A program made the position numbers and the translations under genes. From Flavobacteriales bacterium (lineage in GTDB: Bacteria > Bacteroidota > Bacteroidia > NS11-12g > UBA955): 64,000 nucleotides of DNA. Shown here one piece after another: positions 1 through 64,000 of the stretch. The DNA lies in NCBI GenBank assembly GCA_002737705.1, contig NSIM01000004.1, positions 1 through 64,000 of the forward strand, given 5' to 3'. Positions within the stretch are counted from its first letter, which is position 1; every line of letters begins with the position of its first letter. The notes under the pieces are model-generated. The model was given only the letters and a program-made list of their open reading frames with translations, searched no databases and was not told the origin of the DNA.

Positions 1-11
1 GCCGACTATTT

Positions 12-224
12 CTACTTTTTTGGTTGATTCTTGGAACGCTTTAAGAATGTCACTCTTATCGTATTGTCTCGTTTGGTCTGGGGTGTCTTCATTAACTGCT
101 CCTTGGTAATGAGATTTTTTGATAACAACATCTCGTCCATCCAAGCCATTACGTCCGAGTATTTGCCCGACCGCGGTTGCAGCTCCTCTTGATTTTGATT
201 CAAAGTCTCTTTGTCGTTCTTCAT
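12..224 (-). CDS. hypothetical small soluble protein (70 aa)
   Basis: ORF on the same strand as 229-435 and the CA/SulP genes, 4 bp after the previous ORF; no recognised family. Confidence 0.5.
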   Translation of the reverse strand: MKNDKETLNQNQEELQPRSGKYSDVMAWMDEMLLSKNLITKEQLMKTPQTKRDNTIRVTFLKRSKNQPKK

Positions 225-228
225 TGGG

Positions 229-435
229 CTATTTAGCAGTTTCTTCGTCTTTTGGTTTAGCTATTTCAGTTCCAGCCCCTTTATCTTCTTCCCATTTTTT
301 GAACATTTTAAGAGCACTAAAAATAGTATATCGAAGAAACCAAAACTGAAAATAGAGTAATAAAAGAAAAATAATAACATACCCCGGTATTTGCGATCCC
401 CCAATAAGCGGTCCCCCTTGTAAAATAACTTTCAT
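229..435 (-). CDS. hypothetical small membrane protein with one hydrophobic helix and a charged C-terminus (68 aa)
   Basis: ORF containing IPGYVIIFLLLLYFQFWFLRYTIF; co-directional with the carbonic anhydrase 54 bp upstream. Confidence 0.55.
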   Translation of the reverse strand: MKVILQGGPLIGGSQIPGYVIIFLLLLYFQFWFLRYTIFSALKMFKKWEEDKGAGTEIAKPKDEETAK

Positions 436-489
436 AACAACAAATATAATGAAAAAAAAGAAACACTATTATACGCTTTACGATAGGGG

Positions 490-1137
490 CTATCTAACTA
501 ATATAATCATTGTTTCAAGATAAAACTCAACTTTCCCAGTACCAATATCATGGCTTCCACCTACAATTCCAATGGCACCTGATTCAAGCATTTCTTTTAA
601 AATCGGGCTCTGTTCCATTATTGCTTTAACTGTTCGTTTTACATTAATGGTTGCCACATTTTCAACAAAATTTTCGTTATCAGAATTACGATTGTCTATT
701 ACGGTTTTTTCATCGTCAACAGCAAGTTTGATTTTGCTTAATAAATTAGTCAGGTTGCCCATTTTAAAATTATCGCATGCACCTTTTACCGCACCGCAAT
801 TTGTATGTCCTAAAACAACTATAATTTTTGCCCCTGCCACTTTACAGCCAAATTCCATACTGCCCAAAATATCTTCATTGATTATATTTCCTGCAATACG
901 AATACTAAATACATCACCAAGTCCTTGGTCAAAAATTAATTCGGCAGAAGTTCTGCTATCAATGCAACTAAGAATTACCGCGAAGGGGTGCTGTCCGTCC
1001 GATGTTTCATTTGCCTGTTGTAAAAGATTGCGGTTTGCTTTAAGATTATTTACAAATCTTTGGTTCCCGTCTTTTAATATATCAAGTGCTATTGCGGGTG
1101 TGATGGCTGCCTGCGATTCTTTAGTGTGTGTTTTCAT
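490..1137 (-). CDS. beta-class carbonic anhydrase
   Basis: Zn-ligand motifs CIDSRTSAELIFDQGLGDVFSIRIAGN and GHTNCGAVKGA. Confidence 0.93.
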   Translation of the reverse strand: MKTHTKESQAAITPAIALDILKDGNQRFVNNLKANRNLLQQANETSDGQHPFAVILSCIDSRTSAELIFDQGLGDVFSIRIAGNIINEDILGSMEFGCKVAGAKIIVVLGHTNCGAVKGACDNFKMGNLTNLLSKIKLAVDDEKTVIDNRNSDNENFVENVATINVKRTVKAIMEQSPILKEMLESGAIGIVGGSHDIGTGKVEFYLETMIILVR

Positions 1138-1139
1138 GG

Positions 1140-2537
1140 TTAATCAAATTTATCAGGGTTACTGTTCTTATTTCTCATATAATTAAATGCTCTTGAAATG
1201 TGGTCTGCCTCATCTAATTTTTTGATGATATGATGATCTCCCATATAATTCAGAATAATATAAATTCCGATGGCACTCAACACAGCCGTCAGAAAACCGA
1301 AAAACGGAAGCATCAGTGCGGTGTATATCATTAACAAAAGATGTACATTACTTTTCATTGCAAAGATTTCTTTCAATTCATCCACTTTAACCATATTGGT
1401 AGCAACATAAAGCAAAATTCCGCCAATGCAAGCCATTGGCACATTTTCTAAATAAATTGCAAGAAATGCAGCCATCAAAAGCTTAAAAGCAAATTTCGCT
1501 ATTCCGGCTAATGGCGAAATTGCACCGAGTTTTATACTTACCGCAGTTCTTGCCAAAGCTCCCGTGTGAGGAAATCCGTTGAATAAGGGAGTAAAAACAT
1601 TTACTATCCCTTGACCCCAGAATTCCTTGTTAGGACTAAATGGAGTCCCTTTGTTGTTTGCCAGGCGATCCGCCATTCGGGAGCAAAGCAGACTCTCTAC
1701 AGCTGCTACAAAATAAATTGCAACAACATAATATGCTAAGTCAAAAATTATTTGAGCGTTCCAGCTTGCCGGGAGAACAGGCGTTGTAAAAACAAAAAAG
1801 TCGGTAGGTATTGAACCGTATTTATCTTTAATCAACACCAAACCATTACCTGCCCAAAATGTTTTTGCTGCAAGAAATCCGAGAGCCAAACCGAGTAATG
1901 GCCCCGGTAAAAATGGGGAGACTTTTTTTGCTATTCTGCACAAAATAAAGGTTGCAATGGCAATTATTAAGGCATAGACATTGAATTCACTTAAATATTT
2001 AAAAATGTTTTGAATTTGTTCATTTAATCCGTAGCCCAATTTACTTTTGTATCCCAACACTTCTCCCATTTGTGAAAATGCGATAACAACCGCAATACCT
2101 GCAGTAAATCCAACTACAATGGAATTTGGAACTTTCGCTATCACCTTTCCCAGTTTTGCCACTCCGCTGATCATTAACAGAATCCCTGCAATAATTGATG
2201 CGAGAATTAAAAATCCGTGATTGTAAGTTGCCATTAACCCCCCAATAATGGGGATGTAGGCAGCCGTTGGACCGTATACCTGATATTTTGAGCCGCCAAA
2301 TAAGGCGCCAAGCAATCCTGCCACGGCACCTCCAACAATCCCCTGTTCAGGACGCAGACCCGAAGCCATTGCAAAGCCCATTGCCATAGGGATAGCAACC
2401 ATTGCTACAATTAATCCTGCCGTAAGATCTTTAATAATATTTCCTGTTACGTTTCCTTTTTTCAGGTCTTCATACCTTTGGTCAAATGGATTTAAAAAAT
2501 ATTTAAGTGTTGCATATAATGAATGATCTGTTTTCAT
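1140..2537 (-). CDS. SulP family inorganic anion (bicarbonate/sulfate) transporter, apparently lacking a STAS domain
   Basis: SulP TM1 signature DLTAGLIVAMVAIPMAMGFAMASGLRPEQGIVGG and YQVYGPTAAYIPI; start set at MKTDHSLY (ORF track extends to 2612); ends soon after the last TM segments. Confidence 0.9.
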   Translation of the reverse strand: MKTDHSLYATLKYFLNPFDQRYEDLKKGNVTGNIIKDLTAGLIVAMVAIPMAMGFAMASGLRPEQGIVGGAVAGLLGALFGGSKYQVYGPTAAYIPIIGGLMATYNHGFLILASIIAGILLMISGVAKLGKVIAKVPNSIVVGFTAGIAVVIAFSQMGEVLGYKSKLGYGLNEQIQNIFKYLSEFNVYALIIAIATFILCRIAKKVSPFLPGPLLGLALGFLAAKTFWAGNGLVLIKDKYGSIPTDFFVFTTPVLPASWNAQIIFDLAYYVVAIYFVAAVESLLCSRMADRLANNKGTPFSPNKEFWGQGIVNVFTPLFNGFPHTGALARTAVSIKLGAISPLAGIAKFAFKLLMAAFLAIYLENVPMACIGGILLYVATNMVKVDELKEIFAMKSNVHLLLMIYTALMLPFFGFLTAVLSAIGIYIILNYMGDHHIIKKLDEADHISRAFNYMRNKNSNPDKFD

Positions 2538-2602
2538 AGATAGATGTTTTAAGAAGTGAATACAATGTTTAAAACCAGCACAAACAATGAGATGAAGGGG
2601 GG

Positions 2603-2612
2603 GGGGTGCCAC
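2603..2612. repeat. approximately 10-nt poly-G (poly-C on minus) homopolymer at the SulP relic junction; coordinates +/-6
   Basis: gatgaaGGGGGGGGGGtgccac read directly (G10). Confidence 0.85.
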
Positions 2613-2775
2613 TGGCTACGCCTACCACAATACCACCAACAATGCCCGCAATAATGCCTGCAAACAGCGGTGCTCCAGATGCGAGGGCTATTCCCAAACA
2701 TAAAGGGAGTGCCACAAAGAAAACGACAATACTCGCAGATAAGTCGTATTTGAGATTTCTTAAAAGATGTTTTAT
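2613..2775 (-). pseudogene. 5' relic of a second SulP transporter (about 54 codons)
   Basis: Minus-strand frame reads (I/M)[55 protein letters not shown], then breaks at the G10 tract; the expected start codon reads ATA. Confidence 0.82.
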
Positions 2776-2805
2776 AAGGGTGCGGTTTAAGATTGTGCAA
2801 CAAAT

Positions 2806-2838
2806 ATAGCAATACTATTTAATAGATAGTAATACTAT
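2806..2838. promoter_or_regulatory. tandem 13-bp palindromic operators (ATAGCAATACTAT at 2806-2818; ATAGTAATACTAT at 2826-2838) in a divergent promoter region
   Basis: Two 6+1+6 inverted repeats with centres exactly 20 bp apart; -7-like boxes TATATTTG (minus, 2801-2808) and TACTTTTG (plus, 2854-2861) on either side. Confidence 0.7.
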
Positions 2839-2880
2839 TATTAATAATATGTTTACTTTTGTTTTTAAAACAATAAAAAA

Positions 2881-3540
2881 ATGGAGCTATCTCTGAAAAT
2901 AAAGATGAACGAAAAGCTGTTTCTTCGTAACCCTGAAGAAACAGAATTAGGAAGGAAGATTATACAGCATGGCATTGTCCTTATTCATAAGATTGGATTT
3001 GAAGCATTTACATTTAAAAAATTAGCGGAGAAAATTACAACCACAGAATCAGGAATTTACCGCTATTTTGAAAACAAACACCGCTTACTTATATATATTG
3101 TTGACTGGTATTGGAGCTGGCAGGAATACAGAATCATTTACCATGTTTACAATGTAAAAAATCCGGAAATAAAAATTAAAAAAACAATACAGCTATTGTC
3201 GGCCTATGTTAAAGATGATATGACTACTGATTACATAAATGAAAAACTGCTTTATGAAATCGTAATGTGCGAAGGCGCTAAATCATTTCTTACCAAACAC
3301 GTTACAGAAGACAATAAGGCAAAGCTATTTAAACCGTATAAAGATTTGTGTGCAAGAATTGCAGGTTTTATAAAGGAATACAACCCGAAATACAAATACC
3401 CAAATACATTGGCATCCACCATTATAGAAATGGCTCATTCACAAAAATTTTATATGCAGAATCTTCCATCTCTAACTGATTTTGGAGGAGAGAAAGATGA
3501 AAAAAAATTGGTTGCCTTTCTTGAAGAATTGGTTTTTTAA
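2881..3540 (+). CDS. TetR/AcrR family transcriptional regulator
   Basis: N-terminal HTH GFEAFTFKKLAEKITTTESGIYRYFENKHRLLIYIV. Confidence 0.88.
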   Translation: MELSLKIKMNEKLFLRNPEETELGRKIIQHGIVLIHKIGFEAFTFKKLAEKITTTESGIYRYFENKHRLLIYIVDWYWSWQEYRIIYHVYNVKNPEIKIKKTIQLLSAYVKDDMTTDYINEKLLYEIVMCEGAKSFLTKHVTEDNKAKLFKPYKDLCARIAGFIKEYNPKYKYPNTLASTIIEMAHSQKFYMQNLPSLTDFGGEKDEKKLVAFLEELVF

Positions 3541-3699
3541 ATATTGGGATTTGAGGAGAGTAAAAAATCTTAGACCATTGCCGTTAGTGCATTCCATCTT
3601 TTGTCGCAATTATAGGAAGGTTGATAAATGGAAGTAGGGGGGGAAAGATAGGGTAATGGCCTAAAAATTGTATCCATACCTGTATCCACTTAGAAAGCA

Positions 3700-3731
3700 A
3701 AAACCCTGAAAACAAACATTTTCAGGGTTTT
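3700..3731. terminator. intrinsic terminator hairpin, likely bidirectional
   Basis: perfect 13-bp stem AAAACCCTGAAAA-caaaca-TTTTCAGGGTTTT. Confidence 0.85.
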
Positions 3732-3742
3732 AATTCTTTACA

Positions 3743-3817
3743 TGGTAGCCCGTAGGAGAATCGAACCCCTCTTTCATCCGTGAAAGGGACGTGTCCTAAC
3801 CGATAGACGAACGGGCC
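3743..3817 (-). tRNA. tRNA-Glu(UUC), 3' CCA encoded
   Basis: minus strand GGCCCGTTCGTCTATCGGTTAGGACACGTCCCTTTCACGGATGAAAGAGGGGTTCGATTCTCCTACGGGCTACCA folds as a cloverleaf; anticodon loop CTTTCAC. Confidence 0.96.
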
Positions 3818-3830
3818 ATTTAAAAGGGTG

Positions 3831-3861
3831 CAAAGATACTGAAGAAAATCTCTCCATCAAA
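3831..3861 (-). promoter_or_regulatory. Bacteroidota primary-sigma promoter for tRNA-Glu
   Basis: minus strand TTTG-N19-TATCTTTG, matching consensus TTTG-N19-TAnnTTTG, 13 bp upstream of the tRNA 5' end. Confidence 0.8.
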
Positions 3862-3876
3862 TGAAAAACAAAAAAA

Positions 3877-4251
3877 CTATTGCGTTTCGTGCTTGCTTAT
3901 GGTGCCATCACCCCAGAGCTCTTCCAATTGGTAAAAGTCTCTTTTATCTCCAGAGAAGATGTGAACCACTACATTGATATAATCAAGTAAAACCCATTCT
4001 GACTCATCGTTTCCTTCTCTGAATGCGGGCTTTTCTTGTAATGCTTTTCTCACTTCATCTTCAGCACTATCTGCCAAAGCATCCACCTGGCGAGCAGAAC
4101 CCCCATGACAAATCACAAAAAAATCGGTAAACGCGTTTGGGATTTTTCGCAAATCGATCGAAACAATGTCTATCCCTTTCTTCTCTTGTAATCCGTAAAC
4201 AATTACCGCCACCAAAGTTTCTACAGATGAACTTTGAACTTTTTTTGCCAT
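3877..4251 (-). CDS. rsfS: ribosome silencing factor RsfS
   Basis: NAFTDFFVICHGGSARQVDALADSAEDEV ... WVLLDYINVVVHIFSGDKRDFYQLEELWGD. Confidence 0.93.
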   Translation of the reverse strand: MAKKVQSSSVETLVAVIVYGLQEKKGIDIVSIDLRKIPNAFTDFFVICHGGSARQVDALADSAEDEVRKALQEKPAFREGNDESEWVLLDYINVVVHIFSGDKRDFYQLEELWGDGTISKHETQ

Positions 4252-4288
4252 TTATTCGTTTACTTTTGCTACAAAGAACGTCATTTTG

Positions 4289-5128
4289 ATGGATATTCAG
4301 TTTACCCAGACCCTCTCCGGCACACATCTTTTTTATACCACTGGATGTAAATCTACCCAAACCAGCATAAAATTTTGCATTGCAAATAACAGTATTTTCG
4401 GACTCTTTCACTCCTCACCCATCGCTTTGTATACGTTTAATCAAAGCCACGGCAAGGGTCAGCAGGATAAAATTTGGGAGGGTTTGGCAGGCCAAAATCT
4501 GGCGATTTCTATTGCATTTCCTCTACTTGACAATTTGGAATATCCATTGGTTGTGATCAACAAGGCAATTGCAGTAGCGGTGAGGAATGCCTTGCAATTG
4601 TTCTCATCTGATTTGCTTTTTATTAAATGGCCCAATGATATCGTAACCGACACGCACAAAATCTGTGGCTTGCTAATGGAGGTCGTTTCAATTGCAAATA
4701 AAAAATATTTTCTCTTGGGGATTGGTGTGAATGTGAATCAGAAATCATGGGATAATCAGCCGAAAGCCGTTTCATTGTGCAGCTTAAATAACGCCCCAAT
4801 AGACATGCATTCAATGTTGGAGCCCTTGCTTACTGGCTTGGTGAAAGCATGGTCAAAAACCACCATTGAATTTCCACTCAAGGATCGGATTACCGCAGAA
4901 TTATCGGCAGATTTTGACCGTGTATTGTGGCATAGGGAAAAAGGCATCACGCTTCAAATGGACACATTGTTTCAGAAAAAAAATTCGATTAATCCTTCAT
5001 TGGTCCATGAGAAAAATTGTTTTGGGGGAATATTATTGGGTGTAAACGATGCCGGATGCATTTTTATTCAATTGCCAAGCGGTGATTTTGGAATTTTTCA
5101 TCATGGGGAGGTTCGGATTGTATTTTAG
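4289..5128 (+). CDS. birA: biotin--[acetyl-CoA-carboxylase] ligase
   Basis: BPL/LplA fold motifs TFNQSHGKGQQDKIWEG and FIKWPNDIVTDTHKICGLLMEV. Confidence 0.9.
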   Translation: MDIQFTQTLSGTHLFYTTGCKSTQTSIKFCIANNSIFGLFHSSPIALYTFNQSHGKGQQDKIWEGLAGQNLAISIAFPLLDNLEYPLVVINKAIAVAVRNALQLFSSDLLFIKWPNDIVTDTHKICGLLMEVVSIANKKYFLLGIGVNVNQKSWDNQPKAVSLCSLNNAPIDMHSMLEPLLTGLVKAWSKTTIEFPLKDRITAELSADFDRVLWHREKGITLQMDTLFQKKNSINPSLVHEKNCFGGILLGVNDAGCIFIQLPSGDFGIFHHGEVRIVF

Positions 5129-5459
5129 GAGTATCGCGATGCCGACCAAAAACACCCCTTATCCGAGGATGGCTATACGGTTCATCAGTCACCTGTGTTA
5201 AAGGGAATTGACCTTTGGTACAATTCGGATGGTGCAGGATTTTTGCCCAGTGCAGGATTTTTGTGCGGGGTTATTTAGCGCCGGGGATGACGCGATATAG
5301 AAATAGTCGCGAGATCATGCCAAATTACCACAGGAATTTCATGAAAGCATCAGCCTTTGGATTGTTTCATCAGCCATTTGTCTTATTAGTGCAATATTTT
5401 CATAATTGTAAAACCAAATGGATGCTATTGAAGTCTCGATGAGGTAAATTTACATTCAA

Positions 5460-7190
5460 ATGAGCAGTCGCAATAAGTTTTTTCGATCTTTTCTTGGCGA
5501 AAACCCTGTATTTGGTAAACCCATTTCACCCCAACAGCCGCCAAACGCAGGAACCAATACCCAACATCAAGGAAACCAAAGTAAAAATCTTACCCGACGA
5601 ACCAATACTGGTATTACTCCCTATGTTGGTGCATTTGGCAAACCAGAATTGCTCCACCTTCTGCGGCGCAGTTTGTTTGGAGTAAAAATGGCTGATATTT
5701 CTACATTCACAGGAAAAACGCTTGAACAAACAGTAGATGCATTGCTAACGGTTTCTAGCACATTGCCCAATCCACCTTTAAATGATTATGGCAATACGAA
5801 CAATGATCCCAATGTGATATATGGCCAAACATGGATCAACGCGCCCTATGATGCCGCGCTTAATAACTTCCGAGAAAAAAGTTTAAAGCGTTGGTTTTGG
5901 GATTTAATGGCCAATCAGTCTACCGATTTACAGGCGAAAATGGTTTTGTTTTGGCACAATCATTTTGCAATTCAGTTTTTGGAAATTCCATTGGCCAGCG
6001 CATCCTATGTGTATTCCAAGCTCTTATTTACCCATGCTTTGGGCAATGTTAAAACACTGACCCGTGCCATAACCATCGATCCAGCCATGCTGTTTTACCT
6101 CAACGGGCGTCTAAACACCAAGCGTGCACCCGATGAAAATTATGCCCGCGAATTGCAGGAATTGTTTGCAATCGGAAAAGGTACCAACAGCAATTATACC
6201 GAAGATGATGTGAAAGCGATGGCAAGGGTGCTAACAGGATGGTCCATCAATATACTTACCAACCCAGCCAGCACCGGTTTTGTTGCTTCCAATCACGATA
6301 CGAATGACAAACAATTTTCTTCGTTTTATGGCAATGCAATCATCAAGGGACAAACAGGAATTGATGCAGGCAATAAGGAGTTAGATGATTTGTTGTCTAT
6401 GATTTTTAAGACAGAAGAATCGGCAGCTTTTTTATGCCGTAAGCTGTATACCTATTTTGTGTATTACGAAATCGATGATACCGTTGAAGCAAAGGTAATT
6501 CAACCATTGGCCAAGGTGTTCAGAGAAAGCGGATACGACATTAAAACAGTACTAAAAATATTGTTGATGAGTGAACATTTCTTTGATAATTGGAACCGCG
6601 CTTGTGTTATCAAAGATCCAATCACGCAACAGGGAGGCTTGTGTAGGCAGATGGAGTTGGCATTTCCTGTTACCACCGACTATGCCCAAATGTATAAAAT
6701 GTTTCAGATGGGTGTCGATTATGGATCCTTAACCCAAATGGTTATTGGAGATCCTCCAAACGTATCGGGTTGGCCAGCATGGTATCAAAAACCCGTGTTT
6801 AACAGGAGTTGGATAAACAATGATACCCTCCCGAAACGAAATTTATTTTCGGACAGTTTATTGGTTTACGGACAAAAAGTGGGCACTGCCAAGGTCTATG
6901 TAGATCCATGGATTGTAACAAAGAAATTTAGCGCCCCCGGAACTGCGGATACCCTCATTGCCGACGCCATTGAGTTTTTGTTGCCAATGGCTTTGTCTAC
7001 AAAGCAAATTGCATCGTTAAAAGAAATCTTGTTGCCTGGAGCGATTCCCGATTACAACTGGAGCGATGAATACCTTTCTGCCACAGATGTTTCAGATCCC
7101 AATCATACGAAGTCTTTAAATACAGCGACAATAAAATTGCGGTCTCTGTACAAATCCATCATGAACCTAGCCGAATACCAATTGTCATAA
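5460..7190 (+). CDS. DUF1800 domain-containing protein
   Basis: HLLRRSLFG; KMVLFWHNHFA; ENYARELQELFAIGKG; NVSGWPAW. Confidence 0.9.
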   Translation: MSSRNKFFRSFLGENPVFGKPISPQQPPNAGTNTQHQGNQSKNLTRRTNTGITPYVGAFGKPELLHLLRRSLFGVKMADISTFTGKTLEQTVDALLTVSSTLPNPPLNDYGNTNNDPNVIYGQTWINAPYDAALNNFREKSLKRWFWDLMANQSTDLQAKMVLFWHNHFAIQFLEIPLASASYVYSKLLFTHALGNVKTLTRAITIDPAMLFYLNGRLNTKRAPDENYARELQELFAIGKGTNSNYTEDDVKAMARVLTGWSINILTNPASTGFVASNHDTNDKQFSSFYGNAIIKGQTGIDAGNKELDDLLSMIFKTEESAAFLCRKLYTYFVYYEIDDTVEAKVIQPLAKVFRESGYDIKTVLKILLMSEHFFDNWNRACVIKDPITQQGGLCRQMELAFPVTTDYAQMYKMFQMGVDYGSLTQMVIGDPPNVSGWPAWYQKPVFNRSWINNDTLPKRNLFSDSLLVYGQKVGTAKVYVDPWIVTKKFSAPGTADTLIADAIEFLLPMALSTKQIASLKEILLPGAIPDYNWSDEYLSATDVSDPNHTKSLNTATIKLRSLYKSIMNLAEYQLS

Positions 7191-7193
7191 GCC

Positions 7194-8792
7194 ATGAAAC
7201 GCAGATCATTTGTAAAAACCGCAGCGGCAGTTGGAACAGTATTGCCGGTTTCCCTGAATGGAATGGGGCTAAAAACGTTTGAAGATTCACCCCTATTGCG
7301 TGCCCTATCCCGAAGGGGTTCCCCGGACGGAAAGGTGCTTGTTATTATAAATTTATCAGGGGGTAATGATGGATTAAACACCCTTATTCCCATAGATCAG
7401 TATAGCAATTTAAGCAAAGCAAGGTCTAATATTTTGTTGCCTGAAGAAAAGGTTCTCGCAATGAATGGGACTACGAAAACAGGACTACATACCAAATTAA
7501 CGGGATTGAAAGAATTGTATAACAATGGATTGGTAAACGTGATTCAATCTGTGGGTTATCCAAATCCCAGCTTTTCTCATTTTCAGGCTACAGACAATTG
7601 GATGAGTGGGTCAGAAACAAGCGAGGCATGGACCACCGGTTGGATGGGTCGATATCTCGATGGCCGATTTCCTGGATTTCCCACTGGATATCCTACAACC
7701 GCGATGCCCGACCCCTTGGCGATTCAAATTGGCAATTTGGTCAACTTAACGTTTATGGGTGCCGAAATGAATATGGCTATGGCCATCACTGATCCCAATA
7801 GTTTTTATAATTTGATAACCGATACCATCGATAAAACCCCAGATACACCCGCAGGGCATGAGTTGGCATTTTTGAGAATGGTGGCACAGCAAAGCAATCA
7901 ATATGCAACGGTTATTAAAGCAGCTGCTGCAAAAGGGAAAAATATGTCTACCAAATACCCTGTAGGTGGAACAGGTAGGAGATTTCAACTGGCCGACTCA
8001 TTAAAAATTGTTGCAAAGCTCATTAGCGGGGGATTAAAAACCCCAGTATATATGGTTTCAATGGGCGGATTTGATACTCACAGTCTGCAAGTAGACAACA
8101 ATGACCACTCAGAAGGAAGCCATGCCTCGTTAATGCAACAACTCAGCGAGGCAATTTCAGCTTTTCAAGATGATATCAAGTTATTGGGTTTACAAGACCG
8201 CATTGTGGGGATGACTTTCAGTGAGTTTGGCCGAAGGGTGATGAGCAATGGAAGCGTTGGAACAGACCATGGAGCGGCGGCGCCGATGTTTGTTTTTGGC
8301 AGCGCAGTGCAAAGTGGTATCATCGGCGCCAACCCAACGATTGCCTCTACTGTAACCGAAAAAGACAATGTTCCAATGCAATATGATTTTCGCCAGGTAT
8401 ACGCTTCCGTGCTCAAAGATTGGTTTGAATTGAGTACCGCAGATGTGAAAATTGCAATGGGCGGAAAGGACTTTAATACATTGCCTATATTCAAGGCGAA
8501 TCAGTCAAGCATCGAAGATTATGTTGATTTGGTGAGCCAGATATCATTGAATCGCATTTATCCCAATCCAGCGGTGAATGAAACCAATATTGAGTACTCT
8601 ACCGAAGCGGGAAATATAAGAATTTCAATATATGATGCCCTGGGGCGTCTCATTGCTGTGCCTAAGGAGGGCTGGCATTCACATGGAAGCTATACCGTTA
8701 ATGTCGACCTAAAGGGATTTCAAAGGGGCAACTACTATATTCAAATGGCACAAGGAGAAAAACGCATTACAGCGGCCTTTTTGATTCAATAA
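7194..8792 (+). CDS. DUF1501 domain-containing protein with T9SS C-terminal sorting domain
   Basis: VIINLSGGNDGLNTLIP; TFSEFGRRV; C-terminal IYPNPAVNETNIEY..YDALGRLI. Confidence 0.9.
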   Translation: MKRRSFVKTAAAVGTVLPVSLNGMGLKTFEDSPLLRALSRRGSPDGKVLVIINLSGGNDGLNTLIPIDQYSNLSKARSNILLPEEKVLAMNGTTKTGLHTKLTGLKELYNNGLVNVIQSVGYPNPSFSHFQATDNWMSGSETSEAWTTGWMGRYLDGRFPGFPTGYPTTAMPDPLAIQIGNLVNLTFMGAEMNMAMAITDPNSFYNLITDTIDKTPDTPAGHELAFLRMVAQQSNQYATVIKAAAAKGKNMSTKYPVGGTGRRFQLADSLKIVAKLISGGLKTPVYMVSMGGFDTHSLQVDNNDHSEGSHASLMQQLSEAISAFQDDIKLLGLQDRIVGMTFSEFGRRVMSNGSVGTDHGAAAPMFVFGSAVQSGIIGANPTIASTVTEKDNVPMQYDFRQVYASVLKDWFELSTADVKIAMGGKDFNTLPIFKANQSSIEDYVDLVSQISLNRIYPNPAVNETNIEYSTEAGNIRISIYDALGRLIAVPKEGWHSHGSYTVNVDLKGFQRGNYYIQMAQGEKRITAAFLIQ

Positions 8793-8793
8793 T

Positions 8794-8818
8794 TTTTTGG
8801 AAATACAATTTCCAAAAA
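8794..8818. terminator. intrinsic terminator hairpin
   Basis: TTTTTGGAAAT-aca-ATTTCCAAAAA. Confidence 0.7.
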
Positions 8819-8849
8819 TAATTTGCCTTATATTTGCAGCCTTAAAAAT

Positions 8850-8921
8850 TGCCCTATCGTCTAATTGGCAGGACAGCACATTTTGGTTGTGCTTGTCTAG
8901 GTTCGAGTCCTAGTAGGGCAA
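8850..8921 (+). tRNA. tRNA-Gln(UUG), CCA not encoded
   Basis: TGCCCTA...TAGGGCA acceptor stem, anticodon loop TTTTGGT, T-loop TTCGAGT. Confidence 0.95.
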
Positions 8922-8985
8922 CAAACAGTAGGTTTATGATATCCGTTGTGCTTCGGTGCAACCACAGAGAAAGTAAAATCGAATT

Positions 8986-9960
8986 ATGACATCATTAATA
9001 CACCAAGTTAAAATTTTTGCTGGTAGCGCTTCTACCAGACTCACAGAGGATATTTGTGAGTTTTATGGAACCCTTTCTGGAGACATGACCATTTCCAGGT
9101 TTAGTGATGGAGAGTTCCAGCCGATTTACAATGAAAGTGTCAGGGGTTGTGATGTGTTTATTATCCAAAGTACCCATGCCAATTCTGACAACCTAATGGA
9201 ATTGCTCATGTCTATTGATGCGGCAAAGCGTGCAAGCGCAAACTACATTACAGCCGTTATTCCCTATTATGGTTATGCACGCCAAGATCGTAAAGACAAA
9301 CCAAGGGTTTCTATTGCCAGCAAATTAATTGCTGATTTATTGCAAACAGCAGGAGCCAACCGCGTTATGACGATGGAATTGCATGCTCCCCAAATTCAGG
9401 GATTTTTCAATGTGCCGGTGGATCACCTCGAAAGTTCAATCATATTTGCTCCGTATATTAAAACTTTGGCCAATGAAAATATGGTCATTGCAGCCCCAGA
9501 TGTGGGCGCTTCAAATAGAATTCGTGAAGTTGCTAAGATTTTAAATTTGGGCATGGTAATCTGCGATAAAGAGCGCAGAAAAGCCAATGAAATTGCCAAT
9601 ATGACGGTCATTGGAGATGTTAAAGGCAAGGATGTAGTTCTGATTGATGACATCATCGATACGGGAGGAACACTGTGCAAGTCGTCATTGATGCTCATGG
9701 ATAAAGGCGCCAAATCGGTGCGTGCTTTGTGTTGTCATCCCGTGCTCAGTGGCAAGGCATATGAGAACATAGAAAACTCCGTTCTTACAGAATTGGTTGT
9801 AACCGATACAATCCCTTTGAAAAAACATTCAGATAAAATCAAGGTCGTTTCCGTTGCCCCATTGTTTGCCCGTGCCATTCGCAATGTACATGAACATGGA
9901 AGCATCAGCTCCTTGTTTAAACAGGTATTTGCCCACCAAACAAAAATCGAACTCAAATAA
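8986..9960 (+). CDS. prs: ribose-phosphate pyrophosphokinase
   Basis: FSDGEFQP; IPYYGYARQDRKDKPR; DVVLIDDIIDTGGTL. Confidence 0.96.
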   Translation: MTSLIHQVKIFAGSASTRLTEDICEFYGTLSGDMTISRFSDGEFQPIYNESVRGCDVFIIQSTHANSDNLMELLMSIDAAKRASANYITAVIPYYGYARQDRKDKPRVSIASKLIADLLQTAGANRVMTMELHAPQIQGFFNVPVDHLESSIIFAPYIKTLANENMVIAAPDVGASNRIREVAKILNLGMVICDKERRKANEIANMTVIGDVKGKDVVLIDDIIDTGGTLCKSSLMLMDKGAKSVRALCCHPVLSGKAYENIENSVLTELVVTDTIPLKKHSDKIKVVSVAPLFARAIRNVHEHGSISSLFKQVFAHQTKIELK

Positions 9961-9986
9961 ACAATAATTAGAATAGAATAGACAAT

Positions 9987-10565
9987 ATGAAAACCATTTT
10001 TTTAAAAGGCGAAATGCGCAGTGAATTGGGTACCCGTACCGCAAAATCTTGTCGTGCCGAAGGAAAAGTACCCTGTGTTATGTATGGTTTGGCCGATGAC
10101 AATTTAAACTTTGCCGTTTACCAAGCAGATTTCAAAAACTTAGTATACACCCCAAATGTATACAAAGTAAAAATCGAATTGGAGGGCAAAAATTATGATG
10201 CCATTCTACAAGACATTCAGTTTCACCCAGTCTCTGATATGATTATTCACTGCGATTTTATGTCGGTTGACATCCAAAGACCCGTGGTAATGGAAATTCC
10301 TATCCGCGTGGTAGGCAATTCTCCAGGAGTGCGTGCAGGCGGTACATTGATGAAAAAAATCAATCGTTTGCGTGTGAAGGGATTAATCCAAAATTTACCC
10401 GATTTTATTGATGTAAGCATTGAAGATTTAGAAATTGGCCAATCTGCCAAGGTTTCACAAATTCAGGTGGACGGTTTTGAATTGCTGAATTCTCCTGCCA
10501 ATGCCATCTTGACGGTAAAAACCACCCGTGCCATCATACAAGCGGCAACAGAAACACCAAGTTAA
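9987..10565 (+). CDS. rplY: 50S ribosomal protein L25/general stress protein Ctc
   Basis: GTRTAKSCRAEGKVPCVMYG...; D-rich HCDFMSVD; follows prs. Confidence 0.92.
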   Translation: MKTIFLKGEMRSELGTRTAKSCRAEGKVPCVMYGLADDNLNFAVYQADFKNLVYTPNVYKVKIELEGKNYDAILQDIQFHPVSDMIIHCDFMSVDIQRPVVMEIPIRVVGNSPGVRAGGTLMKKINRLRVKGLIQNLPDFIDVSIEDLEIGQSAKVSQIQVDGFELLNSPANAILTVKTTRAIIQAATETPS

Positions 10566-10742
10566 GAATAGCGGGTTTGTCACACCGTAAATGGTGGTCT
10601 CTTTTAATCATTTCGACACAATGTGCTTCTCTTTATTAGGGGATGCGTTGTTATACCTATCTTGGTTTTGAGAAACTGTCAACAATACAAAGGAGTGGTT
10701 CAGATTGTCCAACTTCTATTCAGTGGCGTAGCGAACAACCAA

Positions 10743-10802
10743 ATTAATACCCGCCGTTACCATTGTTGCGGCATGTATTAATGCAGAAACTGGTGTTGGT
10801 CC
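10743..10802 (-). pseudogene. 20-codon relic matching the NADH:quinone oxidoreductase subunit L (NuoL) core signature
   Basis: minus-strand frame reads [20 protein letters not shown], then LVVRYATE-stop; flanks diverge. Confidence 0.75.
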
Positions 10803-10870
10803 CACGGTTTGAATCCTGTCAAACCGCGAATTATTTGCATACTTCATCCACGAAACCGGTGGCGAGAAAT

Positions 10871-11476
10871 TCAGTGCGTTGCGGCTTTAAAGTTTGCCGA
10901 TACCGCATCCCAATTAACCACATTCCAGAATGCAGCAATGTAATCGGGTCTGCGGTTTTGGTAATGCAGATAATAAGCATGTTCCCAAACATCCAGGCCC
11001 AAAATCGGAATCCCTTTTACGTCAACAACATCCATTAGCGGGTTGTCTTGGTTAGGAGTAGAGCTGATGACCAATTTGTGATCGTGAACAATCAGCCAGG
11101 CCCAACCACTTCCAAAACGAGTGGTTCCTGCACTGTTAAATTGTTCCTTCATTGCTTCAAAACTTCCAAAATTGGCATTGATGGCTTCCATTAAAGCACC
11201 TGTTGGGGTTCCACCCCCCTTGGGTTTCATAATGCTCCAGAAAAACGTGTGGTTCCAATGGCCTCCCCCATTATTTCTAATTGCGCCACTGTAGCGAGAA
11301 ATATTTTGAATGATAGTCAACAAATCGACCGTTGCAGCCGGAGTGTCTTTGGTAGCATTGTTTAGGTTATTCACATAGGCTTGATGGTGTTTTCCGTGAT
11401 GGATTTCCATAGTACGTGAATCGATATGTGGCTCCAAAGCATTGTATTCGTAAGGAAGTGTAGACAATTCGAACAT
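10871..11476 (-). CDS. superoxide dismutase (Fe/Mn family)
   Basis: [55 protein letters not shown]. Confidence 0.96.
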
Positions 11477-11786
11477 ATTTTTAGGGATAGATTTAAAACA
11501 AAGTTACGGAAAAGTAGTTCTCTTTTCAAAGGCGAATCGAAAACCCAACTTTTAAAGAATCAGCGCTCATCCAGCAGTTATTGAAAATGGATTGGGAGTT
11601 GTCCCGACGTTTGGACTAATCAATGAATACTATTCTTACCGATTGTATTACATCAGTTGCGTTCACCATTTGTATCAATGGCTCAGCGAAACGGTCATCT
11701 GTAACCCAGAAAAAAGTTTTTCCACCGCAAAAGCGGTGAATACGATTGCGGCTCCTTTCAATGACTACCTTTGTGAGCCTATAGCC

Positions 11787-12536
11787 ATGGCCAATATAGC
11801 AACCCTGATTCTTCAATACATATACGCATCTGGCCTTGAATTATCTGCCGCTATTCTTTCTTTATACTGTGTTATTTTGGCCGCCAAGAATAACATTTGG
11901 AATTGGCCAGTTGCCATGATTGGTTCATTGCTTTATACAAAGATTTTTTTTGAAATTGGTTTGTATTCTGATGCGGTTCTCAACACAATTTTTTTACTGT
12001 TTCAAGCCTACGGACTTTGGGTTTGGATGCGTTTGGGTAAATTGCAAAAATCGGGTTTAACAATAGCGGCTTCCAACGTTGGACCAAAACCAATCTCGGC
12101 GCAGGACGACTTTCTCCACAACAACCCCAAAAAAAACCAAAATTCCAGCATTTCATGGGCAAGCAATACCCAAATAATCGGTGTGTTATTGGCGGCAATC
12201 CTTGCATATTTTCCATGGGTACTCTTCGTTCAATACAAGCTAACAGACATTATTTTATATTTTGGTTTACACGCCAGCACCCCACAATTTATATACTTGG
12301 ATGCTGCTATGCTTTTTCTGAGTCTTGCTGCACTGTTTATGCAAGCCCAAAAATGGATCCAACATTGGTTTTTGTGGATTCTAATTGATTTGATTTACGT
12401 CCCGATGTATATGAGTACAGCAAACTACACAACAGCGATTCTTTATGTTCTGTATATGCCGATTGCGTTTATGGGCTACCATTTGTGGCAAAAAGAATAT
12501 ATTATTGACTTTCAGGAACGTAATACAAACGATTGA
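11787..12536 (+). CDS. pnuC: PnuC-family (nicotinamide riboside type) transporter
   Basis: NIWNWPVAMIGSLLYTKIFFEIGLYSDAVLNTIFLLFQAYGLWVW; start set at MANIATLI. Confidence 0.8.
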   Translation: MANIATLILQYIYASGLELSAAILSLYCVILAAKNNIWNWPVAMIGSLLYTKIFFEIGLYSDAVLNTIFLLFQAYGLWVWMRLGKLQKSGLTIAASNVGPKPISAQDDFLHNNPKKNQNSSISWASNTQIIGVLLAAILAYFPWVLFVQYKLTDIILYFGLHASTPQFIYLDAAMLFLSLAALFMQAQKWIQHWFLWILIDLIYVPMYMSTANYTTAILYVLYMPIAFMGYHLWQKEYIIDFQERNTND

Positions 12537-13749
12537 AAGATTCTTCGTTGAGTAATTCATTGGCCACATTCAGCAAATCGCGCGCACTTACACCTTGAAT
12601 TGAATCAATTGCCGTACCAATAGAGGTAGCCTTCCCTTTTCGCAATACACTTTGACCCAGGTGCATCATCAAGCCGCTGCGGTTTTCATTTGATAAAATT
12701 AATTGCCCAACATATTGGTTTTTTGCCCGAGACAATTGGAGGGTTCCCAACGATTGTTCCCGTAATTTCTTAAGTTCCCTAAAAATCAAGTCGACCGACT
12801 TATGAATATATCTCGGCTCGCTGCCTACAAAACAATGAAATAATCCCGCCTCTCCAAATGCGCTATACCCGCTTTCTACATTATACGTATACCCATATTT
12901 TTCTCTGATGGATAGATTTAAACGGCTGTTGAGGACCGGGCCACCCAGTAGATTGTTTAGAAGCAATAATTTCCAGCGATCGGCATGGTCGATCGGATAT
13001 GCCAAACAACCAACAATTGCATAAGCCTGTTGGAATTCTGTTTTTTTACTTATATTAAAATGCGTTTCGAATTTAAAATGCGTGGGTAATTGAATGTTTG
13101 ATTTTGCCGCAGACAATGATTTGGGAAGAAATTTGTCTAATGCATACAGCGTTCTTTCGATCGAAACATTGCCTACTATACAAAAAACCATATTGCTAAA
13201 TTGATAGTGCGTGTTTACAAAATCCAGTAAGTGTGTTTGTTGTATTTGTTGAATCGATTCTTCTGTGCCCAATATATTGTGTGCCAATGGGTGATTGTCA
13301 AAAAACCGCTCTTGAAATTCATCAAAAATATTTTCCTCGGGGGTGTCGATATACATGTTTATTTCATCAGCAATAACTTTTTTTTCTTTCTCAAGTTCGT
13401 TCATTGGAAAAGAAGACCTAAAAACAACATCGCAGAGTATGTCTGTTAGCCTAGAAAGATGTTTCGATTGAACGGTACCATACACTGTTGTTAATTCTTT
13501 TGTAGTGTAAGCATTGAGCTCTCCGCCCACAACTTCCAAATGATTCAATACATGAATTGTTTTGCGGTTGGTGGTTCCTTTAAATAGCATATGCTCGATG
13601 CAATGGGCCAATCCCGGATTTAGACCATCATTTTTACTGCCTGCCATGATCGAAAATCCCGCATGAACAAGCTGGGTTCCTTTTACTCTTTGATGCACCA
13701 CCCTTAAGCCATTCGGAAAAGTGATTAATTGGTATTGTTCTAAACCCAT
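12502..13749 (-). CDS. M16 family zinc metallopeptidase (insulinase-like)
   Basis: HxxEH motif LAHCIEHMLFKG; ELNAYTTKELTTVYG; start set at MGLEQYQL. Confidence 0.9.
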   Translation of the reverse strand: MGLEQYQLITFPNGLRVVHQRVKGTQLVHAGFSIMAGSKNDGLNPGLAHCIEHMLFKGTTNRKTIHVLNHLEVVGGELNAYTTKELTTVYGTVQSKHLSRLTDILCDVVFRSSFPMNELEKEKKVIADEINMYIDTPEENIFDEFQERFFDNHPLAHNILGTEESIQQIQQTHLLDFVNTHYQFSNMVFCIVGNVSIERTLYALDKFLPKSLSAAKSNIQLPTHFKFETHFNISKKTEFQQAYAIVGCLAYPIDHADRWKLLLLNNLLGGPVLNSRLNLSIREKYGYTYNVESGYSAFGEAGLFHCFVGSEPRYIHKSVDLIFRELKKLREQSLGTLQLSRAKNQYVGQLILSNENRSGLMMHLGQSVLRKGKATSIGTAIDSIQGVSARDLLNVANELLNEESFNRLYYVPESQ

Positions 13750-13795
13750 TGTTTCACAAAAATACCTTCTGTTTCGCGTATTTTTGTAGCATAAA

Positions 13796-14818
13796 ATGCT
13801 AATTGACAATACATCTTCATTTGTTGCCGACATAAAGGCGGGTAAAATCACAAAAGTGGTTATAACAACGCACCACAAACCCGATGGGGATGCGATGGGC
13901 TCTACATTAGGACTATATCATTTTTTAAGGGCATTCATTTCCGATGTGGTGGTTTGTGTTCCAAACGATTATTCGGAAAACCTGTTTTGGCTGCCTGCAA
14001 ATGATACCGTTGTCAATTTCGAAAAAACCCCCGAAGTGGTTTCGGCCCTGGTTAATGAGGCAGATGTCATTTTCTGCCTTGATTTTAACCGTTTGTCAAG
14101 AATCAATAATTTAGGTAAACTTGTTGATGAATCAAAATCTATTAAAATAATGATAGACCATCACTTAGAACCTGATACATTTTCTAAATATACCTATTGG
14201 AATTCCGAATCAAGTAGCACATGTGAGCTCATTTACCAGTGGATAGAAAACTATTTTGGCAAACAGTATATTTCGCCAAAGGTGGCAACTTGTTTGTACA
14301 CGGGATTGATGACAGATACAGGCAATTTTCAGCACAACAATACCAAACCATCTACACTTCGCCTGGCAGCAGATATGATGGAATCAGGAGCGGATCATTT
14401 GCAAATTCACGCCAATATTTATGATGTTTTTTCATTGAATCGTACCCGATTATTTGGCTATTGCTTGTTCAAAAAAATTGAAGTTCTCGCAGAGTTCAGG
14501 ACGGCATTGATTTATTTGGATCGCCATGAGGTTAAACAATTTGATTTACAGACCGGCGATACCGAGGGATTGGTAAATTTTGGCTTGGGCTTGAAAAATA
14601 TTGTGTTGAGCGTATTGATTATCGATCGTACTGAACGGGTAAAATTGAGTTTTCGCAGCAAAGGCGATTTTGCAACGAATGCGTTTTCTGCAAGATTTTT
14701 TGAAGGTGGAGGCCATAAAAATGCTTCTGGGGGACAGAGTTCACTGAGCCTCGAAGAAACTGTCGCCAAGTTCAAATCGGGATTGGCCCTCTATAAAAAA
14801 GAATTGTTGTTGGTTTAA
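13796..14818 (+). CDS. DHH/DHHA1 family phosphoesterase (bifunctional oligoribonuclease/PAP phosphatase, NrnA-like)
   Basis: THHKPDGDAMGSTLG; DHHLEPD; TGLMTDTGNFQ; GGGHKNASGG. Confidence 0.9.
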   Translation: MLIDNTSSFVADIKAGKITKVVITTHHKPDGDAMGSTLGLYHFLRAFISDVVVCVPNDYSENLFWLPANDTVVNFEKTPEVVSALVNEADVIFCLDFNRLSRINNLGKLVDESKSIKIMIDHHLEPDTFSKYTYWNSESSSTCELIYQWIENYFGKQYISPKVATCLYTGLMTDTGNFQHNNTKPSTLRLAADMMESGADHLQIHANIYDVFSLNRTRLFGYCLFKKIEVLAEFRTALIYLDRHEVKQFDLQTGDTEGLVNFGLGLKNIVLSVLIIDRTERVKLSFRSKGDFATNAFSARFFEGGGHKNASGGQSSLSLEETVAKFKSGLALYKKELLLV

Positions 14819-14828
14819 GGCAAGTGTT

Positions 14829-15743
14829 ATGACTATAAAAACCCATTTTTTGTTTTTCGGATTGTTATTTGGGCTATTATTTTCTTCTTGTGGAGAGGGC
14901 TTTACTACAAGCAAATCTGGACTTGTTTACCGGTTTAATCTCGGTGAACCTTTGGATAAACCATACGGGCCCTATCACTTTATGCTCTTGCACCACATGC
15001 TCATAGGCCCCAATAACGACACCATCGAAAATGCATTTTTATCAGATACCTTAGAAGAGTTTCCGTATCCTTTGGAGGCCCGAAACGAACTGCTAGAGGC
15101 CCTTCAGATGCTGGGTCCCGGCTGTGAAATAGAAATTAAAATCAATACCGATAGTTTAAAGCGCAAAATTGGTGGGTCGCCCAAGGTCAATTTATTGGAA
15201 TCCAACAAAATTGCACGGTTTATAATTAAGGTCGAAAAAATTCTAAGCGCTGAGGAATACGATGCCTACCGAAATCAAAAACTGTTATTCCGCATTATGG
15301 AAGAGAACAAATTGATTGATGGATATGCATTGCAGCACAGCTATGGAAATTCGCCAGGAGGGGCTTGGGTTTTAGATTCTTTAAAAATGATCAAGTACCG
15401 CATCACCCAAGCGAATGGGATGCCAGATGTTAGCAGCAGACAATTGGAAAATTCTCCTGTGCAAGCAAACGTCAATGCCCTTTCTTTTGAATGTGAGGTG
15501 ATGAATATCGATGGAAGATTAATTGCCAATAGCGAAATGGAAGGAAGGTCTTACCGGAGCGAAAAGAATAAGATGTCTTTTGAAATTAGGGCATTAAACG
15601 AATTGCCTTATTACCTTAAAGAAGGACAGACTGGAGAGTTTCTCATTACCTCAGATTGGGGATATGGTGCAAAAGGCAGAATTGGCGTACCGAGTTACGC
15701 CCCATTGAGAATAATAATTAAACAAGTAAAACCTGTTGATTAG
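14829..15743 (+). CDS. FKBP-type peptidyl-prolyl isomerase-like lipoprotein
   Basis: lipobox FSSCGEG; C-terminal LKEGQTGEFLITSDWGYGAKGRIGVPSYAPLRIIIKQVKP. Confidence 0.7.
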   Translation: MTIKTHFLFFGLLFGLLFSSCGEGFTTSKSGLVYRFNLGEPLDKPYGPYHFMLLHHMLIGPNNDTIENAFLSDTLEEFPYPLEARNELLEALQMLGPGCEIEIKINTDSLKRKIGGSPKVNLLESNKIARFIIKVEKILSAEEYDAYRNQKLLFRIMEENKLIDGYALQHSYGNSPGGAWVLDSLKMIKYRITQANGMPDVSSRQLENSPVQANVNALSFECEVMNIDGRLIANSEMEGRSYRSEKNKMSFEIRALNELPYYLKEGQTGEFLITSDWGYGAKGRIGVPSYAPLRIIIKQVKPVD

Positions 15744-15791
15744 TCAAGGGAATTCTTAAAAATGGATTGTACAACCTAATTTTGAATTGAT

Positions 15792-16844
15792 ATGAGTGCT
15801 AAGAATATAATCATTACTGGTGGTGCGGGCTTTATTGGGAGTCATGTAGTGAAAAGATTTGTGAAGAACTACCCCGATTTGCATATTATCAACATGGATT
15901 CCCTTACCTATGCTGGCAATTTGGAGAATTTAACAGAAATTGAATTGGCTCCAAATTATGAATTTATTCGCATGGATATTACCGATTCCCATGCTGTCAA
16001 TGCATTTTTTAGCAGCCGACCAATCCATGGTGTTATTCACCTTGCAGCAGAAAGTCATGTAGATCGAAGTATCGTAAATCCCATTGAATTTGTGATGACC
16101 AATGTGGTGGGAACAGTGGTTTTACTCAACGCCTACAAAACATTTGGCCATACCGACCAAGGGAGGTTTTATCATGTAAGTACCGATGAGGTTTATGGAA
16201 CTCTGGGTGATGAAGGAAAGTTTACCGAACAGACCCCTTACCAACCCAATTCTCCCTACAGTGCATCCAAGGCATCCAGTGATCATTTTGTACGGGCCTA
16301 CTATGAAACCTACCATTTGCCGATTGTTATCAGTAATTGTTCTAACAATTATGGCAGTCACCAGTTTCCAGAAAAATTACTCCCACTCATGATTCACAAC
16401 ATCAAAAATAAAAACCCACTTCCGGTATATGGCAAGGGTGAGAATGTGCGGGATTGGCTTTGGGTAGAAGACCATGCGCGGGCCATAGAGAAAATTTATT
16501 TTGAAGGGAAAGTGGGTGAAACTTATACTATTGGTGGAAATAATGAATGGAAAAATATTGATTTGGTCTACAAATTGTGTGAAATAATGGACCGAAAATT
16601 ACACCGAGATTTGGGAGAATCTTGCAAACTTATCACCTTTGTAACCGACCGAAAAGGCCATGATTTTAGATATGCAATCGATGCCAGTAAATTGGAAAAA
16701 GAACTGGGTTGGAAACCCAGCGTTGCTTTCGATCAGGGGTTTGAAAAAACCATAGATTGGTATATAGAAAATAAAAATTGGCTCGACCATGTAACCAGTG
16801 GTTCCTATACTGCATATTATGAATCAATGTATAGCAAAGGATAA
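15792..16844 (+). CDS. rfbB: dTDP-glucose 4,6-dehydratase
   Basis: GGAGFIGSHVV; LAAESHVDRSI; VSTDEVYGTLG; YSASKASSDHFVRAY. Confidence 0.95.
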   Translation: MSAKNIIITGGAGFIGSHVVKRFVKNYPDLHIINMDSLTYAGNLENLTEIELAPNYEFIRMDITDSHAVNAFFSSRPIHGVIHLAAESHVDRSIVNPIEFVMTNVVGTVVLLNAYKTFGHTDQGRFYHVSTDEVYGTLGDEGKFTEQTPYQPNSPYSASKASSDHFVRAYYETYHLPIVISNCSNNYGSHQFPEKLLPLMIHNIKNKNPLPVYGKGENVRDWLWVEDHARAIEKIYFEGKVGETYTIGGNNEWKNIDLVYKLCEIMDRKLHRDLGESCKLITFVTDRKGHDFRYAIDASKLEKELGWKPSVAFDQGFEKTIDWYIENKNWLDHVTSGSYTAYYESMYSKG

Positions 16845-16917
16845 TTGGAAGAGACAATAATCAATGAATATCGGCATAAGAGAAATAAAAGTTCATCCAA
16901 AAAACATCCCCAAAACA

Positions 16918-18420
16918 ATGTCTAGTTTGCATTTATACAATACATTATCCCGGAAATTGGAATTGTTTCAGCCTATCACTGAAGGACATGTGGGCATTTA
17001 TATTTGTGGTCCAACAGTATACGGACCACCCCATCTTGGCCATGTTCGTGGCCCGATTGTTTTTGATGTACTTCGAAGGTATTTGATTCACAATGGGTAT
17101 AATGTTAGGTTTGTTAGAAACATAACAGATGTTGGACATCTTGTGGGAGATTTTGATGGGGGTGAAGACAAGTTGCTTAAGCAGGCTAAGGTAGAAAAAT
17201 TAGAACCCATGGAGGTGGCACAGACGTATACCAATGCGTACAATGCTGTTATGGATAAAATGAATATCATCAAGCCCAGCATTGAGCCCCGGGCTACCGG
17301 TCACATTATTGAACAAATTGAAATGATTCAAGCCATCATGGATGCTGGTTTGGCATATACTATTAATGGTTCCGTTTATTTTGATGTCATCGCTTACAAT
17401 ACAAATAACAATTATGGTGTGTTGAGCGGAAGGATTTTAGAGGATTTGCAATCGGGTCATGATGCAATTTCCTCTGGCCCAAATTTTGTACCCTCTCAGG
17501 GACGGGCATTGGAATCTCAAAATGAAAAACGCAATCCAAGCGATTTTGCACTCTGGAAGAAAGCATCGCCAGAACATCTTATGCAATGGAATAGTTCTTG
17601 GGGCAAAGGATTCCCGGGATGGCATATCGAATGCAGTGCAATGAGCGCTAAATATTTGGGTGCCTATTTCGATATTCACGGTGGCGGCTTGGATTTATTA
17701 TTTCCCCACCATGAAGCCGAAATTGCACAAGGTATTGTAGCGCACAAGCACACCCCAGCGAAATATTGGATTCACCACAATATGATTACCATTGCTGGCC
17801 AGAAGATGGCCAAGAGTTTAGGAAATGGGGTGTTGGCAGAACAATTATTCAATGGATCGCATGCTTTATTAGACCAGCCCTATTCTCCGATGACCCTGAG
17901 ATTTTTCGTCTTACAGGCACATTATCGCGGAACTTTAGATTTTAGCAATAATGCATTATTGGCTGCGCAAAAAGCTTGGCAACGCATGCAATCGGCAATC
18001 AATTTAATCGACAACCTAAAGGTTGTTGATGGTAAGGGTTCAATGGAGGTTGATGACATTGTTTTGGGTATTCGTGAGAGCATGAATGATGACTTAAATA
18101 CGCCGCAAGTAATTGCCCATTTGTTTGAATTGTGCCGGCGTATTAATTTGGTTAATGACGGAAAAGACCAAATTTCGCTTCGCGTCAAAACCCTTGTCCA
18201 ACAGTTGAGAGATGATGTTTGCTTTGGATTTTTGGGTCTAATATTGGACGATAAATCAAATTCAGATGGATTGAATGATGCCATGCAGATTTTACTAGAC
18301 CTGCGCAAAAATGCCAAAAAAGAAAACAATTGGGTTTTGGGCGATCAAATCCGAGATGCTTTGAAAGAAAAAGGTTTTGAAATCAAAGATACTCCCGAAG
18401 GAACCGTTTGGAAATTATAA
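16918..18420 (+). CDS. cysS: cysteine--tRNA ligase
   Basis: YICGPTVYGPPHLGHVRGPIVFDVLRRYL; GWHIECSAMS; MAKSLGNG. Confidence 0.96.
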   Translation: MSSLHLYNTLSRKLELFQPITEGHVGIYICGPTVYGPPHLGHVRGPIVFDVLRRYLIHNGYNVRFVRNITDVGHLVGDFDGGEDKLLKQAKVEKLEPMEVAQTYTNAYNAVMDKMNIIKPSIEPRATGHIIEQIEMIQAIMDAGLAYTINGSVYFDVIAYNTNNNYGVLSGRILEDLQSGHDAISSGPNFVPSQGRALESQNEKRNPSDFALWKKASPEHLMQWNSSWGKGFPGWHIECSAMSAKYLGAYFDIHGGGLDLLFPHHEAEIAQGIVAHKHTPAKYWIHHNMITIAGQKMAKSLGNGVLAEQLFNGSHALLDQPYSPMTLRFFVLQAHYRGTLDFSNNALLAAQKAWQRMQSAINLIDNLKVVDGKGSMEVDDIVLGIRESMNDDLNTPQVIAHLFELCRRINLVNDGKDQISLRVKTLVQQLRDDVCFGFLGLILDDKSNSDGLNDAMQILLDLRKNAKKENNWVLGDQIRDALKEKGFEIKDTPEGTVWKL

Positions 18421-18438
18421 AGTAAAATCGCATAGTTT

Positions 18439-19140
18439 ATGCCAGGTCACTTCACGTTCTACTCCAACAAAATTAACAACAATATTGCCGATTTTGACTT
18501 GTCTGAATGCAAGCATGCAATTGGGGTTTTGCGTTATTCATTGGGCGATGGAATTTGGTTTACAGATGGGTTTGGGAAACGCTATTATGGGATAATTTCA
18601 GTGAGTACAAAGACGGGATTTCAGGTAGAAATCAAGCAAACCGTGTTGGTTGATCCTTTGCCCGGCATTCATGTTTTTATGGCAATTTTGAAAAGCCGTG
18701 AGCGGATGGAATGGGCCGTAGAAAAATGCAGCGAGCTTGGAGTAAATTCCTTTACTTTTTTTCATGCCGATCGGGGAGAAAGGGCGAAGCTTAATATAGA
18801 CCGTATGAATAAGGTTGCGATATCTTCCCTCAAACAATCGCATGGAGCCTGGATTACGAACGTGGCAGTTCTTGGTTTCGATGCTATTTGTCGTGTCGGC
18901 TTGTCATCGCCTTTATTCCATAAATACATTGCTTTTTGCTCCGATTCCAAGAAAATATCTCCCCCAGAAATTCAGTATCCAATGGCATTGTTAATTGGCC
19001 CTGAAGGAGATTTTTCTACCCGCGAAATAGAGATTTCCAACGCAAACAATTGGATACCCTTACACTGCGGGAATCAAATCTTGCGCAGTGAAACAGCCGT
19101 TGTTTCTGTTGCGGCCGCCCTGCGTTTGAGCAGTCGTTGA
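18439..19140 (+). CDS. rsmE: 16S rRNA (uracil(1498)-N(3))-methyltransferase
   Basis: MEWAVEKCSELGV; LLIGPEGDFSTREIE; LRSETAVVSVAAAL. Confidence 0.93.
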   Translation: MPGHFTFYSNKINNNIADFDLSECKHAIGVLRYSLGDGIWFTDGFGKRYYGIISVSTKTGFQVEIKQTVLVDPLPGIHVFMAILKSRERMEWAVEKCSELGVNSFTFFHADRGERAKLNIDRMNKVAISSLKQSHGAWITNVAVLGFDAICRVGLSSPLFHKYIAFCSDSKKISPPEIQYPMALLIGPEGDFSTREIEISNANNWIPLHCGNQILRSETAVVSVAAALRLSSR

Positions 19141-19178
19141 GTTGATGGTCTTACTGGGGATTTTGGTATCTTTGTAGT

Positions 19179-20474
19179 GTGAATATTCTCTTGCTTGGCT
19201 CGGGTGGACGTGAACATGCTTTTGCATTAAAAATACATGGGTGTATTGGCCTTGAATCCTTATATATCTCACCTGGGAATCCTGGGACTGCCGAATTTGG
19301 AACCAATGTTACGCTGGATCTTACAGATTTTTCTGCTGTGTATGCTTTTTGTAAGGAGAAAAATATTTCTTTGGTAGTACCCGGCAATGAAGTTCCTTTG
19401 GTTGCTGGAATAACAGATTATTTAACGCTGGAAGCAAAAAAAGACGGGTTTACATTGGGTGTTTCAGGTCCTAGCACTTGGTGTGCCCAACTCGAGGGAT
19501 CTAAAGAGTTTTCCAAAGAATTCATGTTTCGCCACGCGATTCCAACCGCTAGATATGCTTCTTTTTGCCAGGGACAAATGGACGAAGCAAAACTTTTTTT
19601 GCATACGCTAACCCCACCTTATGTGTTAAAAGCCGATGGTTTGGCTGCAGGAAAAGGGGTTATAATTACCCATTCCTTCCAAGAGGCCTGCGAAACGCTT
19701 GAAAGCATGACGAATCTCACGCTGTTTGGAAAGGCGGGTGCGCGGGTGGTAATTGAAGAATTTTTACAGGGAATTGAATTGAGTGTCTTTGCCATTAGCG
19801 ATGGTGACACATGGCAGGTATTGGCTTCGGCGAAAGACTATAAAAGGATCTTTGATAACGACCTGGGATTGAATACAGGCGGAATGGGCGCGATTTCTCC
19901 TGTGCCTTTTGCCGACAAGGAATTTATGGAAAAAGTCAAATCTCGTATTTTAATACCCTCTTTTGAAGGTTTGAAGGCAGAAGGTCATCCCTATACAGGC
20001 TTTTTGTTTGTGGGATTGATGAATGTCGGTGGTGATCCCTTTGTTATTGAATACAATGTGCGCATGGGAGACCCAGAAACAGAAGCCATTTTCCCTCGCC
20101 TCAAAACACCCCTTATAGACATTTTGTATGCGATGGCTTCGAGAGGATTGAATACTATTTCTATCGATTTAGATTCCCGGACTGCAGCCAGTATTTTTTT
20201 GGTTTCAGGAGGTTATCCTGGTGAAATTTGTAAAGGGGAAGTGATCACCTTGCCCCGTTCATTGCCTGAAAAAGACCAATGGATATTTCATGCATCCACT
20301 ACATTAGAAAAGGGTATACTGAAAACCAATGGCGGAAGGGTGATTGCGGTTACTTCTTTGGGTAAAGACATCAAGCATGCGCTTGAACGATCCAATTCAC
20401 TCGCAAATCAGATCAGTTTTAACAATAAATTTAACCGCACTGATATTGGTTTAGACCTCCTATATTTTACCTAA
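19179..20474 (+). CDS. purD: phosphoribosylamine--glycine ligase
   Basis: NILLLGSGGREHAFA; YVLKADGLAAGKGVI; LGLNTGGMGAISP; NVRMGDPETE; GTG start. Confidence 0.96.
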   Translation: MNILLLGSGGREHAFALKIHGCIGLESLYISPGNPGTAEFGTNVTLDLTDFSAVYAFCKEKNISLVVPGNEVPLVAGITDYLTLEAKKDGFTLGVSGPSTWCAQLEGSKEFSKEFMFRHAIPTARYASFCQGQMDEAKLFLHTLTPPYVLKADGLAAGKGVIITHSFQEACETLESMTNLTLFGKAGARVVIEEFLQGIELSVFAISDGDTWQVLASAKDYKRIFDNDLGLNTGGMGAISPVPFADKEFMEKVKSRILIPSFEGLKAEGHPYTGFLFVGLMNVGGDPFVIEYNVRMGDPETEAIFPRLKTPLIDILYAMASRGLNTISIDLDSRTAASIFLVSGGYPGEICKGEVITLPRSLPEKDQWIFHASTTLEKGILKTNGGRVIAVTSLGKDIKHALERSNSLANQISFNNKFNRTDIGLDLLYFT

Positions 20475-20489
20475 AAAAACCTTTTTACA

Positions 20490-21107
20490 ATGAACTCTCC
20501 CAAAAAATATACACTTTACGATCAACTAATTAAAGCCAGATTAAAGACTCCCGGTCAATTATTCGTTGAATATTTTCTCAGGGGCATTTTGGTAGTATTG
20601 CCAATTGCAATTACAATCGGTATTTTAAGCTGGATACTTAAAAGTGTTGGGGGATATTTTGATCTTCAAAAACTCGGCTTTGGCACCATCATTTTATATG
20701 CTTTGGGTGTTGTTGCATCCATTATTCTTATAGGTTTTATTACAAGGGGGGTCTTCGTGCAACAGCTATTGGGATTTTTTGAAGGTCTCATTGACAGGGC
20801 TCCAGGACTTAATTTTATTTTTGGAACCACAAAAGACATGACGGAAGCGTTTGTGGGTGAAAAAAAGAAATTTACAAAACCTGTGGTGGTAGAAATTGAA
20901 GCAGGTGTCTACAAAATTGGATTTCTCACGCAAGAGAAAATGGATATGCTCAATTTACCCGATTGCTGTACTGTTTATTTGCCCTACAGTTATACGTTCA
21001 CGGGAGAAATAGTGATTGTGCAGAAATCAAAGGTTCACAGCATCTCTATAGAAAGTGGCACTGTTACCAAGTTTGTTCTGAGTGGTGGCGCTACAAACAT
21101 TAAATAG
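20490..21107 (+). CDS. DUF502 domain-containing membrane protein
   Basis: YFLRGILVVLPIAITIGILSWI...; PGLNFIFGTTKDMTEAF; GFLTQ. Confidence 0.85.
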   Translation: MNSPKKYTLYDQLIKARLKTPGQLFVEYFLRGILVVLPIAITIGILSWILKSVGGYFDLQKLGFGTIILYALGVVASIILIGFITRGVFVQQLLGFFEGLIDRAPGLNFIFGTTKDMTEAFVGEKKKFTKPVVVEIEAGVYKIGFLTQEKMDMLNLPDCCTVYLPYSYTFTGEIVIVQKSKVHSISIESGTVTKFVLSGGATNIK

Positions 21108-21178
21108 TTCTTTTTTGGGGATAATTTTTAGGGGTGATTCACATTGTAGTAGGGGTTTAAGGAGTTAATTCGCATACT

Positions 21179-21889
21179 ATGTTGTCTACTATGTTAACAC
21201 TACTTCAAACTGCGGGTGTTCCGCTAGATTCTGCCGCCATCAAAGTCGCCAAAGATGCCGCCATGCACGTCTCCGTTCCGGTATTGGAAATGATGGGCAA
21301 TGGAGGGTTTGTGATGTATTTACTTGCCGGTTGTTTACTTTTGTCGATTTACTTTATTGTAGAACGGTTTATCTACATTCGAAATCGCGCAAAAATGGAT
21401 CCCAATTTATTGGCTGTGGTGAAAGACAATTTGAAAGAAAATCGAGAAGAGGCGGCATTGGCATACTGTCAACGCATCCCCACTGCCCAAGCACAGGTAA
21501 TGGCGACGGGTCTTAATTTTTTGGGAAGCAATATGCGGGAAATTGAAAGCGCAATGGAAACACGAGCCAATGTTGAACTTAGCGCCATGGAAGGAAATTT
21601 GGGATACCTCAGTCTTGTTGCACGGATCGCACCAATGTTGGGATTTGTTGGCACAATTTGGGGTGTGATTAATATTTTTTATACCATCTCCCAGACCAAT
21701 GGTCTCGAAATTGGTGGCATTGCAGAAGGATTATACATAAAAATGGTTACAAGTTTTGCGGGTTTATTGGTCGGCATTATTTCATTCATTGGTTATCAAT
21801 TGTTTGTGCGCAAAGTCGATCGTTTTGCTGAACGTTTGCAAGAACAAAGCTTAAGCTTGTTGGAAGTACTTAATAAAGCAAATCACTAA
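21179..21889 (+). CDS. exbB: MotA/TolQ/ExbB proton channel family protein
   Basis: LSLVARIAPMLGFVGTIWGVINIFYTIS; GIAEGLYIKMVTSFAGLLVGIISFIGYQ. Confidence 0.9.
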   Translation: MLSTMLTLLQTAGVPLDSAAIKVAKDAAMHVSVPVLEMMGNGGFVMYLLAGCLLLSIYFIVERFIYIRNRAKMDPNLLAVVKDNLKENREEAALAYCQRIPTAQAQVMATGLNFLGSNMREIESAMETRANVELSAMEGNLGYLSLVARIAPMLGFVGTIWGVINIFYTISQTNGLEIGGIAEGLYIKMVTSFAGLLVGIISFIGYQLFVRKVDRFAERLQEQSLSLLEVLNKANH

Positions 21890-21892
21890 TTT

Positions 21893-22339
21893 ATGAAAAT
21901 CGGCAGACGCAGGCGAGAGGGAGCCGAAGTTGAAGCTTCATCTATGAATGACATCATGTTTTTTTTGATGTTGTTTTTCTTAATAGCCAGTACTTTAGCC
22001 AATCCCAATGTAATTAGCATCATGCTGCCCAAGGCCTCAACTACAAACCAAATCCAAACCAAAACATTGCCGCTAACGGTTAAGTTAGAGAACAAAGGAA
22101 CCGCGCAAGAAGAATTGGGTATTTACATTGAGAAAAATAGAATTCCCTTTGAAGAATTGCACGATCGATTGGAAGCTGAAAAAATAAAATATACCAGTAC
22201 AGAGGGGCAAGAAAGTGGGTTAAATGTAGTGCTAAGATTAGACAAAGACCTCCGGGTTCAAGACATGGTTGATGTGATGCAGGTGGGCGCCAATTTGGGA
22301 ATCAAGATGGTATTGGCTACCGATAAATCAAAAAGATAA
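21893..22339 (+). CDS. exbD: ExbD/TolR biopolymer transport protein
   Basis: EASSMNDIMFFLMLFFLIAST...VISIMLPKAS. Confidence 0.9.
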   Translation: MKIGRRRREGAEVEASSMNDIMFFLMLFFLIASTLANPNVISIMLPKASTTNQIQTKTLPLTVKLENKGTAQEELGIYIEKNRIPFEELHDRLEAEKIKYTSTEGQESGLNVVLRLDKDLRVQDMVDVMQVGANLGIKMVLATDKSKR

Positions 22340-23721
22340 TGAAAGCATTGCTTTTGGGATTATCGGCTTTTGGGCTGCTAATACCCAATATTGCAATGGC
22401 TCAGTCTGATTCAATGATGGCTGTGGACACAACCCATACCCCTGTTCTAAACGATTCATTGAAGAACGATTCTAATACTGTCTTAAAAGAGATTTCTACA
22501 ATACCCTTGTTCAATACTTTTTATCCACTTAGAATCAACCAAGAATCAGAATGGGGGATGCACGTATTGGGTGGCTTTGTGTTGCCCCACCATTCCGATA
22601 TGATGGCCCTGTATAGGCATATTGGAGGCTTGGGTATACGGTACAGAGCAGCGATGAAAGAGTCCAATTTTTCAGGAAACGATTTTGATAAAATATCCCA
22701 TGGATATGCCTTTAATTTTTTGAATTTGGGTAGCCGTGTAGCAGGCTATGGTATTGGTATTTCGAGCATGTTAATGATTCAATCTAGGCGTCATAATTAT
22801 TGGTTGGTTGGCATGGGGTTGGGGTATTTGTCTCAGAAGTTTGATGCATTAGACAATCCACGTAATGTTGCAATTGGCAGTCATTACAACGGAACAATGC
22901 AGTTGGGTTATCATTGGGAATTTTCTCATCTGCTCAGGGTTAAAACCCAGTGTATACGAGAAAAAATATCGGCCGCAAAGTACGCCTCATTGAACTCCGT
23001 CCCGATTCGTCATGTATGGAAATTGAATGCAGAACTTGGATTGATCCATTTTTCCAATGCAAATTGGAGGCAGCCCAATTTTGGTATAAATCTTCCATAT
23101 TTGTCATTTGGAATCAAACGCGCATTGGTTCATAGCTATTATCACTTGCCCAATGAGTTCAATAAATCTGGTGTTCAAACCACACAAATTGAAGACTTTG
23201 ACCGGGTTAAAGTATTGGGTTGGAAACATCCAAATACATACCAAAAACGTCTGCCTACTCATAAAAATTCTTTTTTTATCCATACCCTTGGATTGCGTTT
23301 TGGAAGACGTCAAATTGAAATAGACCAGAGAAAGACGTTCACAAATACAATAATAGAATATATGGCAGACCGAGTGAAACCTTTCTCCACTCACCAATGG
23401 CGAATGGGATCAGTTGTTTTTATAGATCCCTCCTATCCCTATACCAAATTTGACCAAACAAAGCCTTTGCAAAATCCCAAGCGCCCCATTGATAATCTTG
23501 AAATTGCCATTGCGGGTGGGCGTAAATGGATTTTTGGAGACTGGGGAATTATTACAGATATAGGATTGTATTTGTACCGACCCAATACGACCAAAAGACG
23601 CTATTTTGAAGCTATAGGAATTAGTTACCAAGCATCGCCACATATTCAAATTGTTGGTCGGTTAAAAATCCATCTCACTACCGCTGATTATATGGAATGG
23701 GGCCTAGGATATACATTGTAA
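22339..23721 (+). CDS. PagL-like acyloxyacyl hydrolase/lipid A deacylase outer-membrane protein
   Basis: signal peptide; GLIHFSNANWRQPNFGINLPYLSFGIK resembles the PagL H-S active-site segment; TAATG overlap with exbD. Confidence 0.72.
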   Translation: MKALLLGLSAFGLLIPNIAMAQSDSMMAVDTTHTPVLNDSLKNDSNTVLKEISTIPLFNTFYPLRINQESEWGMHVLGGFVLPHHSDMMALYRHIGGLGIRYRAAMKESNFSGNDFDKISHGYAFNFLNLGSRVAGYGIGISSMLMIQSRRHNYWLVGMGLGYLSQKFDALDNPRNVAIGSHYNGTMQLGYHWEFSHLLRVKTQCIREKISAAKYASLNSVPIRHVWKLNAELGLIHFSNANWRQPNFGINLPYLSFGIKRALVHSYYHLPNEFNKSGVQTTQIEDFDRVKVLGWKHPNTYQKRLPTHKNSFFIHTLGLRFGRRQIEIDQRKTFTNTIIEYMADRVKPFSTHQWRMGSVVFIDPSYPYTKFDQTKPLQNPKRPIDNLEIAIAGGRKWIFGDWGIITDIGLYLYRPNTTKRRYFEAIGISYQASPHIQIVGRLKIHLTTADYMEWGLGYTL

Positions 23722-23847
23722 TTGGCCCTACAGGGTAATATTCATTTCCAATCAGTATTGGACACAATGAGAACTTCAGGCCCAACTTCCATTACTTTGT
23801 GTATCCATAACAGATCCTTGTGGCACAATCACAATTTTCAAAATTTC

Positions 23848-25161
23848 TTACAACGCGGCATTGCCCTCTAAATACCGAAAATACAATCCAACCGAAAAAA
23901 GAAACCATTTTTTATAAAAATCATAACTTGGTTCTATTCGGAATTCCATGCGCATTTTTTCTGAAAACAAATTTTTTGCCAGGGTATACCTTGCCGTAAA
24001 CAATTGTCGATTAATGGCATAATAGGAAGGGTTTTCGTAATTTACACATTGGTAAATAGGGGCGCCCAAGGGTGTTGAAAATCGATTTGCAGTGACACTG
24101 CTCAGAACCAATTGCTGGTTTTTAGCCAAACGGATTCCAAAATTTAACAGTATTGCTGAACCTGTCTTGAAGGATACATTTTTTTGTCCGGAATCGGCAA
24201 TGATATCTTTTGCAGAAAAATCCTGGTGAAAAAAATACAAACCTTCAAAAAAAACATTCTTGTTTTCAGTGATTTTAATGCCACCACCCCAAACAAAACG
24301 ATTGCCAATGGCCTGTTGTTTGACAAATCCCTCACCCCCTTTGTGCATAAGCAAAGCAAATCCTTTAAAATGCATATTTCGCTTTGCTGAATTGGCTTTT
24401 AATACTCGAAATTCTATGCGGTTTCCAAATGATATGATTTCTTGCCTGCCTGAGGAAATATCCATACGTTGTCGCCATTCTATCCAATTTTCTGAAGATA
24501 GATGGGGGGTTTCGCGCGTGAATTGCAATCCATATTCAATGGGGGTTTTTAATGCCAAATCATAGTTAATTAATAGATCAGGCAGGAGATGTTGGGTTTG
24601 TGAATGAATATTCCCTGCAATGAAACTGCGGCCACCCTTATTCCAATAAAAGTTGATAATAGGCCGAAAAACGGGCTTAGATTCCCAACCACCAAACTCG
24701 TATTGTACCAATCCACCCAATCGAATACCCATGCTTACTCGCTGTGGCAATGGCGTATATTTTAGGCTAGTAATACTATCCATGTCTCCAGCAATGCTTT
24801 TTTGTGGCTCGGTAATGCTTGGATAGTTTCCCAATCCAAGGGCATTTGGTGTCGGCACATTGGGGTTATCGGCATCTTCTGCAACAATTTTGATGGATAT
24901 CTGATACCAAATACGTGAACCAAAAAAAGTTTGTCCAGGATTGATTTTTTGGAGGTATTCATTGTCTTTGGTATACTGTAAAAAACCAAATCCCTGTTTT
25001 GACTCATTAATATCTGGGGATACTTTCGATTCTTTGTTTGTATAAGGCCGGCCGCTAAAAATGGCATTGTCTAATTGGGCGTTACACGCATTGCTCCAAA
25101 CTGCAAGGGCCAAGAAAAAAATAAAACAGAATGTATGTATGGTGTTTTTATTGCCAAGCAT
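23848..25161 (-). CDS. hypothetical outer-membrane beta-barrel protein
   Basis: signal peptide and alternating aromatic/polar strands; C-terminus WFLFSVGLYFRYLEGNAAL. Confidence 0.6.
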   Translation of the reverse strand: MLGNKNTIHTFCFIFFLALAVWSNACNAQLDNAIFSGRPYTNKESKVSPDINESKQGFGFLQYTKDNEYLQKINPGQTFFGSRIWYQISIKIVAEDADNPNVPTPNALGLGNYPSITEPQKSIAGDMDSITSLKYTPLPQRVSMGIRLGGLVQYEFGGWESKPVFRPIINFYWNKGGRSFIAGNIHSQTQHLLPDLLINYDLALKTPIEYGLQFTRETPHLSSENWIEWRQRMDISSGRQEIISFGNRIEFRVLKANSAKRNMHFKGFALLMHKGGEGFVKQQAIGNRFVWGGGIKITENKNVFFEGLYFFHQDFSAKDIIADSGQKNVSFKTGSAILLNFGIRLAKNQQLVLSSVTANRFSTPLGAPIYQCVNYENPSYYAINRQLFTARYTLAKNLFSEKMRMEFRIEPSYDFYKKWFLFSVGLYFRYLEGNAAL

Positions 25162-25173
25162 GGTGCAAGTTCG

Positions 25174-27126
25174 TCAATAACCGCGAATTTTTCTGTATTC
25201 GCGTCTCGCATCTACAATGTATACACTGCTTCCATAAGTTTCTATGAGTTTTTCGAACCGCTCCATCGCTTTTGAAGAATCATTGAGTTTATATGCATAT
25301 AAGAGTCCGAGCTTGTATAGCGCATTGTCAGCCAAAATGTCAAAATTATAGGCTATACTCAAGGTTTCTAGCAAGGAAGCCGCTTCTACATAATTTTTCG
25401 TTGTCTCTTTAATTCTGGCTCGAATAAAAAGAATTTCATCCGACAAGGCATGCCCGGGGAATGAAACATTGATACTATCCAGGTATAAAAAAGCTGTTTT
25501 GAAATGATGTTGTTTTTCGGCCAATAAAGCTTTCCCATACCAATTAAGCGCGAGATAATTGCTGTCAATTCCTAAATTATCGATAATAACGAGTGCCAAT
25601 TCCATGGCGTCATTTGAAATCAGTTGTGTGGTTGCGCTTTTTAGTACGTCCAATTGCATGCTAGCCCAATCAAAATCTCCCCGATAAAAACTGAGTTCGG
25701 CGCGTTTAAATTTTGCAAATTGTCCAAGTTCTTCTTCCTTGAAGTCTTTTTCCACTTGCGCATACAATAGTTCAGATGTCCACACATCACCAGCGGCAAG
25801 CAAAATATCACCCAGGGCAATTTTTACATTTGCAGTGGCTGTTTTTTTAAGTACGTATGGAAAAGAGGATCGCTCATTGCTGCCCGGATCTATTTTTGAT
25901 GTTCCCAGCGATGGATTACTCTCTCCTGCCAAATACCTTCTTAATAATTGCTCGGCCATATCAAATCCTGTTACGATACCAGATGCTGTTTTGGAAGTAA
26001 ACAAACTGTCGTTTTGCGCATACAGTGTTGCCAATTTAATGGCTATGGGAATGGTAGCCTCTTGGGGACCATTCTCTTTTTCAAATTTTGTCATCTGGGT
26101 TTTTAGATCGACTATTTCTGCAATACTGGCTGTATTGCTTGAGTAGTAATCGTACTTGGTTTCTATCAACATCGCCTGGCATTGCAGCCAATTAAAACCC
26201 GTTTCTCCCAAGGAAACACAATATTCAAAACATTGAATGGCCACTAGATATGCCTTATTTGAAATACAAATACCCCCCAATTCAAAAACGCGACTGCCAT
26301 TTTCTTTCAGTCGTTTGTCAAGAGACCGGGTGTATAAAAACGCGCTGCTCCAATTCTCTTGCTTTATAAAAGTCCATTTGAGTCCTTCAGAGAGAGCCGT
26401 TATTTCTGGGTTTTCCTGAATCTGTTCTATTAATATGCGCTGAAAAACAATAAAATCTATGCTGTCAGTAATATGAATTTCCAAAATTGGCTTTATACTT
26501 TCAAATGGCAAGCCATTGTATATCATCATATTACTATATTCCCCCAATCCACTCATCCTGTCTCCCGTTTCCATGTATAAAAATGCCAATTGGTTGGATA
26601 TCTCGGGTATATTTTCAAAAACCAAATCTGCTTGTTCCAATGTTTTAATAGCAAATTCTTTGAGTTGATGTTCATCAAAACGCTTGGAAACAAAAAGGTG
26701 TGCATTGGCATCCGGCCTAATTTTTTCGAGTATTAGGTTCAGTAATTCTTGGCTTCGTTCTGCATACTTTTTGTCGAGGTTGGAGCTAGGGAATGTGGTA
26801 TTAACCCAACATTCGTCAATGACATAAGGCAAAGGGCGCGTTGATTTTTTTATTCTTTTTTTTATGAATTTAATGGCTTTTTCTTGCTCGTTTAGGACTA
26901 CGAGACAGCGTAAATATCTCTGGTAACTTGTTTCGTCATCGGGGTTTGTTTCGACAATGTCTTCAAAAAATAAAACAGCTTTTGCAAATTCTTTTTGCTC
27001 AAAAAGAAGGTTCGCAAGCATTGTATTGCTTTGTGGGGAATTGTCTGATTTTTGACCCCAACCCTCGATGCAGAGGGTTGCCAACAAACACACAATAAAA
27101 TACCGATGCCAGAATTTACGAAGCAT
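25174..27126 (-). CDS. secreted tetratricopeptide-repeat protein
   Basis: signal peptide; TPR-like repeats (LLFEQKEFAKAVLFFEDIVETNPDDETSYQRYLRCL...). Confidence 0.75.
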   Translation of the reverse strand: MLRKFWHRYFIVCLLATLCIEGWGQKSDNSPQSNTMLANLLFEQKEFAKAVLFFEDIVETNPDDETSYQRYLRCLVVLNEQEKAIKFIKKRIKKSTRPLPYVIDECWVNTTFPSSNLDKKYAERSQELLNLILEKIRPDANAHLFVSKRFDEHQLKEFAIKTLEQADLVFENIPEISNQLAFLYMETGDRMSGLGEYSNMMIYNGLPFESIKPILEIHITDSIDFIVFQRILIEQIQENPEITALSEGLKWTFIKQENWSSAFLYTRSLDKRLKENGSRVFELGGICISNKAYLVAIQCFEYCVSLGETGFNWLQCQAMLIETKYDYYSSNTASIAEIVDLKTQMTKFEKENGPQEATIPIAIKLATLYAQNDSLFTSKTASGIVTGFDMAEQLLRRYLAGESNPSLGTSKIDPGSNERSSFPYVLKKTATANVKIALGDILLAAGDVWTSELLYAQVEKDFKEEELGQFAKFKRAELSFYRGDFDWASMQLDVLKSATTQLISNDAMELALVIIDNLGIDSNYLALNWYGKALLAEKQHHFKTAFLYLDSINVSFPGHALSDEILFIRARIKETTKNYVEAASLLETLSIAYNFDILADNALYKLGLLYAYKLNDSSKAMERFEKLIETYGSSVYIVDARREYRKIRGY

Positions 27127-27134
27127 ATTGCAAT

Positions 27135-29033
27135 TTACGCCGTTCCAAAGAATTCCAAAGGATCAATTTGTTGGTCTACCATTCGGCGGTAATGACCGCC
27201 CTGTAATTTCATTAATGCAGAATGATTGCCTTTTTCGATAATAGCACCCTCTTTTACTACAGCGATAATATTGGCATGACGAATCGTACTGAGGCGATGC
27301 GCTATAACAATGGATGTCCGATTTTTCATCAAATTTCGTAGGGCATTTTGGACTTGTATTTCGCTTTCCGAATCAAGGGCGCTCGTTGCTTCGTCCAGAA
27401 TAAGCACTTTTGGATTGCGCAAAATAGCCCTTGCAATCGCGACGCGTTGTTTTTGACCCCCAGAAAGTCTGAGCCCTCTATCACCAACCAGGGTTTCGTA
27501 TTTTTCTGGAAATGATTCAATGAAATCTTTGGCATTTGCTTGTTCTGCTGCTGATTTTATTTCTGAAGGGCTGGCGTCGGGTTTCCCGTAACGAATATTA
27601 TCGTAAATAGATCCACCAAAAAGCATGACATCTTGCGGAACCAAAGCAAATGCTTCTCGGTATTCCTGTAAATTAAATTGTGTTATATCCGTATCACCCA
27701 AGAGAATTTTCCCTCGAGTGGGTTGATAAAATTGGTAAAGCAAATTGGCAATGGTTGATTTTCCTGAGCCAGATGGACCCACCAGGGCGAGCACGTCTCC
27801 AGGATTCACACACAGAGAAATTTCTTTGAGTACAGTAGATTCGGGTCTTGATGGGTATGCAAAGCAAATTTCTTGAAAGTACATAGCACTTTGCCAATTG
27901 GGGTGAGGGGATAATATGTGTGCTACTGTCTTTGTGGATTGGATATTTTTATGAGCTGATGGTGGATTGTGGGTCTTGGAAATCTTCAGTGCTTCTCCTG
28001 GCATATCGATGATATCGAGCACACTTTCTATACTTCCCAATGTTTTTTGAAGCTGCACAAATTGTTCGGCCATTCCCCCGATGCTCGTACCCACAAAAGC
28101 GGTAAGAATCATAAAATTAAACAACTCTCCTACGGCCATTTCTCCCGACTGTACCAAACCCAATCCTTGATAAATGAGCCACACTATGGCTCCAAACATA
28201 CAAATAATAATGAAGGAGCTAAAGGTTCCACGCCAATAGCCTCGTGAAATTGAATTGTGCTTAAGATGTAGTGCGTTTTTCCGGTAGCGTTCATTCTCAA
28301 ATTCTTCATTCGTAAATGATTTTACCGACACAATACCACTGAGTGATTCTTCCACAATGACGCTATTTGCCGCAGTAATATCCTGCACAGCTTTTGATTT
28401 TTTTCGAATAAACCGTCCAAATAATAGCGCAAAAACAATAATTGCAGGAAGTGTTGCCAGCATCATCACTGCCAGTTTACTCGAACCTACAAACAACACT
28501 ATAATGCCTCCCACAAGAATCAAAATTTGCCGAATAAACATCGCCAAATTCGTCGTAAATGCATCTTGAATTTGCGCAATATCTGCCGAAAATCTGCTGA
28601 GGAGCTCTCCGACTCTATTTTGGTTGTGAAACGACATATTCTGCCGAATTACTGCAGCAAACAAATCGGTTCGCAAGCCAAAAGTCATGTCTTCAGTAAC
28701 CCTCACATATATGGCAATTCGAGCAAAGCTAAAGACTGCTTGAATGATAAAAAGATATACAAAATAGCCAGCAATTTTTTCCAGTGCACTTGTGTCTGGT
28801 GCTTTGGAAATACCCTTTCCATTGTATATAAATGCACCATCCATTAATTGGCCGAGCAATTGGGGAAACGCCAAGGATGCCCCTGCTGAAATTGCCAGAA
28901 ACAAGGTACCAAGCAGAAACCACCACCGGTTGCTGCCCGACATATACTTAAATAGGCGGATCGATTTTTTGAGCGTAGCCATAGACAACTTCGCCTTTGG
29001 TATATCGCGATCGGATTGATGGCGTGATGACAT
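27135..29033 (-). CDS. ABC transporter, fused permease/ATPase (ABCB/exporter type)
   Basis: Walker A GPSGSGKST; LSGGQKQRVAIARAIL; Walker B VLILDEATSALD; N-terminal six-TM domain. Confidence 0.93.
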   Translation of the reverse strand: MSSRHQSDRDIPKAKLSMATLKKSIRLFKYMSGSNRWWFLLGTLFLAISAGASLAFPQLLGQLMDGAFIYNGKGISKAPDTSALEKIAGYFVYLFIIQAVFSFARIAIYVRVTEDMTFGLRTDLFAAVIRQNMSFHNQNRVGELLSRFSADIAQIQDAFTTNLAMFIRQILILVGGIIVLFVGSSKLAVMMLATLPAIIVFALLFGRFIRKKSKAVQDITAANSVIVEESLSGIVSVKSFTNEEFENERYRKNALHLKHNSISRGYWRGTFSSFIIICMFGAIVWLIYQGLGLVQSGEMAVGELFNFMILTAFVGTSIGGMAEQFVQLQKTLGSIESVLDIIDMPGEALKISKTHNPPSAHKNIQSTKTVAHILSPHPNWQSAMYFQEICFAYPSRPESTVLKEISLCVNPGDVLALVGPSGSGKSTIANLLYQFYQPTRGKILLGDTDITQFNLQEYREAFALVPQDVMLFGGSIYDNIRYGKPDASPSEIKSAAEQANAKDFIESFPEKYETLVGDRGLRLSGGQKQRVAIARAILRNPKVLILDEATSALDSESEIQVQNALRNLMKNRTSIVIAHRLSTIRHANIIAVVKEGAIIEKGNHSALMKLQGGHYRRMVDQQIDPLEFFGTA

Positions 29034-29126
29034 GCTTGCAAAGTTCTGCGTTTTTAATGATAGAGTTAAGGGTATTTATACAAATGTGGGTTTTAGGCAT
29101 ATGATACGGGCAAAAAAGGTGCAGCA

Positions 29127-29870
29127 GTGAAACGTAAACATTCTCAGAATACTGGAAATCAAGGCACACCATTCGTTAAGGGAATGCAAACATTTGCCTC
29201 GAATACCCTAGATTTTTTGTTTCCGCGTTCCTGTGTTGTTTGTGGCGATCTATTGCTAAAAAAGGAGATGGAGGTCTGTTGGTCGTGTTGGAGCGAACTG
29301 CCCTTTTCACTCCATGGATATGGTCCAGACAATCCTTTGGCCAAGTCACTTTTTGGTCGAATTGCCCTTCATGGTGCCTATTATTTTTTGCTTTACGAAC
29401 GCGGTGCTTCAGTGTCTAAGGTACTCAAGGCAATTAAATATGAAGGGGCAAAAACCATGGCATTTAGGTTGGGTGAAGAAATCGGAAGAAAATTACTAAA
29501 ATCCAATATTACGGGCCCATTCTCCCACTTAATTCCTATTCCAATGCACCCCAAAAAAGAAAAAATACGGGGGTATAATCCAGCCTGTATTTTGGCACAG
29601 GGAATTTCTAAAAGTATGGGTATCCCCGTGGTAGAAAATTTTTTGGTCAAGGGCAAGGAAACAAGCTCACAAACCCTTCGGGGTCGTCTAGATCGTTGGT
29701 ATCAGACTGAAGGGAATTTTGAGTGCAATTTCAAAGGCGAAAAATTTACACATCCTGTCTTGGTAGACGACGTATTTACAACCGGTGCAACTATTGAACG
29801 CTGTCTAGAAGCCCTTTATTTGGTATCTTTTCCAAAGGCTTCTGTAATAAGTTTGGCGCTTACTGTATAA
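29127..29870 (+). CDS. ComF family phosphoribosyltransferase-like protein
   Basis: Cys motifs CVVCGDLL/CWSCW; HPVLVDDVFTTGATIERC. Confidence 0.88.
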   Translation: MKRKHSQNTGNQGTPFVKGMQTFASNTLDFLFPRSCVVCGDLLLKKEMEVCWSCWSELPFSLHGYGPDNPLAKSLFGRIALHGAYYFLLYERGASVSKVLKAIKYEGAKTMAFRLGEEIGRKLLKSNITGPFSHLIPIPMHPKKEKIRGYNPACILAQGISKSMGIPVVENFLVKGKETSSQTLRGRLDRWYQTEGNFECNFKGEKFTHPVLVDDVFTTGATIERCLEALYLVSFPKASVISLALTV

Positions 29871-29936
29871 AACATGTTAAAACATTTCATATTTTGTTGC
29901 TGTTTGATTATTTTTGTTGAATATACCCCTTAATAA

Positions 29937-32900
29937 TTGATTATGAAAAAAATAGCGTTGGCATTGGGAATGATTTTTTCGGTACAGCTTATGGCCCAGC
30001 TTCCATCAAGACAAATTTTGCCCATTTTGGTTCCACAGTTCGCAGCAACAACCAAGTCGGGTACTGGAGACACAACCCGAACTCCGATTATATTTAGGCT
30101 TCGTCTCAACCAAATGAAAGCCAATACCAAATATCGTTATATTGTAAAGGCTTCTAATTGGTTAGATATTCGAACAAACACACTCAGTGTAGGTGGTGCG
30201 GGGAATGCTATATTTATTGATACACTTGGAACCTTCAAATACGGAATTAGTCCGAGTTTAACCTCTAGTAGTTTTAGCAACGATACTTTCCAAACCGATA
30301 TAATGGGTGACTACGAAGGATGGTTTGGTATATTGAATACATCAAATGCACGCTTTGCTGCTGGAAAATATATTTATCCTATCATTCTTGCTGTGAGTAT
30401 TTCTGGCAATGATACATTTAAAAATTATTGCACTGACTCAATTAAAATGATTGATTATGGCAGTTCTTCCTCGCAGGCTACACTCATTTGGGGCAGTAGC
30501 ATGGCAAAAGACAAAAGCTTTGTGGTACTCTACGACGCTGTTAATCCGTTGAGTGTTCGTCCACTGAGTATTGCCATGATCGAAAATACAGAGATAAGTT
30601 CTTTGTGGAAAGCTTATTTACCCTATACCGTAAAAAATAAGGTGCAGGGCGTAGCGGGCAATTGGGCAACCTTTATTCCCAATGATTTATCATCGGGATT
30701 GAAACGAGTAGAAAATTTCAGTCTTCAAACTGGGAATTCCTTGTTCGCAAATACAGACCCTGACGGTATTTGGGGCCCATCTAAAAAGTCAACACTCAGC
30801 ACCTCAGGCGGGAGTTCGTCTCCAATTTACTTGAGCAATGATGATGCTCCTTTGGTACAACCTAAAATAGAGTTTTGGCTTCGTAATTCGAGTACCAAAG
30901 AGGATATTGGTAAATATAAAGTGTTTGTTTCTCGAAAATACAGCAATGACAAAGACCAAACAGTTCGGTTTTTTGTGGCCGGAGGAACAGCAAGCAAGGG
31001 AACTACGAATGATTTTACTGTTGCTGAGCGAACCTTAACATTTAAAGGATCTGGAGCAGCTGGATATGATACGTCTGTAATTACGATTAATGATGATAAT
31101 TCCGCGGAAGGTACCGAATCTATTGTATTGGGTATTGACCAACCTATGAATTGTGTCATTGGCGTAGAGAAGGCACACACTATTGATTTAATTGACAATG
31201 ATATAGCCAATATTATTATTCCAAATTCTCCGATTGTTGTGAAAGAAAATGCCGGTAGAATTGGTATTATTTTAAAGATGGACAAGTCGGTTTCAACCGC
31301 ATCAAAAATTATGTTGGCTCTAAAACGAAAAGGGGATAGTACATATATTCCTGCAGAGTTTCAATTGGGGAAAAATGCCAAAGATTCTACCTTTATGCTG
31401 GGGAAATCTACAAAAGCAGACTCGTTGATGATCTATGCCAAAGTATTTGATGATTTTGACATTGATTTTAATGATACGGTGATTTTGGTCGTTCGCCAAT
31501 TAACAGGTTCTGCCTATTTGAAAGATTCATTGATTACCCTTGTCATGACAGACAACGATGGTCCTGCCAACATAGAATTTATTGATACCAAACTTACGGT
31601 TACTGAAAAAGTAGGCACTGTATTGATTCGGATAAGAGTGGCCTCTCGTTCCGATGCCGATGCAGACTTTACACTACGGTGTTATACAGCATTAAGTTCT
31701 GCGATAGAGGGTACTGATTTCTCCTTTAACCCAACATCAAAAATTATCACCGTATCATCAAGTACTCCCGATACAATTGTAGTTAAAATACCTTTCTACG
31801 ACGATAATAATTTTGAGCTTATCAAAAAAGTTTATTTCGGTTTGGGAAATCTTTCAAATTCTATTATTACCAAGGGAAAAGACACCCTCATCATCACATT
31901 GTTAAACGACGATTTGCCAATTTATAAAATTGGTACTGTAAACAAACAAAACAATGCCAATAAAAGTGCAGATAGCTTAAATGTTCGCTGTAGGGTTTAT
32001 GGAACTGTATATGGAATGAATATGCGTACTGTTGGCATGAATTTTACAATAATGGACAATACCGGGGGTATGGGAGTATTCAACTCTCCAAAAACATTCG
32101 GTTATACTGTAACTGAGGGAGATAGTCTGATGATTCAAGGAACCGTAAACCAGTTTCAGGGATTGGTTCAAATCGACAAGCTGGATACCATCATTAAAAT
32201 CTCTTCTGGCGCTTCAATTAAGAAACCGCTGGGTGTAAGTGTACTAAATGAATCAACCGAATCCAATTTGGTTTCAATGCGCCGCTTGAAGTTGGTTGAT
32301 GCAACAGAATGGCCTTCAACCGCTTTGGCACCAAATGCGTTTAAAAATGTTCGGGTAATGAATACATCCGGTCGGGTTGATACTCTCAATATTGATGCAG
32401 AAACCGATATAGACGGCAATGCCGCGCCACAAGGATATTTTGATGTGAAAGGAATTGGTTCACAATTTGACAATAGTTCACCTTTTACTTCTCGGTATGT
32501 CCTAACACCGCGTTCTATCAAAGATTTTAACGCATCAACTTTACCCACTGTTAATTTTTCCAAAACTACCGACCAGATTTTTGAACCTGCCGATTCCTTT
32601 AGAATGGATTTTTCGATTAACCCCACAGATGAGAATTTTTCATTTGATGTAGCTATCAAGGGGGGTACTGCTGTATCTCCAACTGACTATGATTTTGCCA
32701 CCCGCAAATTGAATATAGCCAAAAATGTGAGTAGCTTCTTTATTCGTGCCAACATCTCAGATGACGGAGATCCTGATGGTGATAAACTATTGATTTTTGT
32801 AATTCGCAATGCACAAGGTCCATGTTTTATCGGCAATGATTCTATGCTAACTTTAAGTATCAAAGACAACGAGGCCAGTGTGGTAAAGCGATTTGAGTCA

Positions 32901-33152
32901 GGTCAAATTAAAATGTATCCAAATCCTGCCAGTGGCTTGGTAACAATTGAAAGTGTCATGGCATTAAAATCCCTCCACGTATATACTTTGAGCGGACAAT
33001 TAATTCGCACCATTGCTGTGCAGAATGGACCGAATCATTTGGGTAATGGCAGGAATATTAGTTTTATATTGAATGAAGCTCCAGGCTTATACCGTGTCCA
33101 AGCAATCACCGAATCAGGTGCAATGTTCAGTGATTTCTTGGGTGTTCAATAA
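29937..33152 (+). CDS. large secreted Calx-beta-repeat protein with T9SS C-terminal sorting domain
   Basis: signal peptide; repeats ending ITINDDNSAEGTESIVLGI / VMTDNDGPANIEF / SIKDNEA; C-terminal KMYPNPASGLVTIES..YTLSGQLI. Confidence 0.8.
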   Translation: MIMKKIALALGMIFSVQLMAQLPSRQILPILVPQFAATTKSGTGDTTRTPIIFRLRLNQMKANTKYRYIVKASNWLDIRTNTLSVGGAGNAIFIDTLGTFKYGISPSLTSSSFSNDTFQTDIMGDYEGWFGILNTSNARFAAGKYIYPIILAVSISGNDTFKNYCTDSIKMIDYGSSSSQATLIWGSSMAKDKSFVVLYDAVNPLSVRPLSIAMIENTEISSLWKAYLPYTVKNKVQGVAGNWATFIPNDLSSGLKRVENFSLQTGNSLFANTDPDGIWGPSKKSTLSTSGGSSSPIYLSNDDAPLVQPKIEFWLRNSSTKEDIGKYKVFVSRKYSNDKDQTVRFFVAGGTASKGTTNDFTVAERTLTFKGSGAAGYDTSVITINDDNSAEGTESIVLGIDQPMNCVIGVEKAHTIDLIDNDIANIIIPNSPIVVKENAGRIGIILKMDKSVSTASKIMLALKRKGDSTYIPAEFQLGKNAKDSTFMLGKSTKADSLMIYAKVFDDFDIDFNDTVILVVRQLTGSAYLKDSLITLVMTDNDGPANIEFIDTKLTVTEKVGTVLIRIRVASRSDADADFTLRCYTALSSAIEGTDFSFNPTSKIITVSSSTPDTIVVKIPFYDDNNFELIKKVYFGLGNLSNSIITKGKDTLIITLLNDDLPIYKIGTVNKQNNANKSADSLNVRCRVYGTVYGMNMRTVGMNFTIMDNTGGMGVFNSPKTFGYTVTEGDSLMIQGTVNQFQGLVQIDKLDTIIKISSGASIKKPLGVSVLNESTESNLVSMRRLKLVDATEWPSTALAPNAFKNVRVMNTSGRVDTLNIDAETDIDGNAAPQGYFDVKGIGSQFDNSSPFTSRYVLTPRSIKDFNASTLPTVNFSKTTDQIFEPADSFRMDFSINPTDENFSFDVAIKGGTAVSPTDYDFATRKLNIAKNVSSFFIRANISDDGDPDGDKLLIFVIRNAQGPCFIGNDSMLTLSIKDNEASVVKRFESGQIKMYPNPASGLVTIESVMALKSLHVYTLSGQLIRTIAVQNGPNHLGNGRNISFILNEAPGLYRVQAITESGAMFSDFLGVQ

Positions 33153-33173
33153 GAATTTTTTGGAATGTCTTGT

Positions 33174-33207
33174 AAAATAAAAGGGGGCAATTGCCCCCTT
33201 TTATTTT
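33174..33207. terminator. intrinsic terminator, perfect 34-bp palindrome
   Basis: AAAATAAAAGGGGGCAA/TTGCCCCCTTTTATTTT. Confidence 0.88.
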
Positions 33208-33241
33208 TGCCTTGCATGGGATTGTTTAATTTCGTCTCAAT

Positions 33242-35077
33242 TTGAAAGCAGTTATTAAATTTTTGCAGTATGCTGGCAATCACAAAAGATTGATCCTCGC
33301 CAATTTTATTTTTAATCTACTATACGTGGTATTTCAGCTGGTATCGTTGATGATGATTATGCCTGTTTTGCGTTTTTTGTTCTTGAGAGACACCATTACG
33401 ACACCCTCGTTGGCAACAAAAAAATATGGGTTTGGTCAATGGTTTAATGTCCAATACCATGAATTTATCGAATGGTTTGGTTCGCTGGCCAATGGTGAAC
33501 CTTTTAAAGCCTTGGCCTATTTGGCTGTTTCTCTGGTAATTGTTACGGTAGTAAAAAATACATTCCGCTATTTGGCAATGAATGTTATGGTTTTGATTCG
33601 AAATCGAAGTATGCAAGAGATTCGTTTAAATATTTACGAACGCTGCCTTGCCCTTCCGATTTCCTATTTCACCAATGAACGCAAAGGAGATTTACTCTCG
33701 CGCATGAGCAATGATGTAAAAGAAATTGAATTTGCCCTGATGGTATCATTAGAGGCACTCTATTTTCAACCCTTAAACATTCTCTTATTTATGTTTGCAT
33801 TGCTCGCTTTGAGTGCAAAACTCACACTGTATATTGTATTATTTTTACCTATTACGGCACTTATAATTGGAATTATTGGCAGGTCTTTGAGAAGAAAAAG
33901 CACCCGCAATCAACAATTACTCGGCAAGGTAATGACCTCCTACGACGAAACATTGGGGGGGATTCGGATTATCAAAGCCTTCAATGCGGTCCCCTTTTTT
34001 TCAAAAAAATACAAGGAACAAGATGATGCGTATACCCGCAATAATATTGGCGTACAACGCAGGTATGATTTGTCTTCACCCTTATCAGAAACCATAGGAA
34101 TTGGCGTTTCTGCTCTTTTGCTTTGGCTGGGTGGGAGTATGGTTTTTCGCAAAGAAATGGCACCTGAATTTTTCCTTACATACTTCGCCATATTTTCGCA
34201 ATTAATTCCGCCTTTCAAAGCCTTTTCCAATGCTTTGTACGCAGCCCAAAAAGGAATGGCAAGTCTAGAGAGAATTCAAGAGTTGGTTACTGCCCCCATC
34301 TCGGTGGCGGATCCTATCAACCCGGTAAAACCCCAATTTAATAAAGATTTGTCTTTTAAGGATGTTGGATTTTCTTATATCAACGGAAATGAAGTGATCA
34401 AGGGATTTGAATTGTGTATAGAAAAGGGGAAAACCATTGCCTTGGTTGGGCCTTCGGGCGCAGGTAAAACAACCATTACCGACCTAATCGCCAGATTTTA
34501 TGATGTTACCCAAGGATCGATTACATTGGATGGAATTGACATTAGAAAATTTACGCAAGACGATCTTCGAAGTTTAATTGGAATTGTAAACCAAGAGAGT
34601 ATTCTGTTTAATGAATCAGTGCGCAACAACATTGCACTGGGAAAAGTAGATATGCCTTTGGATCAAATAATTGATGCGGCCAAAGCAGCCAATGCCCATG
34701 ATTTTATTATGGAAATGGAGTATGGTTACGATACTGAAATTGGTGAGCGTGGGGGCAAGCTTAGCGGCGGACAAAAACAACGTTTGGCCATTGCCCGAGC
34801 ACTGTTGAAAGATCCCGAAATACTCATTTTGGATGAAGCGACATCCTCACTTGACAGCAAAAGTGAAAAAGCGGTACAATCTGCTTTGGATGTCCTGATG
34901 AAAAGTAGAACCAGTATTGTCATCGCCCATAGACTGTCTACTGTAATTCACGCCGACCTAATTGTGGTTATGGATAAAGGAAAAGCCATTGAAATTGGCA
35001 ACCACAAGCAGCTGTTGAAACAAAAAGGCATGTATTACAATCTCATTCAACTCCAGCAACTTATCGCTGATGTCTAA
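33242..35077 (+). CDS. ABC transporter, fused permease/ATPase (MsbA-like)
   Basis: GPSGAGKTT; LSGGQKQRLAIARALL; ILILDEATSSLD; TTG start. Confidence 0.92.
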   Translation: MKAVIKFLQYAGNHKRLILANFIFNLLYVVFQLVSLMMIMPVLRFLFLRDTITTPSLATKKYGFGQWFNVQYHEFIEWFGSLANGEPFKALAYLAVSLVIVTVVKNTFRYLAMNVMVLIRNRSMQEIRLNIYERCLALPISYFTNERKGDLLSRMSNDVKEIEFALMVSLEALYFQPLNILLFMFALLALSAKLTLYIVLFLPITALIIGIIGRSLRRKSTRNQQLLGKVMTSYDETLGGIRIIKAFNAVPFFSKKYKEQDDAYTRNNIGVQRRYDLSSPLSETIGIGVSALLLWLGGSMVFRKEMAPEFFLTYFAIFSQLIPPFKAFSNALYAAQKGMASLERIQELVTAPISVADPINPVKPQFNKDLSFKDVGFSYINGNEVIKGFELCIEKGKTIALVGPSGAGKTTITDLIARFYDVTQGSITLDGIDIRKFTQDDLRSLIGIVNQESILFNESVRNNIALGKVDMPLDQIIDAAKAANAHDFIMEMEYGYDTEIGERGGKLSGGQKQRLAIARALLKDPEILILDEATSSLDSKSEKAVQSALDVLMKSRTSIVIAHRLSTVIHADLIVVMDKGKAIEIGNHKQLLKQKGMYYNLIQLQQLIADV

Positions 35078-35091
35078 ATAGCACAACAGAA

Positions 35092-37080
35092 TTATTCTGC
35101 GGGTTTTGCTTTTTTGATTGCGGGAACACGCTTTTTCTTTTTGGGTTCAGCGACAATCGGATCACAGGGGCGTTTGCCTATCAAAATTTCCAAATCTGCC
35201 TTAAAAAGGATTTCTTTTTCTAATAAAGCGCTAGCAACAATTTCTATTTCCGACTTTTTGCTAATCAAAAGCAATTTGGTTCTATCATATGCCGATTGAA
35301 TCAAAGCACGTACTTCGCTGTCTATTAATTCAGCAGTTTTTTCTGAATACGGTCGTTGAAAACCATATTCTCCTTGTGGGTCATAGAAACTCACATTGCC
35401 TACTTTTTCGTTCATCCCATATATTGTTATCATGCTGTAGGCCAACTTGGTAATGCGCTCTAAATCGTTTTGGGCACCTGTAGATATTTTTCCAAAGAAA
35501 ATATCTTCAGCAATACGTCCACCCAGTGTCATACACATGCTGTCCATGAGTTGCTCAGTACGGTAAAGGTATTGTTCTTTGGGAAGATATTGTGCATAGC
35601 CTAATGCTGCAACACCCCTAGGAACAATAGAAACTTTGAGCAGTGGGTCGGCATGCTCTAAAAACCAACCTGCTATTGCATGACCCGATTCGTGGTATGC
35701 TACAATGGCTTTTTCTTCGGGTGAAATAATTTTATTTTTTTTCTCTAACCCACCAATAACCCGATCGATAGCATCTTGAAAATCTTTCATATCAACGGCT
35801 TTTTTGTTGTGACGGGCTGCGATAAGAGCTGCTTCATTACAAATATTTGCAATTTCCGCACCTGCAAATCCCGGTGTTTGGGCTGCCAATTTATTGGGCT
35901 CAACATCAGCGGATAATTTGGTTAATGGTGTGAGATGCACACGGAATATTTCTTCCCTACCACTTAAATCGGGACGGTCAATGGTTATTTGTCGGTCAAA
36001 TCTACCAGGACGCAGCAGGGCAGCATCCAAGACATCAGGTCGATTCGTGGCCGCCATGATAATTACGCCACTGTCTGTTGCAAATCCATCCATTTCCGAC
36101 AATAACTGGTTGAGGGTGTTTTCACGTTCATCGTTTGAACCCTGCATTGAGTTTTTACCTCGGGCACGGCCAATGGCATCTATTTCATCAATAAATATAA
36201 TACAGGGAGCTTTTTCCTTGGCCTGTTTAAACAAATCACGTACCCGACTGGCTCCAACCCCTACAAACATTTCAACAAAATCTGATCCAGACAATGAGAA
36301 GAAAGGCACATTGGCTTCTCCAGCAACCGCCTTCGCCAGCAAGGTTTTCCCTGTACCTGGAGGGCCAACCAACAACACACCCTTGGGTATTTTTCCACCC
36401 AGATCGGTGTATTTTTTGGAGTTTTGTAAGAAATCAACAATTTCCATTACCTCTAATTTGGCTTCATCTAAACCTGCTACGTCTTTGAAACTTTTATTCA
36501 CCTTGGTGTCTTTGTCAAAAAGTTGGGCCTTTGAACGTCCGATATTAAAAATATTGGCCCCACCACCACCACTACCACCACCCATTTTTCTGGACATAAG
36601 ATTATATAATATGAGAAATATTCCTATAAAAAATACCCACTGAAATAAATTTCCAAACAAATCACCCTGGGTTTCATATTGGAGAATAAACCCATTTGGA
36701 TCAAGTTTTCTTTCAATAAATGTTTTCTTTAGGTCTTGAATTTCGTTGTTTAAATAGTCTTTTTCGATTTCAAAACTAAAATCTGGCTCTGCAGACCCCA
36801 TATAATTATCGCGTTTACTGACGGCTTTATACCGCTTTTGTTGAATTGCGGCAGGGTTCAGGTAAATTTGCAGATTGCGGTCGTTGACCAAGACAAGTTT
36901 TTTAACGTCGCCTTGAATAATCATTTCTCTTACCTCTTTCCAATTTGTGGATTGCCCAGATTTTTTGGGTAAGAAAAGCATCGCCATTAAAATCAAAAAA
37001 AGAATCCCATAAATCCAGTAGGGATTGAAACGAAATCCACCCGGCTTTTTACTCTCCGGTTTTACTTGTTTATTTTCCAT
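35092..37080 (-). CDS. ftsH: ATP-dependent zinc metalloprotease FtsH
   Basis: [38 protein letters not shown]. Confidence 0.97.
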
Positions 37081-37391
37081 ATTATGCCTTTTAATACAAA
37101 GGCTGAGCCATTCGTATTATGCCTTCCCAAAATTACAAAATTAGGCATGCATTTACTATTTAATGTGTCGTTTCGACAGCATTAATTTATTCAAACTGCT
37201 AAATTGTCACAGTCCAAATGTTCTCGATTTCCTAAAAGTTCTTAAAATTTAGATTCTCTATGTCTTTCGTTTACCAAACGATATTGTATAATTCGTGTTT
37301 AAGCAGTCACCTGAATTTTAGATATCATTTTCTCAAGGTGGATAAAAATACCAGAAACTATCTTACTATTGTAGTAGGTTAATGGTATAAC

Positions 37392-39293
37392 ATGATTAGT
37401 AAATTTTTATCTAACAAAAAAAATATTCTTCTCTTTTTTGCAGGCAGTATTGTGCTGATTTCATTTTTCATTTTTTGGCCCACTAAGGCCATGCGTAATG
37501 ATAGCAAATGGCAGACCATGACCAATGCCGATTCTATTATTGTTGTAGTGGCCACAATGCCAAAAGGAGAATACGAATCCATGGCTTTTGCAAAGCAAAA
37601 TGAATTGTTAATCCTCGATAAGGAAACAGAGTCCCAAAAGTTAATGTCTTATTTGGTCAACAGGGTTGAATCTGAAAACAATGATTATGGGCGTGGAATT
37701 TATGCAGCCAATTTGGGGTTTGCATCCCTTCGTCGGAAGGATCTTGATTCTGTTTTACTTTTCGCAAACATGGCAGAAAAACTCATCCCCATTGATTCGA
37801 GCCATTGCGATGTTTTTCAATTGTTGTATCTTCTGCATCAAGCAAAGGGCGATGTTACACAGGCAAAACAGTGCATGGCCAATGGATTGTTGTCCTCTGA
37901 AAAAGAAGGAGATATTCCTCACATTCGTTTCTTTGCCAATGCATTGGGCGAGTATTATTCGAACCGTTTGCTTGCTGGAATTGCCTTAAAATATTTTGTT
38001 AAGACCTACGATACCTATACCAATGACGAACCACCCCCATCCACATTATTGGCCACAATCATTTCCATCAAAATAAAGGAAGGCGATTTTTTGGGTGCCC
38101 AAGCATTTTGGAAAGTCAATGAAGAATTGTTGCGCAATGCCAAGGATACCTATACGCGTCAGCGATTGCTCATCAATAAAATTGCTTTGAATATCAATTT
38201 ACAGCGTTGGGATGAGAGTGCAGCCTTATTTAGTAGTTTACCAGATTCTGTTGTTGTGGCTGATTTTCGTCTTGAATACCTTACCAATAAACTCTTGCAA
38301 TTAAAACAGGTAGAACCTTCCGATTTGCCCAAAGCCATTCATCATTTCACTCCATGGCTTTCGCACAATTATTCCAAGATTACCAACCCTTTAAAAATGG
38401 TTATTGTGGATGCCATAAAACTCAACCCATCAAGTTTGTCGGCCGACAGCTTGAACAGCTGGAAGGAGCAAAATAAAGAACTATTTGCAAACAATGACTT
38501 TGCCAATGCAAATCATTATGAATTGATTTCCGTGGTGTACAATCACAATGATGATCCCCGAAAAGCCTATGAATGTCTATCTAAATCACGCAATTATTTA
38601 GCCAAGTATGAGTTGGTTAAAGATTCTATACGCTCTGCAGATGCCCTTGCTAGAAAAGAATTTGATGAGATACTTTCCAATCATTTGTCTGATGAGAGCA
38701 CTCTTATGAATAAGACAGAACGAGATAGCAATCGTTTTTACATCACTATTTTTCTGCTATGCCTATTTTTCTTTCTGGGATTTTTTATATGGTATCGCTT
38801 TCCCTCAATTCCTGTAGTTCCAAAACAATATACTGTCGCACAGCAAGATCACGCTCCAAAAAAGCAGAATTTGCTCGATGAAAATGAGGTAAATGAGCGG
38901 GTATTACAATTGAGCGGGGTTTTGAAGGAAAAAAGTTTAGAATTGAGCAAAAAACTGGGAAAGATTAACAAGCGCGGAGCCCCCGATATTGAAGCAATCC
39001 GAAAAGAGTTGGAGATTTTGGGAAGTATTGGACTCAGTACATTGCCCCAGTTTTCGGATATTCGAATGAAAGAAAAATTTGATGTTTTTCATGTGTTTCC
39101 ACAAATGAAAACAATGAATAATACCGAGAAGAAAATTTTTTTACTCAGTATTGATGGACACAAATCGAAAGAAATAGCTACTGAATTGGGTGTTAGTATT
39201 CAGTATATTCATAATGTTAGGTCAAAAATTAGGCGCGTATTGGGAATTGACAACACCATCAAATGGGATTCATTCAAAGATGATCATTCTTAG
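37392..39293 (+). CDS. TPR-containing, membrane-anchored LuxR-type HTH regulator
   Basis: TPR-like region, TM helix FYITIFLLCLFFFLGFFIWY, C-terminal HTH TEKKIFLLSIDGHKSKEIATELGVSIQYIHNVRSKIRRVLG. Confidence 0.78.
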   Translation: MISKFLSNKKNILLFFAGSIVLISFFIFWPTKAMRNDSKWQTMTNADSIIVVVATMPKGEYESMAFAKQNELLILDKETESQKLMSYLVNRVESENNDYGRGIYAANLGFASLRRKDLDSVLLFANMAEKLIPIDSSHCDVFQLLYLLHQAKGDVTQAKQCMANGLLSSEKEGDIPHIRFFANALGEYYSNRLLAGIALKYFVKTYDTYTNDEPPPSTLLATIISIKIKEGDFLGAQAFWKVNEELLRNAKDTYTRQRLLINKIALNINLQRWDESAALFSSLPDSVVVADFRLEYLTNKLLQLKQVEPSDLPKAIHHFTPWLSHNYSKITNPLKMVIVDAIKLNPSSLSADSLNSWKEQNKELFANNDFANANHYELISVVYNHNDDPRKAYECLSKSRNYLAKYELVKDSIRSADALARKEFDEILSNHLSDESTLMNKTERDSNRFYITIFLLCLFFFLGFFIWYRFPSIPVVPKQYTVAQQDHAPKKQNLLDENEVNERVLQLSGVLKEKSLELSKKLGKINKRGAPDIEAIRKELEILGSIGLSTLPQFSDIRMKEKFDVFHVFPQMKTMNNTEKKIFLLSIDGHKSKEIATELGVSIQYIHNVRSKIRRVLGIDNTIKWDSFKDDHS

Positions 39294-39297
39294 TATT

Positions 39298-40626
39298 TTA
39301 TGTTAAATTGGTATACGTCAAATAGGCTTGTCCAAGTGTATATACATCTTCGAATGAATTGTAAAGTGGCGTAGGCGAAATTCGAATGACATTGGGTTCT
39401 CTCCAGTCGACAATGATGTTTTTGTCAAATAAATGATCAAAAAGCGCCTTTCCATTTTTGTCGCAACGCATACTTAATTGGCAACCCCGCTCTTCTGAAG
39501 ATTGAGGCGTAACAATGGTAAATTGTAAATGGGTATTTCTAGAAAGGGCATCCAATAAAACAAATTCAAGGAAATCCGTAAGACGCTTGCTTTTTGCACG
39601 CAGATTTTTCATACCAGCACGGTGGAATATCTCAAGGCTAACCAGATGAATGGCCATTCCAAATACCGGGGCATTGCTCATCTGCCATCCAGCAGCACCT
39701 GGCTCGGGAATATAACCCCGCTTCATTTCAAAGCGTTCAACTTCATTGTGACCCCACCATCCGGCCATTCGGGGTGTGGCTGGATTGAGTCCATGTTTTT
39801 CATGAATAAAAACCCCTGACACATTTCCCGGTCCACTATTCAGGTATTTATAAGAGCACCATGCTGCAAAGTCAACCCCCCAATTGTGCAATTCAAGTTC
39901 AATATTGCCTGTTGTATGGGCCAAATCAAAACCTGCCAAAGCGCCGACGGAATGTGTTGCTGCGGTTATTTCTTTGATATTAAATAATTGCCCAGTGTAA
40001 TACTGTACACCACTAAAAAACGTAAGCGCCAATTGTTCACCGGCTTTTTCGATGGCACTTAGGATATCCTCATTGCGCAGGGTGTATTCACCGCTTCGGG
40101 GTGAAAGTTCAATGACAGCATCATCATAATGTAACCCATGAGATTCAACCTGGGTTTGAATTGCATACATATCACTGGGAAATGCACCCGCCTCCATAAT
40201 GATTTTATAGCGCAAGGGCTCATTTTTTCCTGTTGCAGTTTGGAATTGTCTCGTGGGCCGATAAAAACTAAACAGCAATAAGTGAAGATTTACTGTTAGG
40301 TGATTCATAACCACAACTTCATGGATTTTGGCTCCAGCAATTTCAGCTGTGTAATCCGATAAAAATTTATGGTAATGAAACCAGGGTTTTCTCGATATAA
40401 AATGTCCCTCAACCCCAAATTTCGCCCAATCTTCTAGTTCATTGCACACAGCCTCTTGCGCTGCCTTTGGCTGAAGTCCCAATGAATTACCACAAAAGTA
40501 GATTTGGGGTTCACCAAGAGAAGTAGTAGGAAAAATAAATTCTTCCCGCAATACCGATAAAGCATCTTTAAGATCCTGCTCTTTGGCATAGGCCAAGGTA
40601 TTTTCAAAAGGCTCACTCACGCCCAC
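39298..40626 (-). CDS. kynU: kynureninase
   Basis: IYFCGNSLGLQPKAA; AGFDLAHTTGNIELELHNWGVDFAAWCSYKYLNSGPG. Confidence 0.94.
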   Translation of the reverse strand: MGVSEPFENTLAYAKEQDLKDALSVLREEFIFPTTSLGEPQIYFCGNSLGLQPKAAQEAVCNELEDWAKFGVEGHFISRKPWFHYHKFLSDYTAEIAGAKIHEVVVMNHLTVNLHLLLFSFYRPTRQFQTATGKNEPLRYKIIMEAGAFPSDMYAIQTQVESHGLHYDDAVIELSPRSGEYTLRNEDILSAIEKAGEQLALTFFSGVQYYTGQLFNIKEITAATHSVGALAGFDLAHTTGNIELELHNWGVDFAAWCSYKYLNSGPGNVSGVFIHEKHGLNPATPRMAGWWGHNEVERFEMKRGYIPEPGAAGWQMSNAPVFGMAIHLVSLEIFHRAGMKNLRAKSKRLTDFLEFVLLDALSRNTHLQFTIVTPQSSEERGCQLSMRCDKNGKALFDHLFDKNIIVDWREPNVIRISPTPLYNSFEDVYTLGQAYLTYTNLT

Positions 40627-40653
40627 AAAGGTAATACGTGAGCCTGATAATGC

Positions 40654-41313
40654 TTAGTATTTTCTGAGCATGGTTAGACCATCCCGAATGGGGAGCATTA
40701 TACTTTGTAGACCTTTAAAACCCATGGCATAGGTATTAAATTCATGCATATTCTTTGTATCATTATCCGATTCAATATCCCTCGCATTCAGTACCCGCTT
40801 GCTCCACAATGTATTGTCAAAAATCAGCACCCCCCCTGAAGGAATCATATCGAAACAAACATCCAGATAGTTTTTATAATTGATTTTATCTGCGTCGATA
40901 TAAACCAGGTCGGGTCGAATAGTAAGTGTGTGAAGTATCTGAAGTGCCTCGCCGACATGCCATTGGACTTTGTGATGTTGATTGAGGTCTTTCCAAAATG
41001 CCTGGGTTTTATTTGCTGTTTCTGCATTTGCTTCGATGGTGTGCAAAACTGCATCCTTGTGCATGTTTTCGAGTAAACAAGCTGTACCGTATCCTGTAAA
41101 AGTGCCGATTTCCAATAAGGTGAGTGGTTGTTTAAGTGCAGTTATCATCGATAAAAACTGTCCTTGGAGATGCCCAGTCAACATTCTTGGATTAATCATT
41201 TTTTTCCAAGTAAAGTCATGAATTGCCTGCAAAAACTCACTTTCGGGTGAACTCATCGACCTGCAATATTGATTAATTTGCTCTTCAAAAACTTCTTCCA
41301 TAATTTTATTCAA
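40654..41313 (-). CDS. class I SAM-dependent O-methyltransferase (caffeoyl-CoA/catechol OMT-like)
   Basis: TLLEIGTFTGYGTACLLE; DLVYIDADKINYKNYLD; GGVLIFDNTLW. Confidence 0.88.
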   Translation of the reverse strand: MNKIMEEVFEEQINQYCRSMSSPESEFLQAIHDFTWKKMINPRMLTGHLQGQFLSMITALKQPLTLLEIGTFTGYGTACLLENMHKDAVLHTIEANAETANKTQAFWKDLNQHHKVQWHVGEALQILHTLTIRPDLVYIDADKINYKNYLDVCFDMIPSGGVLIFDNTLWSKRVLNARDIESDNDTKNMHEFNTYAMGFKGLQSIMLPIRDGLTMLRKY

Positions 41314-41366
41314 ATTTCATGTTGTTTTTTTAAATCAAAAATCTATTTTCGCGTCATTGTAAAAAT

Positions 41367-41588
41367 ATGTATTGGACACTTGAATTGGTTGGCTATTTAG
41401 ACGATGCTCCATGGCCATCCACCAAAGACGAATTGATTGATTATGCGATTCGTTCAGGAGCACCATTGGAAGTTATTGAGAACCTACAGGAACTCGAGGA
41501 TGATGGTGAACCCTACGAAAGTATTGAAGAAATCTGGAGTGATTACCCTACAGATGATGATTATTTCTTCAATCAAGACGAATTTTAA
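41367..41588 (+). CDS. DUF2795-like small acidic protein
   Basis: YWTLELVGYLDDAPWPSTKDELIDYAIRSGAPLEVIENLQELEDDGEPYESIEEIW. Confidence 0.7.
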   Translation: MYWTLELVGYLDDAPWPSTKDELIDYAIRSGAPLEVIENLQELEDDGEPYESIEEIWSDYPTDDDYFFNQDEF

Positions 41589-41618
41589 TCTTTGGACGAA
41601 TTTTATATGCTTGGGCAA

Positions 41619-42791
41619 TTAAGCGTTGCCCAATTTTATTTGCAGAAGCAACTCAACGAGGTTGAGCCTTAATTTTTCAATGTTCCAATTGTTTTGGGCT
41701 GAGATAAAGACTGCGGGTGCATTGTCTTTGGCAATCCATCCTTTTTCAAATTGTTCAATCGTAAGCCCTGTTTGACCAACAAAAAAATCATCGTTTGCTC
41801 CCCTGAAGGCATCTACCTTATTAAAAACAATAAGGGAGGGTTTGTCACCTGCGCCAATTTCATGTAAAATTTCTTTTACTGTTAACATTTGTTTTTCGAA
41901 CCCATGGTTGCTGATATCAACCACATGGATGAGCAAGTCAGTTTCAATAGCCTCAGCAAGCGTCCCCTTGAAACTTTCGATGAGCAAGGTGGGCAATTTG
42001 CGAATAAAACCCACAGTATCGCTTAGTAAAATTGGAACCATTTGTCCAGGTTCGTGTGGATGGGGTAAAATTACTTTTCGAACGGTGGCATCGAGTGTTG
42101 CAAACAATTTATTTTCTACCAGAAGGTCCGACTTGCTCAGCAAATTCATGACTGTGCTTTTGCCAACATTGGTATAGCCAACCAATGCACATCGAAAAAC
42201 ACCCCTTCTTGCTTTTCTTTGTGTGCTTCCAATTGTTTCAATTGCTTCCAATTTTTTGTGTAAAAGAGAAATTTTATCGCGAAGGACACGGCGGTCAGTT
42301 TCAATTTCTTTTTCACCAGGACCCTTCATGCCAATCCCCCCTTTTTGTTTTGAGAGGTGGGTCCACATCCCTGTAAGCCGGGGAAGCATAAAAATACTTT
42401 GTGCCAGTTCTACCTGTGTTCTCGCTTGGGCTGTTTTTGCATTGTTGGCAAAAATATCAAGAATCAGATGGGTTCTGCTGAGAATTTTGGTATCGGGGAT
42501 TTCAGTTTCTATGTTTCGTACTTGTGCCGGTGTTAGTTCATCGTCAAAAATTATTAAATCAATGCTATTGCGGGTTACATATTGCTTAATTTCATCAAGT
42601 TTTCCTTTTCCAACATAGGTTTTCGGTTGCGGATGATCAAGATTTTGGGTGAATCGTTTTTGGGAGATGGCCCCAGAAGTATAGACCAGTTGTTCCAACT
42701 CATCCAAACTTTCGTCAATGGGAATGATTTGGCGGGGAAGCCCAAGGCCAATCAGTATTGCGGTTTCTTGGGGGTTTAACGTAGAATGCAA
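41619..42791 (-). CDS. hflX: GTPase HflX
   Basis: GPGEKEIETDRR; ALVGYTNVGKSTVMN; DTVGFIRKLPTLLIESFKGTLAE. Confidence 0.94.
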   Translation of the reverse strand: MHSTLNPQETAILIGLGLPRQIIPIDESLDELEQLVYTSGAISQKRFTQNLDHPQPKTYVGKGKLDEIKQYVTRNSIDLIIFDDELTPAQVRNIETEIPDTKILSRTHLILDIFANNAKTAQARTQVELAQSIFMLPRLTGMWTHLSKQKGGIGMKGPGEKEIETDRRVLRDKISLLHKKLEAIETIGSTQRKARRGVFRCALVGYTNVGKSTVMNLLSKSDLLVENKLFATLDATVRKVILPHPHEPGQMVPILLSDTVGFIRKLPTLLIESFKGTLAEAIETDLLIHVVDISNHGFEKQMLTVKEILHEIGAGDKPSLIVFNKVDAFRGANDDFFVGQTGLTIEQFEKGWIAKDNAPAVFISAQNNWNIEKLRLNLVELLLQIKLGNA

Positions 42792-42841
42792 TGATTTTTA
42801 ATTAAAAGTGTATATAAAAGCACTCAAAATTACGGCTGCGC

Positions 42842-44350
42842 TTGGCAATTCAGCACACTACTCCGATTTTTGAGTGCGTGAAATTGAAAATTTTGATATG
42901 CTTGGTAATCACCCTGTGGTCTGCAAGGCTCTTTTCGCAGTCTACATTTCTTTCGAACAAGCCCCAAAACACCAAAAAGAAAACGCAATTTCACCAAACC
43001 ATAGGCCAAGTTGGAGACGCAATTTTTACTGTAAGTTTTAGCGATTATAGGCTCGAAAATGGATTTGTTTTGGATCGGTATGACGACCAAATGCGATTTA
43101 TCAATGGCCGGGAGATAAAAATGCCAGGCAAACAATGGATCCTGAAGGTTTTTTATAGCGATTCTGCAATTTGTTGGATTTCCGTTGTAAGGTTAAGGCA
43201 TAAAATGGCCACAATTTATTGGAATTCGCTCGATTTTGGGTTAAATGGAATTGTCAAATCAAAGGAATGCGCTTCTATAGACCTTGGCGATGTAGACGAA
43301 GACAATTTTGTTGTCAACTATTCACCCAACCGCAAGTTATGGTCACTTGTTGCAATCTATGGCAGTGCAAGTGGTGTAAAATCATGGATGATATTGTCTG
43401 ATATGTCGGGAACCATACTCGAGAATCATATCCAATCTTTGCCCGATAAATTTAAGCTTTTTGAATTGAATTGGACTTCTCTGGTATTGGGAAATGGCGG
43501 AGAAGTGGTGGGATTGTATGAGCAAAAAAGAAATGGATTTTTAAAATCCCCTTTCCCCGATAGAAAGTTTAATACAAACCATTACTGGCTTCGCTTTTTC
43601 AAAGATACTTTGTCTAACGGGGCCGTTGAAGCTGATGGAAATGTATTGGATGCAGCCATTTTCTCTCATCCCCAAACTGGAAAAATACTCATCGCAGGAT
43701 ATTTTAATACCAGCCGTTCCGATGGCATTGAGGGATATTTTATGCAATCATTCCTCAATGCAGAAGTTCTCGATAAAAAACAGTTTGAATTTACTGCTAT
43801 GCAGTTAAAACAAATGGCAGGATTGGCGAGTATCAGGCGTCAAAATAATCCACAAAATTATTTTTTTCGCAACGCAGTTCCCTTAACAAACGGTGGCGTG
43901 TTGTTCATTGCAGAACAGTTTTATGAGAGCCGACAAATGGAAACTCAATATGTGAATGGGCTCCCCCAGACGGCATCTAGAATTTTGTATCATTACGGAG
44001 ATATTGCACTTCAGTATTGCAGACAAGATGGCATTATAGATAGTTTGGTGATGCTGCGTAAAACACAGATTGGTGGGATAAATAGTGCCCAATTTTTTGG
44101 CTTTGGTATGTATGTTTGCAGCAACAGTGTGAATATTATGTATAACGACGACGAAGGCAATATCAAAAGGGTTGCGCACATAAAAATTGACAATACATTC
44201 AAAATGGAAAGCGAGTGGCTTTTCAACAATGAAACCAGTTCCGTTGCTATTTTGCCCTATGAAGGTCGGCAAACAGAATATGGTATGATAACAATACCGA
44301 TTTTAAAGGATAAACAATGGTTTTGGTTGCAAGTGCTATCCAATGATTAA
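42842..44350 (+). CDS. hypothetical secreted protein
   Basis: long ORF with N-terminal hydrophobic segment; 8-bp overlap with the downstream gene. Confidence 0.6.
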   Translation: MAIQHTTPIFECVKLKILICLVITLWSARLFSQSTFLSNKPQNTKKKTQFHQTIGQVGDAIFTVSFSDYRLENGFVLDRYDDQMRFINGREIKMPGKQWILKVFYSDSAICWISVVRLRHKMATIYWNSLDFGLNGIVKSKECASIDLGDVDEDNFVVNYSPNRKLWSLVAIYGSASGVKSWMILSDMSGTILENHIQSLPDKFKLFELNWTSLVLGNGGEVVGLYEQKRNGFLKSPFPDRKFNTNHYWLRFFKDTLSNGAVEADGNVLDAAIFSHPQTGKILIAGYFNTSRSDGIEGYFMQSFLNAEVLDKKQFEFTAMQLKQMAGLASIRRQNNPQNYFFRNAVPLTNGGVLFIAEQFYESRQMETQYVNGLPQTASRILYHYGDIALQYCRQDGIIDSLVMLRKTQIGGINSAQFFGFGMYVCSNSVNIMYNDDEGNIKRVAHIKIDNTFKMESEWLFNNETSSVAILPYEGRQTEYGMITIPILKDKQWFWLQVLSND

Positions 44351-45332
44351 ACGCTTAACAGAACGCGGAAATTTTCCCTTGTTTTTAGTGCTTTTACTCG
44401 CACTGCTTATCCGGGTTCCCGCATTGTTTTATTTGCCCAGGATAGAAACCTTGGTGAAAACAGGAATGCTCTACGATTGTGTAGCATGGGTTAACCAATG
44501 GCCTGTAATTTCTCTCTTATTGGCTCTTTTGATTGTGCTTATCCAAGCTTTTTTTTTGAATGAAATATGCAGAAATCATGGATTGGTAAATCCATTGGGG
44601 TATTTGCCTGCCTATTTTTTTATTATCGTACAAAGCCTCTATCCAGAAAACCTCCTTTTAAGCGAATATCATTTGGGAAATCTATTGGTCTTTATTGGGC
44701 TTTCCTGTTTTTTTCAGTTAAAGGATGGCTATTCAAGGGTTATCTTGTTTTATGGATCACTTGCCTTTGGGGTCGTTGTTTTAATTGTTCCCGATCATTT
44801 AATGGTACTGTTGTTTATTTTGGCGAGTGTCCTGGTTTTTAAGAATATTATGGTCTTGGATGTGATGACTATATTATTTGGTTTGGTTATACCCTATTAT
44901 ATTGTTAGGTCATTGGCATTTATTAACAATTGGGGTTTAACATCCATTGACCAAGTGCTGACCACACCCATAAATATTCAGGTATTTAGCAATGGTATTG
45001 GCATGGTCATCGAAAGATACGCTTTGTTTCTTTTTTTATTGCTGTGTATTCTTATGGGATTACTAAAGCAGGTCAGCAATTATTTTCAAAACAATGTTGA
45101 AGTGCGTAGAAGCAAGCTGGTGGTAATTCTATTTTTTACCTATAGCCTATTGTTAATGCTATTGCATTGGAAGGAATTGCGGAGTTTTCATTTGCTTTCA
45201 GCGTTCCCGGCTGCTGTTTTTTTGTCTAGTTTTTATACGGGCTATCGAATTCCATGGTGGAAGGAATTGTTAAACTTGGCTATTTTCTTGGCTGTCTTAT
45301 ACTCACTGTATGGTTCTTTTTTGGTGTTGTGA
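44343..45332 (+). CDS. polytopic membrane protein, DUF6427-like
   Basis: multiple TM helices; SLYPENLLLSEYHLGNLLVFIGLSCFFQL. Confidence 0.6.
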   Translation: MIKRLTERGNFPLFLVLLLALLIRVPALFYLPRIETLVKTGMLYDCVAWVNQWPVISLLLALLIVLIQAFFLNEICRNHGLVNPLGYLPAYFFIIVQSLYPENLLLSEYHLGNLLVFIGLSCFFQLKDGYSRVILFYGSLAFGVVVLIVPDHLMVLLFILASVLVFKNIMVLDVMTILFGLVIPYYIVRSLAFINNWGLTSIDQVLTTPINIQVFSNGIGMVIERYALFLFLLLCILMGLLKQVSNYFQNNVEVRRSKLVVILFFTYSLLLMLLHWKELRSFHLLSAFPAAVFLSSFYTGYRIPWWKELLNLAIFLAVLYSLYGSFLVL

Positions 45333-45392
45333 AATCATTCGCGCAGACATTAATTTTGGTTTGTACTTTGAAAATTTTTATCGACTTTTGAT

Positions 45393-45929
45393 GTGCTTAT
45401 GCGCTGTGGAAGGAGTCTGATTTTATACTTGTTTATCTTGGCTACGATGCCATCATTTTATGCTTGTTATGCAAAAATTTCACCCGCAGACACGCTCTTT
45501 AAAAAACGCACAATACAAAAAAAAATGACAGGATTTTCAGTGGATAAAACAGATGAGCAGTGGATGAAGCAATTGGGTGAAGAAGCATTTCGTGTATTGA
45601 GAAAAAAGGGTACAGAGCCTTCATTTTCTAGCGAATATGAAACTTTTTGGGAGCCAGGAATCTATGTTTGCAAGGGATGTGATGCTGAATTATTCTCCAG
45701 TAATACCAAATTTGATGCGGGTTGTGGGTGGCCAAGTTTTTATCAGTCTATTGACAAAACCAAGGTGAGAGAAATTGAAGATATTTCGTATAACATGAGC
45801 CGAGTGGAAGTGGTTTGCAATGCCTGTGGAGGTCATTTAGGGCATGTTTTTTCTGATGGATTTGGACAGCCAGGTGGTTTGCGGTATTGCATCAATGGGG
45901 TGAGTTTGGGATTTAAAAAGAAGGAGTAA
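45393..45929 (+). CDS. msrB: peptide-methionine (R)-S-oxide reductase
   Basis: GIYVCKGCDAELFSSNTKFDAGCGWPSFYQSI; CNACGGHLGHVFSDG; RYCINGVSLGF. Confidence 0.95.
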   Translation: MLMRCGRSLILYLFILATMPSFYACYAKISPADTLFKKRTIQKKMTGFSVDKTDEQWMKQLGEEAFRVLRKKGTEPSFSSEYETFWEPGIYVCKGCDAELFSSNTKFDAGCGWPSFYQSIDKTKVREIEDISYNMSRVEVVCNACGGHLGHVFSDGFGQPGGLRYCINGVSLGFKKKE

Positions 45930-45979
45930 TTTCTGTAGTTGTGATAGGCAATCATAGGGCTTTGTTGTAACTTGGCTCT

Positions 45980-48931
45980 TTGTTTATGACGAAAGGAAAA
46001 CTTTTTTTATTGGATGGTATGGCCCTTATATATCGGGCTTTTTTTGCATTTAGCCAAAATCCACGCATGACAAGCAAAGGGTTTAATGCCAGTGCAATGT
46101 TTGGATTTACAAATACCTTATTAGAAATTATTCGAAAACAAAAACCTACGCATATCGCAGTGGTATTTGATACTCCAGCCCCCACAAAAAGACATATCCA
46201 ATATACTGCATACAAGGCACAAAGAGAAGCGATGCCAGAAGATTTGCGCTTAAGTATTCCCTTTATTTTCCGCATTGTTGAGGGATTTAATATTCCAGTA
46301 ATTGCCATGGATGGGTATGAGGCTGACGATATAATTGGAACATTGGCCTGGAAGGCGGGAGATTTGGGATATGATGTTTTTATGATGACTCCCGATAAAG
46401 ACTTCGGTCAATTGGTCCGCGAAAACGTAAAAATCTTCAAACCCGGTCGAATGGGCAATGATGATGAAATTTTGGGTATACAAGAGGTGCTTAGCAAGTG
46501 GGAAATTTCTGACCCTAAGCAGGTAATTGATATTTTGGGGCTTTGGGGAGATGCATCTGACAATATTCCTGGGGTACCAGGTGTGGGCGAAAAGACAGCA
46601 AAAAAGTTGATACAGGAGTTTGGCAGCATGGAGGTAATTCTTGAAAATACCCATCAACTGAAGGGCAAGTTGCAAGAGAATTTTATTGCCTTTGCCGAAC
46701 AAGCAAAAATGAGCAAGTGGTTGGCAACCATAGATACCGCCGTCCCCCTTGAATTGGACATAGAAAACTTTTCCTTAAAACCCCTCGACGAAACGCTCTT
46801 GCGCAATGTGTTTGACGAATTAGAATTTAGAAATATGTTGCGCAGAGCGATGTCTGAAGCAGCTGCGGCTCACTCTATGCCAATACCAAGGCCTTCTTCG
46901 GCACCAGTTCCTGGCCTTGAATCACCCCGTGTCGAAAACAATGAAGACAAGAATGCGCATGCCCCAATGGGATTTGATTTGTTTGGGCAGCCCATCAGCA
47001 CCGCTGTAAAAAAGCAAAGTAGAAATGCAAAAATTGCTTCTGTAGACCAAGCAAAGCCTTTAAACATATTCGAAGAGTCATACCCAGAAAACAATGATGA
47101 AACCCTGCCACCGTTAAAGTACAAAACCCTGGCGGATGTTGATCATCAATACCGCATTGCAGAAAACACATCCGAGAGAGCCAAACTATTGGCAGAATTA
47201 CAAGCTGCTGAGGCCTTTTGTTTCGATACCGAAACCACCGGTATAGAATCCATGCAAGCTTCACTGGTGGGCTTGTCGTTTTCGACCAAAGCGTTCACGG
47301 GTTGGTATGTTCCCATTCCCATTACTAGAGATGAAGCAGCGCTTATCCTTGATGAATTTAGGGATATTTTCGCTTCGCCAAAACGCAAAATTGCCCAAAA
47401 TATTAAATATGATATTTCGGTATTGCGAAATTATTCAGTGGCAATAGCGCCTCCGTTTTTTGATACGATGTTGGCCCACTATTTATTGGAGCCAGACCAA
47501 AGGCATAACATGCAATGGATGAGTGAGAAATTTTTGGGATATACCCCCATTTCAATTGAAACACTCATTGGAAAAAAAGGGAAAAATCAAGGCAATATGA
47601 AGGATGTTCCTTTAGCGCAAATTGCTGAATACGCCAGCGAGGACGCCGACATAACAATCCAATTGTATGGGATTCTTCGAGATGCCATTGCCGAAAGGGG
47701 CCTGGATAAATTACTCAATGAAGTAGAAATGCCTCTTGTGACAGTATTAGAGGAAATGGAACGGGAGGGCGTGAAGATCGATGTTGCATTTTTACAGGAC
47801 TACAGCAAAGAATTGCTTACCCAAGTCCGAATGGTTGAATCTACCATTTTTGGTCTTGCCGGGAAAACTTTCAATATTGCTTCTGCACAGCAAGTGGGAA
47901 ATATCTTGTTTGAGCAATTGAAATTGTTAGAAAAACCCAAGAAAACCAAAACAGGCCAGTACCAAACAGATGAAGAGTCACTGAATTCAATTCTTGACAA
48001 ACATCCTATTGTCCAACAAATTTTGGATTTTAGAACCCTTCAAAAATTAAAAAGCACCTATGTAGATGCTTTGCCGCTTTTGGTAAGTGAAAAAACCGGT
48101 CGCATCCATACCCATTTTAACCAAGCCGTTGCTGCAACAGGCAGACTGAGTAGCCAAAACCCCAATTTGCAGAATATCCCAATTCGCACAGAATTGGGTC
48201 GAGAAATTCGGAAAGCCTTTGTGCCACAGGGTTCCGAAAAACAGCTCTTAAGTTGTGATTATTCTCAGATAGAATTGCGAATCATTGCCCATATTAGTGC
48301 CGATAAAGCCATGCAAGAGGCATTCCGTCAGGGTATAGACATTCACATTGCTACTGCTTCAAAAGTGTGGGACGTTCCTGTAGATCAAGTAGATAAAGAA
48401 ATGCGCAGGAAAGCAAAAACTGTAAATTTCGGAATCATTTATGGCATTTCCGCGTTTGGCCTCAGCCAAAGAGTTGGAATTTCCCGTACCGAAGCAAAAG
48501 AAATTATACAACAGTATTTTATTCAGTTTGGGGGAATCAAAGACTATATGGATGAAACCGTCTTGAAGGCGAAAGAAATGGGTTATGTTGAGACCATTCT
48601 GGGCCGCCGGAGATATATGCGAGACATCAATTCGGTGAATGCGGTTATGCGCGGATTTGCCGAAAGAAATGCCATAAATGCTCCCATTCAGGGCAGTGCA
48701 GCCGACATGATCAAGCTCGCTATGATCCATATTCAAGATTGGTTAAAAGCCGAGAAGTGTAAAACCCGTATGCTATTGCAGGTGCACGACGAATTGCTTT
48801 TTGAGGTGCCCCGTGAAGAATTGTTATGGGTCGAACCAAAAATAAAATCACTCATGGAAAATGCATTGCCTCTTAACATACCTGTACTGGTAGAATCGGG
48901 TATAGGGTCGAATTGGCTTGAGGCCCACTAA
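45980..48931 (+). CDS. polA: DNA polymerase I (5' nuclease, 3'-5' exonuclease, polymerase)
   Basis: FCFDTETTG; LSCDYSQIELRIIAHIS; RRKAKTVNFGIIYGIS; LLQVHDELLFEVP. Confidence 0.97.
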   Translation: MFMTKGKLFLLDGMALIYRAFFAFSQNPRMTSKGFNASAMFGFTNTLLEIIRKQKPTHIAVVFDTPAPTKRHIQYTAYKAQREAMPEDLRLSIPFIFRIVEGFNIPVIAMDGYEADDIIGTLAWKAGDLGYDVFMMTPDKDFGQLVRENVKIFKPGRMGNDDEILGIQEVLSKWEISDPKQVIDILGLWGDASDNIPGVPGVGEKTAKKLIQEFGSMEVILENTHQLKGKLQENFIAFAEQAKMSKWLATIDTAVPLELDIENFSLKPLDETLLRNVFDELEFRNMLRRAMSEAAAAHSMPIPRPSSAPVPGLESPRVENNEDKNAHAPMGFDLFGQPISTAVKKQSRNAKIASVDQAKPLNIFEESYPENNDETLPPLKYKTLADVDHQYRIAENTSERAKLLAELQAAEAFCFDTETTGIESMQASLVGLSFSTKAFTGWYVPIPITRDEAALILDEFRDIFASPKRKIAQNIKYDISVLRNYSVAIAPPFFDTMLAHYLLEPDQRHNMQWMSEKFLGYTPISIETLIGKKGKNQGNMKDVPLAQIAEYASEDADITIQLYGILRDAIAERGLDKLLNEVEMPLVTVLEEMEREGVKIDVAFLQDYSKELLTQVRMVESTIFGLAGKTFNIASAQQVGNILFEQLKLLEKPKKTKTGQYQTDEESLNSILDKHPIVQQILDFRTLQKLKSTYVDALPLLVSEKTGRIHTHFNQAVAATGRLSSQNPNLQNIPIRTELGREIRKAFVPQGSEKQLLSCDYSQIELRIIAHISADKAMQEAFRQGIDIHIATASKVWDVPVDQVDKEMRRKAKTVNFGIIYGISAFGLSQRVGISRTEAKEIIQQYFIQFGGIKDYMDETVLKAKEMGYVETILGRRRYMRDINSVNAVMRGFAERNAINAPIQGSAADMIKLAMIHIQDWLKAEKCKTRMLLQVHDELLFEVPREELLWVEPKIKSLMENALPLNIPVLVESGIGSNWLEAH

Positions 48932-51165
48932 TTAAAGAATTTCCATTGTAAGCCAAATCGAATGCGATAGGGCTGTGTTGGATAGCCTTGAATGTACTGG
49001 AAACGGGTATTGAAACCGGGAATCACCACAAGTTCGTTGAGGTGTTCAATCCTAACAAAAATGTCTATCCATTGAACCCGCGCATTGGCATATACATCAA
49101 GCTCTAGGTAATTTCCAAGCTGCTTGCCTTGACTTGCGTATATAAAGCTAGCCGCATCGGCCCGATAGAATATATTCTGGTAATGGGACACATAACGAAG
49201 ATCTGTTCCAAGGCGAAGTTTCATTGCTTTGTGAAAAATCGGGGCCTCGTAAAAAATAGACGTCGTGCTCAACCATTTGGGCATCCCCATATTAAATAAA
49301 ATGTTTAATTCATGTTTTTTATATGATTGATATAATATAGATTGTAAAATTGTAATTTTTTTGTATTTGATGCATTTTTGCAATTCAATTTTTGCAAATT
49401 GCACGCTTAGTAGTTGTGTTGCTGGTAAAGAATCGATGGAAACCAATGGCCGATCCAAGATTCCCAAATCTGAAAAAATTCTCAAAAAAGATTTTGAGTG
49501 AATACCTTTTTTATGCGTTATTCCAATCTGCAATGACCTGGATCCTGTTGGCTCAAAATTTCTTTCGAACTGGTAGTGATTGCTCTCAAATTGGTATTGA
49601 AATAGTGAGGCATATTGCATCTGACTGGTGATTCCAAGTTCTATTCCCAATGTTTGCTTTGGTACAAAGAAATATTTTGTTAATCCTTCAAGGCGAAACG
49701 AATCAATTGGACCCTTTTCGTTTACAATAAATCGCATTGATTTAACACCTTCCAAAAATACTGTGTCAGATTTATTGCGCAGGGGTATGCGGAGGGTATT
49801 TGATCGTAAGGTTAGAGTGTGACTTCCCTTTGAATACCCACTGAACATAAATTCACCATTGAGATTGATTCTATCCGAATTCCATTTGGCTTGAAATCCT
49901 TGTGAGAACACTTTTTTTACCGATTGTTTGTTCAAAAAATTGGGTTGAATAAATTGATATTGACCGCTTTGAAATACGTGATTTAAGCCAATGACTGCAT
50001 TTCTATATCCAAGGCCAAGATGGCGCTCAAGTCCGAACCTATGGGTAAAGAGGTTCCAGGCACTACTGTCTGCTACCTTTTTTGTTTCATTAAAGGTTTG
50101 AGAACCATAGTAATTACTGTCTCGATTTTCATCTTTATACTGGAATTTTACCTTCTCCCATACCATTGATTCTGTGAGAAACCATTGGGGTCTAGTATTC
50201 AATTGGTAGCGGTTCCACAGAAGGTGTTTATTGTTTTCTATTGATGATTTTGCTTTGTCTAACTGGGGAGTGTAATACCCAAGAGGTCGCATTTGCCACT
50301 GGGAAGAATTGACGGGAATAAAGAACAGGCTATCATTTGCCAGACCTCCATTTTCAACCCTTCTTGATCGATTCCAACTGAATACAATAATTTGTTTAAA
50401 GCGTTTATTTTGGGATTGGAAAAGACTTCCGAAACGAATTCTTTTACGGGTATTGTTTTGAAGAGAGCCCAAATATTGCTCTTGATTAACACTACTATTA
50501 TAGTCGAGTGCGATGTTCCACCCCGGGCTAAAATTTTGGGTGTGCAATGCCTTTAACGCAATGGTATTACCCGGACCTTGCATATAATTAAATTGCGTAA
50601 AAGGGGCGAAAGCCTGATAAAATTGCATGTCTTCTGGGTAGTTGTCGGAACAAGCAAAAGGATTAAATCCGATGCGGATTAACCCATCCAACGACAGGGG
50701 ATTTTTATTGTGGACCATCAGCGATTGCCCTGTAAGTGTGTGCATAGGACTTCCAGTTTCTCCCAAATCGGCCATTGTATACCGTGTTTCATTTCGATAG
50801 AAAGAAGTATTTACCGCATTGGTGTCGTAGGAATACGATTCGTAGGCAAGGGTATCCTTTGGATTCGAAGGATTACACACTATGCGCAAAGGATACTTCC
50901 CTGTATTCCCCATGAAATAAATCAAATCAGCTGTTTGTGGGTGTATTTTGAATTTTACATTTTTCTTATTGACTTCTGCCCTAACTTTGGAAGAATCGTA
51001 AGATGACAAATCCATTTGCAGGGCGCCTATGCCTTGTGCATACGAAGGAATAGCAACGGCAGCGAATTGCAGTATTAACGATATGTTCAGAAGCAGTCTA
51101 GTCAAAATGAAATAAAATGTATTGCAAATTTGCATATAATTATCCACGCTTTGACTGTAAGCCAT
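48928..51165 (-). CDS. putative porin/outer-membrane beta-barrel protein
   Basis: signal peptide (true start possibly MQICNTFYF at about 51132); long beta-rich sequence; C-terminal YRIRFGLQWKFFN. Confidence 0.7.
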   Translation of the reverse strand: MAYSQSVDNYMQICNTFYFILTRLLLNISLILQFAAVAIPSYAQGIGALQMDLSSYDSSKVRAEVNKKNVKFKIHPQTADLIYFMGNTGKYPLRIVCNPSNPKDTLAYESYSYDTNAVNTSFYRNETRYTMADLGETGSPMHTLTGQSLMVHNKNPLSLDGLIRIGFNPFACSDNYPEDMQFYQAFAPFTQFNYMQGPGNTIALKALHTQNFSPGWNIALDYNSSVNQEQYLGSLQNNTRKRIRFGSLFQSQNKRFKQIIVFSWNRSRRVENGGLANDSLFFIPVNSSQWQMRPLGYYTPQLDKAKSSIENNKHLLWNRYQLNTRPQWFLTESMVWEKVKFQYKDENRDSNYYGSQTFNETKKVADSSAWNLFTHRFGLERHLGLGYRNAVIGLNHVFQSGQYQFIQPNFLNKQSVKKVFSQGFQAKWNSDRINLNGEFMFSGYSKGSHTLTLRSNTLRIPLRNKSDTVFLEGVKSMRFIVNEKGPIDSFRLEGLTKYFFVPKQTLGIELGITSQMQYASLFQYQFESNHYQFERNFEPTGSRSLQIGITHKKGIHSKSFLRIFSDLGILDRPLVSIDSLPATQLLSVQFAKIELQKCIKYKKITILQSILYQSYKKHELNILFNMGMPKWLSTTSIFYEAPIFHKAMKLRLGTDLRYVSHYQNIFYRADAASFIYASQGKQLGNYLELDVYANARVQWIDIFVRIEHLNELVVIPGFNTRFQYIQGYPTQPYRIRFGLQWKFFN

Positions 51166-51180
51166 TATTTTGAAACGATG

Positions 51181-51651
51181 ATCGATACATTTCTATTGTT
51201 AAAGTACTTGGCGGTCTTAATCCTCAGTACATTTAAGTATATTTTAGGGGTGTTGGCACTTTTAGCCAGTCCACAATCCAACCCCTTAATTGATTTCTGT
51301 GTAACCTCTTTCGGGGGGATTTTGGGGGTATTTATCTGGATTTTTTTGGGTTCGCTAATCCAAAAAACCTTTATTCGGTATAGCGTAATTCTGAGACAAA
51401 AAAGAAATCCTACAGGGTCAATAACCCCAAAAAAGTTTAGTAAAAAAAATCGCATTTTAGTAAAAATTAAACGTTTTGGGGGCGTGCCCATTCTGGCTTT
51501 TTTATCGCCTTATCTTTTGAGTTTGCCAATTGGATGTTTCATTTGCATTGCAATGGAATCGAATCGATGGCGGGTATTTGCCTATATGGTACTGTCCATT
51601 TTGTTTTGGGGGTCCATCACATTTGGATCAAAATGGATTTTTGCTTCATAA
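51181..51651 (+). CDS. small integral membrane protein, unknown
   Basis: ORF with three or more TM helices; FGGVPILAFLSPYLLSLPIGCFICIAM. Confidence 0.6.
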   Translation: MDTFLLLKYLAVLILSTFKYILGVLALLASPQSNPLIDFCVTSFGGILGVFIWIFLGSLIQKTFIRYSVILRQKRNPTGSITPKKFSKKNRILVKIKRFGGVPILAFLSPYLLSLPIGCFICIAMESNRWRVFAYMVLSILFWGSITFGSKWIFAS

Positions 51652-51837
51652 ATTATTCCTCACAATTGGCCAAATTGACTTGAAAAATCTTCGTGGTCAC
51701 GTTTTGTGTCATTGTTTGGAAATCATTCCTTTTTTTGCCAGCCTATTGAAGGAGCTAGTACACTATTTTGGCAATATTTTAATTTTTACGGGTGGAAAGT
51801 TTCACAAACCAAAGACAAGGCGTTAAATTGTGCTCGA

Positions 51838-53886
51838 ATGCGTAAGCAATACATTGTTTCTTTCTTTTTGGGTGTAGTATTTTTTTTTGCGGCGTGTAAG
51901 CGTGAGCCACTCTCTTGGGATGTAGCCGTTTCGGTACCCTTGTTTAAGTCCAATTTAGGATTGGGTCAGATCGATGCCAAATTTCTGAAGAACACAGTTT
52001 CTGATAGTGGTTATTTGCTCAATTACGAAAATTTACTTTACAGCTACCGCATGGCCAATATACGGGTTTATGATACGGGAATCTCCGCATCTTTTACCCT
52101 CCGCCGATTAAAATTGAGTGACCGCAGTATTCTACAAAAGATAAGCTTGGGTCAGATCAATCCCTTGTTTAAATTATTAGATGGACAAACTGCCAATATT
52201 CCTGAGCAAAATCAGGGAAATCTATCTCCCGTTGATATAGATGCCAGCGCATTTTTTGAAACCGCTACATTGGATAGCGGATTTTTAGATATTGGCATTT
52301 CTAATGGATTGCCAGTTAACATAAAATTGGTGGTTTTTGAACTTGCAAATGCGAATGACAATAGCCAGGTTGCCTATGATTCATTTACCAATATTCCCAT
52401 TGGAGGAAAAGTCACAAAACGCATCGACTTAAGAAATAAAACTGTTTCAAAAGGCCTTAAAGGGAGTATCAAGCGCCTTACCACCGAGGCAAGCTCAGGA
52501 CCCGTATTAATAGATGCAAGCAAAGGGGTTGACATTGAGCTTTCCTTATCTCACTTGCGACCTAGGTATGCAATAGCGGCCTTCCCATCCCAAAATGTGA
52601 TCGAACAAAATGAGGGTCTTACCGTATATATGGGTGGGGCCGAAGTGAAATATTTTAAAGCCAAAAGTGGGATGTTGCGCATGAATTTGGTTAGTACGAT
52701 ACAAGAAGACATGACCATGTTCTTTGAAATTCCCAGCGCCATCAAACAAGGCAAAAAACTCTCAAGAATTGTTAAATTGCCCGCCGCCAAGCCCGGAGGA
52801 ATTAGTACCCGCGATGAACTGTTTGATCTCACCGATTATTTATTTGATTGCCGTGGAAAGAATCCAGACACCAAGGATACGGTCAATACATTCCACCAGA
52901 TTCTGATTGTTACGCTCGATAGTTCTGGAAGAACGGTAGCTGTCGGACTCAAAGATAGCATCCGAATTGATTATCATTTGGAATCAATGATCCCAGACTA
53001 TGCCATAGGATATATGGGTCAAACACTTACCCAAACTGGAAATCAAGTGGCTCCATTTGATTTGTTTAAAGGCTTGGACGGCGATGTAAAATTCAAGGAT
53101 TTTAAAATGAGTTTATTGCTACGCAATTCCATTGGTAGCGATGGCCGCTTAAAAGTAAATAGCCTGGTAGGAGAAAATGTCTTTACAAACAAGAAAACAC
53201 CCTTAACGGCCACTCCCTTCGCCAATGACATTTTGATTTCATCTCCCCCTTTTGTGAACAACGCATATACCGAAACTGAAATTGAGTTAAACGGCAACAA
53301 TTCAAACATCAAGCAGTTTATTGAAAATTTACCCCAGCGTCTTCAGTATAATATTGATCTAGAAACAAATCCCAATGGCAATGTAAACCTCTACAAGGAT
53401 TTTGTTTTTGAAAATAGCAAAGTAGATGTTTTGCTGAAGGTGGAGGTTCCGGCAGAATTTTCATTGGGTAAATTTGCCCTCCGTGATACGCAAAGTGTAG
53501 ATTGGAATGCAATTGGAGGACTAGACCGTGTTAAGTCGGCTAAATTAAACGTGAGGGTAAAAAATATGTTTCCGTTGGGCGCGAACTTACAATTGGTTTT
53601 ACTCGACAACAATGAACAAGGGATTGCTGCATTGGATATAAATCCATCAGAGGGTATTATTTTACCAGCAATCGTCGATTCGAAGGGATTTGCTACGAAT
53701 CCTTTTGATGGGGCGTTTTCCATTGCCATAGGAAGAGATAAAATTGATGCGTTAAAAAAGACAAAATTTATTGCCATCACAACCACTTTAATTGGCAATG
53801 GAAAAATGCAAAAAATATACGATAATGCCCGTGTTATCATATCAACAACCATTGATTTTGAGTATGAATCGCGGTATAGGAAGTAA
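51838..53886 (+). CDS. hypothetical lipoprotein
   Basis: lipobox FFFAACKREPLSWD; start set at MRKQYIVSF. Confidence 0.65.
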   Translation: MRKQYIVSFFLGVVFFFAACKREPLSWDVAVSVPLFKSNLGLGQIDAKFLKNTVSDSGYLLNYENLLYSYRMANIRVYDTGISASFTLRRLKLSDRSILQKISLGQINPLFKLLDGQTANIPEQNQGNLSPVDIDASAFFETATLDSGFLDIGISNGLPVNIKLVVFELANANDNSQVAYDSFTNIPIGGKVTKRIDLRNKTVSKGLKGSIKRLTTEASSGPVLIDASKGVDIELSLSHLRPRYAIAAFPSQNVIEQNEGLTVYMGGAEVKYFKAKSGMLRMNLVSTIQEDMTMFFEIPSAIKQGKKLSRIVKLPAAKPGGISTRDELFDLTDYLFDCRGKNPDTKDTVNTFHQILIVTLDSSGRTVAVGLKDSIRIDYHLESMIPDYAIGYMGQTLTQTGNQVAPFDLFKGLDGDVKFKDFKMSLLLRNSIGSDGRLKVNSLVGENVFTNKKTPLTATPFANDILISSPPFVNNAYTETEIELNGNNSNIKQFIENLPQRLQYNIDLETNPNGNVNLYKDFVFENSKVDVLLKVEVPAEFSLGKFALRDTQSVDWNAIGGLDRVKSAKLNVRVKNMFPLGANLQLVLLDNNEQGIAALDINPSEGIILPAIVDSKGFATNPFDGAFSIAIGRDKIDALKKTKFIAITTTLIGNGKMQKIYDNARVIISTTIDFEYESRYRK

Positions 53887-55315
53887 TTTTTTGAACGGAT
53901 TTTTTGCGTGTATACCTATTCGGGAAAGTGTGCTTTGTTTGCTGTTCTGTAGTTTCTCTCTTGGTAAGTCACAATCACAAAAAAGGCATTTAAACAGAGA
54001 CAGTCTCGGGAATTCCTTTGTTATGAATCGACAAATTTCTCAGAACCCATTTCCATTGGAAGATTGTTTCCGTTATAAAATCGTTACGGGATCAAATGGT
54101 TTGCCTTTTGCATTTATGAAAAAAATGGCATTTGGAGGCTATATCTCAACCAAAAACACAACAGCGGCTGAATTACAATTAAGAGATGTAAACCGTGCAG
54201 GGTTCATACAAGAATTCAGCCTAGCTGTATTTCCATTAAAACGCCGGCACCTTGAATCAGTTGACATTGATGCAAAAAATTCCATAGGAATCGATAAAAT
54301 TTCCATTCGGAACACCCAAATGGCGGGTTTGGTTTTTTCCAAAGATGCCTATCGTTTGCTGTTCCGAGGCAATGGATATTACAAAGGGAAATGGTTGGAT
54401 TTGGGGCGCAACAAAATATTTTCTATTGGGCTAAATACCATCGATTTTGGCATTTCGCTCCCAAAAAAACAATGGGGTGAATGGCAGTTTTCCTTGTCGC
54501 AGGTTAACAATTACTACACAGTATCAACAGAGAATATTCATTTGTTCACCAGTGAAAATGCGGATGTGATCTCATTCAATGGAAATTTTTATTCTCAATC
54601 AACAACCAGTGCGAGATTTACAGAAAAGGGTTTAGGCATTACAATGAGTGCAAAAAAAAACCTGCATTTTGGCAAACGAAACAGTGTGGGATTGCGACTT
54701 CCAAACCAATTGTTGATCGGCTTTAAAGATCTTGGAATATATCATTTACCGGCAGTAAAAGTAAATAGTAGGGGCATGATTTGGTCTGCGAACGGACGCG
54801 GATTAAAACCATTTTCTTCACAGACAATGCAGCCGGTATCTTTACAGCAAGTGGCGTTGAGCCCAAAGGAATTACAATTGGGCAATTGGTTTAATCGTCA
54901 ACGTGACACTGCCCTTGACAGGTTAAATATTATAGATCAGGAACGCTCGGGGAATGTATTGTCACCCTTTACTTTGTTTGTAGAAATGCAAATGTTTAAG
55001 GCGCAGTATACTGGTGCATCGTTTCGCTGCGATTATGTTAATATTCCAGGATATATTCCCCGTTCTACTGTTACTTTTTCCAAACGCATCCCCCCACAAG
55101 TAAAGCAGAAATGGGATTATTTTGAATTGAACCCCTATATGGGGATTGGCGGTTTTGATACTTGGGATATTGGCTGTAAACTCCTGATTTCTTCTCCCAT
55201 TCAGGGTTTTGGAAAGGCGTATTTTACCTTGGATTTCATCGGTATAGAATCGTTCATCGCACCCGGAAAACAGCATGGCGCCGGATTGGCAACCTCTATT
55301 ATTGTTGGTTTATAA
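53864..55315 (+). CDS. hypothetical outer-membrane protein (DUF5723-like)
   Basis: 23-bp overlap with upstream lipoprotein gene; barrel-like strands; family resemblance only. Confidence 0.5.
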   Translation: MNRGIGSNFLNGFFACIPIRESVLCLLFCSFSLGKSQSQKRHLNRDSLGNSFVMNRQISQNPFPLEDCFRYKIVTGSNGLPFAFMKKMAFGGYISTKNTTAAELQLRDVNRAGFIQEFSLAVFPLKRRHLESVDIDAKNSIGIDKISIRNTQMAGLVFSKDAYRLLFRGNGYYKGKWLDLGRNKIFSIGLNTIDFGISLPKKQWGEWQFSLSQVNNYYTVSTENIHLFTSENADVISFNGNFYSQSTTSARFTEKGLGITMSAKKNLHFGKRNSVGLRLPNQLLIGFKDLGIYHLPAVKVNSRGMIWSANGRGLKPFSSQTMQPVSLQQVALSPKELQLGNWFNRQRDTALDRLNIIDQERSGNVLSPFTLFVEMQMFKAQYTGASFRCDYVNIPGYIPRSTVTFSKRIPPQVKQKWDYFELNPYMGIGGFDTWDIGCKLLISSPIQGFGKAYFTLDFIGIESFIAPGKQHGAGLATSIIVGL

Positions 55316-55601
55316 TGGCGGAGTTTTTTCGAATATCAGGCTAAGATGGCGTAATTTTGACGAGCCAATCGCTACCGCATGGATTTGTTTACGGGTATCG
55401 GGTAAGGAAATATACAAACCATTTTCACAATGTTAAATTCTCATTAACGCGGTCTGTGACCACGCTAATTGGGCAGGGCGTTTACAGTGGGCTCAAGGCT
55501 GGGTTTTCCGTAGTCTTGAATTTTGGCAGCCTTTCATCTTTTGGGATTTTGGCAGCCTTTCATCCTTACTGCAATACTTCAAAGTACTGTTTTTGCACAG
55601 C

Positions 55602-57353
55602 TTATTTTTTCAGTGATGTGCCAATGGAATATACAAACCATTTTCCTTGATTGAAAAGGGCTTGGTGATTGGGAGTTGGAACAGAAGTATCGGCATATTC
55701 TGAAAACCATCGGCTGGTATCATTGGTAATAACATAGCCCAGGCGGCGGTTTTTTTCGGAGAAATTTTTGCATTTTGCATTGTAAATTTCTAAAGCTAGA
55801 CGCGGACCATACCCAGAAGCCAAGCGCACACCTTTTGTTTCTAATAGGTATAGAACTGTATTGGGAGAGGGGTCGAATGCAACAAATACTTCTCGGTCTT
55901 TTACATTCACTTTTTTTAGCCATGTCCCAATTCTAGTTAAATCATCAACTTCAACCCCGTCAACATTTTGGCAATAATACTCATTGGCCGTAAACCGATA
56001 CGTGAGCATTGTTTTAGCCTGTCCAAAGTGAACAAAAGGAAGGATACACAAGCCCATTAAACTCAGTAATGCGGGCCAACCTTTCAAGAATATTTTGCCG
56101 TTCAGATAGCGTTGTTGTAGCGCAAGAATGGCAAAGAAAACAAAAGGCCATGCACTTAAAAAATAATAATCGTGGTATCGAAACTGCAATTGAAAAAGTA
56201 TAAATACCGCGCCAAAACCCAGCAGCAACCAAATACTAAGCTCTTCTAAAAGTGTGAGTGATTTCCGAAACCTGATCATACTATAGACCCATAACATTAT
56301 GATGCCCAATATGGGTAGGGTGGGATACAACGAATCAATCCAAGTATTGAAGCTATACCGAGAAATTTCTATACATTCTGTGAGGCTGTTACTGGGATTT
56401 ATTTGTTGCAGAAAATGTGTATTCCCGGTTGTTTCGGTAATTTTTTTTGCATACGCATACCAACATACAATGGGAATTATTGGAAGCAGTAAAGTATACC
56501 ATGGGTATTTTGGCAAAGCGAGGGTTGATGATTCATCTATGATTTCATAGCTATTGTCGTTGTTTTGTTTAACACGCAAGGGTTTTTTTAATTTTTGGGT
56601 AAGGAGCAGCAGAATGATGGCAACATGTACAATGAGAAATGATACTTTTATGAGTCCACACAATGAGATAAACAACAAATAAAACCACCAAGCCCTTTTG
56701 GTGTCGATGTGGTAATGCCATTTAATCCAATGGTATAATGCGATCATTCCCAGTGAAAGAGCAACAGGATCGGCAAGGAAATTCCAGGTATAGAAAACCA
56801 GTGTTGGGGAAAGGTAAAAGATTGCCAACAATGCCAATTTACTCAGCGTACTCCTTATGTGCATGGATAAAATCCTCCAAGCGGCCCACATTCCAAAGCC
56901 CACAATCAGCCCTACAATCAAACGGTAAAAAATATCGTGAAATCCAAATACCGAATAAGCCAAAGCAGCGAGATAAGGAATGATCGGAAATTCCATGCCC
57001 GCGACGCCTTCGGCGGCGCGATTTTCCATCACACGTGGCAAAAAAAAGTTCATTGATTCATGCCAAAAATTCCATGCAACACAGGCGCGATCCGCTTGTG
57101 CCCCTTGGTGCATGCCAAACGGTGGCATATTTATATAGTCTAGCCAGCCCAAGCCCAATTGAATCCCTATCCAAAAAATCCAAAACCACCGATCGGGGTT
57201 ACTTTGTAAGCGTAGCCTAGTATTTTCATTGCCTTCTTCGCCGCTATTTGGCGGGGCACCTCCAAAAAATCGGCTACCCATAAATGCTTGTCTGAAGTCA
57301 TTATAGGGTACTTTTGATGACTGATTAGGGCTTTGTGGAAATGGGAATGACAT
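55602..57353 (-). CDS. glycosyltransferase family 39-like membrane protein
   Basis: N-terminal DYINMPPFGMHQGAQADRACVAWNFWHES; multiple TM helices; adjacent to GT2. Confidence 0.75.
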   Translation of the reverse strand: MSFPFPQSPNQSSKVPYNDFRQAFMGSRFFGGAPPNSGEEGNENTRLRLQSNPDRWFWIFWIGIQLGLGWLDYINMPPFGMHQGAQADRACVAWNFWHESMNFFLPRVMENRAAEGVAGMEFPIIPYLAALAYSVFGFHDIFYRLIVGLIVGFGMWAAWRILSMHIRSTLSKLALLAIFYLSPTLVFYTWNFLADPVALSLGMIALYHWIKWHYHIDTKRAWWFYLLFISLCGLIKVSFLIVHVAIILLLLTQKLKKPLRVKQNNDNSYEIIDESSTLALPKYPWYTLLLPIIPIVCWYAYAKKITETTGNTHFLQQINPSNSLTECIEISRYSFNTWIDSLYPTLPILGIIMLWVYSMIRFRKSLTLLEELSIWLLLGFGAVFILFQLQFRYHDYYFLSAWPFVFFAILALQQRYLNGKIFLKGWPALLSLMGLCILPFVHFGQAKTMLTYRFTANEYYCQNVDGVEVDDLTRIGTWLKKVNVKDREVFVAFDPSPNTVLYLLETKGVRLASGYGPRLALEIYNAKCKNFSEKNRRLGYVITNDTSRWFSEYADTSVPTPNHQALFNQGKWFVYSIGTSLKK

Positions 57354-57354
57354 G

Positions 57355-58308
57355 CTATTTCTTTTCTTTCAGTCCATCAATATTAGAATCTCTAACAATA
57401 TACGTGGGCCGGTTTTTTACATTTTCACTCACCCGCCCCAGATACTCACCCAGAATTCCAATTCCCAACAATTGTACCCCGCCCAAGAAGAGAACAGAAA
57501 TATGCAATGATGTCCAACCTGCTTCGGTATACCCAAAGAATTTTTGATACAAACTATATAAAATAAGCATAAATGCTATGCCCGAAACTAAGAATCCCAA
57601 GAGTGTAGCCATACGCAAGGGCCAGTTGCTAAAACTACTGATGCCATCCGTAGCAAAGCGTATCATTTTTGAATAGGTAAATTTGGTATTGCCACCCATG
57701 CGTTCCTCCCGGTCATATTCGATAAAGCTGGATTTGAATCCAATCCATGCAATCTGACCGCGCAAGTATTTGTGCTGTTCAGGCATTTTAAGCAAAATTC
57801 GTTGTACTTTTTGGTGGATGAGTCTAAAATCTCCCGTGTCTATGGGAATGTCAATCGTGGTAATATTGCCCATAATCCTATAAAAAAGCGATGCTGTAAT
57901 TTTTTTGAGCCAATTTTCACCCTTTCTTTTGAGGCGTTTTGCATAGACAACTTCATACCCTTCCAATGATTTTTTGTACAGATCAGGAATACGTTCCGGT
58001 GGATCCTGACCATCTCCATCCATAATGATGATGCGTGTACCAATGGCATGCTCTAAACCAGCTGATATGGCAATTTGATGGCCGAAATTTCTAGAAAAAT
58101 CGATGTATTTTATGCAATCATTATTTTCAGAGAGGCTTTGAATGATCGCCAAACTCGCATCGGTAGAGCCATCATTTACATAAATTAGTTCGTAGGATAC
58201 GCGCAGTGTAACAAAAACATTGTGTATCCTTTCACTCAATCCAAGGATATTACTTTCCTCATTATTAATGGGCACTATCAAGGAAATTTCTACCGTAGAT
58301 GAAGACAT
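57355..58308 (-). CDS. family 2 glycosyltransferase (polyisoprenyl-phosphate glycosyltransferase/GtrB-like)
   Basis: ISLIVPINNEESNILGL; YVNDGSTDASL; IIMDGDGQDPPE; two C-terminal TM helices. Confidence 0.92.
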   Translation of the reverse strand: MSSSTVEISLIVPINNEESNILGLSERIHNVFVTLRVSYELIYVNDGSTDASLAIIQSLSENNDCIKYIDFSRNFGHQIAISAGLEHAIGTRIIIMDGDGQDPPERIPDLYKKSLEGYEVVYAKRLKRKGENWLKKITASLFYRIMGNITTIDIPIDTGDFRLIHQKVQRILLKMPEQHKYLRGQIAWIGFKSSFIEYDREERMGGNTKFTYSKMIRFATDGISSFSNWPLRMATLLGFLVSGIAFMLILYSLYQKFFGYTEAGWTSLHISVLFLGGVQLLGIGILGEYLGRVSENVKNRPTYIVRDSNIDGLKEKK

Positions 58309-58368
58309 ATAGCAAAAATATGCAAAACCATGAACTACCTTTGTGTTTCATTATAAAACTCTTAAAAA

Positions 58369-58770
58369 ATGCGAATTTCTATTCACTTTTCCTTGGTTTT
58401 TATTGCCTTTGCAATCATTTCATGTGGTTCTTGTCAGTCTAAACAAACAGACACCCACAATGCAGAAGTCTCCGAGAAAGAATTTGATAAAATTATTGTT
58501 GGAGACAAACTTGTTATGGTCGATTTTTATACTACATGGTGTGGTCCCTGTAAAAAAATGGCGCCATTTGTGCAACAAATCAAGTCTAACCGGATCAAAG
58601 ATGTTGTTGTGCTTCAAGTAGATGCAGAATCTCAGTTTGGCATCTCCGATCGATACCGTTTAGAAGGATATCCAACCCTGATCTTCTTTAAACGAGGGCA
58701 AGTCATTGGCCGTGCTTTGGGCTATCAAAACTATGACGCTCTCTCGACTTTGGTCGATCGTTTTAAATAA
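58369..58770 (+). CDS. thioredoxin-fold lipoprotein
   Basis: lipobox IISCGSC; VDFYTTWCGPCKKMAPF; EGYPTLIFFKRG. Confidence 0.9.
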   Translation: MRISIHFSLVFIAFAIISCGSCQSKQTDTHNAEVSEKEFDKIIVGDKLVMVDFYTTWCGPCKKMAPFVQQIKSNRIKDVVVLQVDAESQFGISDRYRLEGYPTLIFFKRGQVIGRALGYQNYDALSTLVDRFK

Positions 58771-58771
58771 A

Positions 58772-58939
58772 GGTCCGATACCAGCGGGGAAGTGGGTGAA
58801 GACGGAAACAAAGAGCCTGAAAAAAGGGACAGTGAAATTAAGTGGCTTTCACGAACAATTTTATCCTCATGTAAATGCTACAACTAAGAAAAATACAATT
58901 CAACCAAACCATAGGGTAGAACGAATTACAAGGGTTTAA
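58772..58939 (+). pseudogene. possible 3' relic of a coding gene (OmpA-like C-terminus?)
   Basis: no own start; frame reads GPIPAGKWVKTETKSLKKGTVKLSGFHEQFYPHVNATTKKNTIQPNHRVERITRV-stop. Confidence 0.35.
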
Positions 58940-58961
58940 TTTGATCGGCTACAGCGATCGA

Positions 58962-59738
58962 TCAAAGATTCTTATCTAAAAAAAAATTGAAACTGTCTCC
59001 GCGCAATCCAAGGCGAAGTGTTTCCAATGAAACAAGTTCATTTGGCGAGATGTTTCCGATATTTACATTGCACCCGTATAATTTTATAAACCAAACTTGC
59101 TGTTCTTTTTTTGGTGCCTCCCAAACAATCTGATTGATGGGTATCTTACGAATAATTTCGGCAACCAATCCAGATCTAATCTCACCCGATCCCCGGAATA
59201 TTCCTACATTTCCCGACTCTCTGGCCTCTGCAATTACTTTCCATGCACCCGCTTTTAACTCCGATTGCATTTGTTCAATCCATTCGTAAGGAGGTATAAT
59301 TTTTTCATCATCTTTGCTTCCAACTTCGCTCAGAACGGTATAATTTTTGGCTAGGGTTTGAATGTATCCACATTTTATATCATGGGGCATATCCAAACTG
59401 CCATCGCTCACTTCGACATGTGTTAGTTGCAATTTCTCAATCAAACGCAGATAATCATTAAATTGATTGCGGGCAACGTAGGCTTCAAAAAGGGTTCCAC
59501 CCAGATAAACCGGAATCTTGGCAGAATGGTATAACTGAACTTTTTCAAGCAAGCGCGCAGTTGCAAAGCTGGTTCCAAAACCCAGTTTTAACAAATCTGT
59601 ATATGCAGCGCCATTTTCTATGAAATTCTCTGCTTCCTGTATGCTTAATCCCTTATCCATCACCATTGACAATCCCTCGATTCTGGGTTTATTCTCCCGA
59701 AACGGCAATTGGGTCAAATTGAATAATTCTGCGTTCAT
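58962..59738 (-). CDS. phosphosulfolactate synthase (ComA)-like protein
   Basis: LLKLGFGTSFATARLLEKVQLYHSAKIPVYLGGTLFEAYV; VEVSDGSLDMP; start set at MNAELFNL. Confidence 0.82.
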   Translation of the reverse strand: MNAELFNLTQLPFRENKPRIEGLSMVMDKGLSIQEAENFIENGAAYTDLLKLGFGTSFATARLLEKVQLYHSAKIPVYLGGTLFEAYVARNQFNDYLRLIEKLQLTHVEVSDGSLDMPHDIKCGYIQTLAKNYTVLSEVGSKDDEKIIPPYEWIEQMQSELKAGAWKVIAEARESGNVGIFRGSGEIRSGLVAEIIRKIPINQIVWEAPKKEQQVWFIKLYGCNVNIGNISPNELVSLETLRLGLRGDSFNFFLDKNL

Positions 59739-61195
59739 AATCCTGTTCTGGCTTGGGTGAATTTTGAAATACAAGACAGTATTTGCGTTGCGTGTCGTAA
59801 CTCAGGCGCAAATGTGAACAATTGAATGTGTTCATTTGCATTTATTTCCAAAGCTTTTTCTAAAACAAATAGGGCAGCCGAGGCTTGTCCTGAAAGATAA
59901 CACAAGGCAGCCAATCGGTAAAGAAGTCCGCAGTGCTGTGGGATATTTTGAAGGCCAGTCTCAACAATTTCCAAGGCACGGCCAGTCTCGCCAATTTCGT
60001 AAAGAGAAGTGCTGTAATTAAGCCATACCTCTGGATTTGAGGTATGCTCAATACGCAACGATTCGTATAAGGTCTCCCATTTTTCTTGCATATGCGCACC
60101 AAAATAGGCACTTGCCAAAACCATTCCGTAATCAGATTCAAAGTGGTCTAGGTTATATGCCCTCTCTAAATAGGGTATTGCAGCACTATAATTTTCTTCG
60201 TAATGCCAGGTAAGTCCCATGCTATACCAACACTCAGCATCTTGGGGTTGTTGTTTGATGATTTCTTTGTACAGGGTTCGGCATGTTTTAACATCCCCTT
60301 GTTCATAATAACTCCAAGCCAACAAACCTTCTATTTCCGCAAAGGTTTTTTTGGGAAACTTGAGTTGAAGTTCGTTATAGTGTCTAATAAAATCTTCATA
60401 CCGGCCCAATTCATAAATACACTCGAGGTAGGTAATCCATGCATCTGCAAAATTGTCGTTGATAGTGATTGCAAAATCCAGGGCTTTAAGCGCTTGTTCG
60501 TGATCTCCTTTTGCCATGTGCCCAGATCCCAAAACATACCACGCCTCTGCAGAATATGGATCTTGGTCAATAATGCGCTGAATCATGGGTAAAAGAGATT
60601 CGATTAAACCACCTTCTTCTGCTTTTTCGATGTATTTTTCAAGAATTGCGCTTACCTCGGCTCCTGCATCCAAGGCTTTCTCGAGAATGGGCATCGCCAA
60701 GTCAAATTGGCCATGGTAAAGAGAAATTTCCAAGAAATCTTCAAGCATTGCTTCCTCTTCGCCAGCATTTTGCAATACTTTCAGCACTTCATCCATTGCT
60801 TTCTTTTTATGACCCTGCAAACCAAAAATAAGGGCTTGCATAAATTCCAAGGCGGGTTCAAATGGCGCGTATTGAAGTGCCTGATTAATACAACTTCTTG
60901 CCTTGGTATATTTTTGATCGCGCACCAACCACTCAACCATGTGCAAAGTAAATATGGGCATGTAGGGATACTGCTGTATGGCGGTTTCTAGAATTATTTT
61001 GATATAGGTATCTGCACGGTATTGCCCAGTTTGTGTGGGGAATTGGCCCGCATAGAACCGGTATAATTCCAACCATTCTCTGGCCGAAAATTTGATACGC
61101 TGTTTGCTTTCAAATTCACGCACCATTGCATCTACATCGCCTTGGAAAACATCTTCTTCTTCCTCGTCGTCCCAATCTGATGAAAAGAAACTCAT
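59735..61195 (-). CDS. tetratricopeptide repeat protein
   Basis: many TPR motifs, e.g. AEAWYVLGSGHMAKGDHEQALKALDFAITINDN. Confidence 0.9.
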   Translation of the reverse strand: MSFFSSDWDDEEEEDVFQGDVDAMVREFESKQRIKFSAREWLELYRFYAGQFPTQTGQYRADTYIKIILETAIQQYPYMPIFTLHMVEWLVRDQKYTKARSCINQALQYAPFEPALEFMQALIFGLQGHKKKAMDEVLKVLQNAGEEEAMLEDFLEISLYHGQFDLAMPILEKALDAGAEVSAILEKYIEKAEEGGLIESLLPMIQRIIDQDPYSAEAWYVLGSGHMAKGDHEQALKALDFAITINDNFADAWITYLECIYELGRYEDFIRHYNELQLKFPKKTFAEIEGLLAWSYYEQGDVKTCRTLYKEIIKQQPQDAECWYSMGLTWHYEENYSAAIPYLERAYNLDHFESDYGMVLASAYFGAHMQEKWETLYESLRIEHTSNPEVWLNYSTSLYEIGETGRALEIVETGLQNIPQHCGLLYRLAALCYLSGQASAALFVLEKALEINANEHIQLFTFAPELRHATQILSCISKFTQARTGL

Positions 61196-61399
61196 TGCAT
61201 CAAAATTACTCTTTGTTGGGATTTTACCCCCATACTATGGGATGAGTTCTTCCCCAACTTTTACACATACTTTTAGGTATGTCACGAACAAGCTTAATTT
61301 TATAGGGATTTTTCGGTTTGCAGGTAGTAAACTTGTGCTTTGATTTGTTTACTTGCAATTGCTCATAAAATTTATAGATTTAAAGGTTAACCTCTTGTT

Positions 61400-62032
61400 T
61401 TGATAGCGCCCATTATTTTTGGAATTTTTACTGGCTTTGTAATGAGCATTTCACTGGGGGCAGTTTTTTTCTTGTTGGTACAAGCGGGATTAATGGGTGG
61501 TTTGAGAAAAGGAATTCCCCTAGCACTAGGGGTAATTTTTGGCGATTTTGTATGCATGGTACTTGCATTAAATTTTAGTGATTTTATTACAAATTTTTTA
61601 AGTACGTATCAGTTTTGGATTTCAATACTGGGAACATTGGTTTTTTTTACACTTGCATTTCACCATTTTTTTCATCATTATAAATCCAAAAATAAAGGAT
61701 TGGAAGTGCGATTGGCCAATATGTCAAATTGGCAAATGGGGTTCAAGTCGTTTGCCATTAATATGGCAAATCCCATAAATGTAATATGGTGGCTTGGCCT
61801 TTACACATTGCCGCCGGGTGCAGACTTTGATTATTCCTCGAAATGGGTTTTTGGTATCACAGTAATTGCGAGTGTTTTTGCAACAGAGCTTTGTGTTTCT
61901 TGGAGCGCAGGGAAGCTTAAATTATACCTTACCGATGAGAGAATAAAACAGCTGGACCTAATCATTGGTTTATTGTTTTTTTTTATGGGCTTTTATTTGC
62001 TGTACCGATGTTATTTGTGTTTCCCCAAATAG
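61400..62032 (+). CDS. LysE family transporter
   Basis: FGIFTGFVMSISLGAVFFLLVQAGLMGGLRKGIPLALGVIFGD; TTG start. Confidence 0.83.
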   Translation: MIAPIIFGIFTGFVMSISLGAVFFLLVQAGLMGGLRKGIPLALGVIFGDFVCMVLALNFSDFITNFLSTYQFWISILGTLVFFTLAFHHFFHHYKSKNKGLEVRLANMSNWQMGFKSFAINMANPINVIWWLGLYTLPPGADFDYSSKWVFGITVIASVFATELCVSWSAGKLKLYLTDERIKQLDLIIGLLFFFMGFYLLYRCYLCFPK

Positions 62033-62186
62033 TTTCCAAAAAAATACAGATCTAAAATTTCCCAAGCTATGCAAATTGGATATTGCCACCCGTAATGGAT
62101 ATTCATATTTATGTATCAACCCCTTTGGTTAATATCAAATGGGTATTTTATCAAAAAACTATAGATTCTCGTTGTAATTTTACCCC

Positions 62187-63422
62187 ATGGATGAGATAGA
62201 ACAGAATAATCCGGCGCGCGCCCTATTCAACAAAGCAAAGACCGCCTTTGCTTTAGGGGAGATTTACGAAGCCAATATAGTTATTCGAAAGGCAATAGAA
62301 TTTGAAGCCAACGAGGAATATATTTCCCTTGCCAAGGATATAAAACGAGAAATCGGACTCAAATCCCTTCGTAAAGCACAAGTTTTATTTGATCGTGAAC
62401 AGTATCATGAATCTTTGGATGAGGCCACCAAAGCACTCGACTTGCTTGAAGAATCTGTCGAAGCCGAAGAAATTATTACCCATATCAAATTGCGTATTAA
62501 GAAGACAAAATCTAATCGACGCTATATTGGGATAGCAGCTATATTGTTTCTGGTTATTGTTATATCAATTGTTTGGGTATCTTACGGCAGTTATAGTGAT
62601 GAAAATGATGCTTTTAAAGAGGCTGAGGCGCAAATGAGTATTGCTGCGTATCAACACTTTTTAGTGCAGTATCCAAAAGGAAAATTCGCAAAAAGAGCCA
62701 GGGAAACCATTAAATCTATTGATGAGCAAGATGAGTCCCTTTGGAATTTTGCTGTCAACGCACCCAGTAAAATAACTTTAGAGCGATATCTATTCAAAAT
62801 GGAATCCCTGGGTGGAACACATGTTTCCAGTGCCAGACTCATGATAGACTCCTTCGATTTTGATGGCGCATTAAAAGAAAATTCCTTAGAAGCAATTCAA
62901 AAATACATAGCCGTTCATCCCAATGGAAATTATCTGCCAACTGCGAAACGTTTGCTGATTACATTGGTTACACCCGAGGAAAGAAATGAATTGTTGGTTT
63001 ACTTCAATACATTTTATGAATTATATGCCAGTGGTAATCATGAATCCTTGATGGGATATTTTAATTCCGTTACAAAGCGTTTTATGAATAAAACAGATAT
63101 CTCGAAAGCCGATTTGCTCTTGTTGTTTAATAAAAATCAAGACGGATATTCAAGTGAGAATATTTCCATGGATTCATCAACTTTCGCAGTTGAAAAGGCG
63201 CTTAATGGAAATTATACCATTCATTTTACGATTGACGCAAACAAAAAAAAGAATATTGGTGACAATTCACTCAAGGGCAAAACAAAGCGTTTGGCCAAGA
63301 AATTTCGTGGAGAAAGGACTACGGTTTCGTATTACAGCAATCAAAGGGTTGAATTAATTCTAACACCTGAAAAGAAAATTAACTCTTATACAGTCCGTTT
63401 GCTGAGTTCAATAAAACGCTAA
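62187..63422 (+). CDS. hypothetical TPR-like protein with central TM helix and extracytoplasmic C-terminal domain
   Basis: N-terminal helical repeats, TM IGIAAILFLVIVISIVWV, C-terminal alpha/beta domain. Confidence 0.6.
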   Translation: MDEIEQNNPARALFNKAKTAFALGEIYEANIVIRKAIEFEANEEYISLAKDIKREIGLKSLRKAQVLFDREQYHESLDEATKALDLLEESVEAEEIITHIKLRIKKTKSNRRYIGIAAILFLVIVISIVWVSYGSYSDENDAFKEAEAQMSIAAYQHFLVQYPKGKFAKRARETIKSIDEQDESLWNFAVNAPSKITLERYLFKMESLGGTHVSSARLMIDSFDFDGALKENSLEAIQKYIAVHPNGNYLPTAKRLLITLVTPEERNELLVYFNTFYELYASGNHESLMGYFNSVTKRFMNKTDISKADLLLLFNKNQDGYSSENISMDSSTFAVEKALNGNYTIHFTIDANKKKNIGDNSLKGKTKRLAKKFRGERTTVSYYSNQRVELILTPEKKINSYTVRLLSSIKR

Positions 63423-63446
63423 CTCCTTCCTCTAAAATCTTTTTAC

Positions 63447-63468
63447 ATTGAAGTCGTATTGAAGTCGT
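63447..63468. promoter_or_regulatory. perfect 11-bp tandem direct repeat upstream of rhodopsin (ATTGAAGTCGT x2)
   Basis: read directly: ATTGAAGTCGTATTGAAGTCGT. Confidence 0.6.
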
Positions 63469-63585
63469 TCACTTGTTGATAATTAAAAATTGTCAAAGGC
63501 ACTATTGTCATGTTCAATGATTATTTGATTAACAAAAAAATGTGTTTTCATTATTTTATAACTATTATTGCTTAAAATATAAAAA

Positions 63586-64000
63586 ATGACACATTTAACA
63601 ACCTTACTACCAATCGCCTCTGACAATTACGTAGCATTTACGTTTTTTACCGGAACAATGGCCATGATGGCCGCATCCTTATTCTTCTTTTTTGAACTGA
63701 GTAACACAAAGCCAGAATGGAGGACTTCCATTCTTGTTTCTGGCTTAATTACTTTCATTGCAGCAGTGCATTACTACTACATGAGAGATTACAACTTAGG
63801 TACTGGTCAGTCACCTATCTTCTTCCGATATGTGGATTGGATTCTTACTGTTCCATTAATGTGTGTTGAGTTTTATTTAATTACCAAAAAAGCAGGTGCA
63901 AAAATTAACTTGTTATGGAAATTGATTTTTGCTTCTCTAATTATGTTGATTACTGGTTATTTTGGAGAAGCAGTTTACAAAGGTTCAGCCGCAATATGGG
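63586..64000 (+). CDS. microbial rhodopsin (proteorhodopsin-type light-driven proton pump), truncated by window end
   Basis: own translation MTHLTTLLPIASDNYVAFTFFTGTMAMMAASLFFFFELSNTKPEWRTSILVSGLITFIAAVHYYYMRDYNLGTGQSPIFFRYVDWILTVPLMCVEFYLITKKAGAKINLLWKLIFASLIMLITGYFGEAVYKGSAAIW...; helix C RYVDWILTVPLMCVE. Confidence 0.96.
   Translation, partial: MTHLTTLLPIASDNYVAFTFFTGTMAMMAASLFFFFELSNTKPEWRTSILVSGLITFIAAVHYYYMRDYNLGTGQSPIFFRYVDWILTVPLMCVEFYLITKKAGAKINLLWKLIFASLIMLITGYFGEAVYKGSAAIW

Follow-up and report, generated by a model that had tools for sequence, protein, structure and literature searches.

The proteorhodopsin gene at the right end of the window

The window analyzed in this study comprises bases 1–64000 of contig C34 (129,102 bases) of the G000 assembly, a draft of 1.92 Mb in 45 contigs. 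At its right end, one proteorhodopsin gene begins on the plus strand with the ATG codon at 63586; 138 whole codons and the first base of codon 139 are located within the window (63586–64000), and the reading frame is still open at the edge. The first-pass annotation had recognized this segment as a truncated proteorhodopsin of ∼138 codons, and it had pointed to a frameshift beyond the window as one matter to be checked. Past the edge, on the same contig, the ORF continues to a stop codon that ends at 64302; it encodes 238 residues and contains neither internal stops nor frameshifts. In region L002 (C34:60001–79000), whose first 4,000 bases are identical to the last 4,000 of the window, the gene spans nucleotides 3586–4302 (coding part 3586–4299). 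The rhodopsin gene is thus intact, the window edge merely cuts through its coding sequence. No other rhodopsin was found in our search across the assembly.

The Pfam Bac_rhodopsin model matched the 138 residues in the window with an E-value of 2.1e-23 and the full 238 residues with an E-value of 4.8e-39. Among PDB entries, the best matches are the proteorhodopsin chains 9jov and 9jou (E about 5e-91; 5.3e-91 for 9jov), followed by GPR (1e-49) and blue PR (1e-44), and the top ten are proteorhodopsins or a close microbial rhodopsin. By sequence comparison, the strength of these matches is far beyond chance.

The presence of Gly at the position of XR 156 and Tyr at that of XR 207 would fit a xanthorhodopsin-family pump instead of a proteorhodopsin. 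However, compared to the proteorhodopsins (E 5e-91 to 1e-44), the matches to the xanthorhodopsin-type chains are far weaker, with E-values of 1.5e-23 for XR (3ddl) and 1.9e-18 for Kin4B8, and the protein is without the longer B–C loop found in XR-type proteins. In the PDB comparison it is not nearer to XR, GR and Kin4B8 than to the proteorhodopsins, and membership of the xanthorhodopsin family is hardly credible. Owing to its higher similarity to proteorhodopsins than to XR and Kin4B8, the protein is, by sequence, a proteorhodopsin and not a xanthorhodopsin.

Pump residues and colour tuning

The window carries RYVDWILTVPLMCVE and AAVHYYYMRD, exactly as quoted by the first-pass annotation. Alignment to GPR identified His62 (63769–63771, plus strand), located in the AAVHYYYMRD segment, as the equivalent of GPR His75. 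The helix C motif (63835–63870, plus strand) contains Asp84, Thr88, Met92 and Glu95, which correspond to the proton acceptor (97), position 101, the tuning residue (105) and the proton donor (108), respectively. All these residues, the DTE set, the Met at 105 and the His at 75, align where they had been placed by eye. Beyond the window edge, Asp219 and Lys223, both in the DAVNKIGFG segment, align with GPR Asp227 and the Schiff-base Lys231; the Asp counterion is present, as is the Schiff-base Lys that the annotation had proposed to score, and both are invariant across a 25-member alignment of relatives. One structural estimate had to be corrected: the D–E loop had been taken to be about three residues longer than in GPR, whereas the D–E region, counted from the helix-D Glu to the helix-E Ala, is 16 residues in length compared to 15 in GPR, one residue longer (phmmer shows +3 and −2).

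D/T/E combined with Met at 105 typically marks an outward proton pump tuned to green light. GPR itself has Leu105; according to PMC8386455, Leu and Met are frequent at this position among green PRs, and Met92 falls within this pair. The residue comparisons support the earlier reading as a green-tuned outward proton pump, and we infer outward proton pumping and green absorption for the G000 protein.

Gene neighbourhood and placement

A hairpin of 16 pairs followed by a T stretch is located 3′ of the rhodopsin stop codon (L002:4323–4357), and the next gene is maf. Five terminator-like sites were observed, compared to 1.0 (sd 0.9) in shuffled sequences. Judged from these sequence features, the rhodopsin gene is probably transcribed alone. 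The annotation had proposed to look for blh or crt genes downstream; none is adjacent, the gene past the hairpin being maf.

In the sister genome G012, the rhodopsin gene is flanked by the same genes as in G000, with a LysE-type gene and a gene for a 411-residue protein on the upstream side, and with maf, an S8 protease gene and glyA on the downstream side. Collinearity with contig C13 of G012 has its end points at 3737 and 63765 of the window, as determined by blastn sampled at both ends only; the identity to C13 is 88–89% at the right end and 87–91% at the left end. Two G012 contigs share an exact overlap of 141 bases within the rhodopsin gene, through which they join.

Two observations could be taken as signs that the rhodopsin is foreign to the organism, through contamination or misassembly: the assembly has a stated contamination of 3.3%, and the protein shares 78% identity with proteins of another genus but 65% with those of most of its own genus. 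However, the neighbours in G012 are the same on both sides, with 86–95% identity; the rhodopsin and maf are equally diverged from G012 (86% identity each), and the exact overlap joins both G012 contigs within the rhodopsin gene itself. An origin by contamination or misassembly is extremely unlikely; owing to the shared flanks and the 141-base overlap, the placement of the rhodopsin in G000 is genuine.

The identity pattern of the protein also bears on its history. Apart from G012, the rhodopsin shares ∼65% identity with those of twelve further species in its genus and 78% with those of two species of another genus (G020 and G031). Different from the rhodopsin, maf is 63% and 66% identical to the genes of G013 and G014, respectively, and 57–58% identical to those of G020 and G031. 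In the rhodopsin tree, G000 and G012 form one clade with G020 and G031 (support 1.0), and the rhodopsin and maf trees disagree. Because the rhodopsin groups with another genus while maf, the one comparison gene, does not, these data suggest horizontal acquisition or replacement of the rhodopsin.

Retinal supply

No blh, crtY or RPE65-type oxygenase gene was found in the G000 assembly, for which a completeness of 100% is given. The blh and crtY genes of the sister genome G012 overlap and adjoin era, and nearly all relatives with rhodopsin have blh. We also failed to find era in the G000 assembly, whereas full-length era is present in 17 of the 20 genomes searched. The era-blh-crtY block gave no DNA match in G000, in a search run without positive control. 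The G012 block lies just outside the collinear stretch, beyond the point that matches window position 3737; in its place, the remaining part of the G000 contig, up to its end, encodes a TetR regulator, a SulP-type permease and a carbonic anhydrase.

These three genes are located at 490–3540 of the window, outside the stretch collinear with G012. The carbonic anhydrase and SulP-type permease genes are adjacent on the minus strand, and may form a bicarbonate uptake pair.

Missing genes in an assembly rated 100% complete could mean that blh and crtY are truly lost, retinal then coming from an external source or through some unknown route. The lack of all three retinal-related genes in such an assembly is in line with true loss, and so is the report of one actinobacterium that makes functional rhodopsin without known retinal genes (PMC7734400). 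Speaking against it are the simultaneous lack of era, a gene found at full length in most of the genomes searched, and the occurrence of blh in nearly all relatives bearing rhodopsin. Loss of retinal synthesis had been our leading reading; it was dropped once era, the neighbour of blh in G012, proved absent too, and we now regard it as unlikely. Because era is absent together with its G012 neighbours blh and crtY, the three genes probably fall into an assembly gap, which would be located at the left end of contig C34. Even a draft with a completeness rating of 100% can lack blh because of an assembly gap.

The arrangement of the retinal genes varies among the relatives. In G031 (contig C6; L103:8606–10618), one ORF of 670 residues, directly after the rhodopsin, encodes a lycopene cyclase (residues 12–376) and a Brp/Blh beta-carotene dioxygenase (residues 422–662). 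The blh matches of ∼17 relatives fall within open frames of 640–715 residues, which suggests the same cyclase-Blh fusion. Unlike in G031, the lycopene cyclase and blh of G012 are separate overlapping genes.

The fenestration glycine and carotenoid genes

The last base of the window, 64000 (plus strand), is the first base of codon 139, which alignments identified as the fenestration position. The first-pass annotation had located this residue a few codons past 64000, and left it between Gly and a bulky residue; codon 139 begins at base 64000 itself, and the residue is Gly. Gly139 shares its column with XR Gly156, Kin4B8 Gly153 (both numbers counted along the alignments) and GPR Phe152; for this site, Phe has been reported in GPR and Trp has been reported in BPR (PMC9151804). 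Trp138, Gly139 and Tyr191 are invariant in the 25-member alignment of relatives, so Gly is normal for the group.

A carotenoid site has been defined by the fenestration Gly together with a conserved Tyr (PMC12308411). Both residues were found in the G000 protein, as Gly139 and as Tyr191, which aligns with XR Tyr207 and Kin4B8 204. Binders of 3-hydroxylated xanthophylls carry polar residues at Kin4B8 positions 208 and 209, S/Y in Kin4B8, T/D in KR1 and T/E in EinA29G6 (PMC12308411). At Kin4B8 positions 204, 205, 208 and 209, the G000 protein has Tyr191, Leu192, Thr195 and Gly196, respectively. Thr195 agrees with KR1 and EinA29G6, whereas Gly196 is unlike the Tyr, Asp or Glu of the known binders; this Gly may weaken the binding of a carotenoid or the transfer of energy. 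We lean slightly toward xanthophyll binding by the G000 proteorhodopsin.

Carotenoid genes are present in the genome, on a contig other than that of the rhodopsin. We identified crtI (TIGR02734, E 3e-108) and crtB (SQS_PSY, E 3.4e-42), and a CruF-like Caroten_synth protein is encoded near them. Directly ahead of crtI and crtB is a CrtZ-like ORF of 148 residues (L099:8892–9338, contig C23), which contains the beta-carotene hydroxylase-type histidine clusters HKYIMH, HESHH, HDVFVH and HHLHH, recognized by eye; it has no Pfam match at E 0.1 and no NCBIfam match at E 0.01.

Proposed function and comparison with known rhodopsins

We are highly confident that the gene encodes an intact, single-copy proteorhodopsin of the Bacteroidota type, predicted to act as a green-light proton pump, with a Gly139 site possibly for xanthophyll and with blh probably in an assembly gap. 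The assignment of the organism to Bacteroidota is deduced from its gene content and from the proteins of the relatives. In the proposed mechanism, retinal would be bound on Lys223 of the seven-helix opsin, and absorption of green light would lead to outward pumping of protons, with Asp84 as the acceptor, Glu95 as the donor and His62 beside the counterion. Gly139 would leave the retinal ring open toward the membrane face; together with Tyr191 and Thr195, it forms a candidate site for a 3-hydroxylated xanthophyll, which could serve as an auxiliary antenna and would be supplied by the cell's own pathway. The retinal is probably made by a blh hidden in the assembly gap.

The protein is an ordinary proteorhodopsin for its group, and this kind of protein is already known. 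Zeaxanthin and lutein are bound by KR1, a proteorhodopsin of Dokdonia eikasta (PMC12308411); given this published binding and the invariance of the fenestration Gly among the relatives, the G000 protein joins a group already described. There is a slim chance of something more unusual, a fenestrated proteorhodopsin whose Thr/Gly pair at 208/209 imposes a xanthophyll geometry different from that in KR1 and Kin4B8, the host possibly having no retinal-forming enzyme of its own. The G000 protein represents one more cleanly assembled proteorhodopsin with an antenna-permitting Gly and with carotenoid genes in the same genome, and it is a reasonable candidate for expression work on what Kin4B8 positions 208 and 209 contribute to carotenoid choice.

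Like GPR (2l6x, 7b03), the G000 protein has the equivalents of His75, Asp97, Thr101, Glu108, Asp227 and Lys231; different from GPR, it has Met in place of Leu105, Gly in place of Phe152 at the fenestration, and one more residue in the D–E region. It shares D/T/M/E in helix C and WG in helix E with 9jou and 9jov; these two are shorter ahead of helix G, and at Kin4B8 position 209 they have Pro instead of the Gly of the G000 protein. The fenestration Gly and the Tyr at XR 207/Kin4B8 204 are common to XR (3ddl) and Kin4B8 (7ytb, 8i2z), but these belong to a different family and their similarity is much weaker. KR1 is of the proteorhodopsin family and, like the G000 protein, carries Tyr and Thr at Kin4B8 positions 204 and 208, respectively; its Met at 205 and Asp at 209 are replaced by Leu and Gly, respectively, in the G000 protein (KR1 residues from PMC12308411).
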